DNA of 64,000 bases, from the NCBI RefSeq assembly GCF_000186865.1, contig NW_008705565.1:528440-592439 (forward strand). Direction: 5' to 3'. Under the pieces are notes generated by a model, which was given only the letters and a program-made list of their open reading frames with translations, made no database searches and was not told the DNA's origin. How positions within the stretch are numbered: the first letter of the stretch is position 1; every line of letters begins with the position of its first letter. This document shows, piece after piece, positions 1 through 64,000 of this stretch. Source of the stretch: Aureococcus anophagefferens. Taxonomy: Eukaryota; Sar; Pelagophyceae; Pelagomonadales; Pelagomonadaceae. The translations under genes were made by a program, and so were the position numbers.

Positions 1-1128
1 TGGAGAGAGCTGCTGATGCGCGCCCTGTGGAGAGCTGCTGTGCGAGCACGACGCGCACGTCGAGAGCCGCTGTGGAGTTCTGCTGAGAGCACGCGACGAC
101 GACGACGACGACGACGACGAGCTCGCGGAGCTTAGGGGGGAAGCACCACTGAGATTTCCTATCCGTTGCATTTATTTCGTGGCGGCTCGCTGTATGTGTT
201 TGGTTCCGCTCATCGGCTCGCTCTATGTAATTGGTTCCGCTGATTTCAGCCCGAGACGGCATGGAGGCATTAAATTTAGTCGAGCGCGCCTACCACCGCG
301 CGCGCGCCCCCGCGTGCAAGATCGCTGGGACTGCGCATAGCGCGCACATGGGGGCTGCCATCGGCGAAGGAGCGGCATCGTCTAGATTGCGATTCGCTGA
401 GAACGCGAGCGGTTTCGGACGACCGATTTGACCGACGCGACGCCCCTCCCCCGGCCCGTGAGCGGCCCGGGCAGCCCCGCGCAGCAGCAGGGATCGTCCG
501 CCATCGACCCGCGAGCGCCCTGCCACAAGGGCTGGCCCAGAGGAGCCGAGGAAGTCGATCTGACATGTTCGGGCTGAAACCGCGTCGCGCGCGGCCGCGT
601 GGCCGCGCGCGCGTGTCGCACGTACTTCGAGCCAAACCAGCAACTGAGCAGCCCGAGGGCACCAGACGTGTACCCCGAGCCTCCGCGCCAGCCAGCATGC
701 TGCCCGAAGCCCAAAAAGTGCTGCTCTGGCGGTCAGAGAGCATGTCGAAAAGTAGCGAGTTCGCGAGCACATAAAAATCGACCGCCGACGCGGCCATGGT
801 CACGGCGCACACTCCTGGAGAGAGGGCGCGCCCGGCATTCAGACGCATGTTCCCGTGACCATGGCCCCGTCGAACGCCGCGCGACAGCCAAATGCAAAGA
901 GAGGCTCTCCATGCTTCTCCCCTCATGCGGAGCTTCGGAGTACGTTGAACCTCAATGTGACGTTCAACGTGTGCTTGCGGCGGCGGCGCCGGTCTGGGCG
1001 GGTGATCTGGACGGGTGCGGGAGGGGGCAGCCCTGTGACAAGCCGGGCTGGGACGCGGTCTGGGACGCGGGCAGCCCAGCGCTCTCACGGACGCGGTCTG
1101 GGCCGCGGGCAGCCCAGCGCTCACCACC
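1..1128. other. non-coding left edge
   Basis: No convincing gene is visible. Open frames here are arginine/alanine-rich GC artefacts that overlap on both strands. The stretch holds a run of CGA/ACG triplets at about 94-120, short direct repeats of a GTGGAGAGCTGCTG-like word in the first 60 bases, and an inverted repeat of ACGTTGAAC around 941-970. It could contain the 3' end of a gene lying left of the window, but nothing supports that. Confidence 0.5.
1051..1122. repeat. 34-bp direct repeat before the first gene
   Basis: Two copies (1051-1084 and 1089-1122) differ at one base and sit 38 bp apart. The second ends 6 bp before the ATG at 1129. This is probably a local tandem duplication in the 5' leader or promoter. 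Confidence 0.85.
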
Positions 1129-2955
1129 ATGGAGGACCTCACGAACCAGGCCGACGCGCAGATGAAGGAGATGGAGGCGATGATGAAGCGCATGGACGCG
1201 CGCATGGGCGCCATGCACCAGCGCCAAAACAAAAAGTACGCCGACGCCGCCGAGGGCTTCGCCGCGCGCCAGGCCGTGAGCTACAAGCCGCAGCCGCGCT
1301 CGGCGCTGGCGCGCGCCGTCGCCGACGACGCCGACGAGGACCCGCTGCCCGCGCTGGCGCTGGCCCCGGCGCTCGCCGCGGGCGGGCGGCCGACGGCGGC
1401 GGCGGCCGCGCGCGCGCGCGCGGCGGCCGCCGCGCGGCGGAGGCGGCTGCCCGAGGAGTTCGACGTGACGACGGCGTCCGAGGCCGAGTCCGACGCGCCC
1501 GCGCCGCGGCCGAAGCCCGACGTCGTGCGCCGCGTGCGCCGCGCGGCCGCCGCGCGGCGCGCGGCCAAGCTCGCGGCGCCGTCTGACGGCGACGCGTCGG
1601 ACGCGTCCGCCGCGCGCGGCGAACGCGACGACGCGTCGAACGCGCCGTCCGTCGTGCCGAGCGCGGCGGCCGTGGGCCGCGCGCGCGCGGCGGCGGCGGA
1701 GCGCAAGCGCCGCGCGGCGTCGCACGACTGGAACGCGCCGCCCGCGGCGCCCGAGCGGGCGCCGCCCGAGCCCGCGGCCGCGCCGCGGACGCCCGGCGAG
1801 GCGGACGTCGCGGCGACGCGGGCCATGTGGCCGCGGACCAAGGAGGGCCGGCCGTCCATGTACCTCGACGGCGACTCGAGCGACGGCGACGGCGTCGTGC
1901 CGCCGCGGCCGCCGCGGCGCCGCGACCGCGACAAGGCCGCGCGCAAGTCGCGGCGCGCGGAGCGCCGCAAGGCCCGCGGCGCCCGCGCCGAGGAGCTCGA
2001 CGACGAGGGGACCGAGTCGAAGCACGCGCTCCGCGACGCCGTGCGCGCCGCGGCCGCGCGCGACGCGACGGGCGGCCTCGCGCGCGCCCTCGACTCCGCG
2101 ACCGCGGACGCGGCCAAGGCCCGCGGCGTCAAGGAGAAGCTCCGCGCCTTCGAGCTGCGCCAGCTGCGCCGGGCGCCGGGCGAGGCGCGCGACGCCGGCG
2201 ACGCCGCGCGCCGCGAGGCCGCCGTCGCCGACGCCGCGACGGCCCGCGCGCACGCGGACGCGGACCTGCGGGCCGCGTTCAAGCGCGCGTCGCGCATCCG
2301 CAAGCAGATCATCGCCAAGGCGTCCCGGGACGACGAGGGCGCGGCGGGGCCGCCGCGGTCCAAGGCGCGGCGCCGGCGCCGCGCGGCGTCGCCGCCGCCG
2401 GGCGACGCGAAGCCGCGGGGCCCGAAGCCGGACGCGGCGCTCCTCAAGGAGGAGGTGCTGCTCTTCTTCGAGAACGAGCCCGTCGCCGAGCAGCTCCAGC
2501 TCATCCGCTTCGCCCTCAAGCCCGAGAACCGGCGGGACCTGCCGGCGATCGCCGTCGCGTTCCAATTCGCCTACGAGGGCACGCGGCTCGTCCGGGACCT
2601 GCCGTCCTTCGACGACGAGTGCCTCGTCGTGCTGCTCGTCTGCGACCTCCGCGAGACCTACGTCGCCTACCTGCGGCCCGTCGCGGTGCTCCTCCACGTG
2701 CTCCTCGACCGGCCCGCGAACCTCCGACGGGCGTTGAAGGCCGGCGCGGTCGCGGCGATCTTCGCGCGCCTCCAGGGCGAGCTCGAGCCGCCGCCGGGCC
2801 CGCCGACGCCCAAGTCCCGCGCCCTCGACGCCTGCCGCGCCCTCCTCGCCGCGCTGCTCTTCCGCGGCCAGCCCGAGCCCGTGCTGCCGCCGGAGCCGCC
2901 GCCGCGGAGCCCGCCGCCCGGCGCGGCCCTCGACCCGGACCGCGCGACGGGGTAG
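1129..2955 (+). CDS. Ala/Arg-rich protein with helical C-terminal domain
   Basis: The product is 608 aa and its function is not recognised. It opens with a short amphipathic, Met-rich helix (MEDLTNQADAQMKEMEAMM) that could form a coiled coil. Residues 60-430 are low-complexity and dominated by Ala, Arg, Asp and Pro with many basic clusters, which suggests a nuclear or nucleic-acid-associated protein. Residues about 440-580 have a different composition: regularly spaced leucines and no low complexity (LLFFENEPVAEQLQLIRFAL and later), resembling an alpha-helical repeat or armadillo-like module. The ATG at 1129 has a good context (CACCATGG). It is read as one exon. Confidence 0.7.
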   Translation: MEDLTNQADAQMKEMEAMMKRMDARMGAMHQRQNKKYADAAEGFAARQAVSYKPQPRSALARAVADDADEDPLPALALAPALAAGGRPTAAAAARARAAAAARRRRLPEEFDVTTASEAESDAPAPRPKPDVVRRVRRAAAARRAAKLAAPSDGDASDASAARGERDDASNAPSVVPSAAAVGRARAAAAERKRRAASHDWNAPPAAPERAPPEPAAAPRTPGEADVAATRAMWPRTKEGRPSMYLDGDSSDGDGVVPPRPPRRRDRDKAARKSRRAERRKARGARAEELDDEGTESKHALRDAVRAAAARDATGGLARALDSATADAAKARGVKEKLRAFELRQLRRAPGEARDAGDAARREAAVADAATARAHADADLRAAFKRASRIRKQIIAKASRDDEGAAGPPRSKARRRRRAASPPPGDAKPRGPKPDAALLKEEVLLFFENEPVAEQLQLIRFALKPENRRDLPAIAVAFQFAYEGTRLVRDLPSFDDECLVVLLVCDLRETYVAYLRPVAVLLHVLLDRPANLRRALKAGAVAAIFARLQGELEPPPGPPTPKSRALDACRALLAALLFRGQPEPVLPPEPPPRSPPPGAALDPDRATG

Positions 2956-3179
2956 AAAAGCGGGGGGCGCTCCGGGGGCTTCGGGGTGGGGTGTTTTTTT
3001 TCGGCCCGACGGACGCGGTCATGATTTTGCGCTTCGGGAATCGCTGATAAATTTCCACAAATCACAACGTCCACGGGGAGCAGGGCGTCCCTGCGAGGTT
3101 TCGCCCATTGTCGCGCACCGCCCTACGCAACGTCAAACCGCACCTCTCCCACACACGAACCTCTACGATACACGAAACG

Positions 3180-4625
3180 ATGCCGACGTCGCCGGTCGTG
3201 AATTTCCCGCGCAGCTGGAGCGAGGCGAGCCGTGCGGCGCTCGCCCGGGCCGTGGCGCGGTTGCCGCCGTCCGGGGTGCAGGGCGTCGTCGTCGCGATCT
3301 ACGGCCGCGAGATCCTCGGGCTGAAGCGCACGTGGCACGCGAGCTCCATCGACTTTTCTTCGCTCAACGAATTGTCCTGCGATCGCGTCGCGGAACACCT
3401 CGCGACGCGCGCGCTGCCGCCGCCGCGGCGGTGGGGGCCCCGCGAGGCGCCGGACCGGGGGCGCGAGCCCGCGGCGACGTCGTCCGCCACGGAGATCATC
3501 GAGATCTCCGACGACGACGACGCCGCGAAGGTCGACGGCGAGGTCGCGGGGACGCCGCGGAAGCGGCGGGACGAGGAGGTCGCGGGCGCGGACCGCGAGG
3601 TCGCGCCGCTGAGCTTCGCGGAGCGCTGGAAGGCCGAGGACGACGCGGCGCTGGCCTGCTTCGCGGCGCCCGAGTCGCCGTCCGTCGTGCCGAACGACGC
3701 CGACTTCGGCGCCCTCGCGGCGACGGACGACGACGCGCCGGCGCGCGCGGAGGTCGTCGACGATTCCGCGGCGGAGGACGACGACGAGTTCGCGATCCCG
3801 ACGCGGGGCAAGGGCGCGAACATCTCGACGCGGGGGCTCCACGCGGAGGCCGCGGCCACGTCCTTCGAGGAGGCCGTCGAGATGAGCGAGTTCGCGCGCG
3901 CGGCCTCGGAGGCGCTCGCCCGCGAGGAGGCGGCGGCGCGCGCGCCGCGGGCGGCGCCGGCGCGGCCCGTCTACGGCTGCACGCGCTGCCGCGACCGCGG
4001 CTGCGACCGGTGCCGGGCGCACGACGCGCCGGCGGCCGCGGCGGCCGCGCGCGACGACGGCTCCGGGTCGGAGCGGAAGCGCGCGGCGCCGCCGGCGCCG
4101 CCGGCGCCGCCGAAGCGCGTGCGGAAGCAGCTCCCGCGCGCGCTCGCGAACATCGCGGACCACCTCCCGTCGGGCGCGGGCTACCCGGCGCCCGCGCCCG
4201 TCGCCGGCGCCGACGCGACGCGCGACGCGCCGGCGCCCGCGCCCGCGGCGCCCGCGCCCGCGGCGCCCGCGCCCGCGCCGAGCGGCATGCCGGCGGGCTG
4301 GCCCCTGGTCGGCCCCCACGACGCGCTGACGCTCATCCGCTTCCGCGAGCGGCTCTGCGGCTCCCACGTCGCCGTGCCGGGCCGCTTTTGGCCCGACGCG
4401 CACGACGGCTGGAAGGACCTCCTCTTCAAGTGCGAGATCTGGGGCAGCGCGCCCGGCTTCAAGTTCAAGGGCCCCGGCGCCGCGCGGCGCAACGGCCTCG
4501 GCAGGGGCTTCGTCTTCCAGATCTTCGACGTCAAGCACGAACACGAGTACGTCTGCGCCGCGACGGACCTCGCGGCCTTCATCGCCGACCACGGCATCAA
4601 CCCGCCCGACGCCAAATTCGCGTGA
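3180..4625 (+). CDS. acidic protein with paired-CxxC knuckle
   Basis: The product is 481 aa from the ATG at 3180; an in-frame ATG at 3108 would add 24 residues. It has three parts. The N-terminal ~75 residues look globular (LPPSGVQGVVVAIYGREIL). A long acidic Ala-rich linker follows. Around residues 260-275 the motif YGCTRCRDRGCDRCR has CxxC-x4-CxxC spacing and may bind zinc; similar YGC-C-R-C-C motifs are known in algal proteins. The C-terminal ~100 residues are globular and Trp/Phe-rich (RFWPDAHDGWKDLLFKCEIW) and unlike any family recognised here. A nuclear DNA-associated role is only a guess. It converges on the KOW gene 187 bp away. Confidence 0.7.
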   Translation: MPTSPVVNFPRSWSEASRAALARAVARLPPSGVQGVVVAIYGREILGLKRTWHASSIDFSSLNELSCDRVAEHLATRALPPPRRWGPREAPDRGREPAATSSATEIIEISDDDDAAKVDGEVAGTPRKRRDEEVAGADREVAPLSFAERWKAEDDAALACFAAPESPSVVPNDADFGALAATDDDAPARAEVVDDSAAEDDDEFAIPTRGKGANISTRGLHAEAAATSFEEAVEMSEFARAASEALAREEAAARAPRAAPARPVYGCTRCRDRGCDRCRAHDAPAAAAAARDDGSGSERKRAAPPAPPAPPKRVRKQLPRALANIADHLPSGAGYPAPAPVAGADATRDAPAPAPAAPAPAAPAPAPSGMPAGWPLVGPHDALTLIRFRERLCGSHVAVPGRFWPDAHDGWKDLLFKCEIWGSAPGFKFKGPGAARRNGLGRGFVFQIFDVKHEHEYVCAATDLAAFIADHGINPPDAKFA

Positions 4626-4811
4626 GCTCGCCAATCCCGCCTCGCGCCTCCCCCCTTCGACACACCCCCGCGCGCATACTCACGACAAAAGCAGCGACCC
4701 GGGGGCGCGCGCTCCCGCGGACCCGTCGCCGCGGCCATCTCGAGCTTACGGTGCGGTTGCGACCGAGCGCCGCCGGCTCGCGGGCCTCGCGCGGGGGGGA
4801 CGCGCCGCCCC

Positions 4812-5611
4812 TCACGCCTCGGCCTCCGGCGCCGTCTCCGTGAGGTACATCTTCCGCACCGCGGTCTCCGACCCGTCGGGGAATTTGATGGCGTACCAGG
4901 CCTGCCGCTTCTCCACGACCTGCGCGCGGGGAGGTTGAGTCGGGGGGGGACGCGGCGACGAGCCGGGCGCCGCCGGCGCGCGATGCCCCGCTGGCCCCGG
5001 AAGCGCGGGTCGGTCATCTTCACCGTCGCGCCGACTGGTATGGGCACGACGCGCACGGGCTCCGGCGTGATCTTCGGCGCCTTGTCCTTCTTCGCCGCGG
5101 CCTGCTTCGCCGCGGCGACGACGGCCGGGCGCCGCCGCTTGCGCGAGCCGAAGGGGAAGTTCTTCTTCTTCTTCTTCTTCTTCGCGGGCGCGGCCGCCGC
5201 CGCGCCGTCGGACGCGCGCGTCTCCGCGGACGCGAAGGCCTCGATGCCGAAGTCGTCGTCGCTGCTCGAGGCGTCGTCGGCGTCGCCGGCGCCGGCGCCG
5301 GCGTCGGAGCCGCCGCCGGGCGCCTCCGAGGACGCCTCGATCGCGACGGCGGCGCCGTCCGAGTCGTCGTCCGACGCGCCGGGGACCGGCGGGCTCGACC
5401 CGGGGATGCTCGACGTCCGCCGCGCGCGCGGCGCGGCGGGCGGCGGCGCGCGGCGCCGCCGGTCCGCCGCCGGCGACGCGTCCGGCGACGACCGGGCCGC
5501 CCGCGGGTTGCTCGACGGAGCCGAAAAGCGCGCGGCCCGCGCGCGCCGCCGCGGCGACACCTTCGAGCTCGCCGCGCTCTCGTCGCCGCTCGAGGCCTCC
5601 TCCGTCTCCAT
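4812..5611 (-). CDS. KOW-motif protein, two exons with GC-AG intron
   Basis: The product is 245 aa from exons 5611-4982 and 4919-4812. The N-terminal ~170 residues are acidic and low-complexity, with a basic KKKKKKK tract that is a plausible nuclear signal. The C-terminal ~60 residues form a KOW/SH3-like module. The 62-bp intron (4981-4920) starts with GC and ends with CAG. Splicing turns a broken frame into GQRGIVVEKRQAWYAIKFPD, with the conserved KOW glycine and beta strands, and brings in the stop codon. Without splicing, the frame runs into the convergent gene. KOW modules bind RNA or proteins in transcription and ribosome factors; the exact role here is unknown. It shares a 178-bp divergent promoter with the PSMD9-like gene. 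Confidence 0.75.
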
Positions 5612-5705
5612 TGCGGCGTGAACTTCGGCGACGAGCGCGCGTTGTCGGCGGCGGCGGCGCGACGACGCGTCAAACCTGATGGCTGCCCCCGAAAATCATC
5701 AGCGT

Positions 5706-5718
5706 CAAGTTGAAGGCC
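5706..5718 (+). promoter_or_regulatory. CAAGTTGAAGGCC motif in divergent promoter
   Basis: This word lies between the divergent KOW and PSMD9-like genes, 84 bp before the ATG at 5790. The same 13 bases recur before the EHD gene at 20620. It may be a promoter or initiator element; function is inferred only from position and recurrence. Confidence 0.35.
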
Positions 5719-5789
5719 AATGTTTCGCCACTGCCGCTCTCGCTGTCTACGGGTCGAGGCTCCTCGACGCGCCGCGCGCCGCTACCACC

Positions 5790-6431
5790 ATGGCCTCGCT
5801 CCTGTCGTCGTCGGACGCGCGCGCCGAGCTGAAGCAAACCCAGAAGGAGCGCGAGGCGCTCGAGGCCGAGGCCGAGGCCATCGAGGCCGAGCTCACGAGC
5901 CCGAGCGCCGAGACGGGCGCCGCGGGCCCCGGCCTCAGCGGGCCGCTCGTCGACGGCGAGGGCTACCCGCGCGCGGACATCGACGTCTACCGCGCGCGGC
6001 AGCTGCGGCACCGGCACGCGTGCCTGCGCACGGACCACAAAGCGCTCATGAAGCGAATCGAAGCGCTGCTGCCGCTCGCGCTCGCGCCCGCGGACGCGCC
6101 GGCGGCGGCCGACGTCGCGATGGCGGACGCGCGGGCCGAGGCCGGCACGCCGCCGCCCGCGGACGCGGCGCCCTTCGCGCGCGTCGCCGAGGTGCGGCCG
6201 GGCTCGCCCGCGGCGGCCGCGGGGCTCCGGGAGGGCGACCTCGTCGTGGCCTTCGGCGGCGTGTTCGCGCTCGGCGACGTCAAGCGCTGGACGCTCACGC
6301 ACGTCAACGAGGCCTTCGACGTCGTCGTCGACCGCGGCGGGGCCCGAAGCGCCGTCAAGCTCGCGCCGCGCGCCTGGGCGGGCCAGGGCCTCCTCGGGTG
6401 CCTCCTGGTGCCCGTGCCGTCGCCCGGGTAA
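5790..6431 (+). CDS. PSMD9: 26S proteasome assembly chaperone PSMD9/Nas2-like
   Basis: The product is 213 aa, the usual size for PSMD9/Nas2. In this family the protein escorts the Rpt ATPase ring during 19S base assembly and then dissociates. The N-terminal half is a coiled-coil helical region (AELKQTQKEREALEAEAEAI) followed by the typical GYPRADIDVYRARQLRHR segment. The C-terminal half is a PDZ domain (VRPGSPAAAAGLREGDLVV, then FGG and a late beta strand). The start at 5790 is preferred over an upstream in-frame ATG at 5679 because of its strong context (CCACCATGG) and because the family normally starts close to the coiled coil. It converges on the NEMF gene with only 10 bp between the stop codons. 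Confidence 0.92.
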   Translation: MASLLSSSDARAELKQTQKEREALEAEAEAIEAELTSPSAETGAAGPGLSGPLVDGEGYPRADIDVYRARQLRHRHACLRTDHKALMKRIEALLPLALAPADAPAAADVAMADARAEAGTPPPADAAPFARVAEVRPGSPAAAAGLREGDLVVAFGGVFALGDVKRWTLTHVNEAFDVVVDRGGARSAVKLAPRAWAGQGLLGCLLVPVPSPG

Positions 6432-6441
6432 GACGACGTTA

Positions 6442-9400
6442 CTAGCGCTCCTCCTTGCGCTTGAGCTTGCGGGCCATCTTGTCGTCGTGCTTGCGCGCCT
6501 GCTTGAGCTGGTTGGCGACGACGTGCGTGATCTTCGTCGACGAGACGAAGGCGAGGATGCACTCGTTGACGTCGACGGCCTTGACGAGGTCCCGGCGGTC
6601 GGCGTCGTCGCAGGACCGCGCGAGGATCTCGAGGGCGTCCTTGGCGGCCTTGCCCTTCTTCTGGGTCCCCGGCTGGAGCTTGAGCGCGTGCGCGTAGTGG
6701 CGCGCGGCCGCCGTCGGCGCGCAGACCGGCAGAGCCCACGCGAGCGCGTCGCCGTCTTTCGGCGCGCCCGTGAAGGCCCGGAGCAGCGCGCCGTCGTCGG
6801 CGGGCACGGCCTTGTCCTCGGTGGGGGCCGCCGCACCGGGCCGCGCCTTGCCCGACGCGACGCGCTTCGCGATGCCGCCGAGGAGCGCGGGCAGATTCCG
6901 CGGCGCTTGGGGCGCGTCGCGCGCCGCGTCGAATTCGACGCCGCCGCGCTTCGCCCGCGCCCGCGCGGCGTCCAGAGCCGCCGCGCGCCGCGACGCCTCC
7001 TCGCCGTCGGCCTCGAGGAAGAGGGCCAGGGCCTCCGCGGCGACGGCGTCGTCGAGCCGCGCGAGGCGGCCGAGCTCGAAGGCCATCGTCTCGGGCGCCA
7101 AACCGTCGACGGCCGCGACGCATGTGGCCCAGGCGGTCTTCGCGAGCGGGCCGAGGCGCGCGACGGCGTCCGCCGCCGTGCCGTCGACGAGCGCCGCCGC
7201 CGACGGCGCCGCGGGCGGCGCCGCGGGCTCGGGCTCGGCCGGTTCCGGCTCCGGCTCCGGCTCGGCCGCGCGCGCCTTCGACTTCTTCGCGATGGTGGGC
7301 ACGGCGCGCTTCGAGAGGGGCACGCGCGGGCCGTCGGAGTCGTCGCCGCTGCTCTCGTCGCGGCGGCCCTTCTTCCCCTTGCGGCCCTTCTTGCCGTGGG
7401 CCTTGGGCTTGGGCACGCCCCAGGCGGGCGGCGCGGGCGGCGCCGGCTCGGGCTCGGCCGCGGGCGCGGACCCGGCGCGCGCGGCGGACCGCGCCTCCTT
7501 CGCCTTGCGCGCCTGCTCGGCCCGGCGCATGGCGACGACGTCGCCGCCGAACTTCTTCACGAGCTTCTTCTCCCGCGCGCTCAGCTTCTTCGACGTCGAC
7601 ACCTCCTCCGGCTCCGGCTCCTCCTCCTCCTCGGGCGCCGCCTCCTCGGGCTCCTCCTCCGGCTCCTCGGGCTCCGGCTCGGGCTCGGGCTCCGGTTCCT
7701 CCGGCTCGGGCTCCGGTTCCTCCGGTTCCTCCGGCTCGGGCTCCGGCTCCGCGTCGGCGACGTCGTCGGCGGCGGCCTCGGGCGGCGCCACGAGGTCCGC
7801 CTCGGGCACGCGCAGCGCCAGCTCGTCGGCGTGGCGGTCGCGGGACGCGTCGTCGTCGAGCTTGAAGAGCAGCCCGAAGCTCAGCTCGAGCTGCGTCGGC
7901 GGCAGGTACGTCTTCGTCGCGGACCGCGCGACCGCGAAGTCGCCGAGCGCGTCGACGACGGTCACGGCGCCGCGCGCGCCGCATTTCTTGACGTCCGTGC
8001 CCCAGACCCACCAGGCCGGCGCGCGGTCGCGCTTCGCCCAGGCGCTGGAGCGGCAGGCGACGAAGCAGCCCGCCTCGTGGAGCGCGAGCGGGCTCAGGCC
8101 GCGCCGGTCGGGCCGGGCGCGGACGACGCACGGCGGCGCGCCCGCGGCGTCGCAGCAGACGACGGCGTCGCCGGGCCGCAGGATGGCCAGGTCGCCGAAG
8201 AGCAGGGTCTCCGTCTGGTGCTTGTCGCGGCCGCAGACGCAGAGGTAGCCCTCGCTGGATGCAAAGTACGCGTAGCGGCAGAACCACGGCGTCGCGTCGC
8301 GCTGCTTCCGGAGCTTACCGCTGTGCTCCTGCTGCCAGAGCCGCGCCTTGAGCTTGGCCTCGCTCTGCTTCTCCGCCGCGGCGACGACGGCGGCCGACGC
8401 CGTCGCCGTCTTCTCCGCCTTGGCGCGCGCCTTCTTCGCCGCGGCCCAGAGTTCCCTCGCGGACCCGCGCGCGGACGCCTCGAGGTCGACGACGACGAGC
8501 GACGACGCGTCGTCGTCGTCGTCGTCGCTGTCCGACGCGTCGCCGTCGCGGGGCAGGGCCACGGTGACGCGCTTCCGCTCGTAGTCGACGTCGTGCACCA
8601 AGAGCGCGAGCGGCGACCCCTTCTCCTGCTCGTCCTTGACGTAGTCGTCGATCTCCTCCCACCGTAGCCCCGACGCCAGCGCGTTGCGCAGCACGGCGAG
8701 CACCTTGTCCACGGCGTCGGCGCTCCGCTCGAGCGCCGCGGCGTCGCGCTCGCGCCGGCCCTGGTCGTCCGTGAGCCTCGCGAGCCGCTCCGCCTGGTCG
8801 AGGCGGATCTTGTCGACGCGCCGCGAGATGGCCGCCGTCGCGTCCGCCGACGCCTTGCCGAGCTTGGCCTCGGCCGTCTCGCGGCCGTACTCGTCGACGG
8901 CCGCGCAGAACGAGTCGAAGGCCGCGACGTCGCGCGACGCGTGTTGCGCGAACGCCGCGGGCGCGAAGGACTCGAAGCCGCCGCCGGCCTTTCTGATCAG
9001 CCGCGGCGCCGCGCTCGCGCCCGAGGCCACGGCGGCGAAGACCGCCGGCGCCCGGCCGCACGCGGCGGCCAGCGCGTCCGCGTCGGCCTCCGCGAAGCCC
9101 GCGACGGCCGCGCCGCCGTCGAGCCCCGCGACGGCCAGGCAGTGCTCGACGACGTCGGCGCCGAACTTGCCGACGCCGCTGCCGTAGTCGAGCAGCAGCT
9201 GCTGGAGCGTCGGCTCCTTGCGGCCGCCCTTCTTGCCCTTTTTTTTCCGGCCGTCGTCGTCGAGCGTCGCCGCGACGCGCGCGGTGCGCTTGTCGCGCAG
9301 CTCCAGCAGGAACGCGAGCAGGGACGCCCCCGCGGCCGCCGGCGTGCCCGCGAGGGGGTCCGCGGCCGGCGCCTGGCCCACGCCCGCGGCCGCGGACGCG

Positions 9401-9831
9401 ACGGGGTACGGCGCGCCGACCTCGAGCTCCGCGCCGTCGCCGAACGTGTTCGCGCGGAGCGCGCCCCTGACCACGAAGTCGTGGTGGAAGGACGTCACGC
9501 CCGCGCCGAAGCGGAAGAGCGGGACGCGGNCGCGGCCTATCGCGCGGACGTCGCTGAGCCGCTTGCCCTTGAGCGCGCTCCGCAGCTTCGTGCAGAGGCC
9601 GCTCGGCATGTCGCCGCCGCCCTCGCGCGCGTCGTACTTGGTCACGAGGAACTTCGTGCCGCTCTCGAGCAACAGGAGGCGCTTGCCCGCCTCGCCGCTC
9701 TGCTGCAGCTTGAACACGAAGCTCCGCCCGTCGCCGTCGTAGACCTGGGCGACGCGCCAGTCGCCGCAGCGCTCCAGGACCTCGCGGCTCATGGCCGCGA
9801 CGTCCGACAGCGTGAACCGCGCCTTGGGCAT
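6442..9831 (-). CDS. NEMF: NEMF/Rqc2/Tae2 ribosome quality-control factor
   Basis: The product is 1129 aa, close to the eukaryotic NEMF/Rqc2 length. These proteins bind stalled 60S-nascent-chain complexes, recruit Listerin and direct C-terminal CAT tailing. An NFACT-N domain lies at the N-terminus (MPKARFTLSDVAAM; GTKFLVTKYDA), followed by a helical and coiled-coil middle region. An NFACT-R domain (WFCRYAYFASSEGYLCVCGR) is near residue 520, then a long acidic Pro/Glu-repeat linker. An NFACT-C region (LPVCAPTAAARHYAHALKL with PGTQKKGKAAK) is followed by a lysine-rich tail. One ambiguous base at 9530 makes one residue unknown (near residue 101) but does not break the frame. It is a single exon. 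Confidence 0.93.
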   Translation of the reverse strand: MPKARFTLSDVAAMSREVLERCGDWRVAQVYDGDGRSFVFKLQQSGEAGKRLLLLESGTKFLVTKYDAREGGGDMPSGLCTKLRSALKGKRLSDVRAIGRXRVPLFRFGAGVTSFHHDFVVRGALRANTFGDGAELEVGAPYPVASAAAGVGQAPAADPLAGTPAAAGASLLAFLLELRDKRTARVAATLDDDGRKKKGKKGGRKEPTLQQLLLDYGSGVGKFGADVVEHCLAVAGLDGGAAVAGFAEADADALAAACGRAPAVFAAVASGASAAPRLIRKAGGGFESFAPAAFAQHASRDVAAFDSFCAAVDEYGRETAEAKLGKASADATAAISRRVDKIRLDQAERLARLTDDQGRRERDAAALERSADAVDKVLAVLRNALASGLRWEEIDDYVKDEQEKGSPLALLVHDVDYERKRVTVALPRDGDASDSDDDDDDASSLVVVDLEASARGSARELWAAAKKARAKAEKTATASAAVVAAAEKQSEAKLKARLWQQEHSGKLRKQRDATPWFCRYAYFASSEGYLCVCGRDKHQTETLLFGDLAILRPGDAVVCCDAAGAPPCVVRARPDRRGLSPLALHEAGCFVACRSSAWAKRDRAPAWWVWGTDVKKCGARGAVTVVDALGDFAVARSATKTYLPPTQLELSFGLLFKLDDDASRDRHADELALRVPEADLVAPPEAAADDVADAEPEPEPEEPEEPEPEPEEPEPEPEPEPEEPEEEPEEAAPEEEEEPEPEEVSTSKKLSAREKKLVKKFGGDVVAMRRAEQARKAKEARSAARAGSAPAAEPEPAPPAPPAWGVPKPKAHGKKGRKGKKGRRDESSGDDSDGPRVPLSKRAVPTIAKKSKARAAEPEPEPEPAEPEPAAPPAAPSAAALVDGTAADAVARLGPLAKTAWATCVAAVDGLAPETMAFELGRLARLDDAVAAEALALFLEADGEEASRRAAALDAARARAKRGGVEFDAARDAPQAPRNLPALLGGIAKRVASGKARPGAAAPTEDKAVPADDGALLRAFTGAPKDGDALAWALPVCAPTAAARHYAHALKLQPGTQKKGKAAKDALEILARSCDDADRRDLVKAVDVNECILAFVSSTKITHVVANQLKQARKHDDKMARKLKRKEER

Positions 9832-9961
9832 GGTGGCGCGCGCGCGGCGACCTCAGTGAGGCTCCACTCGAGTGCACTCGCTGAGCAGTGCTGAGCTGCC
9901 ACAAGGTCAAGGCCTTGCGCGTCGACGCGTCGTCGCGGCCTGAGCCCCCCCCCCCCCGACG

Positions 9962-10826
9962 ATGGTTCGCCTCGCCCTTCTGCTCGTGGCGGCCGCCGTC
10001 CACGACGAGCCGGAGCGCTACCCCCTCGGCGCGACGAAGGCGTGGGAAAATACCGAGAGTGGATATTTCAAGAAGATCGATAATGCGGCTCGCCTCGCGA
10101 AGAAAAACATGCCGGACGATCTGGCGTGGCAGCTGCACGACAAGACGGAGTGCTACAGTGGGGCCGAAGGTCTCTACTCCAAGGTCGGCGCCCCGCGTCC
10201 GCGCGCGACGCGCTCGCGCTCGCGTTTTCCGGAGCTTTTCTTTACGCCGTCGAACCCTCGCAGCGCACCGTCTTCTGCGACGCCGAGTGCCTGCACTCCG
10301 GCAAGCCCGCCGAGTACTGCGCCGGCCCGTGGTACTGCTCCACGACCCGGGTCTGCGAGACCTACAACCATCGACACCAAGGCACGATCGTCCACAACCA
10401 GTGGCGCAAATGCGCGCGGATCAAGTCCTGCGCACACTACGAGCAGTGCTTCCCCACTGAGGAGCAGTTTCAGGCGATGGGTTTCCACGAGGGAACCAAC
10501 GCCGAGTTCCAAGAGGTACCCGTGCCCAACCACACCGAGCTCGCAAAGGGCAACGGCGTGCCGCTCTCGAGCCCGTTCAGATACAACGTCATGGGCTTCC
10601 GGGTGCGTCGTCCGTTGCTTTCGCTTTTTTTGCGCACGCCGCGCCGCCGCAGGTCGCGACGACGTGCTGCAAAAACAAGAACAACTACAAGAGCGACATC
10701 GACATTCCCTGCAACGCGGAGGACGACTTCGTCGACCTGACCGTCGACGCGCCGTCGGACGCGCCGGCGGCGCGGGCGCTGGGCCCGCTCGCGGTTGCCC
10801 TCTCCCTGGCCGCGGCCGTAATGTGA
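9962..10826 (+). CDS. Cys-rich LU/three-finger-like GPI-type surface protein
   Basis: The product is 244 aa from exons 9962-10183, 10264-10602 and 10653-10826. Both introns (80 and 50 bp) are GT-AG and in phase 0. The first residues form a short signal peptide (MVRLALLLVAAAV). The ectodomain carries many cysteines (ECYSG, FCDAECLHSG, YCAGPWYC, RKCARIKSC) and ends in TTCCKNKNNYKSDIDIPCN, which resembles the CC-x(n)-D-x-CN close of Ly6/uPAR (LU) domains. The last ~17 residues are hydrophobic (ALGPLAVALSLAAAVM) with no basic tail, as expected for a GPI-attachment signal. Its ligand is unknown. A run of 13 C precedes the ATG. Confidence 0.7.
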
Positions 10827-11126
10827 TCCGGAGCCGTCGGCGCGTCCGTCGCGTTTTGCGAGGCTTTTGCGCCGGTGCTCGCCGGGGGTCTTTGTGGCCG
10901 ACCGGCGGCGGGCCGTCCGTGGACCTGCCAGCGTCTGCCGGTCTCGGCGAGGTCTGCCGTCCCGCGCGGCGCAGCCTACCCCCGGCGCCTCTCGCGCCCC
11001 CCCCGAACCCACGCGGTTCGCCCTACCCGAGCGGTAGCCCCTGTGTCGACGACGGCGTCGATTCTGGGCCCCTCGGACCCCCTTGGATCGGAGTAAGCTG
11101 CGCCCCGATTCAAATCCCGCGGGACG
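10827..11126. other. 300-bp gap, nothing recognised
   Basis: This separates the GPI-type gene from the Not4-like gene. It has no believable reading frame and no repeat stands out. A GATTCAAATCC word at 11108 resembles a tRNA T-loop but lacks pairing arms. Confidence 0.5.
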
Positions 11127-12624
11127 ATGTCGGACGAGGACGATAAGATCTGCCCGCTGTGCTGCGAGGATCTCGACATCTCCGACCAGAACTTCCTGCC
11201 GTGCAAGTGCGGGTACCAGGCGCGCCGCCGGCGCCGCGCCGCGCGCGCGCGCGCCGCCGCCCGACGCCCGATTTCCGCAGGTCTGCATGTGGTGCTGGCA
11301 CCACATCAAGGATAACCTGAACAACCTGTGCCCCGCCTGTCGCACGCCGTACCAGGCGGATCCGCACGCCTTCTCGGCGCGCCCGCCGCGTCCGCGCGCG
11401 CGCCGCGCGCGCCCGGATACGCGGAACCCCGAGCCCGCCCTCGACCCGCGCGCGCCTTAGGCCGTGGACAAGGCGGAGATCATCAAGAACAAGAAGGAGC
11501 GGAAGCGGAAGGAGAAGCTCGAGAAGGAGCGGGAGAAGGAGCGGGCCGCGGAGCGCGCGAAGAACAAGGCGCTGAACCCGCCGCCGCTGTTGCCGAGCCA
11601 CCACCCGCTCGCGCAGCGGCAGCGGTCCCCGTCCGACGCGGGCGAGCCCGGCGCGCCGCCGCCGCCGAACCGGGCCGCGCGGCGCGCGGCCATGGAGGCC
11701 GCGAACCGCCAGGCGCAGGAGGCCGCGCAGCAGCAGCAGCTCGGCCTCGCGAGCAACGGCTCCCAAAACTCGCTCGGCGGCGGCGGCCTCGGCGACATCG
11801 GCGGCCTCCGCGGCGGCCCGCCGGGCGCGCGGCCGCCCGCGCCGCCCGGTGGCGCCCTGGGCTCCCACGAGTCCGTCTTCGAGTTCAACCAGCAGCCGCG
11901 GGGCCGCGGCGACGGCTACGGCCAGTACGGCGCGCAGCCGGCCTACGGCCAGCAGCAGGGCGCCTCCCTCGAGTCGCTCCTCGGCGGCGCCCACCGCGGC
12001 GGCGACGCCAACTACGGCGGCGCGCCCCTCGAGAGCCTCAGCGGCCTCTGGCAGCAGTCGCAGCGCCAGCCGCAGCGCGGCAACCCGACGGGCACGGGCT
12101 TCGACGTCCCCGGCGCCTACGGCGACGGCAGCGGCCAGTACCGCCCCGCCTACGGCCAGCCGCCGGCGGCGGCGCCCGTGCGCGGCGCCCAGGGCTCGCT
12201 GTCGCGGTCGTCGTCCGCGCAGGCGGCGCCGCCGCCGGCGGCGCCGCCGGCGGCCGCGGCCGACGCGTTCGCCGCGCCGTCGCCGGGCTTCTTCGACAGC
12301 GGCTCCATCTGGTCCGCGTCCTACGCCGCCCGCGGCGACGGCTGGGGCGCGCCCGCGCCCGCGCCCCAGTACGGCCGCGAGCCGCCGCGCGCCTACGGCT
12401 ACCAGGAGCGCTCCGGCTACGGCGCCAACGACCTCGCGGCCATGGCCGCGTCGGCGCTGGGCCCCGGCGGCGCCTACGGCGCCGACGCGCTCGCCGCGGA
12501 CACGGCCGCGCTCAACCTGCTCTCGGGCGTCGACCGCGGCGCGGCCGGCTACGGCGAGCAGCGCACCGAGTACGACTGGAACGGCCAGCCCGTGTCCAAC
12601 TACCAGCAGCCGCGCCACTACTGA
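11127..12624 (+). CDS. CNOT4: CCR4-NOT subunit 4-like RING E3, two GC-AG introns
   Basis: The product is 450 aa from exons 11127-11219, 11281-11376 and 11461-12624. Both introns (61 and 84 bp) begin GC and end AG in phase 0. Joining the exons gives a full C4C4 RING: CPLCCEDL, then CKCGYQ|VCMWCWHHI, then LCPACRTPYQADP. It is followed by the basic coiled coil AEIIKNKKERKRKEKLEK, both typical of Not4/CNOT4, the ubiquitin ligase of the CCR4-NOT complex acting in mRNA decay and co-translational quality control. The remaining ~310 residues are Gly/Gln/Ala/Tyr-rich low complexity. The RRM that usually follows the coiled coil is not seen. Confidence 0.88.
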
Positions 12625-13097
12625 GCCCTCCACGACGCGCGAGGCGCGAGTGCGGGACCCCACGGAGACGCGAGTTCGCACGCGACATCCGCGATACGCG
12701 TTCCTCCGCCCGCCCGCGCCCCGCCGGGACCCGCCGAGCGCGCGCCCGGGGGGAACTCGTTCCCCTCGGATGCCATTTTGCTCGGCCCCGGCGGCCGCGA
12801 CGCCGGCCGCGACGCTCGCCGGCCGCTCGGCGCCCCCGCGCGACCTGCGAAGGTCCCGGGCGCCGGCGGCCGGCCGCTCGCCGCCCCGTCGCGGACTGGC
12901 CACCCGCCACGCGCCGCATGGAGGCCACCGCCGCACGTCTCGTGCGGCACCCAGACAAAAACATCACACAAAAAAATGCCGCCCCGCGGCCCCGTCTCTA
13001 AGACACTGATTCTAGATGGGACGGCCGCCAAGACGCCGCCCCGCGGCCCCGTCTCTAAGACACGCCGCCGGCCCGGCGGATTCTAGATAAGGCGCCC
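12625..13097. repeat. intergenic tail region with 29-bp direct repeat
   Basis: The 473 bp between two convergent genes hold no gene. A perfect 29-bp word occurs at 12978-13006 and 13035-13063, and GATTCTAGAT follows each copy (13008-13017, 13079-13088). This is a partly diverged duplication of 57-71 bp near the 3' ends. Confidence 0.8.
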
Positions 13098-14708
13098 TTA
13101 GTTCGCGAGGACGCGCGGCCCGCTCCCGCTCCGCCGGCGGCTCAGGTCGCTCGTCGACGTGCGCCGCGCGCCGCCGAGGCCGCCCGTCGAATGCGCCGCG
13201 TCGAGGGACGGCGGCGCGAGCTTGTCCTCCTCCTCGGCGATGCGGCCGAGCTGCGTCATGTCGCCCGTGGACTTGTAGGGCCGCATGGACTGCTTGCGCT
13301 TGGCGATGGCGTGCGCGCCCTTGTCCTCGAGGAGCGCCGCGCGGTAGGCGCCCTTCTTGTCGTCGGGGACGAGGTCGCCGAGGTCGAGGCTCACGAACTC
13401 CGCGTCGGCGTCGTCGACGAGGTCGCTGTGCGCGATGGTCTTGGCGAGGAGCGTCGACACGAAGGTGCCCTGCGCGTCCTGGACGTCGCGCGGCGGGCCG
13501 CGCGCGACGGACACGACGTGGCCGCCCTCCATGACCTCGCCGCGGACGCGCCAGTCGTCGAGGACGGCGCCGTCGACGGACACCGTCGACTCGAAGCTCC
13601 GGCGGCCGCTGCGCAGGGGGTCCTCCAGGTCCGCGACGTCGACGTGGATGCGCTCGAACTTGAAGCCGAGGCCGTCGCCGCGCGCCTTCGTGAACGCCTC
13701 CTTGCCGCTCCAGAGGCACCGGAACCGCAGGCCCCGGTCCCTGGGCGCCGCGGCCTGGACCCAGGCCCACTCGCCCGCCGTCAGCGACTCGCGCATGTGG
13801 CTCAGGTCCTCCTCGACGCACGTCGCTTCTAAAGCGGCTAAATCGGTGATCGACGCGTTCGGCCGCCGGCACTTGCCGCGGGGCCGCATGTCGTTGCGCG
13901 CCTTGTCCGGCGCCGCGACGTCGATGCCGACGACGGCGCGGGGCTCGGCGGCGAGGACGACGTAGCGGCCGTCGTGGGACACGTTGAAGTTGAAATTCGG
14001 GCACCGCGCGCCGTTCTTCGCCGCGCGCTTCGCGCGCGCGGCGAGGTAGGGCTTGCGGCCCTTGGTCCGCTCGACCTCGACGGCGCCGTGGTCCACGTCG
14101 AGGCACACCTCGCAGGCGCGGCGCACGAGCAGCCGGCTCGCGAGCGCGCGCGCGCGGTCGATCCAGTGCACGAACTGGAGCACCTTGGCCCGCTCGTCCG
14201 GCTCCGAAATTAACGATAAGAGCAGCGTCCACTCCGCGCCCGCGTCCTTGAGCGGCGGCCGCCAGGCGTCCACGTCCACGCGCCAGCGCGCGCGGCCCGC
14301 GCCGCCGCCGGTCTCTCGCCACCGCGCGTCCCGGAGGCACTTGCGCGACACGAAGCCCCGCTTGCCCGCGCGCTCGTCGCGCCACGCGACGCGCCGCGTG
14401 CCGCAGGGCGCCACGTGGCCCAGGTCCCGCGCGCCGACGCAGCGGAACGTGTCGCCCCGGTTCAGCGTCACGCCGACGGCCCGCGAGTCGAGGCCCACGG
14501 CCTCGCGGACGAGCGCTCCCTTCGTGAAGACCTCCATGACGACGACGGCCGTCGCCGCGCCCTCGGGCGTACCCGGCCGGTCGCAGGCGCAGGGGTCCGA
14601 TGTGGCCTCGTCCTTGAGCTCCTCGACGTAGGACGGGTCCTCCTCCTCCGGCGACTCCTCGACGGCGCCGACGAGGGCGTCGTAGAAGGACGACAGGAAG
14701 TCCGTCAT
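13098..14708 (-). CDS. 4'-phosphopantetheinyl transferase with SH3-like N-terminus
   Basis: The product is 536 aa. The Sfp/AASDHPPT-type transferase core moves phosphopantetheine from CoA to carrier proteins. It shows FNFNVSHDGRYVVLAAEP, then VGIDVAAPDK (metal-binding Asp), then the signature WSGKEAFTKARGDGLGFKF. The N-terminal ~180 residues are extra for the family and contain an SH3-like stretch (LVREAVGLDSRAVGVTL ... RGFVSRKCL) also seen in the genes at 15872 and 18754. The C-terminal ~90 residues are a Ser/Arg-rich tail. The ATG at 14708 is preferred; an in-frame ATG at 14927 would add 73 residues of doubtful coding sequence. One exon. Confidence 0.85.
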   Translation of the reverse strand: MTDFLSSFYDALVGAVEESPEEEDPSYVEELKDEATSDPCACDRPGTPEGAATAVVVMEVFTKGALVREAVGLDSRAVGVTLNRGDTFRCVGARDLGHVAPCGTRRVAWRDERAGKRGFVSRKCLRDARWRETGGGAGRARWRVDVDAWRPPLKDAGAEWTLLLSLISEPDERAKVLQFVHWIDRARALASRLLVRRACEVCLDVDHGAVEVERTKGRKPYLAARAKRAAKNGARCPNFNFNVSHDGRYVVLAAEPRAVVGIDVAAPDKARNDMRPRGKCRRPNASITDLAALEATCVEEDLSHMRESLTAGEWAWVQAAAPRDRGLRFRCLWSGKEAFTKARGDGLGFKFERIHVDVADLEDPLRSGRRSFESTVSVDGAVLDDWRVRGEVMEGGHVVSVARGPPRDVQDAQGTFVSTLLAKTIAHSDLVDDADAEFVSLDLGDLVPDDKKGAYRAALLEDKGAHAIAKRKQSMRPYKSTGDMTQLGRIAEEEDKLAPPSLDAAHSTGGLGGARRTSTSDLSRRRSGSGPRVLAN

Positions 14709-15411
14709 CGTATATGGTGGCGTGCGCGGCGCGGCGCGGCGGTGCGCGGTGTCTTGCCCGAGACTTCCTGCGCTGCTGCTGCGGCGCAGACGCGCCCCGG
14801 CGGGCTCGGGCGCGGCAGCCACGCACGGGATCCGGTCCGGAACGTCGAGGCTGGCGTGATCCCCCTCGATCGAAAGGAAACACGAAGTGGCAATAAATGC
14901 TGTCGGATCACCTTCTTCTTTACCCACGTCTCGATGGACCTAGCAGCAGCCCCCTTCTAGCAGAGCAGCTATCGCGCAGATACGCCTGAGCCCATGTTTA
15001 CCGGTTGCACTCGCTCGAAACATCGAGCACGTTTTCGAGCGTGCGATGGAGAATCCATCAGCTTCTCAGGCCCACAGCCCAGCCATAATGCAACGACGTA
15101 CCACGATCCCAGTGGCTTTGTTGACCGCGCGCGTACGGACGAGGCAACGGCGAAAACTTGACATCGAGCCGATTCCGGGGCGACGCGAACGAGAGGTTTT
15201 ATGGGCTGGGATGGGGCGCGTTCGGCTTCCCCGACCCCTTCGAGCTAGATTTGAGCTCTCGCAGCACCAGAGATCGTTCATCGTCACCCACGCATCGCCT
15301 CGGTGCAAGGGTTAGGTCGCGGGGCTCGATATGGTCGAGCTCGTCTGGTCGGGTTCGGGCGCCGCCGCGGCCCGCAGCGGCTCCCGTTACCGTCGAAACA
15401 AGGACGAGATC

Positions 15412-15478
15412 GCTGGACCTAAAGCTTGGCGCCCCTCGGGGCACCGGTTCCGAGGCCGGAACCGCCTTTAGGTCCAGC
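15412..15478. other. nested inverted repeat, possible three-way junction
   Basis: Perfect 13-bp arms at 15412-15424 and 15466-15478 (GCTGGACCTAAAG and its complement) enclose two smaller hairpins: GCCC-CTCG-GGGC around 15430-15441, and GGTTCCG (15446-15452) with CGGAACC (15457-15463) around a 4-base loop. The fold could be DNA cruciform or a small RNA; it matches no family known here. Confidence 0.55.
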
Positions 15479-15701
15479 TGAAAGACTCTGTCTCGACCAT
15501 ACTCGGGCGGTGCGTCCCCGCCGCCGCCCGTCAACTCCTCTCGAACGCGGCCCATCGGCAAGCTCTCCCGTGGACAAAATCGGTGGCGCGGCACGAGACA
15601 CCGGATCCGATGCCGAAACGCGTAATTTGTCCACCGCTCAGAGGGTTCCTGGACCGCACGGGGGCTGCCATGCCGCCCTCTGGAGAATTGGCGTCTCAGA
15701 C

Positions 15702-15769
15702 GAAATTATCAAGGGGTAATAAATAGTAGATTTATATATATACTAGATTTATATCCCCTTGAAATTATC
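15702..15769. mobile_element. tiny MITE-like palindrome with 9-bp duplication
   Basis: GAAATTATC occurs at 15702-15710 and 15761-15769, directly flanking a 50-bp AT-rich core (15711-15760). The core starts AAGGGGTA and ends with the near-complement ATCCCCTT. Direct flank repeats around inverted ends are the signature of a transposed fragment; the core is far too short to encode anything. Confidence 0.5.
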
Positions 15770-15871
15770 GGCGCGAAGCGGCAACCGGGCTGCTTCATGC
15801 TCTGCACGACCAGCTAAAAAGTATCTGCGCGCGATAGCAGCCCGGCCTCCTTCAAGAGCTAGCTCTAAAGC

Positions 15872-16984
15872 ATGCTGCGCGTAAAAGGTTCCAAAGGCCT
15901 CCTCGTCCGCGAGGGCCGCGCGCTCACGTCCCCGGAGCGGGCGACGCTGGCCTGCGGCGCGCTCGTGCACGTCGTCGAGACGCGGGCCACGGTCCTCGGC
16001 GACGCGCGCTGCCGCCTCGCGTCCGGCGGCTGGTGCAGCCGCAAGCTCCTCGAGCCCGCCGAGGACGCCGAGGCGCCGCCGGCGCCGCCGCCGGGCGGCG
16101 TCCCCGCGGGCGCGGGCGCCGCCGTCGACGGCGCGCACGGCGACGCGCAGGTCGACGACTGCGCGTGCTTCGAGGGCCTCGTCGTCTCCGGCGGCTGGGA
16201 CGGCGCCGTCCGCGTCGCCGACGGCGACGCCGTGGAGACCTTGCGCCACGAGACGCGCGCCTGGGTCTACAGCGTCGACGCGTTCCGCGACGGCCGCGGC
16301 GCGCTCGCTATAATCAGCGGCCACACGGGCGGCATGACGGGCGACTCCGAGTCGAACCTGCGCCTCTGGCGCGTCGCGGGCCGGGGCGCCAAGCGCCGCT
16401 GGGAGGCGGCGTGCCTCGGGGGCCACACGCGGGGCTGCCACGCGGTCTGTGGCGGCGGCGGCCGCGCGTGCTCCGCGTCGTCGGACCTCCTCCAGCTCTG
16501 GGCCGTGGGCGACGAAATCACATCAACCGCCTCCGTGGCGAAGCCGAGCGGCGGCGACGTCAACGCGCTGCTCCTGGACGGCGACGCGCTCGTCAGCGGC
16601 TCGACGCACCCGTCGCTCAAAATATGGGACCTGGCGACGCTCGCGTGCGCGCGCGCCGAGGACGGCATGGGCCCCGTCGAGGCCGTCGCGCGCTGGGACC
16701 GCGACGTCTACGCCGTCGCGAGCCACACGGGCTGCTTTCTCTGGGACGCGCGGGCGTCGATGGCGCGCGTCTCGGAGAAAGCGCACGTGTGCTGGGGCGC
16801 GGCCGTCGCGCGGGGCCTCGTCTGCCACGGCGGCGCGGGCGACGGCCTCGTCTTCCACGACGTCGCCGCGGGCAAGCCCCGCGAGACGAAGGACGCGGGG
16901 TTTTTGGTCAAGTGCGTCGGCTTCGACGGCTCGAGCTGCGTCTGCGGCTCCGGCGCCGGGGCGCTCCGCGTCTGGGCGTCCTAA
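15872..16984 (+). CDS. WD40-type beta-propeller with SH3-like N-terminus
   Basis: The product is 370 aa. Residues ~8-62 form an SH3-like segment (KGLLVREGRAL ... GGWCSRKLLEP) related to those at 13098-14708 and 18754. After a Pro/Ala linker, residues ~95-370 have repeated WD40-like blades: LVVSGGWDGAVRVADGD, NLRLWRV, SSDLLQLWAV, LVSGSTHPSLKIWDL, GCFLWDA, and the closing strand GAGALRVWAS. This predicts a scaffold for protein interactions; the partner is unknown. One exon, starting at the first ATG after the non-coding spacer. Confidence 0.8.
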   Translation: MLRVKGSKGLLVREGRALTSPERATLACGALVHVVETRATVLGDARCRLASGGWCSRKLLEPAEDAEAPPAPPPGGVPAGAGAAVDGAHGDAQVDDCACFEGLVVSGGWDGAVRVADGDAVETLRHETRAWVYSVDAFRDGRGALAIISGHTGGMTGDSESNLRLWRVAGRGAKRRWEAACLGGHTRGCHAVCGGGGRACSASSDLLQLWAVGDEITSTASVAKPSGGDVNALLLDGDALVSGSTHPSLKIWDLATLACARAEDGMGPVEAVARWDRDVYAVASHTGCFLWDARASMARVSEKAHVCWGAAVARGLVCHGGAGDGLVFHDVAAGKPRETKDAGFLVKCVGFDGSSCVCGSGAGALRVWAS

Positions 16985-17033
16985 GGCCTGTCCTAGCACA
17001 GGGGTCTCTTAATCTTGGGGGGCGCAACGCGCC

Positions 17034-18452
17034 CTACGCCTTCTTCGCCTTCTTCTTGGGCTGCTCGTCGTTGGCGACGGCGGAGTCCTGGCCCTGGCCG
17101 ATGACGACGTCGATGATGGACGTGAGGTCCGCCTTCTTCTTGACGGCCATCGTCGTCTTCTTGGCTTTGTCGACGCCGAAGGTCGCGTCGAGGCGGAGGA
17201 GCGTGGACCGCGTGCCCATGGCCGTGAGCGCGCCGCCGGGCGCGCAGCCCTTGTAGCCGACCATGGCCCAGGCCGCGCGGTACTCGATCTTGGGCATGTC
17301 CTCGGGCGCGCCGAGGAGCTGGAGCGCGGAATAGACGGCGCCGCCGAGGGGCCGCGACGCCGCGCAGGCCGTGTCCGCGATGCCGAGGATCACGGGCGTG
17401 CCCGGCTTCATGGCCTTGACGCGCTTCGAGAAGTCGGCCGTGGCCTTGTCGCGCTTGTTGTAGAAGTCGACGCGCTTGTGGTCCGCGAGGGCCAGCGCGC
17501 CGGTCCCGTCGATTGTGAGTTCCGCGCACCAGATGCCCACGGAGTTGGGCGTCAACTCCAGCTTCTCGACGCCGGCCGCGCCGCGGAACGCCATCCAGCC
17601 GCCTCCGCGCTCCGCCTGGCGGCCGTAGCACTCGACGGCGACGTCGCCGGCGCCCGCCAGGGCCGCCTCGACGGCGTTGCCCGCGTTGCGCTTCTTGAGC
17701 TCCTCGCGGAACTTGTCGTTGTGCTCGTCCGTGAGGTAGGACCGCTCGATGCGGAAGCGCGAGAAGAACTCCAAATCCTTGCCGTCGGACCGCGCGGCGT
17801 TGAAGCCCATGCCCTTGAGCATCTTGACGACGGGCGCCTCGAGCTTGTTGTACTGGCCGTGGGCGAAGGCGATGAAGGAGATGCGCTCGCCCTTGAAGGG
17901 CCGCGTCGCGTGCTCCTTGTTGCCGTCGAAGAGCTTCCAGGCGTCCTTGCAGTCGATGACCCCCTGGTCCGCCGTCCACAGGCCGCCGCCGCTGTGGTCG
18001 CCGATGGACATGATGTAGGACGGGCCGATGTTGTTGCCGTCGACGTGCTTCTGCGCCGCGTAGTTGTAGTTGACCTGGAGGCTCGAGAAGGGGAACTCCG
18101 CGCCCTTGCGCGTCCGCGGCAGCGTGCCCCGGCACCAGCGCGTGAGCACGCGCGTCATCTGTGGGTGGCACTCGGACACGTGGCTCGCCTGCGCGCCCTG
18201 GCCGAGCGCGAAGACGAGGCCCACGCACATGCCGGGCACGGGCTTGCCCGTGTCGGTGACGTTCGGCCGCGCCTGCGTGGGCCAGTTGCCGTCGCCGATG
18301 AGGCGCAGCATGGTCAGGACCTCGCCGTTGCTCGGCACGTCGCCCTTGGCGTGGGCGGCGAGCCAGTCGGCGGCCCATTTCTCCACCTTGGCCAAAACCG
18401 CCCGCGTCTCCTTCGACGACTGGTACTTGGGCGGCGCGGCGTCGTTGGCCAT
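17034..18452 (-). CDS. 2OG-oxygenase-like protein fused to ILEI/PANDER domain
   Basis: The product is 472 aa. Residues ~60-250 resemble a 2-oxoglutarate/Fe(II) oxygenase-like double-stranded beta helix: NYNYAAQKHVDGNNIGPSYI (possible HxD), GDHSGGGLWTADQG, then EHATRPFKGERISFIAF with a distal His and Arg. The C-terminal half matches the ILEI/PANDER (FAM3-like) domain: a central GIWCAELTIDGTGAL, KRVDFYN, KPGTPVILGIADTA, then YRAAWAMVGYKGCAPGGAL. Both domains are named from motif order alone. The tail is lysine-rich (KKKAKKA) and there is no signal peptide, so a nuclear or cytosolic place is likelier than secretion. It ends 50 bp from the convergent WD40 gene. Confidence 0.65.
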   Translation of the reverse strand: MANDAAPPKYQSSKETRAVLAKVEKWAADWLAAHAKGDVPSNGEVLTMLRLIGDGNWPTQARPNVTDTGKPVPGMCVGLVFALGQGAQASHVSECHPQMTRVLTRWCRGTLPRTRKGAEFPFSSLQVNYNYAAQKHVDGNNIGPSYIMSIGDHSGGGLWTADQGVIDCKDAWKLFDGNKEHATRPFKGERISFIAFAHGQYNKLEAPVVKMLKGMGFNAARSDGKDLEFFSRFRIERSYLTDEHNDKFREELKKRNAGNAVEAALAGAGDVAVECYGRQAERGGGWMAFRGAAGVEKLELTPNSVGIWCAELTIDGTGALALADHKRVDFYNKRDKATADFSKRVKAMKPGTPVILGIADTACAASRPLGGAVYSALQLLGAPEDMPKIEYRAAWAMVGYKGCAPGGALTAMGTRSTLLRLDATFGVDKAKKTTMAVKKKADLTSIIDVVIGQGQDSAVANDEQPKKKAKKA

Positions 18453-18753
18453 GGCGCTTGTTTTTGCGGTTGGTGCGACTGGGTGTGCTGTCGCGAGTGC
18501 GATGCGCGTGTTCCTGGCGCTGCTGCTGTTGCGGAGCAGGGCGGCAAAGGGCGCCGGATTAGCTCTCCAGATCGCGCGCGAATTTCGAGCTCGCTTCGGC
18601 TTCAAGATCGCTGCAAGGTGGAGCTCTTGCAAAAAACATCTGAAATTGGCAGCCCGCGGCCTTTTCCGACTCCCTCGTCGTCGAGTGGCCCCCGTCTTCC
18701 ACGGTCGAGCCCTTCCCCCCTTCGCGCCGCTTCCCCACGGACCTCGCTCGACC
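18453..18753. other. divergent promoter region, nothing specific seen
   Basis: These 301 bp lie between divergent starts at 18452 and 18754. No gene, repeat or recognised motif stands out. Confidence 0.5.
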
Positions 18754-19365
18754 ATGAGCACGCAGCTCGAGGCGTGGTGCGGCCACCTCTGCCGCATCAA
18801 GGCGAACACGGGCGCCATCGTGCGCGCGACGCACGAGCTCGACAGCCCCGTCGTCGGGGAGCTCAAGTGCGGCGTCAACGTGCGCGTCTGGGAGAGCGGC
18901 TTCAGCAAGGGCAAGGACGGCAAGACGTGGACGGGCCGCTGCAAGGTCATGCACCCCCACGAGGGCTGGATCTCGGCGAAGACGCTCCACCTCCTGCCGC
19001 AGGGCATCAACGGCCGGCCCGTGCCGCGCGCCAACGACCTCGACGCCAACTTCGAGATGATCCCCGTCAAGGTCGAGAAGCAGGAGGGCCCGCCCAAGAC
19101 CTTCGTGCCCGCGTCCATCAAGGTCGTCATCCTCCGTTTGCCGGAGGACGAGAAGAACGGCCCGACGAAGTTCAACGCGGGCCTCGCGCACGGCCAGTCG
19201 ACGCTCACGACGGAGAGGGAAGCGAGGACGAACAACGAGCTCTACGGCTGGGTCAAGGACAAGCACGGCGCCACCATGCCCCAGCCCGAGGCGCGCCTCT
19301 CCTTCCACGGCTTCGCGTCGCGCGCGCTGCCCCCGGGCTCCCTCGAGAAGCAGCTCGCCTCCTAG
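18754..19365 (+). CDS. small protein with SH3-like domain
   Basis: The product is 203 aa. Residues ~15-80 carry the SH3-like segment in its clearest form here: GAIVRATHELDSPVVGELK, a central WTGRCKV and the closing HEGWISAKTLHLL. The C-terminal ~85 residues (ASIKVVILRLPEDEKNGPTK onward) look globular and are not recognised. No signal peptide or membrane segment. The start is supported by context (GACCATGAG) and by lying directly before the domain. Function unknown; an adaptor role is a guess. Confidence 0.75.
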   Translation: MSTQLEAWCGHLCRIKANTGAIVRATHELDSPVVGELKCGVNVRVWESGFSKGKDGKTWTGRCKVMHPHEGWISAKTLHLLPQGINGRPVPRANDLDANFEMIPVKVEKQEGPPKTFVPASIKVVILRLPEDEKNGPTKFNAGLAHGQSTLTTEREARTNNELYGWVKDKHGATMPQPEARLSFHGFASRALPPGSLEKQLAS

Positions 19366-19442
19366 GCGGGCGCGGAACGCGCCCGAAGGCTCCGTGCGCG
19401 CGCGCTCGTAACTTGACGACAAGGTTCCACGCGCGCGCGCGC

Positions 19443-20555
19443 TCACAACTTGACGACGTCCCGCCGGCTCCAGCCGAGGGCCGCGAGCGTGCCCGCGACC
19501 TTGGGGTCGCCGCGCGGGCCGCACAGCGTCTCGTAGACGCGCGGCAGGCCGCAGACGAGCGTGAGGCTGTCCTCGCCCGGCGGCGCGAGGTGGCGCTCCA
19601 GGACGTCCTTCGTGATCCACCCCTTCTCGCGCTTCGGCGCGCCGCCGAAGAGCGCGTACCTGTTCCTCACCTCGGGCCGGTCCTTGTCGACGTCGTAGCG
19701 CGACCCGAGGCAGTAGACGAGCTTGAAGCGCCGCGCGTAGCGCCACGTGAGCTGCTCGAGGCGCTTCTTCATCATGATCTCGTCCTCGGACCGGTTCCCG
19801 TAGACGAGGACGATTCGCGTGTCGTCGCCGGGCGTCGCCAGCACCTTCTCGAGGATCTGGATCATGGGCGCCACGCCGGACCCGACGCAGACGAGGTTGA
19901 GCCGCTTCGCGCCGCGGAACGGGTACCGAATCTTTATGTTTTTGGCGACGTGGCGAAACTCGACCTCGTCGCCCACCTGTAACCGGTGCAGCGCCGACGA
20001 CACGAGGCCCGGCGGCTTGTAGGTCTTCGGGTAGCGCTCGTCGCCCCAGGCGTCGTAGCGCCGCACGAGGAGCTGGAACCGGCCCGGCAGGTCCTCCGGC
20101 GACACGGGCGTGTAGCTCCGCTCCTCGAAGCCCTCGTCGGCCTCCTCCCGCTTCGCCGCCGCCTCGCGCTCCTCGGCGGTCACGGCGGCCTGAAGCTCGA
20201 GGAGGACCGGGTCGTCCTCGTCCGCGCGGAGCGGCCACTCGACGGTCTCGCGGAGGCTCTTCGGCCGCCTCACGCGCGCGCAGACGCAGGAGCTCGTCGG
20301 CAGGTTGAGGGTCGCGGCGCCGGGCGGCAGGCCGAACTCGAGGATCGCCGAGTTCGGCGTGTGGTAACTCTTCCGCAGCAGCGGCAGCTTCGTCCACGTC
20401 GTCGACAGGGCGCACGACGACACGTGCCACTCCTGGCCCGTCTCGCGCAGGTAGTCGCCGAGCGTGAAGCTGCTGCTCTTCGTGAAGGAGCACGAGCCCG
20501 CGCAGCCGGCCACGGACGGCGACGCGAGGCGGAGCGTGTATGCGAGCGCTTCCAT
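19443..20555 (-). CDS. NADH-cytochrome b5 reductase-like flavoprotein
   Basis: The product is 370 aa, longer than the usual ~300. Enzymes of this family pass electrons from NAD(P)H through FAD to cytochrome b5 or similar acceptors. Visible motifs: FAD-binding RSYTPVS near residue 146, GRFQLLVRRYDAWG, the NAD(P)H-binding LVCVGSGVAPMIQILE, IVLVYGNRSEDEI and the terminal LVCGLPRVYETLCGP, close to the family's CGPxxM-type segment. The N-terminal ~60 residues are divergent, with several cysteines, and an acidic helical insert (residues ~115-143) interrupts the FAD domain. There is no clear membrane anchor. It diverges from the EHD gene across 117 bp. Confidence 0.85.
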   Translation of the reverse strand: MEALAYTLRLASPSVAGCAGSCSFTKSSSFTLGDYLRETGQEWHVSSCALSTTWTKLPLLRKSYHTPNSAILEFGLPPGAATLNLPTSSCVCARVRRPKSLRETVEWPLRADEDDPVLLELQAAVTAEEREAAAKREEADEGFEERSYTPVSPEDLPGRFQLLVRRYDAWGDERYPKTYKPPGLVSSALHRLQVGDEVEFRHVAKNIKIRYPFRGAKRLNLVCVGSGVAPMIQILEKVLATPGDDTRIVLVYGNRSEDEIMMKKRLEQLTWRYARRFKLVYCLGSRYDVDKDRPEVRNRYALFGGAPKREKGWITKDVLERHLAPPGEDSLTLVCGLPRVYETLCGPRGDPKVAGTLAALGWSRRDVVKL

Positions 20556-20619
20556 GGATCCTCAGGGGCTGTCCATCGTTCTAAACTCTGCAACCACAGG
20601 TAAACGAGGAAAAAACGGA

Positions 20620-20632
20620 CAAGTTGAAGGCC
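20620..20632 (+). promoter_or_regulatory. CAAGTTGAAGGCC motif in divergent promoter
   Basis: Identical over 13 bases to the word at 5706. It lies 41 bp before the EHD-like ATG in a 117-bp divergent promoter. Possible promoter or 5'-leader element. Confidence 0.35.
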
Positions 20633-20672
20633 TCTCCGCGGCCATCGGCCTATGCAGCCCGAACCGTAAAGG

Positions 20673-22424
20673 ATGGCGAGCCCGATGAAGAAGATGCCCG
20701 CCGAGGGCAAGGAGTTCGCCGCGCCGGACTACGCGGACCTGCAGCACGCGCTCTGCGGCCTCTACACGCGCGAGGTCGCGCCCGTGGAGGCCCAGCTCAA
20801 GTACGGCACGGTGGGCACGGCGAGCTACACGGCGGCCGAGTTCGGCGCCAAGCCCGTGGTCTTCATCCTGGGCCAGTACTCCGTCGGTAAGACGACCTTC
20901 ATCCGGACCCTGCTCGGCAAGGACTTCCCCTCCATGCAGATCGGTCCCGAGCCGACGACGGACTGCTTCATGGCCATCGAGAAGGGCGTCTCGGACCGCA
21001 ACGTGCCCGGGTCGGCGGCGACGGCGGACACGACGCGGCCCTGGGGCGCCCTCGGGAACTTCGGCGCGGCGTTCCAGGCCAAGTTCTCCGTGACGTCCGT
21101 CGCGGGCGCGTCGCTCCTCGACGACCTGATCCTCGTGGACTCGCCGGGCGTCCTCGCGGGCGAGAAGCAGAAGCAGGCGGGCCGCCACTACGACTTCGTC
21201 GAGGTCGCGGCCCACTTCGCGGAGCGGGCGGACCTCATCTTGGTGCTCGTCGACGCGCACAAGCTCGACCTCAGCGACGAGTTCACGAACGTGCTCCGGA
21301 GCATCCAGAAGCACGACGAGAAGATGCGCGTCGTCCTGAACAAGGCGGACCAGGTGTCGACGCAGGAGCTCATCCGCGTCACGACGGCCATGGCCTGGTC
21401 GCTGTCGCGGTGCCTGCGGACGCCCGAGGTCAAGCGCGTCTACGTGAGCAGCTTCTGGGACGAGCCCCTGAAGAACGAGCAGCTGAAGCCCTTCTTCGAG
21501 GCGGAGCGCGACGCGCTGCTGGCGGACCTGCGCGCGCTGCCGACGGGCCAGCTCCAGCGGCGCACGAACGAGGTGCTGCGGCGCGTCGCCGCCGTCAAGG
21601 CCCACGCGATGATCCTCGAGGGCATCCGGAAGCGCGTGCCCTACATCGGCCAGGAGGCGTGGGCGAAGAGCTGCGCGGACGGCGCGGCGCTGCCCGACAT
21701 CTGGCAGGCCATCGCCCGGGACAACGAGGTGAGCCTGTGGACCCTGCCGCCGCCGGAGGCCTACGCGGCGGCCATCGCGAGCGGCAAGCTCGACGTGCTC
21801 AAGCTGCCGCAGACGAAGCAGGCGCTCGCGGCGCTGGCCGCGGCCGCGGACGACCACGTGCCCCACGCGCAGCGCTACTTCCGCGGGGACCTGGAGGAGC
21901 TGCCCGAGGAGGCGCCCCACGTCGTCAAGAGCTTCCTCTTCAAGCTCGACGGCAAGCACAAGTTCAAGATCACGTCCGCGGGCTACAAGAAGCGGTGGTT
22001 CGTCCTCGACTCGGGCACGCTCAGGTACTACCACGCGCGCAACGACGTCGGCAACGACACGAACCCGGGCGGGGAGCTGAACCTGCTCGGCGGCTCCGTG
22101 GCGGCGCTGCCCGACAGCGACCGGTCCTTCGTGTTCTCGGTGAACGGTCCAAACCTCGATCGCGCGTACGTCTTCGCCGCGGAGAGCGCCGAGGACATGG
22201 CGACCTGGATCAAGCAGATCCGCGCCCACGCGTCGGGCCGCGCCCAGCTCCCGACGGCGACGCCCGTGCCGACCACGCCCCCGCCGCCGCCGGAGCCCGT
22301 CGCCGCGGAGCTCGTCGACGACGACGACGACGCGACGGCGCCGGCGGACGCCGGCGAAGTGCGGATGAGCATCTCCGACCCGGGGCCCGCGCGCGAGACG
22401 ACGGTCGACGGGCTCATCGTCTGA
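20673..22424 (+). CDS. EHD-like dynamin-family GTPase with PH domain
   Basis: The product is 583 aa. EHD proteins are membrane-remodelling nucleotidases acting in endocytic recycling. The G domain is clear: P-loop GQYSVGKTTF (residues ~67-76), the switch region with IGPEPTTDCFM, DSPGVLAGEKQ and NKADQVS, followed by the helical YVSSFWDEPL to RRVAAVKAHAMILEGIRK region of EHDs. Instead of the usual C-terminal EH domain, residues ~425-530 look like a PH domain (KSFLFKLDGKHKFKITSAGY, KRWFVLDSGTLRYY, final MATWIKQIRAHA). The tail is Pro-rich then acidic. No EF-hand of an EH domain was found. One exon. Confidence 0.88.
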   Translation: MASPMKKMPAEGKEFAAPDYADLQHALCGLYTREVAPVEAQLKYGTVGTASYTAAEFGAKPVVFILGQYSVGKTTFIRTLLGKDFPSMQIGPEPTTDCFMAIEKGVSDRNVPGSAATADTTRPWGALGNFGAAFQAKFSVTSVAGASLLDDLILVDSPGVLAGEKQKQAGRHYDFVEVAAHFAERADLILVLVDAHKLDLSDEFTNVLRSIQKHDEKMRVVLNKADQVSTQELIRVTTAMAWSLSRCLRTPEVKRVYVSSFWDEPLKNEQLKPFFEAERDALLADLRALPTGQLQRRTNEVLRRVAAVKAHAMILEGIRKRVPYIGQEAWAKSCADGAALPDIWQAIARDNEVSLWTLPPPEAYAAAIASGKLDVLKLPQTKQALAALAAAADDHVPHAQRYFRGDLEELPEEAPHVVKSFLFKLDGKHKFKITSAGYKKRWFVLDSGTLRYYHARNDVGNDTNPGGELNLLGGSVAALPDSDRSFVFSVNGPNLDRAYVFAAESAEDMATWIKQIRAHASGRAQLPTATPVPTTPPPPPEPVAAELVDDDDDATAPADAGEVRMSISDPGPARETTVDGLIV

Positions 22425-22660
22425 GAGCGGCGTAAGGAGGAGGCTAGCTTGGACCCCGTGCGCCAAAGCACGCGTGTTGAATGCGCAACTTGAACTCGTG
22501 TTGCACAGGTCTCGTAGCCACTTAAGCGTGCACTTAAGTAGCGACGCGTGTTGAACGCCTACTTGAACTCGTGTTGCACATGTACAGGTCTCGGATGGCA
22601 TGGGCTGCCCTCGAGATCGAGTAGCTGCTGAACACGAGTGAGGCTGCGTTCCTTTGCAAC
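22425..22660. repeat. intergenic direct repeat with 74-bp period
   Basis: Two copies of ACGCGTGTTGAA, each followed by ACTTGAACTCGTGTTGCACA, lie at 22470-22507 and 22544-22580. Between them CACTTAAG occurs twice. No gene is seen. Confidence 0.75.
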
Positions 22661-23179
22661 ATGCTCCAGCGCTATGTCGCCGCGCTCAAGAGCCATCCCT
22701 ACACGACCAACAGCGCTTCAGGCTTCGTCGTGTGCGCCTGCGGCGACGCGCTGACCCAGGCCTATGAAGGCGTCGACGACCGCCGGCGCACAGCGAAGCT
22801 CGCGGCCTGGGGCGCCGGGTGGACGGGCCCGGCCGGAGTCGTGTGGTACGGCGTCCTCAATGCTCTCTCCGGCGGCATCGGGAAGAAGCTGGCCGTGAAC
22901 CAATTAATCTTCGCGCCGGTGAACAACGCGCTGTTCTACTTCTACAACGAGGCGCTCGCGCCGGCGGCGGCGGAACCGCTGCTCGACCGCTACTCGAGGC
23001 GCATGGCCAACGAGTTCCTGCCGACGATGGCGACGAGCGTCGTCTGCTGGGTGCCGACGCAGGCCTTCAACTTGTCGATGGTCCCGCTCCACTTCAGGCC
23101 GCTCTTCCTCAACACGGCCTTCATTTTCTGGACGGCCTACCGGTCGTTCCGCGGGCATCGGAAGTACGACGAGACCTAG
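22661..23179 (+). CDS. Mpv17/PMP22 family membrane protein
   Basis: The product is 172 aa, typical for the family, whose members sit in the inner mitochondrial or peroxisomal membrane as probable small-solute channels. Family hallmarks in order: the opening RYVAALKSHPYTTNSASG with ACGDALTQ, several short membrane helices, a middle DRYSRRMANEFLP, then CWVPTQAFNLSMVPLHFRP (the W-x-P-x-Q-x-x-N and VP-x-x-x-R signatures), and a final FIFWTAYRSFRGHR. Which organelle it serves cannot be told. The ATG is the first in frame before the family start motif. One exon. Confidence 0.93.
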   Translation: MLQRYVAALKSHPYTTNSASGFVVCACGDALTQAYEGVDDRRRTAKLAAWGAGWTGPAGVVWYGVLNALSGGIGKKLAVNQLIFAPVNNALFYFYNEALAPAAAEPLLDRYSRRMANEFLPTMATSVVCWVPTQAFNLSMVPLHFRPLFLNTAFIFWTAYRSFRGHRKYDET

Positions 23180-23238
23180 AATTGTAATCTGCCGTCGTCC
23201 GAGAGCTTACTTCGGGACTTCAGTCGCGGGTCCGTCGA

Positions 23239-23919
23239 TCACGCGGCCGCGGCCGCGAGGAGGCTCAGCGCGTCGGTTCGCGGCTCCGTCGTCCGGCAGA
23301 GGGGGCACACGAGGGGGGGCTTCTTCTTGCGCTTCTTCAGGGGCACGTTCTTGTGCTTGAAGGCGCTGTACTCGCGGAGGCACTTTTCGTGGATCGCGTG
23401 GCACGACCCGTGGCACGCGAGGAGCTTCGACGGCTTCGCGACGGGCTTCTCGCAGACGGGGCAATAAGGGTGCGCGGGCGCCGGCGCGGGCGCCGGGGCC
23501 TCCTCTTCCTCGTCGGAGGAGGAGGAAGCGTCGTCGTCGTCGTCGTCGGCTTCGCCGGGCTTGTGATAGGCCGGAAAAGAGGAAATGGGCCGCTGCCTGT
23601 TCCAGGGCTTGTGCGTCCGCGCGCGCTTTTTGATGGGCTCGAGGCTCGCGACCGCGGCTTCGACGTCCGAGATTTTGTACGTCCACACGTCGCGCGCCCA
23701 GGACCGCGGGCCGCGGCAATGCGTAGCGTCTTCCTGCGGCGGGCTCAACGCGAGCTGCCGCGGGATCCGCCGCACGCGGGGCTCGTTGAGCTTCTCGGGG
23801 TATTTTGCGATGGCACCGTTCTGAGTGATGCGCTCACCCCGCAGAACCTCGTCCCATCGGGCCTTTTTCTCGCTCTCCGTCGACTCTTCGTCTTCCTGAA
23901 GGCGATAGGAATTAGGCAT
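23239..23919 (-). CDS. RING-type zinc-finger protein
   Basis: The product is 226 aa from the ATG at 23919; an upstream ATG at 23937 would lie inside a tandem repeat. The N-terminal half is basic and charged without known motifs (YRLQEDEESTESEKKARWDE; WARDVWTYKIS). A serine/aspartate linker leads to a RING-like cross-brace at residues ~155-215: CPVC, then LLACHGSCHAIHEKCL, then VCPLC. A lysine-rich loop (KNVPLKKRKKKPP) sits between the last ligand pairs and may act as a nuclear signal. E3 ligase activity is likely but unproved. It converges on the Mpv17 gene, 59 bp away. Confidence 0.75.
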   Translation of the reverse strand: MPNSYRLQEDEESTESEKKARWDEVLRGERITQNGAIAKYPEKLNEPRVRRIPRQLALSPPQEDATHCRGPRSWARDVWTYKISDVEAAVASLEPIKKRARTHKPWNRQRPISSFPAYHKPGEADDDDDDASSSSDEEEEAPAPAPAPAHPYCPVCEKPVAKPSKLLACHGSCHAIHEKCLREYSAFKHKNVPLKKRKKKPPLVCPLCRTTEPRTDALSLLAAAAA

Positions 23920-23924
23920 GGCGG

Positions 23925-24046
23925 GGGGTCCGCTCACGCCGGGGCGACGGTCGCGGGGGTCCGCTCACGCCGGGGCGACGGTCACGGGGGTCCGCTCAGG
24001 CCGGGGCGACGGTCGCGGGGGTTCGCTCACGCCGGGGCGACGTCGC
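23925..24046. repeat. 31-bp tandem repeat, four copies
   Basis: A unit containing GTCCGCTCACGCCGGGGCGA repeats at 31-bp spacing four times, with a few substitutions. It starts 5 bp upstream of the RING gene ATG on the minus strand, so it probably forms part of that promoter or leader. Confidence 0.85.
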
Positions 24047-24228
24047 TCTGGCACTGACGGCTCTTGTGGATGACTTTGTGGATGCTCGCCAATCCTGGAC
24101 GCGTCCGGACGCCTCTTCCGGGACGCCGTCCTCAAACGCCGTCCTCCAACGCCGTCCGCGCCGCCGCGCGCCTGCAGCCGCAGCGCGCAGGCCTTCCGCA
24201 GGCTAGGACAACGACGCGCGCGCCTTAC

Positions 24229-25875
24229 TCAGTTGGGAACGGCGTCGGCCTCCGCGAGCCGGTCGACGAGGTCGGCCTTCTTGCCGCCGACCTTGAGGCC
24301 GCGGGCCTTGAGCAGCGCCTTGAGCTCGGGGACGGTCTGCTTCGCGTAGTCGTTCCCCGCCGGCGGCGCGGCCGGCGGCGGCGCGGGCTCGAAGAGGTCG
24401 AGGGGCTCGTCCGGGAGCGGCGCCGGCAGCTCCGGCCCGAGGCCGAGGATCGCGAGGAGCTCGTCGTCGTCGTCGTCGTCGCCGGCGCGCGGCGCGGGCA
24501 GGTCGCCCGCGGGCTCCGGCTCGTCGTCGAAGAGCGCGTCGAAGGCCGCGTCGTCGCCGAGGAAGTCCGCGAACGAATCGTCGGCCGCGCCGCCGCCGCC
24601 GCCGCCGCCGCCGCTCAGGAGCGACCGGAGGAGCGCGTCGTCGTCGGTCTCGGCGTCGCGGTGGCTCGCCTTCTTCGCCGGCGCCGGCGCCGGCGCGGCC
24701 TCGCTGCCCTCGGGGTCGTCGAGGATGCCCAGCAGGTCGTCGAAGAAGGCCTCGTCGTCCGCCGACACGGGCGCGACGTCGTCGTCGACGTTCTCGTAGT
24801 CGTCCTGCTCAAAGGCGGCGTCGACCTTGTAGGACGACCCGTCGGGCCCGTCGAGGAGGGACCGCTCGCGCTCGGACGCCGCGGCGAGCGTCTCCCAGCG
24901 CGACCGCTCGCGGTTCCGAAACTCGGGCGCGGCGTCCGCCTCGGCGCCCCGCGCGGCCTCGCGGCGGTCGCTGCGCCGGCTGCGCCGGGCGTCGAGGCCC
25001 GCGTCGGCGGCGCCGTAGTCGTCGTCGTCGCGGCGGCCCCGCGACGCTTTGGCCGCGGCGTCGCGCGCGGCCGCCTCGGCGCGCGCGGCCTCCATCTCCT
25101 TGGCCTGCTCCATCTGCGCGAGCTCCGACGCCGTGAGGTGGCGCACCATGTCGGGGTCCAGGGGCACGTCGAAGGACGCCGTGCCGACGCCCGTGAGCCG
25201 CACGATGAGCTGGTCGTTCTTCACGGACCGCACCAGACCTCGCTCGCCCGCGCTCGGCCCGTCGAGCACGGCGACGACGTCGCCCAGCGCGAAGCGGTCG
25301 ACGATGTTGTCCTCGCCGACCTCCTGGCCCTCGAGGTGCACGCTGAGCATCATCTGCGCCTCCCTGGCGCTCAGGGGCACGGGCGTGACCGCGCCCTTGT
25401 AGCCCTCGACGATCTCGCCGATGCCGTTGCGCATGCCCGCGTCGATGCCCACGAAGTTGGCGATCTTGGGCACCCGCGTGAGCACGCGCCAGAGCTCCTG
25501 CTCCATGCGCAGGCGGCAGAAGACGTAGCCGGGGTAGATGATCTTCTCCTTGTGGTAGACCTTGCGGCCGCGCGTCGACGCGACCTTCTCCGTCGGCACG
25601 AGGATCGTCTCGACGCGGCTCCGCTGCTCGACGTGCTCGGGCTTGCCCAGGATCTCCTCGATGGTCGCCGCGCACCAGACCTCGTTGCCGACGTAGCACT
25701 GGAGGATGTACCACTCGTAGTCCTCGCTCGTCTCGACGTCGACGGGGACGGCGCGCGAGGGCGGCCGCGCGCGCGCCGGGAGGCTCGGCACGAACGCCGC
25801 GACCGGGACCAGGAGCGCGGCGAGCGCCAGCAGCGACGAGCGAAGCCGTCGCCGCGCCAACATTCCGCCGGCCAT
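24229..25875 (-). CDS. plastid-targeted NusG-like factor with SAP domain
   Basis: The product is 548 aa. NusG/Spt5 proteins bind RNA polymerase and set elongation and pausing. The leader (RRRLRSSLLALAALLVPVAA, then FVPSLP) is a signal peptide followed by an AFVP-type plastid motif, as in algae with complex plastids. An NGN domain (YEWYILQCYVGNEVWCAATI to IGIDAGMRNGIG region) and a KOW (DVVAVLDGPSAGERGLVRSV) follow. A ~230-residue acidic linker leads to a SAP motif at the end (TVPELKALLKARGLKVGGKK), a helical DNA/RNA-binding module. A role in plastid transcription is inferred. Starts at 25875 or 25863 are both possible. Confidence 0.85.
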   Translation of the reverse strand: MAGGMLARRRLRSSLLALAALLVPVAAFVPSLPARARPPSRAVPVDVETSEDYEWYILQCYVGNEVWCAATIEEILGKPEHVEQRSRVETILVPTEKVASTRGRKVYHKEKIIYPGYVFCRLRMEQELWRVLTRVPKIANFVGIDAGMRNGIGEIVEGYKGAVTPVPLSAREAQMMLSVHLEGQEVGEDNIVDRFALGDVVAVLDGPSAGERGLVRSVKNDQLIVRLTGVGTASFDVPLDPDMVRHLTASELAQMEQAKEMEAARAEAAARDAAAKASRGRRDDDDYGAADAGLDARRSRRSDRREAARGAEADAAPEFRNRERSRWETLAAASERERSLLDGPDGSSYKVDAAFEQDDYENVDDDVAPVSADDEAFFDDLLGILDDPEGSEAAPAPAPAKKASHRDAETDDDALLRSLLSGGGGGGGGAADDSFADFLGDDAAFDALFDDEPEPAGDLPAPRAGDDDDDDELLAILGLGPELPAPLPDEPLDLFEPAPPPAAPPAGNDYAKQTVPELKALLKARGLKVGGKKADLVDRLAEADAVPN

Positions 25876-25922
25876 CCTGCAGGCCTGTGTCGACGATTGA
25901 AGGCCGAGAATGGCAACCAATT

Positions 25923-25932
25923 CAAGTTGAAG
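25923..25932 (+). promoter_or_regulatory. CAAGTTGAAG motif in divergent promoter
   Basis: The 10-base core shared with 5706 and 20620 lies in the 152-bp spacer between the divergent NusG-like and AP2 genes, 105 bp before the AP2 ATG. Confidence 0.3.
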
Positions 25933-26027
25933 TACAACAAAGGCGGAAACGGCAATTCTATATACAATTGTAGTTTGTTTGACCGCACTGAAGCTCTAAA
26001 GTTTGCTGCCCCAGAGCAGCCGTCGAC

Positions 26028-27785
26028 ATGGCCGCCGTCGTGGTGGACCCCGGGCCCCTCGCCCGGCTGAGCCTGCGGGACGACGCGGGCGGGGTCGCCG
26101 GGGCTCGGGAGTCGCTCGACGTGGGCGGCGACGACGACACGAAGCCCTGGCAAAGAAGCGGGAGCTACGACTTCGACCGGCGGCCGCGGCGCTACCCCTA
26201 CCGGTCGCGCGACGCCTTCGTGTCGACGCCCCCGTCTCCCGCGGGCGACGGCTGGGGCGCGAGGCGCCGGTGGGTCGCGCCGCGGAGCCCCCGCCGCGAC
26301 TTCGGGGACCTCGCGGAGGCCGCGCCCTTGGCCGAGTTCGTCGAGGCCGCGGGCCGCGAGGCGAGCGAGACGGCGAGCTCCGGCGCCGGCGCGTCGTCGA
26401 GCGGCGGCTCCGACGTCTGCGACGAGCCGAGCGCCCTCGCCTGCGCCGTGGGGCCGAAGCGCGTCGAGGCGACGGTCGTGCGGAGCGCGTCGGCGTCCGT
26501 GTCGGACGGCGACGAGGCCGAGCGCCTCGAGGCGTGCCTGCGCCGGCGCCTCAAGGTGCTGGGCTTCGTGCTGAGCGCCTACGAGCTCGAGCACGCCGCC
26601 CTCGAGGCCGCGTCGGGGCTCCACGAGCTCGACGACGCGCCCGCGTGCGACGTGAGCCTCGAGCCGCGGCCGCGGCCGCGGCCGCCGGCGTCGCCCGTGC
26701 CCAGCGGCGAATCGCTGAGCTCCGGCTGCGGCTCCGTCGACCGCGAGCGGCCCCGGCGCGCCGCCGCCAAACGCGCGGCGCCGCGGCCGCGGCGGACCGC
26801 GCCGACGCGGCTGCCGCCGCCGTTCCCGCCGCCGGGCGGCGACGTCGGGCCGCCCCGGCGCCAGAGGCCCGACGAGTCCACGGACGTCGAGAGCGACTTC
26901 GAGATCGAGGCGTCGTCGACGTCCATGGCCGCCGCGGCCGCGGCCGCGGCCGCGCCGCCGGCCGCGGCGCGCCGGCCGCCGCCGCGGCCCGCCGCGCGGC
27001 CGCCGCGCCCGCCCGCCGCGCCGCGCCCGCCGCCGCCGCCGCAGCCCATCGTCGTCCGCCAGCCGCCGCAGCACCCCGTGGCCCTGCCGCCGCGGCACCT
27101 GCTCCACATCCCGCCGCAGCATCTCATCGCGCTGCAGCGGCAGCACGCGCTCGCGCTGCACCACGCGAACGCGCTCCAGCGCGCCAACGCCCTGCGCCAG
27201 CACCAGGCCGCGCCGCGCGTCGCCGCGCCCGTGCCGCGCGTCGCCGCGCCGCTGCGCGCCGCGCCGCCGCGCGGCGTCCGCGCGGCCGGGCCGCCGCCGC
27301 CGCCGCCGCCGCCGGCGAAGCCCATCACGCCCGACGGGTCGCCGCCGGCGTCGCCGGCCCACGACCACCGCAAGGGCGCGCCGGCCGCCCCGCCGCCGCC
27401 GCGCGCGCGCGAGGTCTCGCGCGACGCCGGCGCCGGCGACGTCGGCGCCGGCGACGCCGGCGACGACGGCTGGGAGCAGTTCCCGCGCCGGTCCGCGCGC
27501 CGCGACGCCAAGAAGCGCAAGCACGCGGGTCCGCGGGCCTGCGAGTTCCGCGGCGTCAAGAGCTGGGGCGGCTGGTGGTGGGCGAGCTACGGGAGCTCCG
27601 TCAGAAGCTACGAGCGCAAGCTCGACGCCGCGCGCGCGTACGACATGATGGCCCGCGGCGCCGGCGCGCCCCACCCGAACCCCAACCTGCCCCTCGACGC
27701 GGCGCAGCGCGCCTTCGAGGCCGCGGAGCTCCGCGGGGGGGCCGCGGACGAACCGCGGCGCGCCAAGAAGCCGCGGCTCCGATGA
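26028..27785 (+). CDS. AP2/ERF-domain transcription factor-like protein
   Basis: The product is 585 aa. A single AP2-like domain lies near the C-terminus (residues ~505-560): CEFRGVKSWGGWWWASYGSS, then ERKLDAARAYDMMARGAG, matching the three-strand sheet and helix of AP2 DNA-binding domains (YRGV, W-x-A, AARAYD). A basic patch RRDAKKRKH just before it can serve as a nuclear signal. The middle of the protein is Pro/Ala-rich with a His/Gln-rich stretch (~340-390), a plausible activation region. Target genes are unknown. The ATG has a good context (GACATGG). One exon. Confidence 0.82.
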   Translation: MAAVVVDPGPLARLSLRDDAGGVAGARESLDVGGDDDTKPWQRSGSYDFDRRPRRYPYRSRDAFVSTPPSPAGDGWGARRRWVAPRSPRRDFGDLAEAAPLAEFVEAAGREASETASSGAGASSSGGSDVCDEPSALACAVGPKRVEATVVRSASASVSDGDEAERLEACLRRRLKVLGFVLSAYELEHAALEAASGLHELDDAPACDVSLEPRPRPRPPASPVPSGESLSSGCGSVDRERPRRAAAKRAAPRPRRTAPTRLPPPFPPPGGDVGPPRRQRPDESTDVESDFEIEASSTSMAAAAAAAAAPPAAARRPPPRPAARPPRPPAAPRPPPPPQPIVVRQPPQHPVALPPRHLLHIPPQHLIALQRQHALALHHANALQRANALRQHQAAPRVAAPVPRVAAPLRAAPPRGVRAAGPPPPPPPPAKPITPDGSPPASPAHDHRKGAPAAPPPPRAREVSRDAGAGDVGAGDAGDDGWEQFPRRSARRDAKKRKHAGPRACEFRGVKSWGGWWWASYGSSVRSYERKLDAARAYDMMARGAGAPHPNPNLPLDAAQRAFEAAELRGGAADEPRRAKKPRLR

Positions 27786-28030
27786 TGGCGCCGCCGCCCC
27801 CCCCACCCCCTTCTCTCGTCCGCTGCTATATCGCCCGCTCAGGGCCCCCGCCGTTCCGTCCGGCACCGTTCCATTCGGCACCCCCAAATTAAGCTCGCTA
27901 CGAGGGCGACTTTTGCACTGCCACGGCATGATGGTGCCAGATGGTGCGTACACGTTGAAGTGCATGTTGAAACTTATGGTTGATGGTGAAGCGCAAAGGA
28001 GACGATGGGACTCATCGAGCTCTAAAACCG

Positions 28031-28723
28031 ATGCGCCTCCTCGCGACGCTCGCATCGCTGGCGGGACCGCGCGGGCCGACGCAGTCGCACCTCACGCTGG
28101 CGCACGCGCTGTGGCGCAGCACCGTGCGGCCGGGCGACGTCGTCGTCGACGCGACGGCGGGCCGCGGCCACGACACGGCGGTGCTCGCGGAGCTCGCGGG
28201 CGCGGCGGGCCGCGTCTACGCCATGGACGTCGACGCGGCGGCGCTCGCCGAGTGCGAGGCTCGAGTGCGCGCCGCGGCGCCGGACCTCGGCGCCTTCGCG
28301 CCGATCCTGGGCTCGCACGCGGCGCCGCCGCCGGGCCTGGGGCCGCGGCGGGCGCGGCTCGTCGTCTTCAACCTCGGGTACCTGCCGTCGAAGGGCGCCG
28401 CGGAGGGCGTGCCGACGACGAGCGCCGAGACGACGACGGCCGCGCTCTGCGACTGGGCGCTCGGCGCCGTCGTGCCCGGCGGCGCGGTGAGCGTGTCCGT
28501 CTACCCCGGCCACGCGTCCGGCGCGCGGGAGAGTCTGGCCGTGCGGGCGCTCGCGCGGTCGCTGTCGCCGTCCGCGTGGCGGTCGACGGAGCACGTCGCC
28601 GTGAACCACGGGCCCGACGCGCCCTACGTCGTCTCCCTGCACCGGCTCTTCCGCGACGACCGGGAGAACACGGACGACGACTTCGCCGCGGCGCGGGCCG
28701 CAGCGCTGGGCGCCATACGGTGA
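28031..28723 (+). CDS. MnmM/YtqB-like SAM-dependent RNA methyltransferase
   Basis: The product is 230 aa. It matches the rRNA_methylase (YtqB) family; bacterial MnmM in this family completes the mnm5 modification at wobble U34 of tRNA. Motifs: VVDATAGRGHDTAVLAELAG (SAM-binding motif I), VYAMDVDAAAL (motif II), ARLVVFNLGYLPSKG (NLGYLPG-like catalytic segment) and a final DAPYVVSLHRL. The short leader could target an organelle, but no clean signal is visible. An in-frame ATG at 27980 would add 17 residues. One exon. Confidence 0.85.
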   Translation: MRLLATLASLAGPRGPTQSHLTLAHALWRSTVRPGDVVVDATAGRGHDTAVLAELAGAAGRVYAMDVDAAALAECEARVRAAAPDLGAFAPILGSHAAPPPGLGPRRARLVVFNLGYLPSKGAAEGVPTTSAETTTAALCDWALGAVVPGGAVSVSVYPGHASGARESLAVRALARSLSPSAWRSTEHVAVNHGPDAPYVVSLHRLFRDDRENTDDDFAAARAAALGAIR

Positions 28724-28776
28724 TCGGGACGGTTAGCTCGGCGCGCGGGCGGTTTTTCGGGTGGGGCCCGCGCGCG

Positions 28777-31700
28777 CTAGAGGTCCGCGTGGCCGTTGCG
28801 CTGGCCGTTCGTCGGCGTGTTGGCGATGTACTCCTCGTCGGCGGCGAGGAGGGACCGCATGGCCTTGGCCTTGGCCTCCTGGACGAGCGCCTTGAAGTAG
28901 CGGAGCTTGAGCTTCGTGTCCTCCGGGTCGCTGAACTCGACGTCGATGGTGCGGTGTGCGTAGATGAAGGAGAACGCCAGGGGCCAGTTCTTGGCGGACA
29001 TGGACTTGCGCAACGTCTTCGTGCCGCAGAGGAGCTTGCCCTGGGCCGCCGGGTCGAGGTCGTGCGCGCCGCGGACCTCGACGCACTCGGAGAGCGGGTA
29101 CGACTCGCCTTTCGAGCGCGCGGCGCCGCCGCCGGGCTTCTCCCAGTAGAGCGCCGCGCCGCCGTCCGTGAGCTTGAGCTTGCGCTTCTGGGCCTTGCCG
29201 TTCGTCGAGTGCTTGAGCACGTGGACGCCCTCGGCGACGAGGGCCTCGACGAAGCCCCGGAGCTCCGCCTGCGTCACCGTGACCTTCTGCTGGGGCTTGC
29301 GCTTCTCCAACAGCTTCTTGCGGAGCGCCGGCGCCATGTGGGCGCTGTGCTGCAACAATTTCTGGCGCAGCCGGCCGTAGGACTGGTGCGCGTCCGTGCC
29401 GTGGAGCGCCGACGACTCGTCGAGGTGCCGCGACGTCTGCTCGCGCGCGAGGACGCACTCGCGCTTCGCCTCGTCGACGATGGCCAATAGCTGGGCCTCG
29501 CGCTGCTTGGCCTTGGTCGCCTGGGCGCGCCAGGACTCCGCGCGCGCCTCCGCGCCCGCGCACCGCTCGCGGAGCGCCGCGTTCTCGCTCCGGAGCTCCT
29601 CGAGCGCGCGCGACGCCTCCGTGGCGACCTCGCGGGCGGCGGCGACGGTGGCCGCCGCCTCGGCGCGCGCCTTCTCGAGGATCTCCTTCTGCTTCTCGCG
29701 GTCGAGGTCCGCGGCGGCGTCCTTCCGCGCGTTCGACGAGAAGATGCCGCGCGCGACCGCGGAGCCCTTCTGGCGCGGCGGCGGCGGCAGGGGCGCCTTC
29801 TTCTCCTCCTGGGACGGCGAGCCCAGGTTCTTGAGCTTGGACTGGAGCGAGTCGAGGCGCTCGCCCTTGGACTTCATCTCGAGCACGAACGCGACGCGAT
29901 TCCGCGCGAGCTTCGGGCGCAGGAGCCGCGTCTGGAGCGCGAGCGACGCCGTCTTGGCCGAGGCGAGGTAGCCCACGAGGCGCACGTCGATGCCCCGCCA
30001 CACGGCCTGGAAGCGCACCGTCGCGCGGAGCACGCGCCGCTTCCGGCTCGCCGCGCGCCGCGCGAGGTAGCACCGGCCGTGGGTCTGGGCCACGAGGAGC
30101 CGCGCCTTGAAGCGCTTGAAGGCGGCGTAGGTCAGGTGGCGCCGCGCCAAGGCCTGGATCGTCGCCGCGCGGTCGAAGCACGCCGCCGCGCGCAGCGCCT
30201 CGAGGTCGTCGAGCGCGCCGTCGCGGAGGAAGACCTTCGTGCGCCCGACGAAGACGCGGCCCGCTAAGGCCTTCTTCCGCTTCTGCTTCGCCGCGGCCCT
30301 CGACCGCGGCGCGGCGTCGTCGTGGACGGCGTCGACGATGGCCAGCGCCGCGGCCTTCCACGGCGCGGCCGCCGCGACGACCGCGCGGTCCAGGATCAGA
30401 TCCTCGTCGTCGCCGTGCCTCAGGTCCGCCGCCGTCGGCGCGTCCAGGTCGTCGGCGCCGCCGTAGGAGTCGAAGGCGTCGTCGAAGTCGCCGAGGCCCG
30501 CCTGCTCCGCGGCCGCGCGGCACCGCTCCAGCGTCGCGGACGCGGCGGGCCCGACGACCGCGAAGCGCTCCACGAAGGCCCGCAGCGGCTTGCGGTCCGG
30601 GTAGCCCGCGCGCGCGACGCGCAACGCGCTCAGCACGCCGCAGCACCGCAGCTGCTCGACCACCGGCAAACGGTGGAACGCGTCCTTCGAGTCGATGGGC
30701 CGCGCGGCGTCGTTCGGGCCTGGGCAGGAAAAGAGTGATTCAACGTCGCTTCAACACGAGTGTTCCGCGCGAGCGCGTTCCGAAAAAAAGCATCCACGCT
30801 TCGAGGCCGTTCCGAAAGATGATCGCTCGTCCAAAACTCAGCCGAAACAAGTGGAAAACGGCCGAGCTAGGAGCCTTTGAAGTTGGGCATTTCGCTCTCT
30901 TTTCCTGCCCTGGTTCGGGCGGATGCAGCGCACGTAGCGGCACTTCGTCGCGGCGATCTGGCGCATGAGGTCGCGGAGCTGGGACCGGAACTTGCTGCCC
31001 ACGGTCTCCTGGCTGGACAGGTGGCTCCCCCGGCGCTGCGGCCGCCGGCCCGACGCGCGGCGCCCGCCGTCGCCGCCGCCGAACTTGGACCGCAGCAGGT
31101 TCGCGGCCTCGGCGGCGGCGAAGAGGGCCACGGGCGAGCTCAGCGACGCCTTCTCGTCGACGACGAAGGACGGCCGGTGGGCGCCGTCGCCGTCGACGGG
31201 CGTCGTCATCGCCTCGACCAATTTCGTGGGCAGGACGTCGCGGTTCCGCTCGACCCAGCCCTTCGACGTGTACATGACCGTCCCCGCGTAGTGGGCGATG
31301 GTGAAGGGCAGCGCCTCGCCGTCGCTGTGCTGCTTGATCTTGGGCGTCGCGAGGCAGGCGTGGCCCTTGTGGAAGTTGAGCAGCTTGTCGACGAAGTTGC
31401 TGTCGTTGCCCGAGTTGCCGCGGACGCACTCCTCGTTCAGGATGTCCACGAGCCCCGCCCGCGCCTCGATGAGGCGCAGCACCTCGGCGTTGTCGTCGAA
31501 GTCGACCTTGGTCCAGGGCACGCCCTCGGCGAGCAGCTCGCGCTGCGCTCGCGCGAGCACGTCGGCGACGAAGCGCTGCTGCAGCCGCTCGTTGGCCAGG
31601 TTGATGAGCAGCTGCTCGAAGCCGTTCGCCGACCCCGCGGCGCCGTAGAACTCGAAGCCGAACAGGTCCAGCATGCCGATGACGACGCCCGGCGGCCGCG

Positions 31701-33177
31701 CGTCGCCCTCGGCGCGCCGCGTCGCCGCGTTCGAGAGCGCGACGACCTGGGCAGCAAAAGAGAGATTCAATGTCGCTTCAATGTGAGTGTTCCGCGCGCG
31801 CGCGTTCCAAAAAAAAGCATCCACGCTTCGAGACCGTTCCGAGAGACGATCGCTCGTCCAAAAATCAGCCAAAACGAGTGGAAAACGGCCGAGAAAGGAG
31901 CCTTTGAAGTTGGGAATTTCGCTCTCTTTTGCTGCCCTGGCGACGACCTTGTCGAAGACGCGGCTGTAGAGCTCCTTCGCCAGCGCGTCGCGCGCGTCGG
32001 CGGCGGATTCCGCCGATAGAGCGACGGTCGCGCTGCGGATCTCGCGCAGCGTGAGGCCCCGCTCCAGCAGCTTGCGGTCGCAGCCGAGCGCGGCCGCGGC
32101 CCCGGTCAGCGCCGGCGGGTTCGCGACCTTGCAGCCGTCGTCGTCCACGGTCGAAATGACGACCGTGTCGAAGCGCACGTCGCCGAGGGCGAGCACGGCG
32201 TCGACGCAGTGCAACAAACCCGCGACCTCGCCGTCGTCGAGGCCGCAGACGGCCCGCAGCCCGTCGACCATGCCGCCGTGCGACGACAGGTCGTCCTTGC
32301 CGCGCGCGTGCGCCGCCGACGCGTCGGCGACGGCGTGGGGGTGCTCGCTCAGGTAGCTCGGCACCTTGTCGAGGCGCCCCGCGTCGGCCTCGCGCTTGCG
32401 GAGGTGCTCGTAGAAGACGTGGTACGTCCGCTCGCCCGACGCGCGCTCGACGACGCGCGTCTTCTCCAGCAGCGCCGTCTCGCACCAGCTCGACTCGATG
32501 GCCATCGTGTCCCGGTCGAACTCGACGCGCAGGAACTTGGCGAAGCGGCTCGAGTTGCCGTTGCGCAGCGTCGCCGCGTTGCCGAACGACTCGAGGAGCG
32601 GCCCCGCCCGGAGCACCTGCGCGACGATGGTCTTCGTCGCGGAGCCGTGCTGGGCGATGTCCGCGAGGTGGGCGAGCATCAGTTTCACCGTCTCCGTCTT
32701 CCCCGCGCCGGACTCGCCGGACACCAAGATGGACTGGTCCTCGCCGCGCGCGGCGCCGCGCGCCGCGGCGCCCGACACCGAGTAGACGTGCGCCGCGCGG
32801 CGCGTCTCGTCGCTCGACGGCGCGTCGCTGTGGAGCGCCCGTAGATCCTCCGTGTAGAGCGGCAGCCACTTGAAGGGGTTCACGGCGAGGACGACGTCGC
32901 CCGCGGCGACGTACGGCCGCCCCGCGGCGCACCGCCTCTCGATGGCCTCGAGGATCGTCGCCTCGTGGACGTGGCCCAGGTCGCACAAATCCTCCACGTC
33001 CCTCAGCTCGACGACCTCCTCCTGGACCATCTCCTCGGGCGGGAGCGTCACCTTCATGGGCCGGCCCTCGACGACGCCGTCGACGACCAGGCCGCCGACG
33101 TAGCGCTCCGGCGGATTCGGCACGGTGCACCGGGCCCAGACCTTGGACCCCACCGTGTCCTCGACGTAGATCTTCAT
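28777..33177 (-). CDS. myosin heavy chain with two introners and PH-like tail
   Basis: The product is 1332 aa from exons 33177-31948, 31746-30921 and 30719-28777. The motor domain has GSKVWARC, P-loop GESGAGKTET, switch I NGNSSRFAKF, IGMLDLFGFEFYG (switch II), the actin-binding CRYVRCIRPN and VVEQLRCCGVLSALRVARAG. IQ-like motifs (ATIQALARRHLTYAAFKRFK) and a coiled coil follow. The tail ends in a PH-like domain (~1190-1310; KLKLTDGGAALYWEKPG). Both introns are 201 bp and consist of a 193-bp introner plus one 8-bp target duplication. The first is GT-AG; the second uses a GC donor, with both splice joins restoring invariant motor sequence. Myosin class is not assigned. Confidence 0.92.
30720..30912 (-). 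mobile_element. introner element A1 (193 bp) in myosin intron 2
   Basis: An element of 193 bp with imperfect terminal inverted repeats (CTGGGCAGGAAAAGAG at one end, CTTTTCCTGCCCTG at the other), flanked by the 8-bp duplication GTTCGGGC at 30712-30719 and 30913-30920. Read in the gene's sense, the upstream duplication copy GCCCGAAC supplies the GC donor and the element end supplies the AG acceptor. It matches the copy at 31747 along its whole length. Confidence 0.9.
31747..31939 (-). mobile_element. introner element A2 (193 bp) in myosin intron 1
   Basis: Same length and orientation as the element at 30720, differing at scattered positions. Terminal repeats are CTGGGCAGCAAAAGAGAG and its near-complement. 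The 8-bp duplication GCGACGAC lies at 31739-31746 and 31940-31947; in sense it reads GTCGTCGC and supplies the GT donor. Removing it restores SRVFDKVVALSNAATRR. Confidence 0.9.
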
Positions 33178-33560
33178 CGTCGCGTTTGTCGGAGCGGTTG
33201 CGCTGTGTTGGTCGCGCGCGCGCGACGGCGCGAACGGTGGGGCAGCCCGCCTCGGGCAGCGCCGCGGCGGGGCCGCGCAGCCGCGCGCGGCGAAGCGCCG
33301 GGCGCGGCGCTCGGGGACGCCCGAGGGGCCGCCGAAGCGCCTTCGGTTGCCACGCGCCTCGCCGGGGCTCGGGCCTGGGCCCGGCGACGCGCAAAAATGC
33401 AAATCTGCAGTGTCGTCGACACCGGCGGCGACTTACTACGTCGATAGCACCGTGGCGGCAATAATGCCGCGAGGTCGTCATTGATGCTATGTTGATTTTG
33501 GCTATGGCCAAAGCATCAGCGTCTGGCGCGACTCCAGAGCCGAGCGAACCCGCAGCCACC
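33178..33560. other. divergent promoter region, nothing specific seen
   Basis: The spacer lies between the myosin start and the preferred start of the BMT5-like gene. Small GC-rich frames on both strands look like artefacts. No repeat or motif stands out. The alternative start of the next gene at 33489 lies within it. Confidence 0.5.
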
Positions 33561-34610
33561 ATGAAACGTTCCGCGGACGCGCCGTCGCAAGCCGCGGACG
33601 CGCCAGCACAACCCAAGCGCAAGCGCAAGAAGAAGGAGAAGCCGACGTGCGAGCGCGACTGCCGCCACCTCTATTGCCTGCGCGGCACCTACGACTGCGC
33701 GCTGGAGGGCTGCGTGCCCTGCGCCTACAAGCTGTGCCTCCACTCTGACCCGGAGCGGCCGCTGCCGCCGCCGGAGCGGCCCGAGCAGTGCCTGCGCGTG
33801 CGGCGCGGCGGCGACGGCGGCGACCGCGGCCGCGTCTTCGGCGGCCGGACCGCGCTCACGGTCGGCGACGGCGACTGCTCCTTTTCGCTCGCGATCGCCG
33901 GGGCCTGCGCCCGCCTCGACGCGTCGACGCTCGCGCCGGACGAGGACGCGCTCTGCGGCCTCTACGAGGGCCTGCCGATCCGGGCGCACGTCGCGAAGAT
34001 CCGGAAGGCGAAGCACTGCCGCCTCCTCTTCGGGGTGGACGCCACGGACCTCGCCGCGGCGCCCAACATCAACACCTACGACCGCGTCGTCTTCAATTTT
34101 CCCTGCCTGCCCGTCGCCGCCGGCCAGGACGGCCAGAACCCGGACTCGAAGGTCGCGGACGCCGCGGCGCTCGTCGCGAACCGCGACTTGGTCCGGCGCT
34201 TCGCGCGGTCCGCGCTCGCGGTGCTCGCGCCCGGCGGCGAGGTCCACGTGAGCCACAAGACCATCGAGCCCTACAAGTGGTGGGGCTTCCCGGATTTGGT
34301 GACGGACGCGGAGGCCGGGCTCGCGTACCGCGGCGCCTACGTCTTCGACCGCGCGTCGTTCCCGCCCTACGCGAACCGGAAAGCCTGCGACCGGGCGTCC
34401 TTCACGGCGACGGACGCCGTCACCTACGTCTACGCCGGCCCCGGCGACGGTCCCGGCGCGACGCTGCCGCCGCGGTCCGAAGCTCCCCCGGACGCCGCGG
34501 CGCCGCCGTTCCACCGGGGGCCCCTGGCTCCCCCCGACACGTTCGGCGCGTTCCTGCGCGTCGACCCCCCGCTGCTCGCGCGCGTGCGCGATGCGCAGCA
34601 AAAGCGGTAG
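33561..34610 (+). CDS. BMT5-like (DUF2431) rRNA uridine methyltransferase
   Basis: The product is 349 aa. Yeast BMT5 in this family makes m3U2634 in 25S rRNA. A basic leader (PKRKRKKKEKP) and a Cys-rich knuckle (CERDCRHLYCLRGTYDC, CVPCAYKLC) precede the Rossmann core. The core shows VGDGDCSFSLAIAGAC (SAM motif I), LFGVDATDL, YDRVVFNFPC and a GGEVHVSHKTIEPYKWWGF segment, all characteristic of DUF2431. The nuclear-type basic leader fits nucleolar work. The ATG at 33561 is preferred for its context (GCCACCATGA); an in-frame ATG at 33489 would add 24 residues. It converges on the next gene with one base between stop codons. Confidence 0.9.
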   Translation: MKRSADAPSQAADAPAQPKRKRKKKEKPTCERDCRHLYCLRGTYDCALEGCVPCAYKLCLHSDPERPLPPPERPEQCLRVRRGGDGGDRGRVFGGRTALTVGDGDCSFSLAIAGACARLDASTLAPDEDALCGLYEGLPIRAHVAKIRKAKHCRLLFGVDATDLAAAPNINTYDRVVFNFPCLPVAAGQDGQNPDSKVADAAALVANRDLVRRFARSALAVLAPGGEVHVSHKTIEPYKWWGFPDLVTDAEAGLAYRGAYVFDRASFPPYANRKACDRASFTATDAVTYVYAGPGDGPGATLPPRSEAPPDAAAPPFHRGPLAPPDTFGAFLRVDPPLLARVRDAQQKR

Positions 34611-34611
34611 G

Positions 34612-35739
34612 TTATAGGGGCGCGGCCTCGGCGAAGACGTCGACGTCGACGGTGGCCGTGCCGCGGTCATAGAGCGGCGCCGCGTCGCCGAGGCCGTCGA
34701 GGGGCAGGAGCAGCGAATTCGCGTAGGTCGCGCGCGCGCGGAGGACCTCCGTGTCGAAGTCGTCGGGCGCGAAGAGGCGGTAGAAGGTCGCGCCCTGGAC
34801 CTGCGCGCGGATGCCCCAGCGCCAGCCGCCGCCCGACGGGCACGCCGCGGGGCCGAGCTTGAAGGAGAGGCGCAACGGCTCGGCGCCCTTAGAGTCGGGC
34901 ACGGGCACGAGCAGGGGCGCCCCGTCGGGCCCCGCCAGCGCGAAGGTCACCGCCTCGAGCCCCGCGCCGCCGGACTCCGTCCGATTCACGGCCCGGAGCG
35001 CCGCCTTCGCGAAGTCCGAGTACTCCGCCCCGTCGACGGGCCGCCACTCGTCGGCGGCGGCGCGGGCCACGAGGCGCGCCTGGGCCGCGGCGATGGCGTC
35101 GACGATGCGGTCGTAGCCCACGCGGCCGCCCTGCAGCGGGGCGCCGCCGTCGACCACTAGACAGTCGCGCTCGATGTCGCGGCGGCTCTGCTGCTCGGAC
35201 GCGTCCTTCTTCGTCGTCGGCTTCGGCGCGCCGCCGCGCATGGGCAGGTCCCGGGCGCTCAACGCGACGCGCGCGCCGCCGGGCGCCGACGCGGCCGCGA
35301 CGAGCGCCGCGGCGCTCGCGCCGCCGCCGAGCGCGGCCTCGACGCGGCCCCGCGCGGGCGTCGCGTCGCGCGGGGCCGCGGGGCCCGCGGCGGCGGCGAG
35401 GGTCCCGCGGAGCTCGGCGACGCGCGCGCCGTCGTCGCCCGCGGGCGACGGCGGGCTCGCCGGCGGATCCGCGGCCTCGCGCTTGAGCCGCCGCGCGAGC
35501 GTCCGCGCGGCCGCGGCCCGCTCCAGCAGCGCGAGCTCGTGCACCGCCGCGACCTGCTGCGTCGCCAGGACCCGCGCCTCGAGCACGGCGTCGGAGCCCT
35601 CGTCCTCGTCGTCCGACGGCAGAGCGACGACGGACGACAGGGACAGCTCGATCTCCTCGACGGTGACGACGACGAAGGCGTCGCCGCAGATCTCCGGGGG
35701 GTTGCGCTTGCTCTTTTTCGTCGCGATCTGGGACGCCAT
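34612..35739 (-). CDS. unrecognised protein
   Basis: The product is 375 aa with no family recognised. The N-terminus is basic (MASQIATKKSKRNPP), followed by an acidic strip (SDDEDEGSD) and a long Ala-rich helical region. The C-terminal ~170 residues look globular: DIERDCLVVDGGAPLQGGR, VGYDRIVDAIAAAQARL, then beta-rich LRLSFKLGPAACPSGGGWRW and FYRLFAPDDFDTEVLRARA. A nuclear location is suggested only by charge. The start at 35739 is chosen because the frame upstream to 36015 overlaps the promoter and start of the divergent gene at 35948. Confidence 0.65.
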   Translation of the reverse strand: MASQIATKKSKRNPPEICGDAFVVVTVEEIELSLSSVVALPSDDEDEGSDAVLEARVLATQQVAAVHELALLERAAAARTLARRLKREAADPPASPPSPAGDDGARVAELRGTLAAAAGPAAPRDATPARGRVEAALGGGASAAALVAAASAPGGARVALSARDLPMRGGAPKPTTKKDASEQQSRRDIERDCLVVDGGAPLQGGRVGYDRIVDAIAAAQARLVARAAADEWRPVDGAEYSDFAKAALRAVNRTESGGAGLEAVTFALAGPDGAPLLVPVPDSKGAEPLRLSFKLGPAACPSGGGWRWGIRAQVQGATFYRLFAPDDFDTEVLRARATYANSLLLPLDGLGDAAPLYDRGTATVDVDVFAEAAPL

Positions 35740-35947
35740 CGCGACACCACCCCTCCTGGCGCGTTTGCCGACACCGAAGGCGGCGGCTCCAGGGCCGTCG
35801 TCCTTGTCCACAAGTGTGGCAGCGGCACTGTCAACTCGCTCAGCGACGATGCCGTCGTACTTGCCGTCGTCGTTGGCTTCTGGCGCGGTGCCGTGTCCAG
35901 CTGCCGTGTCCGCCGTCGTCGTCGTTGCCACCTCCGGGCGCGCCACG

Positions 35948-37549
35948 ATGTTCCGCTCCTGCAAACAGCCCCCGGAGGACCGCGAGGTCGAGCTCTGCTC
36001 GACGAACAAGCGCAAGGACTCGCTGAAGCGCGACCGCGAGGAGGAGGAGGAGGAGGAGGACGAGGCCGTGCCGCTGCTCGGCGGCGCGCCGAAGCCCGCG
36101 CGGCGCTGGGGCTCGCAGGGCGGCGCGAAGAAGCGGCAGCACCGGCGGCCGACGCACGCGCCGCCGCCCGTCGCCGCGCCCTGCGCCTACGCGTCCGTCG
36201 ACGACGCGCCCGGCGCGCGCCGGCGTCCGCCCGCGCGCGAGCGAAACTGCCAAAAGAATCGTCGTGGCGCGCCGCAGCCGAGCCGCGCGTCGCGCGTCGT
36301 CGAGGCCTTCAACCACGGCTGCCGCCGGGCGACGACGGCGGCCGTCGACGGCGTCGCGCGGCGCATCGCGGCGCTCGACGCGGCCGTGCGCGCGTCCAAG
36401 TACTGCACGATGGCGCCGCCGCGGGCGCTCGCGCCCGCGGACGACGTCGAGGCCGCGCGCCAGCGCGTCGCGTCCGCGGAGGCCTGCGTCCGCGTGCTGC
36501 TGGCCGAGGTGACCACACAGCGCGAGCGCGCGTCCGCGTCGTCTGCCCTCGAGGGGCTCTCCTTCGCGTCGCCGCGCCCGGCGGCGCCGGCCGCGGACGC
36601 GCTCACGTGCCGCAAGGACGAAGCGCCGACGGCGGAGGCGCGCGTCGTCGAACTCGAGGCCGCGGTCAAGTCGCTCCGCGAGGCCCTGGCCTCTGCGCGG
36701 AAGCCCGAGGACGACAACGCGGAGGCGTCGTCCCTCGACGCCCTGGAGAGCGCGATGCGCGCCGCGGCCGCGCGCCTCATGGACGGCGACGAGTCCGCGG
36801 AGGCGGACCTCGACCGCCTCGACAAAGCCATCCGCGCGCACCCGGACCACGTCGCGCGCGTCGCGGCGGCCGCCGCCAAGTGGGAGCGCGACGAGGCGCC
36901 GGCGAACGCCGCGGCGCTCGCGGCGACGCGGGGCCTCGTGCCCGCGGACGTCGCGTCGTCGACGGCGCCCAAGGTCCGCGCGGCCTTCGAGCGCGCGCTG
37001 CCGGGTCACCCGCAGGCCGCCAAGGCCGCGGCGAAGCGCGTCTGGGAGAAGAAGGCTTTGTGGCTCGTCCACGTGCCCCGGGACCGCGTCGCGAAGATCC
37101 ACGTCGCGGACCTCCGGGGGCGCTACGCGCTGGCGGGGGCCTACGACATCGTCGAGCTCCGCGCCGTCTACGCGTCCCTGCCGGAGGCCTTCGACCACGA
37201 CCACGACGAGGCCAAGGCCCGCTGGCGCGACGACGTCCGCGCGAAGCTCCAGGCCCTCGTCGACAAGGAGCGGCGCGGCGACCTCCGCGGCAACGACGCG
37301 CGGCACCGCGCCTACGAGGGCCTGCCGGCGGACGCGCCCGTCTTCGCGCCGGGCGTCACCGTCGCGTCCCTCGTCGGCGCGGCCGACGAGTCCGTCGCCA
37401 TCTACGAAGACCCAGCGCCCGAGCCATCTACGAAGCGCCCGAGCCTCCCGGCGCCGCCGCCGCGCCGCGCGCCCAAGAAGGCCAAGTCCCTCGGCAACGA
37501 CACGCTCCTTGCGGCCCTCCACCAGCGCCGCGCGAACGACGCCGAGTGA
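35948..37549 (+). CDS. coiled-coil protein, unrecognised
   Basis: The product is 533 aa with no family recognised. It begins with a charged region containing a nine-residue acidic run and basic clusters (GAKKRQHRRPTH). Residues ~150-300 are Ala/Glu/Arg-rich and predicted helical or coiled coil (DVEAARQRVASAEACVRVL). Residues ~330-460 look globular: a second helical unit and WEKKALWLVHVPRDRVAKIH, then DLRGRYALAGAYDIVELRAV. The tail is Pro-rich and basic (PPPRRAPKKAKS). The ATG at 35948 opens the divergent pair with 35739 across 208 bp. A nuclear role is a guess. Confidence 0.65.
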   Translation: MFRSCKQPPEDREVELCSTNKRKDSLKRDREEEEEEEDEAVPLLGGAPKPARRWGSQGGAKKRQHRRPTHAPPPVAAPCAYASVDDAPGARRRPPARERNCQKNRRGAPQPSRASRVVEAFNHGCRRATTAAVDGVARRIAALDAAVRASKYCTMAPPRALAPADDVEAARQRVASAEACVRVLLAEVTTQRERASASSALEGLSFASPRPAAPAADALTCRKDEAPTAEARVVELEAAVKSLREALASARKPEDDNAEASSLDALESAMRAAAARLMDGDESAEADLDRLDKAIRAHPDHVARVAAAAAKWERDEAPANAAALAATRGLVPADVASSTAPKVRAAFERALPGHPQAAKAAAKRVWEKKALWLVHVPRDRVAKIHVADLRGRYALAGAYDIVELRAVYASLPEAFDHDHDEAKARWRDDVRAKLQALVDKERRGDLRGNDARHRAYEGLPADAPVFAPGVTVASLVGAADESVAIYEDPAPEPSTKRPSLPAPPPRRAPKKAKSLGNDTLLAALHQRRANDAE

Positions 37550-37592
37550 GCCGACCCCGCTTCCGCCGAACCCACGTTCCTTTAATGCCCCC

Positions 37593-39613
37593 CTATTTCC
37601 GCGCTCGGTCCGCGCGCTGGTTGCCGAGCACCTCCGTGTGGCGCAGGGCCGTGCCGTAGAGCCGCAGGCTGCCGATGACGCCCGAGAAGTCGGGGCCGAC
37701 CTGGACCTTCGCGCCGGCGTCGACGGCGCCGAGGACCGCGGGCTGGTACTGGGCCCAGCCCTTGGCGTCGTAGGAGGTCGAGTTTCCGCCGTTGCAGAGC
37801 CGGCCGTCGACGACCATCGTGATGAGGGACGGCCCCGCGTCGACGACGACCGCGAATTGGTGCTGGCCGTCCTCGGCGAGAGCCGCCGCGCAGTCTTTCG
37901 TAGTCGACAGATTCGCGCTGTTCGCGCCGTCGGAGACTTCAAAGGCGAGGCCGGCCTTGGCGACGGAGAGGACGACGCCGGCGCCGGCGCCGTTCGCGCG
38001 AGTGTCCAAGAGGCGTTCACCGACCTTCCCCATGCCCTCGATCTGCATCTCGATCGTGAACCCGGCCGGCATCCCGTCCGCGCCGAAGCCGGAGAGGTCC
38101 GGGAGCCCCTGGCCGCCCGTGAGGTTCGACGGGTTGAGGCGCTGGCCCGGGCCGCCGGGGATGTCGAGGAGGTTCGCGCTCTTCTCCGGGTCGACGTAGG
38201 AGGCGCGGGTCGTCTGCTCGAAGAGGAGCGCCAGGAGCGACGCGTCGACTTCGTGGACGTAGGCGGCGGCTTTATTGGTTTCCGAGATGTAGACTTTGTC
38301 CTCCGTCTCCACGAAGTCGGGGTAGCCCGGCCCGTTGTGGTCGTGGCACAAATCGTACGTTTCGTAGAGCGCGACCTCGGGCTGCCCCCACTCGACGACG
38401 CCGTCCTTCGCCCAGCCCGGCGCGAGCCAGTAGACGCAGCGGGACGGGTAGCCCATGATCGTGCCGGTGGGTGAGCCGGGATTGTTGTAATAGAGCATGA
38501 GGTAGGTCGGAGTCGCGGCGCCGCGGACCTTCCGAAAGAGCCGCGGCGTGATCGGGCCCCGCGGGTTCTTCAAATGGTACGTCTTTTGCGAGGGGAAGGT
38601 CGCGTCGACGCGGTACGCGGCCCAGGTGCCCTCCACGAGGGCCCAGGGCCCGTCCGCGGCCGGCGCGCTCGCGGCGCCAAGGTACCCGGCGTCCGTGCGA
38701 TAGACCAGGTGGTAGCCCCCGGGCACCGGGACGACGTGCGGCTCCGCCGAGACCGCCGGCTTGTCGTCGGGCCACTGGCGCAGGCCCCGGTCCGCGTCGG
38801 CCCCGGACCCGACCGTCTTCCAGACCGCCTCGGAGAAATCGTCGCCGACCGCGAAGAGGTTCGGCGAGTAGAGGAGGAAGACCTCCTCCGGCGGGCTGCT
38901 CACGAAGGTGCCGACTTTGGTGAACGCCGCCAGAGCGCCGCCGTCGTCCGTCACGATGCCCTTGTCCACGCACCATTGCATCGTGACGTTCCCGTCGAAG
39001 GGCACGTTGTGTTCGTCGACGCGCGTCCGGCGCAGCGGCACGCGCCAGTGGTCCTTACTCCAGGACCGCCCGCCGTCGTCGGAGTAGCGCATGCGGAAGT
39101 AGCCGAGGACGTCCGTGCGGCGCCTACCAAGAGCGACGGGGTCGGATTTCTTCACATCTTCAGGCGAAATTCACGCGAAAAAACATTCCTGTCGCTCGAC
39201 GCTGTGCGGCGCAGCGTGTCGCCCGACGGCGAAAGGGTCACGTTGTCGTCGTTCATTCCGTAGAGCGCGACGACGCGGCCCGTCTTCGGGTCTTCGAAGA
39301 GCGCGTTGTACGCGTTCGTCAGCGCGCCCGTCTCCAGGGGCACGGAATCGGACCAGGTCGCGCCGAAGTCCGTCGTGCGGGAAGACGCGATGTGCTCGCC
39401 CGGCCCGCCTTCGTGGTTGCTGGTGACTGTGGTCGTGCAGAGCCAGCCCCCGGCCGTCGGCGTCGGCAGGCACTGCGGCTGGTCGCTGTAGCCGCCGTCG
39501 ATGCCGGCGATGACGCGGCCCGTCGGGATGAAGCGCGGGTCCTTGCTTTCGGAGGCGACCGCGGCCGCCGCGAGGGCAGCCCACAAGAATGAGCGAGTTC
39601 CCATTGCTGCCAT
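37593..39613 (-). CDS. secreted sialidase-like BNR protein with LamG-type end
   Basis: The product is 643 aa from exons 39613-39213 and 39123-37593. A signal peptide (MGTRSFLWAALAAAAVASES) is followed by a sialidase-type beta-propeller with two Asp-boxes (SSRTTDFGATWSD and YSDDGGRSWS). After residue ~430 the chain resembles a LamG/concanavalin carbohydrate-binding fold (FTIEMQIEGMGKVGERLLDT ... IGSLRLYGTALRHTEVLGN). A bona fide sialidase catalytic set was not confirmed, so another glycan-acting BNR enzyme is possible. The 89-bp intron (39212-39124) is GC-AG and made of an introner-like element; splicing gives DTLRRTDVLGYF. Confidence 0.75.
39124..39204 (-). mobile_element. introner-like element B1 (81 bp) in sialidase-like gene
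   Basis: The insert is flanked by the 8-bp duplication TGCGGCGC (39116-39123 and 39205-39212; 9 bp if one more base is counted). On the plus strand it starts CTACCAAGAGCGACGG and ends GACGCTG, ends it shares with the insert at 51216. The duplication supplies the GC donor and the element end supplies the TAG acceptor. Confidence 0.75.
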
Positions 39614-40138
39614 CCTCGGAATGCTTCAATTTGAAGTTCAAATTTCACTTCAAGTTAATGATTTTTAATCGGCCTTCTGGTCGTCGGAGGGCGGCGCTTC
39701 CTCGAGCGTCGGCGCCTCGAGCATGGGGACGTTTTCCTCGGAGAAGCCCGCCTCGAGGGACGGCCGCGGCGTCGGCGAGTCGTAGCGCGGCGGCGCGTCC
39801 TCGGGCGCATCGTCCTCCGCCGCGTGCTCCGCGCCCTCGAGCTTCGACTGCGAGCCCCACTCCGACCCCCACTGCGAGGCGGACCGCACGGACGCCGGCG
39901 GCGACGCGACGACTTCGAGGCTCGGCGAGAAGCGGATGGACCGCGCGCGCTCGACGCCGCGGGTCGCGGCGCCGACATACGTCGCGGAGCTGGACGCGTC
40001 ACCGCAATAGTACGGGCACCTACCGGGACGGCCTCGCCGCGCCCACGCTCGCCTGGATGGACGCGATCCACGCGAACCTCGCTTTTCGCGGGGCCTACGT
40101 CGCCGGATCCTGTGCCGGTTAAAAAAATGACGCGCGTC
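39614..40138. other. intergenic region with two orphan coding-like stretches
   Basis: The 525 bp hold no complete gene. On the plus strand, about 40012-40122, a frame reads like the C-terminus of an amine-oxidase-type flavoprotein (TYRDGLAAPTLAWMDAIHA, ending AYVAGSCAG and TAA) with no start. On the minus strand, 40019-39665, an acidic frame (SQWGSEWGSQSKLEG ... SDDQKAD) follows a possible GGTAG acceptor and ends in TAA, but no upstream exon was found. One or both could be remnants or a misassembled exon. Confidence 0.35.
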
Positions 40139-42385
40139 CTAGGCGGCGCAGACGACCCCGTAGTCCGACGCGGCCAGCGTCGCGGCGCCGGACTCCGAGA
40201 GGACGCAGGAAGCGGACACCACAGTCTTGTTGGGCGCGTAGAAGGCGAGCTCGAGGGCCTCGCCCGGCGCGCCGGCGAGGACGACGGAGACGCCGGCGTC
40301 GTCGAAGGCGACGGACGCGGTCCGCGCGGCCGCGACGGGGACCCACTTCGCGACCTCGCCCAAGTACGCCCAGCCGTTGTCGAACAGCGGCGCGACGTGG
40401 TGCACGGAGAAGTCGGACTCGTTGCAGGCCTTCAGGGTCACGGGGAAGGCGGAGACGGTCACGTTCGACGCCTTCCCGTAGCCCGTGTAGACCACCGCGT
40501 CCGCGGCCGCGTCCCAATCCGTCGGCGCGAGGTGCGACGCGTCGAGCTGGAAGTCTTCGGCGAGGTTGATGGTCAAAATGTGCCCCCACTTATACGCGCC
40601 GATGGCCGTGTGCGTCGCCATGACCGGCAGCACGTTGGGGATCCGCGCGGCGGGCCCCGCGCCGACGCCCGCGGCGGCCGCGAACGCCGCGTCGACCGCG
40701 GACGCGGGCCGCGACGGCTGGAGCAGCCTGCCGCGGTCGTCGCAGGTCCGCAGGATGACGGCGCGGTCGCTGTAGCCGACGCCGTCGGACACCTGCACGG
40801 GCCCCGACGACAGCGCCGCGATGGCCGCCTGCATGTCGGAGAAGCGCTCCATCGTCCGGTTGTTGAACGCGTTGCCCGGCTGGACCTGGGTCGACCAGAA
40901 GTTGTCCTTGGACGGCTTCAGGTCCAGCGCGTAGGCCAGCAGGCTCGTCGTGCCGACGTAGTAGACGCAGTAGGGGAAGCCGCACTTGGCGTCGTTGCCC
41001 GCGCCGTAGTCGTCGGACGCGCGGAATTGCGTGACCGCGGGCAGCTCCACCGCCTGCATGACGAAGCGCGCCATCTCCATGCAGTACTGCACGGCGGCGC
41101 CCGCGTTGGACGCGCCATTCGCCATCTCCCGGAGCCAGTCCTCGGCGAGCGTCGCCGACGTCTGCGTCGCGTTTAAACCCAAAAATTCGTTGTACATCCA
41201 GTCCTGTTCGTAGACGGCCATGCCCCAGGCCGCGCCGCCGGCCATGAGGTCGTCCCAGAAGGCCTGGGACGTCGGGATCGCGAGGTCGCCCTCGACGAGG
41301 AAGTCGTAGGACCCGCCGTTCTGCTTCGCGTAGACGTTGTCCGCGCTCCACATGCGGTTGTGGAGCTGGAACTTCCAGCCGGTAGTTTCCGAAAAGTCCG
41401 CGCAGCCGCCCGGGAACGTCTCCGCGGTGCAGGTCCAGTTCTTCACGCCGCCGCCGGCGCCCTTCGTGTACCACCAGCTGTCGAGCAGCGCGTAGCGGTA
41501 GGGGATCCGCTCGGCCTGGGCGTACGCGCGGACGTCGAGGAGCGTCCGCTCGTACGTGCCGTTCGGCTTGTAGTAGTAATACGCGCCGTTGTCCGTGCTG
41601 TAGCCCAGGTAGGACGTCGTGTAGTCGTCGACGCGCTCCGTGCCGTACGTCTGTAACAGCGACGCGCCGTGGGCCTTGACCGCCGCCGTGAGGCCTTTCG
41701 CGTCGTACGTGAGCGCGACGTCGACGGAGAAGCCCTCCGGCACGGACGTCGCGGACCCGAGAATCCCGAACGCCAAGCTGTTCGCGTCGCGCGCCGAGGC
41801 CGCGTGGGCGCCCGTCGCGAAGTGGGACCCGAGCGACGCGACGAGGACGCGGCCCGCGTCGTCGAAGAAGGCCAGGGGGCCGCCGTAGGCCCCCGTCGTG
41901 ACGCTCCTCGCGCCGGTCCAGGCCGTCGCCTTGGAGCCCTCCATGAAGCGGCCCTGGAACGTGAGCACGCCGAGGCCCGTCGCGTTCGGCCCGAGGATGG
42001 GCCACTCGGCGACGACGCCGTCGCCGCCCGTGTCTTCCAGTCCGGCCGGGAACGTCTGCGCGAAGCGGACCGCGCCGTCGTACGCGAGGCACTCGACGAC
42101 GACGAGGGGCGCGGCGGCGCCGGGCGCGGCGTAGCCGCGGCGCCGCGCCGTGAAATCGCCGCGGACGTCGGCGCCGCCGTAGAATTCCCAGGGCCCCGTC
42201 GGCGCGAGGGTGCTCGACCAGGTCGAGAGGAGCTCGCCGCCGCTCTGGACGCTCACGCCGCCGCCGGAGAGCCAGGGCGTGCCGTCGATCGTGACGTCGA
42301 AGCTGTCGTCGGCGTGGAACGTGACGTTGAGGGCCGCCGCGGCCGCCAGGGGGAGGAGCAACAAAGCAGCGCGTGAGAAGGCCAT
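40139..42385 (-). CDS. secreted glycoside-hydrolase-like protein
   Basis: The product is 748 aa. A signal peptide (MAFSRAALLLLPLAAAAALN) opens the protein. Eight or more N-x-S/T sites are visible in the mature part, fitting a secreted glycoprotein. The N-terminal ~280 residues are beta-rich; the middle looks like a TIM barrel of the GH36/GH31 kind (YLGYSTDNGAYYYYKPNGTY; RYALLDSWWY; MAVYEQDWMYNEFLG with a candidate catalytic Asp; QYCMEMARFVMQA). The C-terminal ~150 residues form a beta-sandwich. The glycosidase assignment is tentative and no substrate can be named. The ATG at 42385 starts the signal peptide; one at 42409 is less likely. One exon. Confidence 0.7.
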   Translation of the reverse strand: MAFSRAALLLLPLAAAAALNVTFHADDSFDVTIDGTPWLSGGGVSVQSGGELLSTWSSTLAPTGPWEFYGGADVRGDFTARRRGYAAPGAAAPLVVVECLAYDGAVRFAQTFPAGLEDTGGDGVVAEWPILGPNATGLGVLTFQGRFMEGSKATAWTGARSVTTGAYGGPLAFFDDAGRVLVASLGSHFATGAHAASARDANSLAFGILGSATSVPEGFSVDVALTYDAKGLTAAVKAHGASLLQTYGTERVDDYTTSYLGYSTDNGAYYYYKPNGTYERTLLDVRAYAQAERIPYRYALLDSWWYTKGAGGGVKNWTCTAETFPGGCADFSETTGWKFQLHNRMWSADNVYAKQNGGSYDFLVEGDLAIPTSQAFWDDLMAGGAAWGMAVYEQDWMYNEFLGLNATQTSATLAEDWLREMANGASNAGAAVQYCMEMARFVMQAVELPAVTQFRASDDYGAGNDAKCGFPYCVYYVGTTSLLAYALDLKPSKDNFWSTQVQPGNAFNNRTMERFSDMQAAIAALSSGPVQVSDGVGYSDRAVILRTCDDRGRLLQPSRPASAVDAAFAAAAGVGAGPAARIPNVLPVMATHTAIGAYKWGHILTINLAEDFQLDASHLAPTDWDAAADAVVYTGYGKASNVTVSAFPVTLKACNESDFSVHHVAPLFDNGWAYLGEVAKWVPVAAARTASVAFDDAGVSVVLAGAPGEALELAFYAPNKTVVSASCVLSESGAATLAASDYGVVCAA

Positions 42386-42645
42386 GCTTGCTCGCAAGAA
42401 TGTCCACACTCAAGGTGGACAAGAGGCAGCATCGACATGAAATCAAGCCCGATCATCCGATCATCCAACCAGCGAGGCCGAAGCCAGTCGTCGATACAAA
42501 AACTCCAGGCGCCGCGCGTCGTGTGCTGCCGTCCGCGCGCCGCTGCTCGCCTCTCATTGCACGAGCTCCTCGCCTCCCCGCTGCTTCCTCGTCGAGCGCT
42601 CACCTCCTCGCCGCGCGCTCGCCGAATAGCACGATTTAGCACGAG

Positions 42646-44175
42646 ATGGCCAAGCTGCTGGACGTGGCGCAGATGCGGTGCCGCCTCGAGGGCCTGTCGC
42701 ACGCGAACCTCGTCGAGGTCGCGCTCGCCGCCGTCGCCAACGACACGCGCAAGCTCGACGAGGCCATGGCGGCGCTGCGGCTGGCGAGCGCGCCCGCGGC
42801 GTTCAAGCCGCTCGCGAAGACGCGGTCGTCGGCCGCGGACGGCAAGCCCGACGCGATCGTCGTCGTCGACCCGCTGTCGACGGGCGCGCGGCTCGCCGCC
42901 GAGGCCCAGGCGCGGGGCTTCCTCATCGTGCGCGTCATGTCGCAGGCCTTCCCCGACGAGCTGCTGTCGATCATCCCCGCCGCGTGCGGTTCGTTGAACT
43001 GGAAAGCGACGGTCATGTACGACGCCGCGAACCCGGGCGAGACCGTCGCGGCGCTCAAGGCGCTGCCCGTGCACCTGCTGGGCATCCTCGTGGGCTGCGA
43101 GAGCGGCGTCGAGTGCCACGACGCGCTGACGACGGCCTTCGGCGGCTTCCCGTCGAACGGCATCGAGAAGTCGCTCACGCGGCGCGACAAGCACCCCATG
43201 GGCGAGGCCGTGCGCGCCGCGGGCCTGCGGGCCGTGAAGCAGAAGCTCTGCGGCAGCTGGGCGGACGCGCGGGCCTTCTGCGGCGACGAGCTGAAGGTCC
43301 AAGCCGGAGAAACGGGCGCGTGGTGCGTGCTCAAGCCCTGCAAGAGCGCGGGCACGGACGGCGTCTTCATCGCCAAGTCTTTGACGGAAGCCGAGGACAA
43401 GTTCGGCGAGATCGTGGGCAAGGAGAACGTCTTCGGCGAGACGAACGCGGCCGTCCTCGTGCAGGAGTTCATGAAGGGCACGGAGTTCGTCGTCGACTCC
43501 GTGTCCGTCGAGGGCACGCACAAGTGCGTCGCCATCTGGGTCTACGACAAGCGGCCCTGCAACGGCGCCCAGTTCGTGTATTATTCCATGGACCTGTACA
43601 CGTCCGCGGACGGCAAGCGGGAGGACGCGCTCGTGAAGTACGTGCACGGCGTGCTCGACGCGCTCGGCGTGCGCCACGGGCCGAGCCACGCGGAGGTCAT
43701 GTGGCTCGACGCCTGCGACGAGCCGTGCCTTGTGGAGGTCGGCTGCCGGCCCCACGGCGGCGAGGGCACCTTCGTCGACATGGCGCAGCCGTGCATCGGC
43801 TACTCGCAGCTCTCCGTGATGCTCGACGCCGTCGAGAAGCCCTACCGCTTCCACCGGCTGCCGACGCGGCCCCAGGGCATCACGGGCGGCTCCTCCGAGG
43901 TCTGCCTCATCGCGCACCAGGCGGGCGTGCTCGCGGGCTACCCGGCCGCGCCCAAGGTCCGCGAGCTCAAGTCCTACCTCTGCGAGGAGCTCAAGGCCAA
44001 GGTCGGCGACGCCGTGCCCCTGACCGTCGACTTCCTCACGACGCCGGGCTCCATCATGCTCGTCGACGACGACGCGGCCCAGATCGAGGCGGACAAGGAC
44101 GAGATCCACGAGCTGTGCAAGCACGGCCTCATGGACATCATCCCCGCGAGCCGCCTCCGCCTCCGGTCCTTCTAG
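42646..44175 (+). CDS. ATP-grasp ligase-like enzyme
   Basis: The product is 509 aa. An N-terminal Rossmann-like domain (DAIVVVDPLSTGARLAAEAQ) leads into an ATP-grasp fold: a phosphate loop WCVLKPCKSAGTDGVFIAKS, then AAVLVQEFMKGTEFVVDSVS, then SHAEVMWLDACDEPCLVEVG with RPHGGEGTF supplying metal-binding acidic and Asn-equivalent positions. Such enzymes form amide or peptide bonds through an acyl-phosphate, as in L-amino-acid ligases and CPS-like proteins. The substrates cannot be told from sequence. No targeting signal is obvious. The ATG at 42646 (GAGATGG) is the first of the frame. One exon. Confidence 0.85.
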   Translation: MAKLLDVAQMRCRLEGLSHANLVEVALAAVANDTRKLDEAMAALRLASAPAAFKPLAKTRSSAADGKPDAIVVVDPLSTGARLAAEAQARGFLIVRVMSQAFPDELLSIIPAACGSLNWKATVMYDAANPGETVAALKALPVHLLGILVGCESGVECHDALTTAFGGFPSNGIEKSLTRRDKHPMGEAVRAAGLRAVKQKLCGSWADARAFCGDELKVQAGETGAWCVLKPCKSAGTDGVFIAKSLTEAEDKFGEIVGKENVFGETNAAVLVQEFMKGTEFVVDSVSVEGTHKCVAIWVYDKRPCNGAQFVYYSMDLYTSADGKREDALVKYVHGVLDALGVRHGPSHAEVMWLDACDEPCLVEVGCRPHGGEGTFVDMAQPCIGYSQLSVMLDAVEKPYRFHRLPTRPQGITGGSSEVCLIAHQAGVLAGYPAAPKVRELKSYLCEELKAKVGDAVPLTVDFLTTPGSIMLVDDDAAQIEADKDEIHELCKHGLMDIIPASRLRLRSF

Positions 44176-44243
44176 CGAGCGACCGGGCGTATTAAATCGA
44201 ACGAGACATCCACGGTCGCGGCGAAAATTAGGACCGGCCCGCG

Positions 44244-45560
44244 CTACTTGCGCTTCTTGCCGCGGCCCTTCTTCTTGCCGCCGCCGCCCTTGCCCGCGGT
44301 TTTGCGGTGCGTGTGCGTCGCGACGGCGTCGTGGGGGCGGGACGCGAGGAAGGCGTTGTCCTCGGCCTTCTTGTCGAACTGGTCCGCGGCGACGGCCGGC
44401 GCCGCGCGCTCGCCCGACGCCGCGGCCTTGGCCTTGTCGACGGCGCTCGCCATGCGGCTGAAGACGTCCTCCTCCGGCGGCGCGCCGGGCTTGCGGGCCT
44501 TGGACTTGGGCGGCGGCGCCCGGGGCACGCCCAGCGCCTCGCGCGCGCCCGGGACCTTGTTGAGGACCGTCGTCTGCAGCAGCGAGAACGAGTTCGCCGA
44601 GACCCAGTAGCAGAAGACGCCGCTCGGGAAGGTGTAGGTCATGGGCACCATGGCCACCGCCAGGCCGCGCATGACGTTGCGGAACATCTGCTGCTGGCCC
44701 GGGGACTGCGCGGCCATGCCGTCCGCGCCGACTTCGACCATGGCGAGGAAGAGCGCGGACGTGAGCAGCGGCAGGACCATCGTGTCGTCCGGGGCCCCCA
44801 AATCGTCGAACCAGAGCAGGCCGCCGGCGTGCGCCGCGGGGAAGTGGTCGCAGAGGCGCCGCAACCCGAAGAACATGCCCATGAAGAGCGGCATCTGCAC
44901 GAGCGGGAACGCGAAGATGAGGTACGGCTTGACGTCGTGCTTCTGGAGCAGCGCGCCCATCTGGCGCTGGTACATCTCCTGGCGCCGCCGGTCCGTCGTC
45001 TTCGCCTCGTCGGCGGTCATGCGCGCCTGGAGCACCTCCATCTCGGGCTTGGCCTTCTGCATGCGCGCCGTGTGCTTCATCGTCACGATCGACAGCGGGA
45101 AGAGCGCGCTCCGGAGCAGGATCGTGCCCCCGACGATGGCCGCGCCGTAGCTCACGTCGAGGCTCGACGCGATGAGGTCGATGTAGCTCAGCGCGAAGTC
45201 CCCGGGGTAGTAGCCCAGCGGCACCGCCTCGGCGACGGCGGGCGCCGCGTCCGCGATCGCCGCGCCGACGTCGACGACGCCGTTCGCGACCGGCGCGGCG
45301 GCCTCGACGGCGGGCGTCGTCGCCTGCAGCGCGGCGGCCTCGACGACGGCGGGCGCCTCGGCGACGACGTCGGGCGCCGTCGCCGCCGCCGTGTCCGACG
45401 GCGCGTCGGGCGCCGCGGCGGCCGCGGCGGCGCCCTTGCCGCGGCCGAACCAGCCGCCCATGAACGATCGGCGCTGGTCATTGGTGAATCGATGCGCGCG
45501 CGCGCGCGCGCTGCCGCGCACGGAGGAGGCGAGGAGCCGCCTGCTCGTGGCGCCGATCAT
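44244..45560 (-). CDS. OXA1: OXA1/YidC/Alb3 membrane insertase, probably mitochondrial
   Basis: The product is 438 aa. The leader (MIGATSRRLLASSVRGSARA, continuing RAHRFT) is rich in Arg and Ser without acids, a mitochondrial presequence. An Ala-rich spacer precedes the five-helix insertase core: YYPGDFALSYIDLIASSLDV, SYGAAIVGGTILLRSALFPL with the conserved groove Arg, then MQKAKPEMEVLQARM, IFAFPLVQMPLFMGMFFGLR, LLTSALFLAM and VPMTYTFPSGVFCYWVSAN. The C-terminal tail is strongly basic (GGGGKKKGRGKKRK), as in OXA1 proteins that bind the mitoribosome. A plastid Alb3 role is less likely because no signal peptide is present. It converges with the ATP-grasp gene, 68 bp away. Confidence 0.9.
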   Translation of the reverse strand: MIGATSRRLLASSVRGSARARAHRFTNDQRRSFMGGWFGRGKGAAAAAAAPDAPSDTAAATAPDVVAEAPAVVEAAALQATTPAVEAAAPVANGVVDVGAAIADAAPAVAEAVPLGYYPGDFALSYIDLIASSLDVSYGAAIVGGTILLRSALFPLSIVTMKHTARMQKAKPEMEVLQARMTADEAKTTDRRRQEMYQRQMGALLQKHDVKPYLIFAFPLVQMPLFMGMFFGLRRLCDHFPAAHAGGLLWFDDLGAPDDTMVLPLLTSALFLAMVEVGADGMAAQSPGQQQMFRNVMRGLAVAMVPMTYTFPSGVFCYWVSANSFSLLQTTVLNKVPGAREALGVPRAPPPKSKARKPGAPPEEDVFSRMASAVDKAKAAASGERAAPAVAADQFDKKAEDNAFLASRPHDAVATHTHRKTAGKGGGGKKKGRGKKRK

Positions 45561-45673
45561 CGTCCCGCCGCAAACTCGCGAGCGATTGCAGGTTGAAGGT
45601 CTCGTTGAAGCGAGCTCACGCGTCAACTTTGAAGGCGCCGCGCAGCATGCCAGTGGCTTAGAGACTGCGAAAC

Positions 45674-47630
45674 TTATGGCGGCGGTACATATTTCAGGTG
45701 TTGGCCGGTGATCTCCGCCTTGATCTCCGCTACGACCGCATCGTGCTCCTGGCGAATGCGCTCGATCTCGCGACGATCGCTCTCCGCGAGCTCCTCGAGA
45801 GCGAGCCGCATCGCCCTTCCGTAATCTTCGACGCTGGCGCGTCGCCATCCGGAGGTGCTCGACCCGGAGGCGCCTGGATGGTCCGGTGCAGCGGCCTCGC
45901 CGGCACCGCGCGCCGCCTCGTCGAGCTTGTCAAGGAGGCTGAGGACATACAACGCACCGCTAGGATCTGGATTTGCGATCATCTTTTCCAGTTCTTTTGC
46001 GCGTTCCTCTCGCTCGTGAAACTCCGCAGCGGTCAGCCGGAAGGGCCGATCCAAAATGGCAGCCCGCGTTTTGGAACTATGATGAGCGGCGTCGTCGGCG
46101 GCGCGCCCGGCGTCGACGGCGTCGACGCGTCCGCCGCCGCCGCCGCCCCCAGAATCGGCGACGGGCGCGTAGCCTTCGGGAAGAAACTTCAAATCGCGCT
46201 CTCCATAGTTGACGTCGACGACGCCGGAGGACATCGACATCACCGGCATATAGGCGCTGTTGACGGAGATGGAGCGGAAGACAAATTCTTGGCATTCGCC
46301 GTTTATAGAGAAGCGGATCTCGCGGCCGTCGAGGTCGAGCAGAAAGCCGACGATGTCGCCGACGGACCAATGAGGCCTGTCTGCGTCGTAATCGTCGGGG
46401 TCGGGGTAGGTCTCTTCCGCGTGCAAGTAATAGCCAGTTTCGCCGTTGCACCCGTAAGAGAAAGCGTCATCGCCGCAGCCCCAGCCGTCCTCCTTGAAGC
46501 CGAGCGCGCTCCTGCCGAGCGCCGGATCGAAGCCGCGCCGGGCCCATCCAAACTGCGGGTCTGTGCATTTCTCCACGATTAAAATTTCGTAGAACCATTT
46601 TCCAGCTGTCAGCGCGACCTCCGGGCACCCAATCGTCCCCATGATATCGTGTTCGTAATCCGGGACAGCCATGCATCTCCAAAGGTGCCACTTCTTGCTG
46701 TCCGGAAGATTCCCGAGGGCTGCCGTCGTCGCGCCCGGCAAGGGCGCGCCGTCGGGGTAGCTCGTCGGCGCGCCGCAGAGGCCGCGCGGCGCGCCGACGA
46801 CCGCGACGTCGAGGAGGATGACGCTGTCCTTGTTCTGGGCCGTGTTCAGGATGAACTTGTCGATGCGCGCAAAGCAGCCGGGCCGGAACTGGTCGCTCTT
46901 CATGAGGGCGCCGAGCTGCGACGCCGCCATCGACGCCATGTACCGCTCGCCGTCGGAGATGCCGACGCGGAACCTGCGCGCGTGCTCGTCGGGGCGCGGG
47001 AGGGGCGGGGAGAGAGTTGGGCGCGCACCGGCCGGATCCGCTCGGGATCTCCGTGACGCTGATGATCTGGACCACGACACACACACGCGTCGCCTGGCCC
47101 GACCTCGCCCTCGCCTGGCCCGAGAGCATCTCCTCGATGATGCCGTGTTGGGGCTGCGCCATGGCGACGCTTTCGGAGCGACTCCGACGACCGGTGCAAG
47201 GGAAGATCCACGATGAAGGCGACGAGGCCCCGAGGTAACCGTGCCCCCCAAAAAGGACCTCCGTCACGTAGCGACGTCTATCGTTGTCCGCCATCTGCTC
47301 CCAGTGTTCTTTCTCCTCTGGCTTCAGTGAGCTCCACGCCTTGCCGAGATTTTTGCCTGCGGGGAAAGTCATCGCGCGCGAATCAACAGCTCCGGTACGC
47401 CGCAGTGCGCCGATCTCGCCGGGAGACAAGCCCTGCTTCTCCAACTCCGGACGCCACGCCACCGCCATGAGGATGTTCGCCTTCCGAGGCCGCTTGAGTG
47501 CGCTGAACTCCTTATGCGCATGCTCCGCATTCGAGTCGAATTCGGGGTCGGTAGAGCTTGTGCCGAGATTATTGGCGAGAGCGCTGATAGTCGGCGGCTC
47601 ATAGTCGCTGTCGCTCTCTTCGTCCGCCAT
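45674..47630 (-). CDS. HMG-box / RPA1-N / SPRY protein
   Basis: As modelled, 633 aa from exons 47630-47029 and 46973-45674. Residues ~48-125 resemble an HMG box (KRPRKANILMAVAWRPELEK ... EEKEHWEQMADNDRRRYVTE). Next comes an RPA1 N-terminal OB fold (HGIIEEMLSGQ ... VVVQIISVTEIP|SGSGRFRVGISDG ... RPGCFARIDKFILNTAQNKD). It is completed by a 55-bp GT-AG intron (47028-46974). A SPRY domain follows (AGKWFYEILIVEKCTDPQFG; DIVGFLLDLDGREIRFSING) and then a helical tail. The HMG and OB parts share one open frame, but 47245-47150 could be an intron or a gene boundary, with a second start at 47162. A role with DNA or chromatin is likely. Confidence 0.72.
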
Positions 47631-47800
47631 CTGGGTCGCGTTCCACCTTATTGGAGGAGCTCAGCTCAAGCAATCGTGCTCGGGGCTGCGTACGCCAATG
47701 ATGCATTCATGTTGCCGGAAGCTCGCCGAAGCCGCTGTAGCTGCCTGAGCGCCGCGCGCCGCACCCACGACCGCCGCACGACGCGCCACACGACGCAGCG

Positions 47801-48322
47801 ATGACGACGACGCGCGCCTTCCGCTGCGAGGACCTCTTCCGCTTCAACAACATCAACCTCGACGCGCTGACGGAGACGTACAACGTGTCGTTCTACTACA
47901 TGTACATGAGCACGTGGCCGGACTATTTCAAGGTCGAGGAGCACCCGAGCGGCAAACTCATGGGCTACATCATGGGCAAGGCCGAGGGCGAGGGCACGCT
48001 CTGGCACGGCCACGTCACGGCGGTCACCGTCGCGCCCGAGTTCCGGCGCCGCGGCCTCGGCCGGAAGTTGATGCACTCGCTCGAGCGCACGTCCGAGTCC
48101 GTCTTCGACGCCTACTTCGTGGACCTCTTCGTGCGCGTGTCGAACAGCCTGGCCATCTCCATGTACACGCGCTTCGGCTACTCGGTGTACCGGCGCGTCA
48201 TCGGCTACTACTCCGGCACCGAGGACGCGTTCGACATGCGGAAGGCGCTGCCCCGGGACCGGGAGAAGCGGTCCATCGTGCCGCTGGAGCATCCGATCTA
48301 CCCCGACGACCTCGAGTGGTAA
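47801..48322 (+). CDS. NAA20: NatB catalytic subunit NAA20
   Basis: The product is 173 aa, the standard NAA20 length. NatB acetylates the N-terminal Met of proteins starting Met-Asp/Glu/Asn/Gln co-translationally. The N-terminus RAFRCEDLFRFNNINLDALT with ETYNVSFYYMYMSTWPDYF is the hallmark of NAA20. The GNAT core has HVTAVTVAPEFRRRGLGRKL (acetyl-CoA-binding R-x-x-G-x-G/A) and VDLFVRVSNSLAISMYTRFG with the Y-R-R-V-x-GYY motif. The ending LEHPIYPDDLEW fits the family. It diverges from the HMG/RPA/SPRY gene. One exon. Confidence 0.97.
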   Translation: MTTTRAFRCEDLFRFNNINLDALTETYNVSFYYMYMSTWPDYFKVEEHPSGKLMGYIMGKAEGEGTLWHGHVTAVTVAPEFRRRGLGRKLMHSLERTSESVFDAYFVDLFVRVSNSLAISMYTRFGYSVYRRVIGYYSGTEDAFDMRKALPRDREKRSIVPLEHPIYPDDLEW

Positions 48323-48328
48323 CTTGCT

Positions 48329-49819
48329 TTAGGAGCCTCCATCGCCGTTCGCGTCCGACGCGTCCTCGTCCTCGAGGAGGCAGGCGTCGACGAAGTCGAG
48401 GACGTCCGCGAAGAGGTTCGCCATGGCGCGCTGGCGCGAGATCTTCGTGAGGAGGTTGCCGACGAAGAGCGGCAGGTAGAGCCGCAGGAGCTCCGGCCGA
48501 AACGCGCGTCGAAACTCGGCGGCCGCGGCGACGGCGGCGTCGGCCGCGCGCGCGGCGTCGTCCGCGCCGGCCTCGGGGCAGGGCGGCACGGGCCGCGACC
48601 GCCGCGGCGGCAGGCCGACCTCCGCGCGCGTCTCCGGCGCGTAGGCTTCGAGGAACTCGCGCCAGAGCGCCGCGGCCCCGTCCGGGCCCAGCAGCTCGAC
48701 GACGAGCGCCCCGGCGAAGGCCCGCGTCGACGCGACGAAGTCCTTCGTCTCGGCCGTCGCGTAGGGCGTCGTGCGTCGCGAATCGCGCACCCAGGCGTCG
48801 AAGTACTTGAACTCCGGCGGGTTCGCCGTCGTCGCGACCGCGAGCGCCGCGTCGGCGCCGACGGTGAAGCGGTGGATCCAGCCGGAGGGGATGAAGACCG
48901 CGTCGCCCGCGCGGAGCGTCGCGCGCAGCGTCGCGGGCACGGCGCCGCTCGCGAAGCCGTCGACGCGCGCCTGGCGCGCGCGCGGGTGCGTCGCGGGATG
49001 CACGCGGAACCCCGCCGCGGCCGTCGACGGCGGCGCGAGCACGACCTCCTTGCTGCCGGCGAGCACCGTATACAAATTGGAGAAGAGGTCAAAGTGCGGG
49101 AAGGACGCGCTCGACGGCCCGCCGGCCCAGAGGCCCGGCGCGCGCGGCGTCCCGCCGGGCTCCTGGAGCCAGAGGAACGCGGCATGCTTCCAGGCCGCGC
49201 GGTCGATGTCCGCCGCGAGGTGCACGGAAATCGCCGCCGCGTCGCCGCCGTAGCGCGCCGCGGCACCGGAGTCGCCGCCGGAGCGCGCCGCCGCGCCGGC
49301 GCCGCGCACGGCCGCGAGGAGCGACCGGCCGCTCGGCGTCGTGCGGACGCGGTGCGCGTCGTCGTCCGTGGCGACGGGCCGCGCCAGGGCCTCCGCCGCG
49401 AGCACGCTGTTGTTGTCCCAGTAGCGGAAGGTGCGGCCGGCCGGCAGCACGTCGTAGCGGATGGGCCGGTCCTGGCGCGGCGCGCGCTCGACGCGGCGCC
49501 ACGCGCTCTTCTCGAGCCAGCCGGCGTCGGCGACGTAGCCGCGGACGACGAAGGGGCAGGACGGCTGGGTTTCGGGGAGAGCGTCGAGTTCTTGCAGCCG
49601 CCGGCAGGCGCCGAATGTGCTGTCTTCGGCGGTGCTGCTGCCGCTGCGTCCGCGCGCGGCGACGCCGGCAAGGATGGCGATGCACGCGACGGCGCACGCG
49701 GCGATGTATGCGCTGGTACCAGTACTTTTCTTGATCGTTTGCGCGTTGTTGTCGCGCGGCTCGTTGCTGTCGCGCGGCTCGCGCCCGTCGTCGCGCGGCC
49801 GCCTTTTGGGCTTGGCCAT
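48329..49819 (-). CDS. JmjC/cupin_8 type II membrane protein
   Basis: The product is 496 aa. A charged cytosolic N-terminus is followed by one membrane helix at residues ~36-56 (SAYIAACAVACIAILAGVAA), so the bulk should face the secretory lumen or outside. The JmjC-like core has a possible HxD metal site in ASFPHFDLFSNLYTVLAGSK, a following KEVVLAPP strand and the distal His in GDAVFIPSGWIHRFTVG. This predicts a 2-oxoglutarate/Fe(II) hydroxylase acting on secreted or surface proteins, or on lipids. The C-terminal ~100 residues are helical. It ends 6 bp from the convergent NAA20 gene. One exon. Confidence 0.82.
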   Translation of the reverse strand: MAKPKRRPRDDGREPRDSNEPRDNNAQTIKKSTGTSAYIAACAVACIAILAGVAARGRSGSSTAEDSTFGACRRLQELDALPETQPSCPFVVRGYVADAGWLEKSAWRRVERAPRQDRPIRYDVLPAGRTFRYWDNNSVLAAEALARPVATDDDAHRVRTTPSGRSLLAAVRGAGAAARSGGDSGAAARYGGDAAAISVHLAADIDRAAWKHAAFLWLQEPGGTPRAPGLWAGGPSSASFPHFDLFSNLYTVLAGSKEVVLAPPSTAAAGFRVHPATHPRARQARVDGFASGAVPATLRATLRAGDAVFIPSGWIHRFTVGADAALAVATTANPPEFKYFDAWVRDSRRTTPYATAETKDFVASTRAFAGALVVELLGPDGAAALWREFLEAYAPETRAEVGLPPRRSRPVPPCPEAGADDAARAADAAVAAAAEFRRAFRPELLRLYLPLFVGNLLTKISRQRAMANLFADVLDFVDACLLEDEDASDANGDGGS

Positions 49820-49910
49820 GCTGTGTTCGAGGCAGAATCCGGGCGCCTCCTCGAGCTCGCCGCACTGCCGCCCGCAGCGTCGGCAGCGGCCGCCGTGCGC
49901 GCGCGAACTA

Positions 49911-51740
49911 TCAGTCTCTTAAGTTCGCCTCGCAGCCCCAGTGCGTCACGTAGCCGCCGTTGGCGTGGATGGCGCGGTCCGCGTGGGCCGCGTCGGGCGC
50001 GCCCGTGGAGAGCGTGTCGAAGGGGAAGGTCGGGACCCAGTACTCGTTCTCCCAGGCGTCGAGCCAGATGGCCGTGAGCTCCGCGCGCTTCTCCGCGTAG
50101 GCCGGGTCGTACGTGAGGTCGTCGCGCTCGTGCGGGTCCGCGACGACGTCGTAGAACAGCGACACCATCTCGTTGGAGTTGCACTTCCAGGGGTAGGAGT
50201 TCGCCGTGCCGTTGAACCACGTGTGGAAGTAGGTCGCGTTCAGCGCGTGGTGGATCAGCTTGTAGTTGCCGCTCCGGATCGTCGCCGTGTCGCCCGACGC
50301 CGCGAAGACGATCGTGTCGCGCGGCGCGCCGGAGACGCGGCCGGCGATGTGCGCCCAGTGGTCGACGCTGTCGTAGGACGGGTCCAGGTCCGCCGCGTCG
50401 CCGCCGCCGAGCGCGACGAAGGTCGCGAGCCAGTCGACGTGGTGCATGAGACCCGCGTAGGCCGCGCCGCGGCGCCGCGCGGGGATGAGCGTCGGCGAGT
50501 AGACGACGCCGGGCACGCGGAGGCCGCCCTCGAACTCGAAGAACTTCGCGCCGCGGCGCGGGTAGTTGTTGCCGTTGCAGTGCGTCCCGCACGTGTTGCC
50601 GCCGTTGTCCGAGTGGACGACGAGCACGTACTCGCGCGCTCTGTCGTCGAGGGCGCGGCGGACGGCGCCGACGCCCCGGTCCACGGCCTTGAGCGCGCAG
50701 CCGAAGCGGAACCGCGGCCGCGTCATGCTCGCCGCGAGCGCGAAGATGGCCGTGTCGTCGCCGTCGTCGCCGTCGACGCACGTCGCCGCGTCGGCCACGC
50801 CCGCGTTGTCGTGGACGCCGTGGTGCGCGAGCCAGAGGAAGAGGGGCGCGTCGCTGGGCTCCTCGCGGAGGATCGTCTCCGCGCGCGCGTTGAATATTTC
50901 CGTCGTGTACGCGCCCGCGTAGGCCGACCCGTTCTTCGTGACGCCCCGCTCGTGGCTGACGAAGTCGTAGAGGTCGAGCGCGTCGTTGTCGTAGAGGTAG
51001 GACGACGGCCCGTCGGCGACGTGGTCCGTGTAGCCGATGCCGTCCGTCAGGTAGCCCACGAACGTGTCGAAGCCGCGCATCCACGGCAGGTAGGCCTCGT
51101 TGCAGTGGCCGATGTTCCACTTGCCGATGCCGTGCGTGCCGTAGCCGTTCCGCTTCAGCGCCTCGGGCATGAGGACGTGGCCGAGGGGCACGCTGTAGTT
51201 GGAAAAGGCCGTGACCTACGAAGCGCGACGGCGACGATTCCCCTTCGTTTTCCCGGTCAAACATCTCTCGAACGGCCACGGGACGCTGGCCGTGACCTCG
51301 CGCTTCGGGCCCCACTTATCACTGAAGCCGATCTTGTGCACGAACTTGCCGCTGAGCAGCGCCGCGCGCGCGGGCGAACACATCGACTGGCCGTAGTACG
51401 CCGTCAGCTCCACGCCCTCGGCGACGAGCGTCGCGATGTTCTCCGGCACGGGCAGGTCCGAGCTCTGCCAGAGATCGTTCATGCCGACGTCGTCGAGCGT
51501 GACGAGCACGATGTCGGGCCGGTTGCCGTCGCGCTCGCTCGAGCCGTGGCCGCCGGCGTGCGCGTCGGCCCAGGCGTCGTCGGTCTCGTCCGTGATCATC
51601 ACCGACGCGTCGTCGGTCACGAGGAAGGCCGTCCGCGCGTGGCTGCGCCGTCCCGCGGAGGCGGCGAAGAGCAACGCGGCGACGACGACCACCGGCAGGA
51701 CCCGCGCCCACTTTGGGGCAGCCCCTACGGCGGGCGCCAT
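49911..51740 (-). CDS. arylsulfatase-like type I sulfatase
   Basis: The product is 582 aa from exons 51740-51297 and 51215-49911. A signal or anchor helix (ARVLPVVVVAALLFAASAG) lies at residues ~11-30. The sulfatase core has RPDIVLVTLDDVGMND (metal Asp pair) and YGQSMCSPARAALLSGKFVH, with the CxPxR site for formylglycine. Further motifs are THGIGKWNIGHC, ADGPSSYLY and VHSDNGGNTCGTH. The enzyme should hydrolyse sulfate esters, perhaps of polysaccharides, in the secretory pathway or outside. The 81-bp GT-AG intron (51296-51216) is an introner-like insert; splicing gives PKREVTAFSNYSVPLGH. It shares spacing and strand with the JmjC gene but is not obviously co-functional. Confidence 0.9.
51216..51288 (-). 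mobile_element. introner-like element B2 (73 bp) in sulfatase gene
   Basis: It is flanked by the 8-bp duplication GCCGTGAC (51208-51215 and 51289-51296). On the plus strand it starts CTACGAAGCGCGACGG and ends GACGCTG, like the element at 39124. In the gene's sense the duplication GTCACGGC gives the GT donor and the element gives the TAG acceptor. Confidence 0.75.
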
Positions 51741-51929
51741 GGCCACGTCCCGCCGGCGCCACGGCGCGAGAGCGCCCGGTCCCATCGTGGATACGTGGGG
51801 TTCACAACCGACGCGTGGCTGCTTTCTTGTGGCTAGCTTGGTTCGACAGCCTAGGACAGCTCCATTGCGACGTCCTCCAAAGATGGCCAACGTTTACCTC
51901 ATTGCAGCATTCCACATGCTTCAAGTTAA

Positions 51930-53173
51930 TACAGGACAATCCAGGGTAAACACCGGTCTTTTTTGGCGAAATTTGACGGCTGGAGGGGTCCAAACGAGTA
52001 CCACGAGCGTAGAGATGGCCGCGAGAGCTCTCGATTTCGGCCCTATTCTGCGAGAAATCCGACTGCAAGAACGTGTTCGGGCGCGCGGGAAGTTTGAAAT
52101 GTCCGAGATGAATCCGAAGTCGGGTGAAGACCTCGCAGAATAGGGCCCGGATTTGTCCAGCGCCCCGCGTTGCTAAAGTCCACTACAGGGAGTTTTCCCG
52201 GCCGACGTCGACGCGCTTCGCCAAAATTCGCTGAAGTTCAGCGTTTTTGATGAAATCTGCACTGCAAAACACCCCCCGCGGCACCTCACGAGAGGTCTCA
52301 AGGACCGTCCAGCGGTGCGTCACGGAGTGCATTCGACTCGTGCTCGACGCCAGCGCCGCGCGCCGCCGCGCCCCCGGATGCGCCCGAAAGCCCATCACAC
52401 GGCGCACCTCTGGACCGAGTTATCCGTGCGGAGGCCGCCGTCGCGCGACGAACGAGCGGTCGCTAGAGATGGCTCGTGAGACGCTCTCGCGAACGAAACC
52501 CGCCCGTCCGCGCGCGCAGCGCTGCCGCCGGGCGCCTGCGCTGGACCGAGGCCGCGCATGTATACCGCGAGGCCGTGCGAGGCACCGGTGCTCGTCGGAG
52601 GCGCCGGATGGCCGCGCGGTCACGGCTCGAGCGCCGTCGCGCGACGCGCCGGTTTCGGCGCCGGAGGCCCGAGCAGGCCCGCAGGGCGTCGGGCCGCCGC
52701 GGCGACGGCCCAGTGACCGGATACTATGATATGGCCGGCCTGTCGGCGACGCTCCGCGGCGCCGGGGCGCCGTGGTCGGCCGCGGCCGCGCGCCGACGCC
52801 TTCGGCCGCGAGCGCCTGCGGGAGCCGTCGGCGGCCAGCGCGTCAACGTCCGGCCCTCGCTGAGAGCACTTGCGGTCCGCGCACTCGATGTCGATGCTGA
52901 CCGCTGCTCTGGACCGCCGAACGATCCTCGAGCCTGCAAAGGGTCGCCATACGGGGGTGAAACATGCCCATATAGTGACTTAAGCAGATTGTACTTGACG
53001 TCTCGATATGTCACTCCACGGCTGAAACCGCACCAAACTACGCCGTTTCGAGTTTCACGGACACGGACGGGACCAGACAGAGCCACCCACGTAACTTTCC
53101 CGCCGCCCCACGGCTAGCTGGCGTCGGTGCGTCGCGCACGTTGAGGTTGGTGTTTACCCTGGATTGTCCTGTA
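51930..53173. mobile_element. 1.24-kb TIR element, non-autonomous, TA-flanked
   Basis: A perfect 25-bp inverted repeat lies at 51930-51954 and 53149-53173, from TACAGGACAATCCAGG inwards. If the terminal TA on each side is read as the target duplication, the element starts CAGGACAATCC, as in Tc1/mariner or Tigger-like transposons. No transposase is recognisable; internal frames are short and Arg-rich. It also holds an internal perfect 16-bp inverted repeat (52039-52054, 52132-52147). It ends 18 bp before the next gene's ATG, so it probably supplies that gene's promoter or leader. Confidence 0.75.
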
Positions 53174-53191
53174 GAGCTCAAAGAGCTGCCG

Positions 53192-56100
53192 ATGGCGGCG
53201 CGCGCGGCGGCCTGGGCTGCCGCGTTCGCGGCCTGCGTCGCCGGCGGCGTCAGACCCGCGGCGCCGCGGCGCGACCGACGCGCCGACGTCGACGTCAGCG
53301 CGGCCATGGAGCTGTTCCGACGCACGCGCGCCCGCGCGCCGCTCCTCGACGATTCCAAGACGCCGCGGCGCCTCGGGTCCTTCACGACGAACGTGAGCGT
53401 CGACGCCTTCGACGCGACCTGGGAACACGTGCGCAACATCGTCGAGGCCATCCTCGTGAAGGAGGTCTGGATGACGCTCAAGAGCATGGTCACGTTCGCG
53501 GAGACGGCGGTCACGTTCCAGCTCCACGGCTACTGCGGCTCGGCGACGTCCCTCGACGACTACGACGCGCTCATCGACCCGGCCATGATGGCGCAGGCGG
53601 CCGTCGAGCGCCGGTCGCAGTGCAACGAGATCGGGCGCCAGCTCGTGTGGACGCAGCTCGAGGCCATCGGCCTCGACGCGTACTACGTGTGCCTCGCCAA
53701 CGGCGAGTACTGGGAGTACACGAACGCCTTCTTCCAGGCGCACGCGGTCTACGGCGCGGCGCAGAACGTCACGAACGACCACATCTTCCACGGGGACTGC
53801 GCGGCGGCCTGCGCGGCGAAAAACGTCACGGAGTTCTGCTTCTGCTACTACGAGACCGACGCGCTCGGCGCGCCGACGGGCCTCTTCGAGGGCGACGCGC
53901 ACGTCCAGGTCCGCGACTGCCGCAACTCCACGGTGTCCTACGCGGCGCCCATGGCCGCCGCGGCGCCGACGTGGAGCCTGCCGGTCTTCGGCGACTGCGA
54001 CGGCTGCCCGGCCGAGGGCGCCATCGTCGCGGCGACGCGCCTCGCGGACGGCGGCGGCAACCCGCTGGGCGTCGTCGCGACGGACATGTCCATGGCGAGC
54101 TTCACGCGCTACCTGTCCTTCTTCACGTCGCTCTACGCGCCGCACGCGCTCACGTTCATCGTCTCGGGCGAGGGCGGCCGCATCGCCGCCGGCGGCTACC
54201 TCGTGGGCACGTCGGAGGGCGACCCTATCGTCGCCGTCGACGACGACGGCAGGCGCACGCGCATCCTCGCCGCCGAGTCGGCCAACGGCGTCGTCGCGGA
54301 CGCCGTGGCCTTCTTCGCGGGCATGGACGACTACGTCGACGAGCGCGTCTACGTCCGCGACGGCGTCTTCGTGCGGGCCGTGGCGCTCTACATGGGCGAG
54401 CACCAGGGCGCCATCGACTGGCACATCGTCTACGTCCAGGGCGTGGCCTGCGCGGCCGGCGACGTCATGGACCCCGACCTCGAGCGGTGCGAGCCGTGCG
54501 AGTACCCGTACCTGAGCCGGGACCAGGTCGACTGCAACATGTGCCGCGAGGGCTACTACTACGTCCCCTGCGAGATCGGCTCGGCCTACGAGCCGGGCGT
54601 CGGCTGCGTGGCCTGCGCGGCGGGCGAGACGTGCCCGGCGGGCCGCGACGACGTCGGCGTCTGCGAGGCCTGCCCGTCGCGCGCGAGCTGCCCCGAGGGC
54701 ACGGAGATCGGCACGCTGGAGCTCGACCGGGGCTGGTGGCGCCCGGACCGCGACGCGCTCGACTTCTTCAAGTGCGCGGTCCGCGCGGCGTGCGTCGGCG
54801 GCGCGATCGACGAGCGGGCCGTCGAGCTCTGCGACGGCGCGTACAAGGGCCGGCTCTGCAGCGTCTGCCGGGGCTACGCCTGGAAGACCATGGGGGGCAA
54901 GTGCCGGCCCTGCACGCTCCTCGACGCCGCCAAGTCCGTCGTCCTCTACTTTCTGGGCCTCGTCGCCGTCGTCGTGCTCCTGCTGTCGCTCTCGGTGACG
55001 GAGCTGCCGGGCCACGCGGTGCGGAAGCGCCGCAAGGGCGTGCTCGTCGCCGCCGCCTCGGACGCCGCCGAGGACGCCAAGACGGAGGAGGACGCCGCCG
55101 AGGAGGACGCGGCCGAGCCGGCGGACGACGCGGGCGTTCCGGCGACGGCGCGCTACGTGCGGCGCATGCTCGACGTGATCAAGCCGGCGCCCTTCGCCCG
55201 GACGATGCGCGCGTTCCGGCCGCCCGACGCCGCCGTCTCCGCCGCGCGCCTCGAGGAGCTCTACCGCGTCTTCGAGCGGCCGCTGCCGGCGAACGGCGCG
55301 TCGACGGCCGAGCAGGAGCAGCGCGTCCGCGTCATGCGGCTGACGACGAAGCTCCGGCTCAAGTGGAAGTCGCTCTTCGTGACCATGCAGATTCTGGGCA
55401 CGACGGCGGTCAACGCCTTCTCCTGGCCGCCCATCTTCGGCACGCTCGTCAACATCGCGAACGTGCTCAACAAACCGAGCTTCCTCGGCGCGCTGACGTG
55501 CGCCGTGGACCTCACGCCGGGCCGCATGACGTTCTACAGCGGCTACGTGGCGACGACGCTGGGCCCCATCGTCGCCATCGCCCTGTTCTGGCTCGGCCTG
55601 CGCTACGGCGCGTCCGAGCGGACGCGGCGCCGCTACAGCGCGACGGCGTTCGCCGTCGTCGTCGTCTACTGCATCTTCCCGGGCGTCTGCTCGCTCGTCG
55701 TGCGCTACTGGCGCTGCCGGAGCTTCATGGAGGCCGGGAGGACGTACCTCGTCGACGACCTGAGCATCGCGTGCGCGGGCGGCGTCTACCGGACCTGGGA
55801 GGTCTACGCGGTGCTCATGGTCTTCGTCTGGCCCGTCGGCGCGCCCCTCTTCCTCTACGCGCTGTGCTGGCGCCACCGGAACCGCATCGACCCCTTCGGG
55901 TTCCACAAGGGCGTCGACCTCGAGCGGGCGGCGCTCCACCTCGGCGTGAGCCCGCGCGAGCTCCTCGACCGCGCGGACGCGATCCGCGAGAACGACCCCG
56001 TCATCGGGCCGACGCGCATGATCTGGATCCCCTACGAGCCCGAGTTCTGGTACTTCGAGTCCCTGGAGACCGTGCGGCGGCTGGGGTACACCGTGGCGTC

Positions 56101-56656
56101 GGCCGTGATCCCCGAGGGCGGCATGCTCCTCGTGCTCCTCGTCTTCCTCACGTGCGCGTCCCTGAAGGCCTACGGCGGGCTCCGGCCCTTCGACGACGAC
56201 TCGGACAACCTGCTGGCGGAGAACTTGAGCTGGCTGCTGCTGGCCATCTACCTCATCGCCATCGCGTGCGTGTTGCGGGACGACGAGACGTCCTGGGGCG
56301 TCGACGTCTGCCTGAACTCGCTCGTCGCGCTCGCCTTCGCGTACGGCATCGCCGTCGTCGCCGCGGACCTCACGCGGGAGCGGAAGATCGTCGCGATTAT
56401 CTGGCGGCGGGCGCTCAAGGCCGGGCCCTACCTGCTCGGCCGCCTCCGTCGAGCGCGGGTCCTCGAGCGCGGGTCCGTCGACAGCGCCGAGCGCCGGGAC
56501 CTCGAGCCCCGGGACCTCGAGCGGACGCGCGAGGACGAGCCCGCGGCGGAACCCGAGGCCGGCGCGCGGCCCGCGCTCCGCCCGGAGTCGCCGACGTGCC
56601 TCGGGACTGCGAATCCGCTCGAGGAGGCGGAGACGCCGCGAGCGCCAGTGGCGTAA
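53192..56656 (+). CDS. multi-TM receptor-like protein with Cache-like ectodomain
   Basis: The product is 1154 aa. A signal peptide (MAARAAAWAAAFAACVAGGV) is followed by a ~400-residue ectodomain that looks like a double-Cache sensor (WEHVRNIVEAILVKEVWMTL; PLGVVATDMSMASFTRYLSF; GRIAAGGYLVG). A Cys-rich segment of ephrin-receptor/GCC2-GCC3 type (~430-590: CEPCEYPYLS, CVACAAGETCPAGRD, CRPCTLLDA) precedes the membrane part. A first helix (SVVLYFLGLVAVVVLLLSLS), an acidic cytosolic loop and about six more helices follow, then an acidic Arg-rich tail. This build is common in stramenopile orphan receptors or channels. The start at 53192 is chosen as the signal-peptide start. Ligand and output are unknown. 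Confidence 0.8.
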   Translation: MAARAAAWAAAFAACVAGGVRPAAPRRDRRADVDVSAAMELFRRTRARAPLLDDSKTPRRLGSFTTNVSVDAFDATWEHVRNIVEAILVKEVWMTLKSMVTFAETAVTFQLHGYCGSATSLDDYDALIDPAMMAQAAVERRSQCNEIGRQLVWTQLEAIGLDAYYVCLANGEYWEYTNAFFQAHAVYGAAQNVTNDHIFHGDCAAACAAKNVTEFCFCYYETDALGAPTGLFEGDAHVQVRDCRNSTVSYAAPMAAAAPTWSLPVFGDCDGCPAEGAIVAATRLADGGGNPLGVVATDMSMASFTRYLSFFTSLYAPHALTFIVSGEGGRIAAGGYLVGTSEGDPIVAVDDDGRRTRILAAESANGVVADAVAFFAGMDDYVDERVYVRDGVFVRAVALYMGEHQGAIDWHIVYVQGVACAAGDVMDPDLERCEPCEYPYLSRDQVDCNMCREGYYYVPCEIGSAYEPGVGCVACAAGETCPAGRDDVGVCEACPSRASCPEGTEIGTLELDRGWWRPDRDALDFFKCAVRAACVGGAIDERAVELCDGAYKGRLCSVCRGYAWKTMGGKCRPCTLLDAAKSVVLYFLGLVAVVVLLLSLSVTELPGHAVRKRRKGVLVAAASDAAEDAKTEEDAAEEDAAEPADDAGVPATARYVRRMLDVIKPAPFARTMRAFRPPDAAVSAARLEELYRVFERPLPANGASTAEQEQRVRVMRLTTKLRLKWKSLFVTMQILGTTAVNAFSWPPIFGTLVNIANVLNKPSFLGALTCAVDLTPGRMTFYSGYVATTLGPIVAIALFWLGLRYGASERTRRRYSATAFAVVVVYCIFPGVCSLVVRYWRCRSFMEAGRTYLVDDLSIACAGGVYRTWEVYAVLMVFVWPVGAPLFLYALCWRHRNRIDPFGFHKGVDLERAALHLGVSPRELLDRADAIRENDPVIGPTRMIWIPYEPEFWYFESLETVRRLGYTVASAVIPEGGMLLVLLVFLTCASLKAYGGLRPFDDDSDNLLAENLSWLLLAIYLIAIACVLRDDETSWGVDVCLNSLVALAFAYGIAVVAADLTRERKIVAIIWRRALKAGPYLLGRLRRARVLERGSVDSAERRDLEPRDLERTREDEPAAEPEAGARPALRPESPTCLGTANPLEEAETPRAPVA

Positions 56657-56815
56657 GCTCCTAGGATATCGATCGCGCGCGCGCGGTGCCCCGGACGCTT
56701 CCCCGGGCCATCGCGGGAATGGACATTACTGCGGGTGCGAGGACGGCGGGCAGAAACAAAGCGCGGTGGGATGGACGGCGGGCCGACCGCCGGCGACCCT
56801 CGGCGACGCCGCGCT

Positions 56816-58833
56816 CTACATGGCCTTGGCCTTGGCGCCCTCGTCGAGGAGCTCCGCGAGGTGCGCGTGGCGGCGCTTCATGTCGAAGCCGTAGGCGTAG
56901 TTCTTGTCGGTGTCCGTGACCTCCTTGGGCATGTTGGCGGCCATGAAGGGGAGGATGACGAACTTGCCGAAGATGGAGTAGACGAGGTTGTCGAGGACCA
57001 TCATGAGGCCCGCGAAGGGCATGAACGACGTGAACTTGCTCTCGGGGAGGTAGTTCTGGAACATGCCGCCGTGCTGGCTCTTGACGTAGGCGTAGGCCTC
57101 CTTGGGCCGCGCGTGGGGCCCCGTGAGGCGGTAGGCCTGGGGCAGGAAGGGGCCGACGTACATCTTGTAGAGGAAGACGGGGTCGAGGATGTGGCGCCAG
57201 GGGTTGATCGAGCAGCCGATGTCGAGCGCGATGGAGTCGAAGAACTGGGACTGGCTGAGCACAAGCGTCTTGATGTCGGGCGTGTAGGCGAAGGCCGCCT
57301 CCTCGAACTTCTTCATGCGCGCGGTCTGCTCGACGACGTCGTCGGGGAGCTTGCAGCGGCCCGAGACGACGGCGGCGTAGTAGCGCGCGACCATCTCGGA
57401 GCAGGCGGGCACGCCGCCGGACGTCGGGCGGACCCAGCCGACGTAGGCGAGGTTCGGCGCGTCGAGGCGGATGCAGTGGCGGTACATGTTGCGCACGTTG
57501 CCGTCGGGGAAGACCTGGAGCTTCGGGTCCGTGAAGAACTGGAACTGGTCCTTGTAGCCCGTGCAGAAGACGATGGCGTCGCAGTCGACGGTCTCGCCGC
57601 TGCCGAAGGTCACGGAGTTGGCGTTGATCTTCTCGAGGCCCGACGCCTTGAGCTGGAGGCTGCCGTCGATGATCGCGGGCATGAACGACGCGTTCTTCGT
57701 GAGGAACTTGAGCGGGTGGCGGAGCACGCCGCCGAAGTAGTTGCCCGCGTTGATGCGGTGCCAGGCCTCGAAGTGCTCCTCGATGGCCTCGTCGGCCTCG
57801 GCCTTGACGTCGATCATGGAGTTGTTCTTCTTCGCCTCGCCCTCGTTGCCGATGCAGTTGGCGCCCGCGGTGTAGTCGCCCGTGACGAGGTGCTTGAGCC
57901 GCGTGACGATGCCGTCGTAGATCTTGATCTTGAGGAACATGCCGAAGACGAGGCCCGAGCAGACGCTGTTGATGGCGATGCTCGAGAGCTTGCCGCAGCC
58001 CCAGAGCTTCTTCTCGAGGCGCGGGTCGTAGCAGACGCCGAACTTCTCCGCGACGGCCGTCGTGTACGCAAAGTGGTGCGCGCGGAAGGTGAAGGCGTCC
58101 GTCGGGTCCTTGTAGTTCGGCAGGCGCGGGATGATCGCCGGCAGGCTCCGCACGCAGGCGTAGGCGTTCTTCGCGACGGACGCGACCTCGCGCGCGAGGT
58201 CCGCGCCGCTCTCGCCGAGGCCGATGACGACGACGTTCTTGTCCTTGAACTGGTCCGGCCGCTTGTACTGGGACGCGTGGACGAGCTCGCCCTTGAAGTC
58301 GCCGATGCCCGGGAAGTTGGGCACCTTGGCCGTCTGGAAGTTGCCCGACGCGACGCAGACGCCGTCGTAGAGGCCGCTGTGCTTCGTGCCGTCCTTCGAC
58401 GTGGCCTCGACGAGCCACTTGTCGCCGGCCTGGAGCTCGACCTTGTCCACCGTCGTGCTGAAGCGGATGTGCTGGTCGAGCTCGTAGTTCTTGCAGTAGT
58501 CCTGCAGGTACTTGAGGTACTCCTCGTGCGTCCAGTACTTGGTCTCCGTCGACGGGAAGTCGCTGAACGCCATGAGCATGGACGAGATCGTCAGGATCAC
58601 GCTGTCGTAGACGCCGTTCTTGTCCTCGCCCCAATTGAAGATGCCGCCGACGCGCGCCTCCTTCTCGAAGCAGACGACCTACGGACGGGCGACGGTCGAG
58701 GGCAGCCCCACCATGTTTTTTTTCCCGGGAGACGCCGGTCGCGCGCCTCGATGCCCTCGTTGAGGAGCTGGACCATGCCGGCGAGGCCGGACGTCCCGCC
58801 GCCGATGACGCAGACTTTCTTCCCGCAGCTCAT
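56816..58833 (-). CDS. flavin-containing monooxygenase, two exons
   Basis: The product is 649 aa from exons 58833-58747 and 58678-56816. FMOs oxidise soft nucleophiles (N or S) with NADPH and O2. Exon 1 holds the FAD site VCVIGGGTSGLAGMVQLLNE. Exon 2 holds the FMO signature FKGELVHASQYKRPDQF, the NADPH site VVVIGLGESGADLAREVA and DAIVFCTGYKDQF. The 68-bp intron (58746-58679) is GC-AG; splicing joins NEGIE to VVCFEKEARVGGIFNW, exactly as in the family. The C-terminal ~200 residues are longer than in mammalian FMOs and contain a hydrophobic stretch (FMPFAGLMMVLDNLVYSIFG) that may anchor it to a membrane. Confidence 0.92.
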
Positions 58834-58928
58834 GGTGTCGTCGATCCTCCCAAAGGCGCGAGGCTGGCGGTCGTGTGCGATGACGACGCGTCGAGGTGGA
58901 AAAAGAAAAAGAGGCAAACACCAGCTGA

Positions 58929-59270
58929 TTGCATTCTTCAACAAAGGCAGCCCTCGTGCGAAATGGTACGAAGATGAAATACGGTGCCGTGCGCCGGACG
59001 CTGGGCCTGTCGAAGGCGCCGTGGCTCATCCCCGACATCGCCATCCTCGTCGACGAGTACCTGCAGCCCAACGCGGCGCTCGCGCGGCAGATCCTCCTCC
59101 TCGACATCTACGTCCACTCGCTGTCGCATCCCGACGACTCGGACTCGGACTTCGACATACCCGGGCTCATCGAGGCCGCCCCCTCGGACGACGACATGCC
59201 CGCGCTCGGCTCGGACGACGACGACGACGACATGCCCACGCTTGTCCCCATCCCCGACGCCCTCCGCTGA
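58929..59270 (+). CDS. small acidic protein, unrecognised
   Basis: The product is 113 aa, or 98 from the second ATG at 58974. The first part is basic and hydrophobic (KYGAVRRTLGLSKAPWLIPD, AILVDEYLQPNAALARQILL, helical). The tail is very acidic (SDDDMPALGSDDDDDDMPTL). No family recognised. Its stop TGA overlaps the ATG of the next gene by one base (TGATG at 59268-59272), so the two may be on one transcript. It diverges from the FMO gene across 95 bp. Confidence 0.55.
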   Translation: MHSSTKAALVRNGTKMKYGAVRRTLGLSKAPWLIPDIAILVDEYLQPNAALARQILLLDIYVHSLSHPDDSDSDFDIPGLIEAAPSDDDMPALGSDDDDDDMPTLVPIPDALR

Positions 59271-60238
59271 TGTGCGCCCATCCCCGACGACCTCCGCTGA
59301 CGCGCGCGCGCCGCGTGCTCCTCGCGGTCGCGGCCGCCGCCGCCGCGCGGCGGCCGAAGACGTCCGCGCGCTGCGCGTCGGTGCGCCCGCGGCGCGTCGT
59401 CATCGTCACGCAGCGCCGGTCCGGTTCCGGGTTCGTCGTGTCCATGCTCGGGTCCCACCCGTCCGTCGAGGCGGGCAACGAGCTCCTCTCCGCCGCGCAC
59501 CAGGACCACGCGTCGACGCTCCGCGCGTGGGCGTCGCGCTGGCCCGGGAACCGGTCGCGGACCGACGCGCTCTGGCGCGAGGCGAACATGTCGCCGACGC
59601 GGCCCTGGCCGGCGAACGCGACCGGAGCGCCCAAGGCGACGGTCTTCAAGTACATGGTCGAGCCGGGCAAGGCCGTCGACGGCGCGCTCCTCGACGAGTT
59701 CGAGCGGCTGTGCTTCGGCGTCGTCTTCCTCTGGCGCTGGAACGCGCTGCGCATGTACGTCTCGGACAAGGCGAACCACGCGGACCGCGCCGCGTCGCGC
59801 AAGAAAAAATCGACGCACGACCACCAGGCGCACCCGCAGGACGCGGAGGCTCTGGCGTTCCACCAGCGCCACCAAATCGAGCTCCTCGCGGACGCGCGCC
59901 TGAAGCGGCACCTGCTCACGATCCTCTCGAGCCGCCGCGAGGCGGCGGACGCGTGGAAGGAGCGGTCGCGCGACTCCTTTTCGGTCTACTACGAGGACCT
60001 CGTCGCCGGCGCGAAGCTGGGCAACATGATGTGGACCGAGCTCCAGTACTTTCTGGGCGTCTGGCCCCGGGTCCTGTCCACGGACCTGCTCCCCATCCAC
60101 GCGGACATCCCGCTCAACTACACCGTGCTGAACTACGCCGAGGTCAAGGTCGTCCTCCGCCACGCGTCGAAGAAGGAGCTGAAGAAGTACCTCCGGCCCT
60201 ACGACCCCGAGGGCCACGACGCGACCAAGCTGATTTAG
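59270..60238 (+). CDS. sulfotransferase-like type II membrane protein
   Basis: The product is 322 aa. A short basic N-terminus and a hydrophobic Ala/Leu stretch (RVLLAVAAAAAARR) suggest a Golgi signal anchor. The nucleotide-binding loop VVIVTQRRSGSGFVVSMLGS matches the 5'-phosphosulfate (PAPS) loop of sulfotransferases. Later features fit the fold: ATVFKYMVEPGK, FGVVFLWRWNALRMYVSDKA (like the 3'-phosphate R-x-x-x-S region), and SVYYEDLVAG. Acceptor unknown; glycan sulfation is plausible. The ATG overlaps the previous gene's stop. A tandem duplication of CCCATCCCCGACG words spans this junction. Confidence 0.75.
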   Translation: MCAHPRRPPLTRARRVLLAVAAAAAARRPKTSARCASVRPRRVVIVTQRRSGSGFVVSMLGSHPSVEAGNELLSAAHQDHASTLRAWASRWPGNRSRTDALWREANMSPTRPWPANATGAPKATVFKYMVEPGKAVDGALLDEFERLCFGVVFLWRWNALRMYVSDKANHADRAASRKKKSTHDHQAHPQDAEALAFHQRHQIELLADARLKRHLLTILSSRREAADAWKERSRDSFSVYYEDLVAGAKLGNMMWTELQYFLGVWPRVLSTDLLPIHADIPLNYTVLNYAEVKVVLRHASKKELKKYLRPYDPEGHDATKLI

Positions 60239-60363
60239 GTGGGTAAAGTTGTTTGTTTCCGGGGGGCTTCACCTTCTGCCACGTTTGCCCTCAACAAATC
60301 GACGCAGTGCAAGCTCTTATGGGAGTGACTGGATCAGCTCCAACACAACACTCAAGCTCGACA

Positions 60364-61596
60364 ATGCGGCGCTCCTCCATCATCGCGCTCGCGCTCGTCG
60401 CCACCACAACAGCCCTCGTGCCCATCTCGCACCGGCCCGCGCTGCGGCGCCTGCGGTCCGCGACGCCGCGCACCTCCGCCGCACCCAGCTCCACGGCCCG
60501 CTTCGCCGCCCACGACGACGAGTCGCCCGAGGCCCTGCTCGCCCAGGCGAACGCGCTCCGCGCCGAGGCGCAGGCGCTCGAGTCGTCCATCCGCGAGGAG
60601 CAGGAGGCGACGCTCCAGCAGGCGCTCGACGCGGCGTTCGCGGCGGCCGACGCGAACGGCGACGGCGTCGTCACCGTCGACGAGCTCCGCGCCGCGCTGC
60701 GCACGGCCTTCGTGGCCGAGGCGGCGGACGGGCGGAGCGCGCGCAAGTTCGAGGCCCTGCTCGACGACGGCGACCGCCTCGAGCGCGTCGTCGCGTCGCT
60801 CGACGACAACGGCGACGGCGTGCTCCAGCCGTCCGAGTTCGTGCCCCTCAAGGAGATGCGCGCGCGCCTCGAGGCCCAGTGGCGCGAGGACCGGTCCGCG
60901 GCCTCCAAAATCGCGTCAGCGAAGTCCGCCGAGGAGGACGTCGAGCGCACGCGGCGCGAGCGGCTCGACGCGTGGGAGGCGATCTCGAACAAGACGGACG
61001 CGCCCGCGCGCGCGCTGGCCGTCGGCGCCTACTTCCTCCCGGCGCTCGACATCCTCCCGCCGGCGCAGCCCGTCGACGACTTCATGGCCTCCGTGCCCGT
61101 CGACGGGCTCCTCGGCGTCGGCGCGCCGGAGCCGTCCGCGGTCGCGGCCGCGGCGAACGGCGCGCTCCGCGCGCTCGACAAGGTCGACGTCGCCTTCCAC
61201 GCCGTGCCCTTCGGGGGCCTGCTCGCCTTCATCCTCCTGTCGAACCTGGCGTCGAACGCCGCCGCGCCGCGGTTGGCGAGGTTCGCGGCGCGCCACGCGA
61301 TCGTCATCGACCTCGCGTCCGCGGTGGGCCTGCCGCTGCTCCTCGTCAACGACGCGTCGGCGCCCTACGCGCGGCCCCTCTTCGCGTCCATCATCCTCGT
61401 CTCCGTCGTCGCCTCGGCCCTCGGCGTCGAGCCGTCCTTCGCGCCGGGCACGGGCCAGCTCACGAAGAAGTTCACGGACGACTTCGAGGCCGTCGTCAAG
61501 CAGGTCATCTCCGCGACCGTCGGCACGAACCCCGTCAACCTCGTCGATCTCCAGGAGCCGCCGAAGGACGACGACAAAGACGAGAAACAAAAGTAA
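60364..61596 (+). CDS. plastid Tic20-like membrane protein with EF-hand pair
   Basis: The product is 410 aa. The N-terminus is a signal peptide (MRRSSIIALALVATTTALVP) plus an Arg/Ser-rich, acid-poor stretch, fitting complex-plastid import. Residues 96-107 (DANGDGVVTVDE) and 147-158 (DDNGDGVLQPSE) are two full EF-hand loops with Ca2+-ligand spacing. Residues ~205-350 resemble Tic20, with four helices: RALAVGAYFLPALDILPPAQ, FGGLLAFILLSNLASN, AIVIDLASAVGLPLLLVND, FASIILVSVVASALG. Tic20 forms the inner-envelope protein-import channel. The EF-hand/Tic20 combination is unusual. The ATG at 60364 starts the signal peptide; an earlier in-frame ATG at 60253 is less likely. Confidence 0.75.
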   Translation: MRRSSIIALALVATTTALVPISHRPALRRLRSATPRTSAAPSSTARFAAHDDESPEALLAQANALRAEAQALESSIREEQEATLQQALDAAFAAADANGDGVVTVDELRAALRTAFVAEAADGRSARKFEALLDDGDRLERVVASLDDNGDGVLQPSEFVPLKEMRARLEAQWREDRSAASKIASAKSAEEDVERTRRERLDAWEAISNKTDAPARALAVGAYFLPALDILPPAQPVDDFMASVPVDGLLGVGAPEPSAVAAAANGALRALDKVDVAFHAVPFGGLLAFILLSNLASNAAAPRLARFAARHAIVIDLASAVGLPLLLVNDASAPYARPLFASIILVSVVASALGVEPSFAPGTGQLTKKFTDDFEAVVKQVISATVGTNPVNLVDLQEPPKDDDKDEKQK

Positions 61597-61679
61597 AGGG
61601 GGCTCTAGTGGCTGACGCAGAGGCTCTACTTGAGGCTATAGGCCCGGGCAATGAGAAGCAAAAGTAAAGGAGGCTCTAG
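61582..61679. repeat. 27-bp repeat spanning two convergent 3' ends
   Basis: A 27-bp word (GAGAA.CAAAAGTAAAGG.GG, continuing CTCTAG) occurs at 61582-61608, over the Tic20-like stop codon, and at 61653-61679, over the stop of the convergent gene, with two mismatches and a 71-bp period. A tandem duplication of the shared 3' end. Confidence 0.8.
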
Positions 61680-62944
61680 GCCCGGGCGATGACGCGCCGG
61701 TCGACGTCGGGGCTGCCGGCGATCGTCGCGAGGGCCGGCGCCGCGGCGGAGCCGCGCCGCGCGCCGGCCGCGGAGGACGGCCGCGACGCCCGGCCGCCGC
61801 CGGCGGGGGGCGCGTACTCCGCGCGCGCGTCCCAGGCGCCACAGGTCGCGGCGACGGCGCGGATGCCGTCGACGACGCCCATGACGCGGCCCATGGCGCC
61901 GGCGTCCGTCGCGTCGAGGGGCTTGCCCACGCGGTGGAGGCAGAGCGCGCCGTCCCCAAAGTGTTGGTCGACGATGGGCACGCAGACGCAGCCGGCTTCG
62001 GTGACCGTCGCCTGGAGCGCGACGGCCTGCGCGGCCACGCGACGCATCGCGTCGAGGAGCGGGTCCGGCGGCGGCGAGCCGCCTCCGGACTCGTCGAGGT
62101 CGCGGGACGAGGACTTGGCGCGGCTCCGCTCGCCGGAGCCGCGCGGCGCGGCCGCGACGTCGCGCGCGGCTCCGGCGGCCGCGACGTCCTCGAAGTCGCG
62201 GCTGTTCTCGCGCGACCGCCGCCGCTCGCGGCCCTTCGGGTCGACCTCTTGGTAGGACGGCCGGCGGTCGCGCTTCGCGACGCTCGCGTCGGCGACGAGG
62301 CGCAGGTCGCCCCCGGCGTCGACGAAGAGGCAGGCCCGGCCCGCGCCGAGCACGTGCTCCGCCGCGAGCCGCGTGAGCGCGGCCGCGTGGCCGTCGGTCC
62401 GGAGGCACTCCTCGGTGACGGCCCGCGACCGCACGGCCTCGAGGACGCGGCCCCGCGCGTGCTCCGCGAACCTGCGGAACCACTGCTCGCGCGTCGCCGC
62501 GTCCGCGTGCGTCAGGTACGTCGCCTCGGGCGGCGGCGGGAACGTGTACATGGGGTCGTAGGCCTCGAGGAGCTTCTCGAGGCCGCCGATGAGCGCCTGG
62601 GCGCGGCTCTTGAGCTTCATGGCCGCGCAGACGACGTCCCGCAGGTCCCGCTTCTTCGACGACTGCGACTCCATGACCTCGCCGACGACGCGCCGGAAGA
62701 GGTCGCCCTTGCCCTCGGTTCCCGCCGTCTCGAACTCGCTCAGCGAGTGGCGCTTCTCCCGCTTCTCCCGCTTCCGCTCCTGCTTCGCGCCGCCCCGCGC
62801 GGCGGCCGCCGCCGCGAGCGGGTCCAGGAGGGCGCCGACGGACCCGCTCTGGATGATGGACGCGGGGCCCGACGCCTGCGTCATCGGCGGCACGTCGCTC
62901 AGGGACCGCCGCCGCGAAGGCTTGGCGATGGCGGGCAGGGACAT
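61676..62944 (-). CDS. GAF-like domain protein
   Basis: The product is 422 aa. The N-terminus is basic and Ser-rich with a KQERKREKREKRHSLSEFE patch. A helical region with a Pro-rich loop (YDPMYTFPPPPEATYL) follows. Residues ~195-370 look like a GAF domain: VLGAGRACLFVDAGGDLRLV, then a ~90-residue Arg/Ser insert, then AGCVCVPIVDQHFGDGALCL and a closing helix. GAF domains bind small molecules or dimerise. The insert makes this assignment tentative. The tail is Ala/Arg-rich. The two stop codons of this and the Tic20-like gene are only 79 bp apart. One exon. Confidence 0.6.
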   Translation of the reverse strand: MSLPAIAKPSRRRSLSDVPPMTQASGPASIIQSGSVGALLDPLAAAAAARGGAKQERKREKREKRHSLSEFETAGTEGKGDLFRRVVGEVMESQSSKKRDLRDVVCAAMKLKSRAQALIGGLEKLLEAYDPMYTFPPPPEATYLTHADAATREQWFRRFAEHARGRVLEAVRSRAVTEECLRTDGHAAALTRLAAEHVLGAGRACLFVDAGGDLRLVADASVAKRDRRPSYQEVDPKGRERRRSRENSRDFEDVAAAGAARDVAAAPRGSGERSRAKSSSRDLDESGGGSPPPDPLLDAMRRVAAQAVALQATVTEAGCVCVPIVDQHFGDGALCLHRVGKPLDATDAGAMGRVMGVVDGIRAVAATCGAWDARAEYAPPAGGGRASRPSSAAGARRGSAAAPALATIAGSPDVDRRVIARA

Positions 62945-63224
62945 GGGATCGGCGCGCGGCGGCCCCTACGGCCCCATCATCTCCCCGCCGGTTCGCGGCA
63001 GCCCCCGGGGGGCTGAGCTCCGCGGAGTGGCAGCATTACGAGTAGCGCGGCAGAGCGGCCGTGGGCTGCCTTCCTCACTAAGAGCCACCAACTCCGTCGC
63101 GATCATTGCGAGTCGATGCTGCCGAGGCGCCCAAGGCGGCGCGCCGGCGGGCTAGCTCGTCTAATGCGCTAGAGAGAGAGGTGCACGTTGCGCGGGTGGC
63201 GCGTTCTCGCGCTGCCGCACGACG

Positions 63225-64000
63225 ATGCGCGCGTGCTTCCGGCATGCGAGCAGGCACGCGCCGCGCCGCACGACGAACCGCGCGCTGCGCCGCGCCGCGC
63301 GACCGCTGAGCGCGTCGTCGGAGCTGCTGCAGCGGGCCATGTGCTTCTCGCTGTCGAACAAGGACCTCGCCGACGTCGTCGACCTCGTGCGCGTCGCGTC
63401 GGGCAAGCAGGAGCAGCCGAGCACGGAGCTCGCGCCGGAGCCCTTCGAGGTCGAGGCGACGGTCAACGTGCCCGTGCTCAGCGAGGCCGGCGCGGACGCG
63501 CCGCTCTTCCAGTGCACGCTGTTCCGCTGCGTCGCCGCCTACACGGGCTGGCACACGAAGTACGAGAGCGACGCGCTCGCGCTCGCGGACGGCGTCGTCG
63601 TCGCGCTGTCGGCGCCCGTGGACGGGCTGACGCGGGTGACGGGCTTCGACCTCGTCGAGCAGCTCTACGCGCGCGCGGCGTCCGAGCCCGTGCTCGGCCT
63701 GTCGCTCGACCCGCTGCCGGACGCGCCGGACCTCGTGCTCGGCGAGGACGGCTACGAGTCGAGCCTCCTCGAGTTCTTCTCGCGCGTCGCCAAGGTCGAG
63801 GCGGCGCTGAGCGACTGGGGCATCATCGCGCGGGCGATGCAGGAGACGGGCGGTGGCCCGCCGGGCATGGACGAGACCGCGACGAAGGAGCGGCTGCTCT
63901 GGTCCGCCGTGTCGATCCTGCGGCGCCACCCGGACTACTGGATCCTGAAGACGACGGACCCCGAGGGGCGGCCCGTGGCGATCCAGTCCGAGGGCTGGCT
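63225..64000 (+). CDS. mitochondrial-type protein, truncated by window edge
   Basis: The frame stays open from the ATG at 63225 to the end of the window, giving 258 complete codons. The first ~35 residues (RACFRHASRHAPRRTTNRAL, then RRAARPLSASSSE) are rich in Arg, Ala and Ser with no acids, a clear mitochondrial presequence. The rest looks globular: KDLADVVDLVRVASGKQEQP, LFRCVAAYTGWHTKYESDAL, GFDLVEQLYARAASEPVLGL and WILKTTDPEGRPVAIQSEG. No family recognised. The C-terminus lies to the right of the window. Confidence 0.75.
   Translation, partial: MRACFRHASRHAPRRTTNRALRRAARPLSASSELLQRAMCFSLSNKDLADVVDLVRVASGKQEQPSTELAPEPFEVEATVNVPVLSEAGADAPLFQCTLFRCVAAYTGWHTKYESDALALADGVVVALSAPVDGLTRVTGFDLVEQLYARAASEPVLGLSLDPLPDAPDLVLGEDGYESSLLEFFSRVAKVEAALSDWGIIARAMQETGGGPPGMDETATKERLLWSAVSILRRHPDYWILKTTDPEGRPVAIQSEGW

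Follow-up and report, generated by a model that had tools for sequence, protein, structure and literature searches.

Two predicted introns of an Aureococcus anophagefferens myosin gene as probable insertions of short non-autonomous DNA transposons

A myosin gene of Aureococcus anophagefferens is interrupted by two stretches of DNA that have the same length and similar sequences. The window analysed in this work is the whole stretch of 64,000 nucleotides, which has a GC content of 71.6% and is located on contig 5 of the assembly (G000; 49.05 Mb in 86 contigs).

The myosin gene and its two elements

The gene is on the minus strand and extends from the ATG at 33177 to the stop codon at 28777, as given by the translation of the spliced frame. 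Exon 1 (31948..33177) begins with the ATG, and its translation matches Myosin_head (PF00063). It is followed by predicted intron 1 (31747..31947, 201 bp, GT-AG), exon 2 (30921..31746, 826 bp), predicted intron 2 (30720..30920, 201 bp, GC-AG), and exon 3 up to the stop codon (28777..30719), all on the minus strand. The computed removal of duplication and element (201 bp each) yields a stop-free frame of 1332 aa. The frame stays open when intron 1 is retained (1399 aa, 67 extra residues), and a stop codon is met shortly past the junction when intron 2 is retained.

The spliced motor segment was aligned to solved myosin Vc with an E value of 6e-51. The best two alignments to solved myosins are gapless at both junctions. 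The junction residues FDK/VV and CIRPND (the slash marks the junction) correspond to FDF/IV and CIKPND of solved myosin V. The spliced segment matches Myosin_head as one stretch across both junctions (2.3e-75). With intron 1 retained, this match splits in two and its best stretch stops near the insert.

Each predicted intron consists of an 8-bp duplication and a 193-bp element. In gene sense, intron 1 reads GTCGTCGC-CAGGGCAGC...GCTGCCCAG and intron 2 reads GCCCGAAC-CAGGGCAGG...CCTGCCCAG. The element of intron 1 (31747..31939) would give the AG acceptor and the intronic copy of its duplication (31940..31947) would give the GT donor, with the exonic copy at 31739..31746. The element of intron 2 (30720..30912) would likewise give the AG acceptor and the intronic copy of its duplication (30913..30920) would give the GC donor, with the exonic copy at 30712..30719. 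All of these features are on the minus strand, and both exonic copies were recognised as direct-repeat matches. The direct repeats are perfect (8/8) at both sites, with GTTCGGGC at 30712-30719 and 30913-30920, and GCGACGAC at 31739-31746 and 31940-31947, where the match extends to 10 bp. The two elements are 90.67% identical from end to end. Both have the inverted ends CWGGGCAGSAAAAGAG with a single mismatch at base 2, and the terminal sequence of the introner is CAGGGCAGSAAAAGRG. The initial annotation, which described two elements of equal length with imperfect inverted ends and their own 8-bp duplications, agrees with these findings. Its wording has to be corrected in two respects: the donor of 30720-30920 is GC and not GT, and both introns are on the minus strand.

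The scan of the window required an 8/8 direct repeat built from three or more different bases, an enclosed stretch of 120-320 bp, and inverted pairing at 9 or more of 12 end bases. Fourteen matches were identified, and 11 of 12 inverted end bases were found only in the two myosin elements. No additional copy of the element was found in the 64,000-nt window by BLAST (E 1e-3).

Judging from the sequence, both stretches are very probably introners, namely non-autonomous DNA transposons of 193 bp that have inverted ends and would be spliced through a co-opted GY and their own AG. In the proposed mechanism, a transposase acting in trans would insert the element by an 8-bp staggered cut that duplicates eight host bases. 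The resulting order in gene sense would be GYNNNNNN-CAGGGCAG...CTGCCCAG-GYNNNNNN. The left duplicate would offer its GY to the spliceosome as the donor, and the right end of the element would offer its AG as the acceptor. The left duplicate and the element would be removed together, which would restore the host frame exactly. Insertions without an in-register GY, or with the AG end upstream, would break the gene and be lost, and the surviving copies would look sense and genic because of this loss.

Copies, ends and body orientation across the assembly

Further copies were sought in the assembly, as the initial annotation had proposed, and they are numerous. There are 439 exact 5' ends and, when up to 3 mismatches are allowed, 2164 matches to the 24-mer core, pieces included. 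Both reversed controls gave 0, so chance is excluded. The core is present in 65 of the 66 copies selected by exact end. The loci that were fetched are a non-random sample, mostly from contigs 1 and 2, that were chosen by similarity to the query, by exact end in the order first listed (40 regions), by reverse body (13), and by odd ends (4). A further 20 loci have an exact core at places absent from the exact-end list. Copies far from genes could escape only through this choice of loci and not through the codon-signal test.

The coding sense was tested with codon-position GC in the 240 bp on either side of each copy. Both flanks are coding in the predicted sense in 62 of the 66 exact-end copies (one miss each in L050, L052, L053, and L060), and the codon phase is kept across the removed stretch in 63 of them (misses in L030, L053, and L060). 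The wider set consists of 106 core matches in the fetched loci, of which 100 have both ends and 6 were excluded with one end unrecognised or outside the locus. The expected sense with the frame kept was found in 66 of 69 forward-body copies, 24 of 27 reverse-body copies, and 3 of 4 unclassed copies. L026 and L040 also fit if a shifted repeat is allowed. An entirely intergenic distribution, which had been named beforehand as contrary to intron birth, is thus not what was found: 95 of the 100 sampled two-ended copies fit frame-keeping splicing and none has both flanks antisense. The other five (L050, L052, L060, L064, and L084) have a weak or one-sided coding signal. Masked stretches are present in L050, L053, and L064. 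L064 was considered as a non-coding copy and then dropped, since its codon signal is unreadable through 261 masked N in 801 bases.

The ends are terminal inverted repeats in which 11 of the first 14 positions are paired in at least 90 of 96 copies. Position 9 is paired in 78 copies, position 11 in 83, and position 2 in none of the 96. Copies were classed by their ends, and the codon sense, as independent support, agreed. The body is forward relative to the gene in 69 of the 96 classed copies and reverse in 27. Among the loci that were absent from the exact-end list (L066-L085), 12 are forward and 8 are reverse by eye. The second-last base downstream, which is the A of the acceptor AG, is A in 96/96 copies in either body orientation. 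The second base upstream is A in 85 copies, G in 9, C in 2, and T in none (n=96), where the absence of T is weak alone as few T are expected in 96 copies starting from A. Genome-wide, with the strict pattern and an element length of 178-208 bp, 113 elements have CAGGG..CCCAG ends, and no element with two CAGGG or two CTGGG ends was found. With a looser pattern, AG-forming ends are on both sides in 8 elements, which are exceptions to the rule, and on neither side in 0. The partly masked copy L064 is the one of these 8 that was read.

Reverse-body copies are up to 98.1% identical to forward-body copies. A single origin of the reverse body has an AU p value of 0.70 with 17 reverse rows and 0.188 with 27 reverse rows. 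The supported branches of the tree require at least 3 changes, and the closest relative of 8 of the 27 reverse copies is a forward one.

The covariation of end bases 7, 9, and 11 exceeds that of 2000 shuffles, which ignore shared ancestry. Base 9 has a shuffled mean of 47 paired copies and a shuffled maximum of 62, compared with the 78 observed. In a tree-aware covariation test, 1 or 2 pairs only are on supported branches. A stem formed by the ends was predicted in silico with a mean probability above 0.5 in 85 of the 96 copies and of at least 0.99 in both myosin introns. The RNA folds of the whole myosin introns are modestly better than shuffles (z of -2.0 and -1.0). The mismatch of the stem within the first 8 bases is at the acceptor A.

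With an autonomous element in view, the assembly was also searched for introner ends that are joined to other sequence, and seven ends were identified. Four of them (L028, L040, L064, and L065) are copies of the introner family, and one matches the terminus of an introner copy on contig 4. The partner end or 8-bp repeat of L062 was not found in the ~850 bp fetched beyond it. The remaining end, L063, belongs to a 502-bp element (G000:C32:77547-78048). Its ends (CAGGG...CCCTG) form a perfect inverted repeat over the first 17 bases and lack the AG, and it is flanked by the 8/8 repeat GTCGCGCG. Its body has no BLAST match to the introner bodies. It is apparently intergenic, ~100 bp past an apparent stop codon by eye. 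This one element (n=1) is consistent with an ordinary, symmetric-ended transposon, and the acceptor base would be what sets the introner apart from it. The hAT transposase model PF05699 was silent in the assembly, but it was silent in all 14 controls too.

It is conceivable, if rather unlikely, that a single terminal base acts as the entire switch to an intron. The ordinary transposon would have the symmetric ends CAGGG...CCCTG, and a single T-to-A change at one end would make CCCAG, which would create the acceptor and open the one mismatch at the tip of a long stem between the ends in the pre-mRNA. The AG would then be freed and near a donor of little more than GY, and the ends, not the body, would set the splice polarity. 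A polarity set at the ends is suggested because the body flips between close relatives (98%) and the asymmetry tracks gene sense.

The genic and sense placement of the sampled copies would also be predicted if reverse splicing of RNA had copied ordinary introns to new sites without a DNA transposase, as has been proposed for fungal introners. This route is very improbable, given that 8-bp target duplications and inverted ends are present, that the body is in both orientations, which would be unexpected from strand-specific RNA copying, and that a different body, in the 502-bp element, lies between the same ends with an 8-bp duplication.

The initial annotation called the two myosin copies twins, and there is only a slight chance that they arose by a local duplication or a hop inside the gene, even with their gene, orientation, and length in common. 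Their bodies are 90% identical to each other and up to 97% and 94% identical to copies elsewhere. Their end subtypes differ (C or G at base 9), and so do their duplications. Ranked by nearness among 95, the two copies stand only 43rd and 66th to each other and have dozens of closer relatives elsewhere, and so they look like independent insertions.

Target duplication and donor sites

Exactly 8 bp before the element, GY is present in 419 of the 439 exact-end copies genome-wide. The other 20 exact-end copies are without an in-register GY, and some of them have a shifted repeat (L026, L036, L040, and L048). This rule and the restored frame strongly support the earlier proposal that the donor would come from duplicated host bases and the acceptor from the end of the element. 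It is very improbable that the elements stay in the mRNA, whether as inserts in the peptide or as gene-breaking insertions: intron 1 is open over 67 codons and the frame stays open in 7 of 65 sampled copies, whereas a stop codon occurs by the end of the insert in 58 of the 65, intron 2 included, both sites are within the aligned myosin motor where the two best solved myosins have no insertion, and the in-register GY would be unexplained without splicing.

The predicted donor has G at position +1 at all 70 sampled sites that have 8/8 repeats, and its position +2 is C in 69% and T in 31%. Positions +3 to +6 exhibit no strong consensus, and 98% of the sites have C or G directly before the donor. 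The intron phases 0, 1, and 2 are represented by 37, 30, and 23 introns, respectively (n=90). The share of GT in GC plus GT is 20% in coding flanks versus 33% in donors (31/94, p 0.004), and coding flanks supply about four GC per GT. Going by these proportions, a GC donor seems about half as likely to be kept as a GT donor, a roughly twofold preference for GT. Most donors are nonetheless GC, owing to the GC-rich targets. The available part of PMC3033335 gives GC-AG as 39.6% of A. anophagefferens introns, with a normal U1 5' end, and terms this excess an enigma. A plausible explanation is that donors are co-opted from targets rich in GC.

The exonic right edge of the duplication, where there is no splice site, is CG in 25 of 70 sites against a background of 19.8% (p 0.002). 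The left edge is CG in 41 of 70 sites. The CG at the edges would fit a DNA transposase with a symmetric target preference, to which splicing would add a stricter left edge.

The target duplication is 8/8 in 74 of the 100 two-ended copies and 7/8 in 14 more, and the element bodies differ from each other by ~10% on average. The insertions appear more recent than the spread of the family because the duplications are kept to this extent among bodies that differ this much. The earlier description of the myosin insertions as almost fresh holds only in part, resting on the intact 8-bp duplications and not on the similarity of the two copies, which are ~9% apart.

Relation to known introners

The finding is already known in kind, and the family is probably the published introner family of A. 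anophagefferens, matched by description. The mechanism, intron birth by transposition, is not new and has already been reported for A. anophagefferens introners. Huff, Zilberman and Roy reportedly described these introners in 2016 (Nature 538:533) as short DNA-transposon introns with inverted ends, direct repeats, and a co-opted splice site. A fixed-length duplication, terminal inverted repeats, and one carried and one co-opted site were all found in this work, as in DNA-transposon introners of the Huff type. Similar introns were found at many unrelated positions (2164 cores, 439 exact ends, and 100 two-ended copies), and the host frame is restored on removal (63/66, 95/100, and the myosin alignments), as in introners generally. 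Fungal-type introners made by reverse splicing are marked by no duplication and no inverted ends, whereas the elements in this work have both. The elements in this work resemble hAT-type MITEs, which have an 8-bp duplication and a CAGGG terminus.

In the available excerpts of three papers, every A. anophagefferens introner is described with direct repeats and inverted ends of constant length (PMC7789003), their characteristic length is given as ~210 bp (PMC9481584), and the introners of Huff et al. (2016) co-opt splice sites and insert in both orientations (PMC10228655). By these partial descriptions, the elements in this work are alike in inverted ends, direct repeats, co-opted splice site, and both orientations, and the myosin and family introns are mostly 200-201 bp including the repeat compared with the ~210 bp of PMC9481584. 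As far as the accessible text of Gozashti et al. (2022; PMC9860276) goes, the family 4 introner of Aureococcus sp., from the same genus, also has an 8-bp target duplication. However, both of its splice sites are its own and the mRNA gains 12 bp, whereas the elements in this work would co-opt the donor and add nothing. The same portion of PMC9860276 describes a Symbiodinium introner that similarly has its own 3' splice site, a 5' site from the duplication, and inverted ends. It differs by a 4-bp duplication, compared with 8 bp in this work, and by its unrelated host.

Several points in this work are possibly new. A single terminal base distinguishes the acceptor end from the opposite end. The body is inserted both ways round, yet the AG is always gene-downstream in the sample. 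The 502-bp element, apparently intergenic, shares the ends but not the AG. The abundant GC donors would follow from GC-rich targets. No mention of the terminal-base asymmetry was found in the portions of the introner literature that were searched, which is a weak sign of newness.

The family in this work is a clear and well-replicated case of introns made by DNA transposons, where one splicing rule is obeyed in 419 of 439 exact-end copies. It suggests a simple answer to the GC-AG enigma of A. anophagefferens, as far as this is set out in the available part of PMC3033335 (39.6%). The asymmetry of the ends would make the step from transposon to intron testable through one base change.

Reading frames flanking the myosin

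The BMT5-like rRNA methyltransferase frame (PF10354; window positions 33465-34607, plus strand) is located directly upstream of the myosin gene and is oriented away from it. The frame of a putative rRNA methylase (PF06962; 27971-28720, plus strand) ends near the 3' end of the myosin gene.

Variation at the introner ends

Eight introner copies in the genome exhibit AG-forming ends at both sides (assembly positions C4:1709907, C4:1761191, C9:871672, C13:238338, C13:1294372, C15:22934, C19:572253, and C21:630683), where the locus sequence was read for one of them, the partly masked L064. Two copies, at loci L036 (2684) and L048 (5137), exhibit a 9-bp repeat together with an acceptor end that is one base shorter (CTGCCAG), and the frame is still kept in both. 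More diverged copies exhibit GC-richer, GGCGGGAA-like ends. Their cores are at L015 +2372, L021 -1139, L025 -4555, L032 +3935, and L041 +4241. These copies are perhaps an older layer of the introner family.

A longer element with introner ends

An apparently intergenic 502-bp element (L063:348-849; C32:77547-78048 of the assembly) exhibits the same inverted ends as the introner, in this element perfectly paired (CAGGG...CCCTG), and is accompanied by an 8-bp duplication. Its body is unrelated to the introner body. This element is possibly a parent-type transposon.
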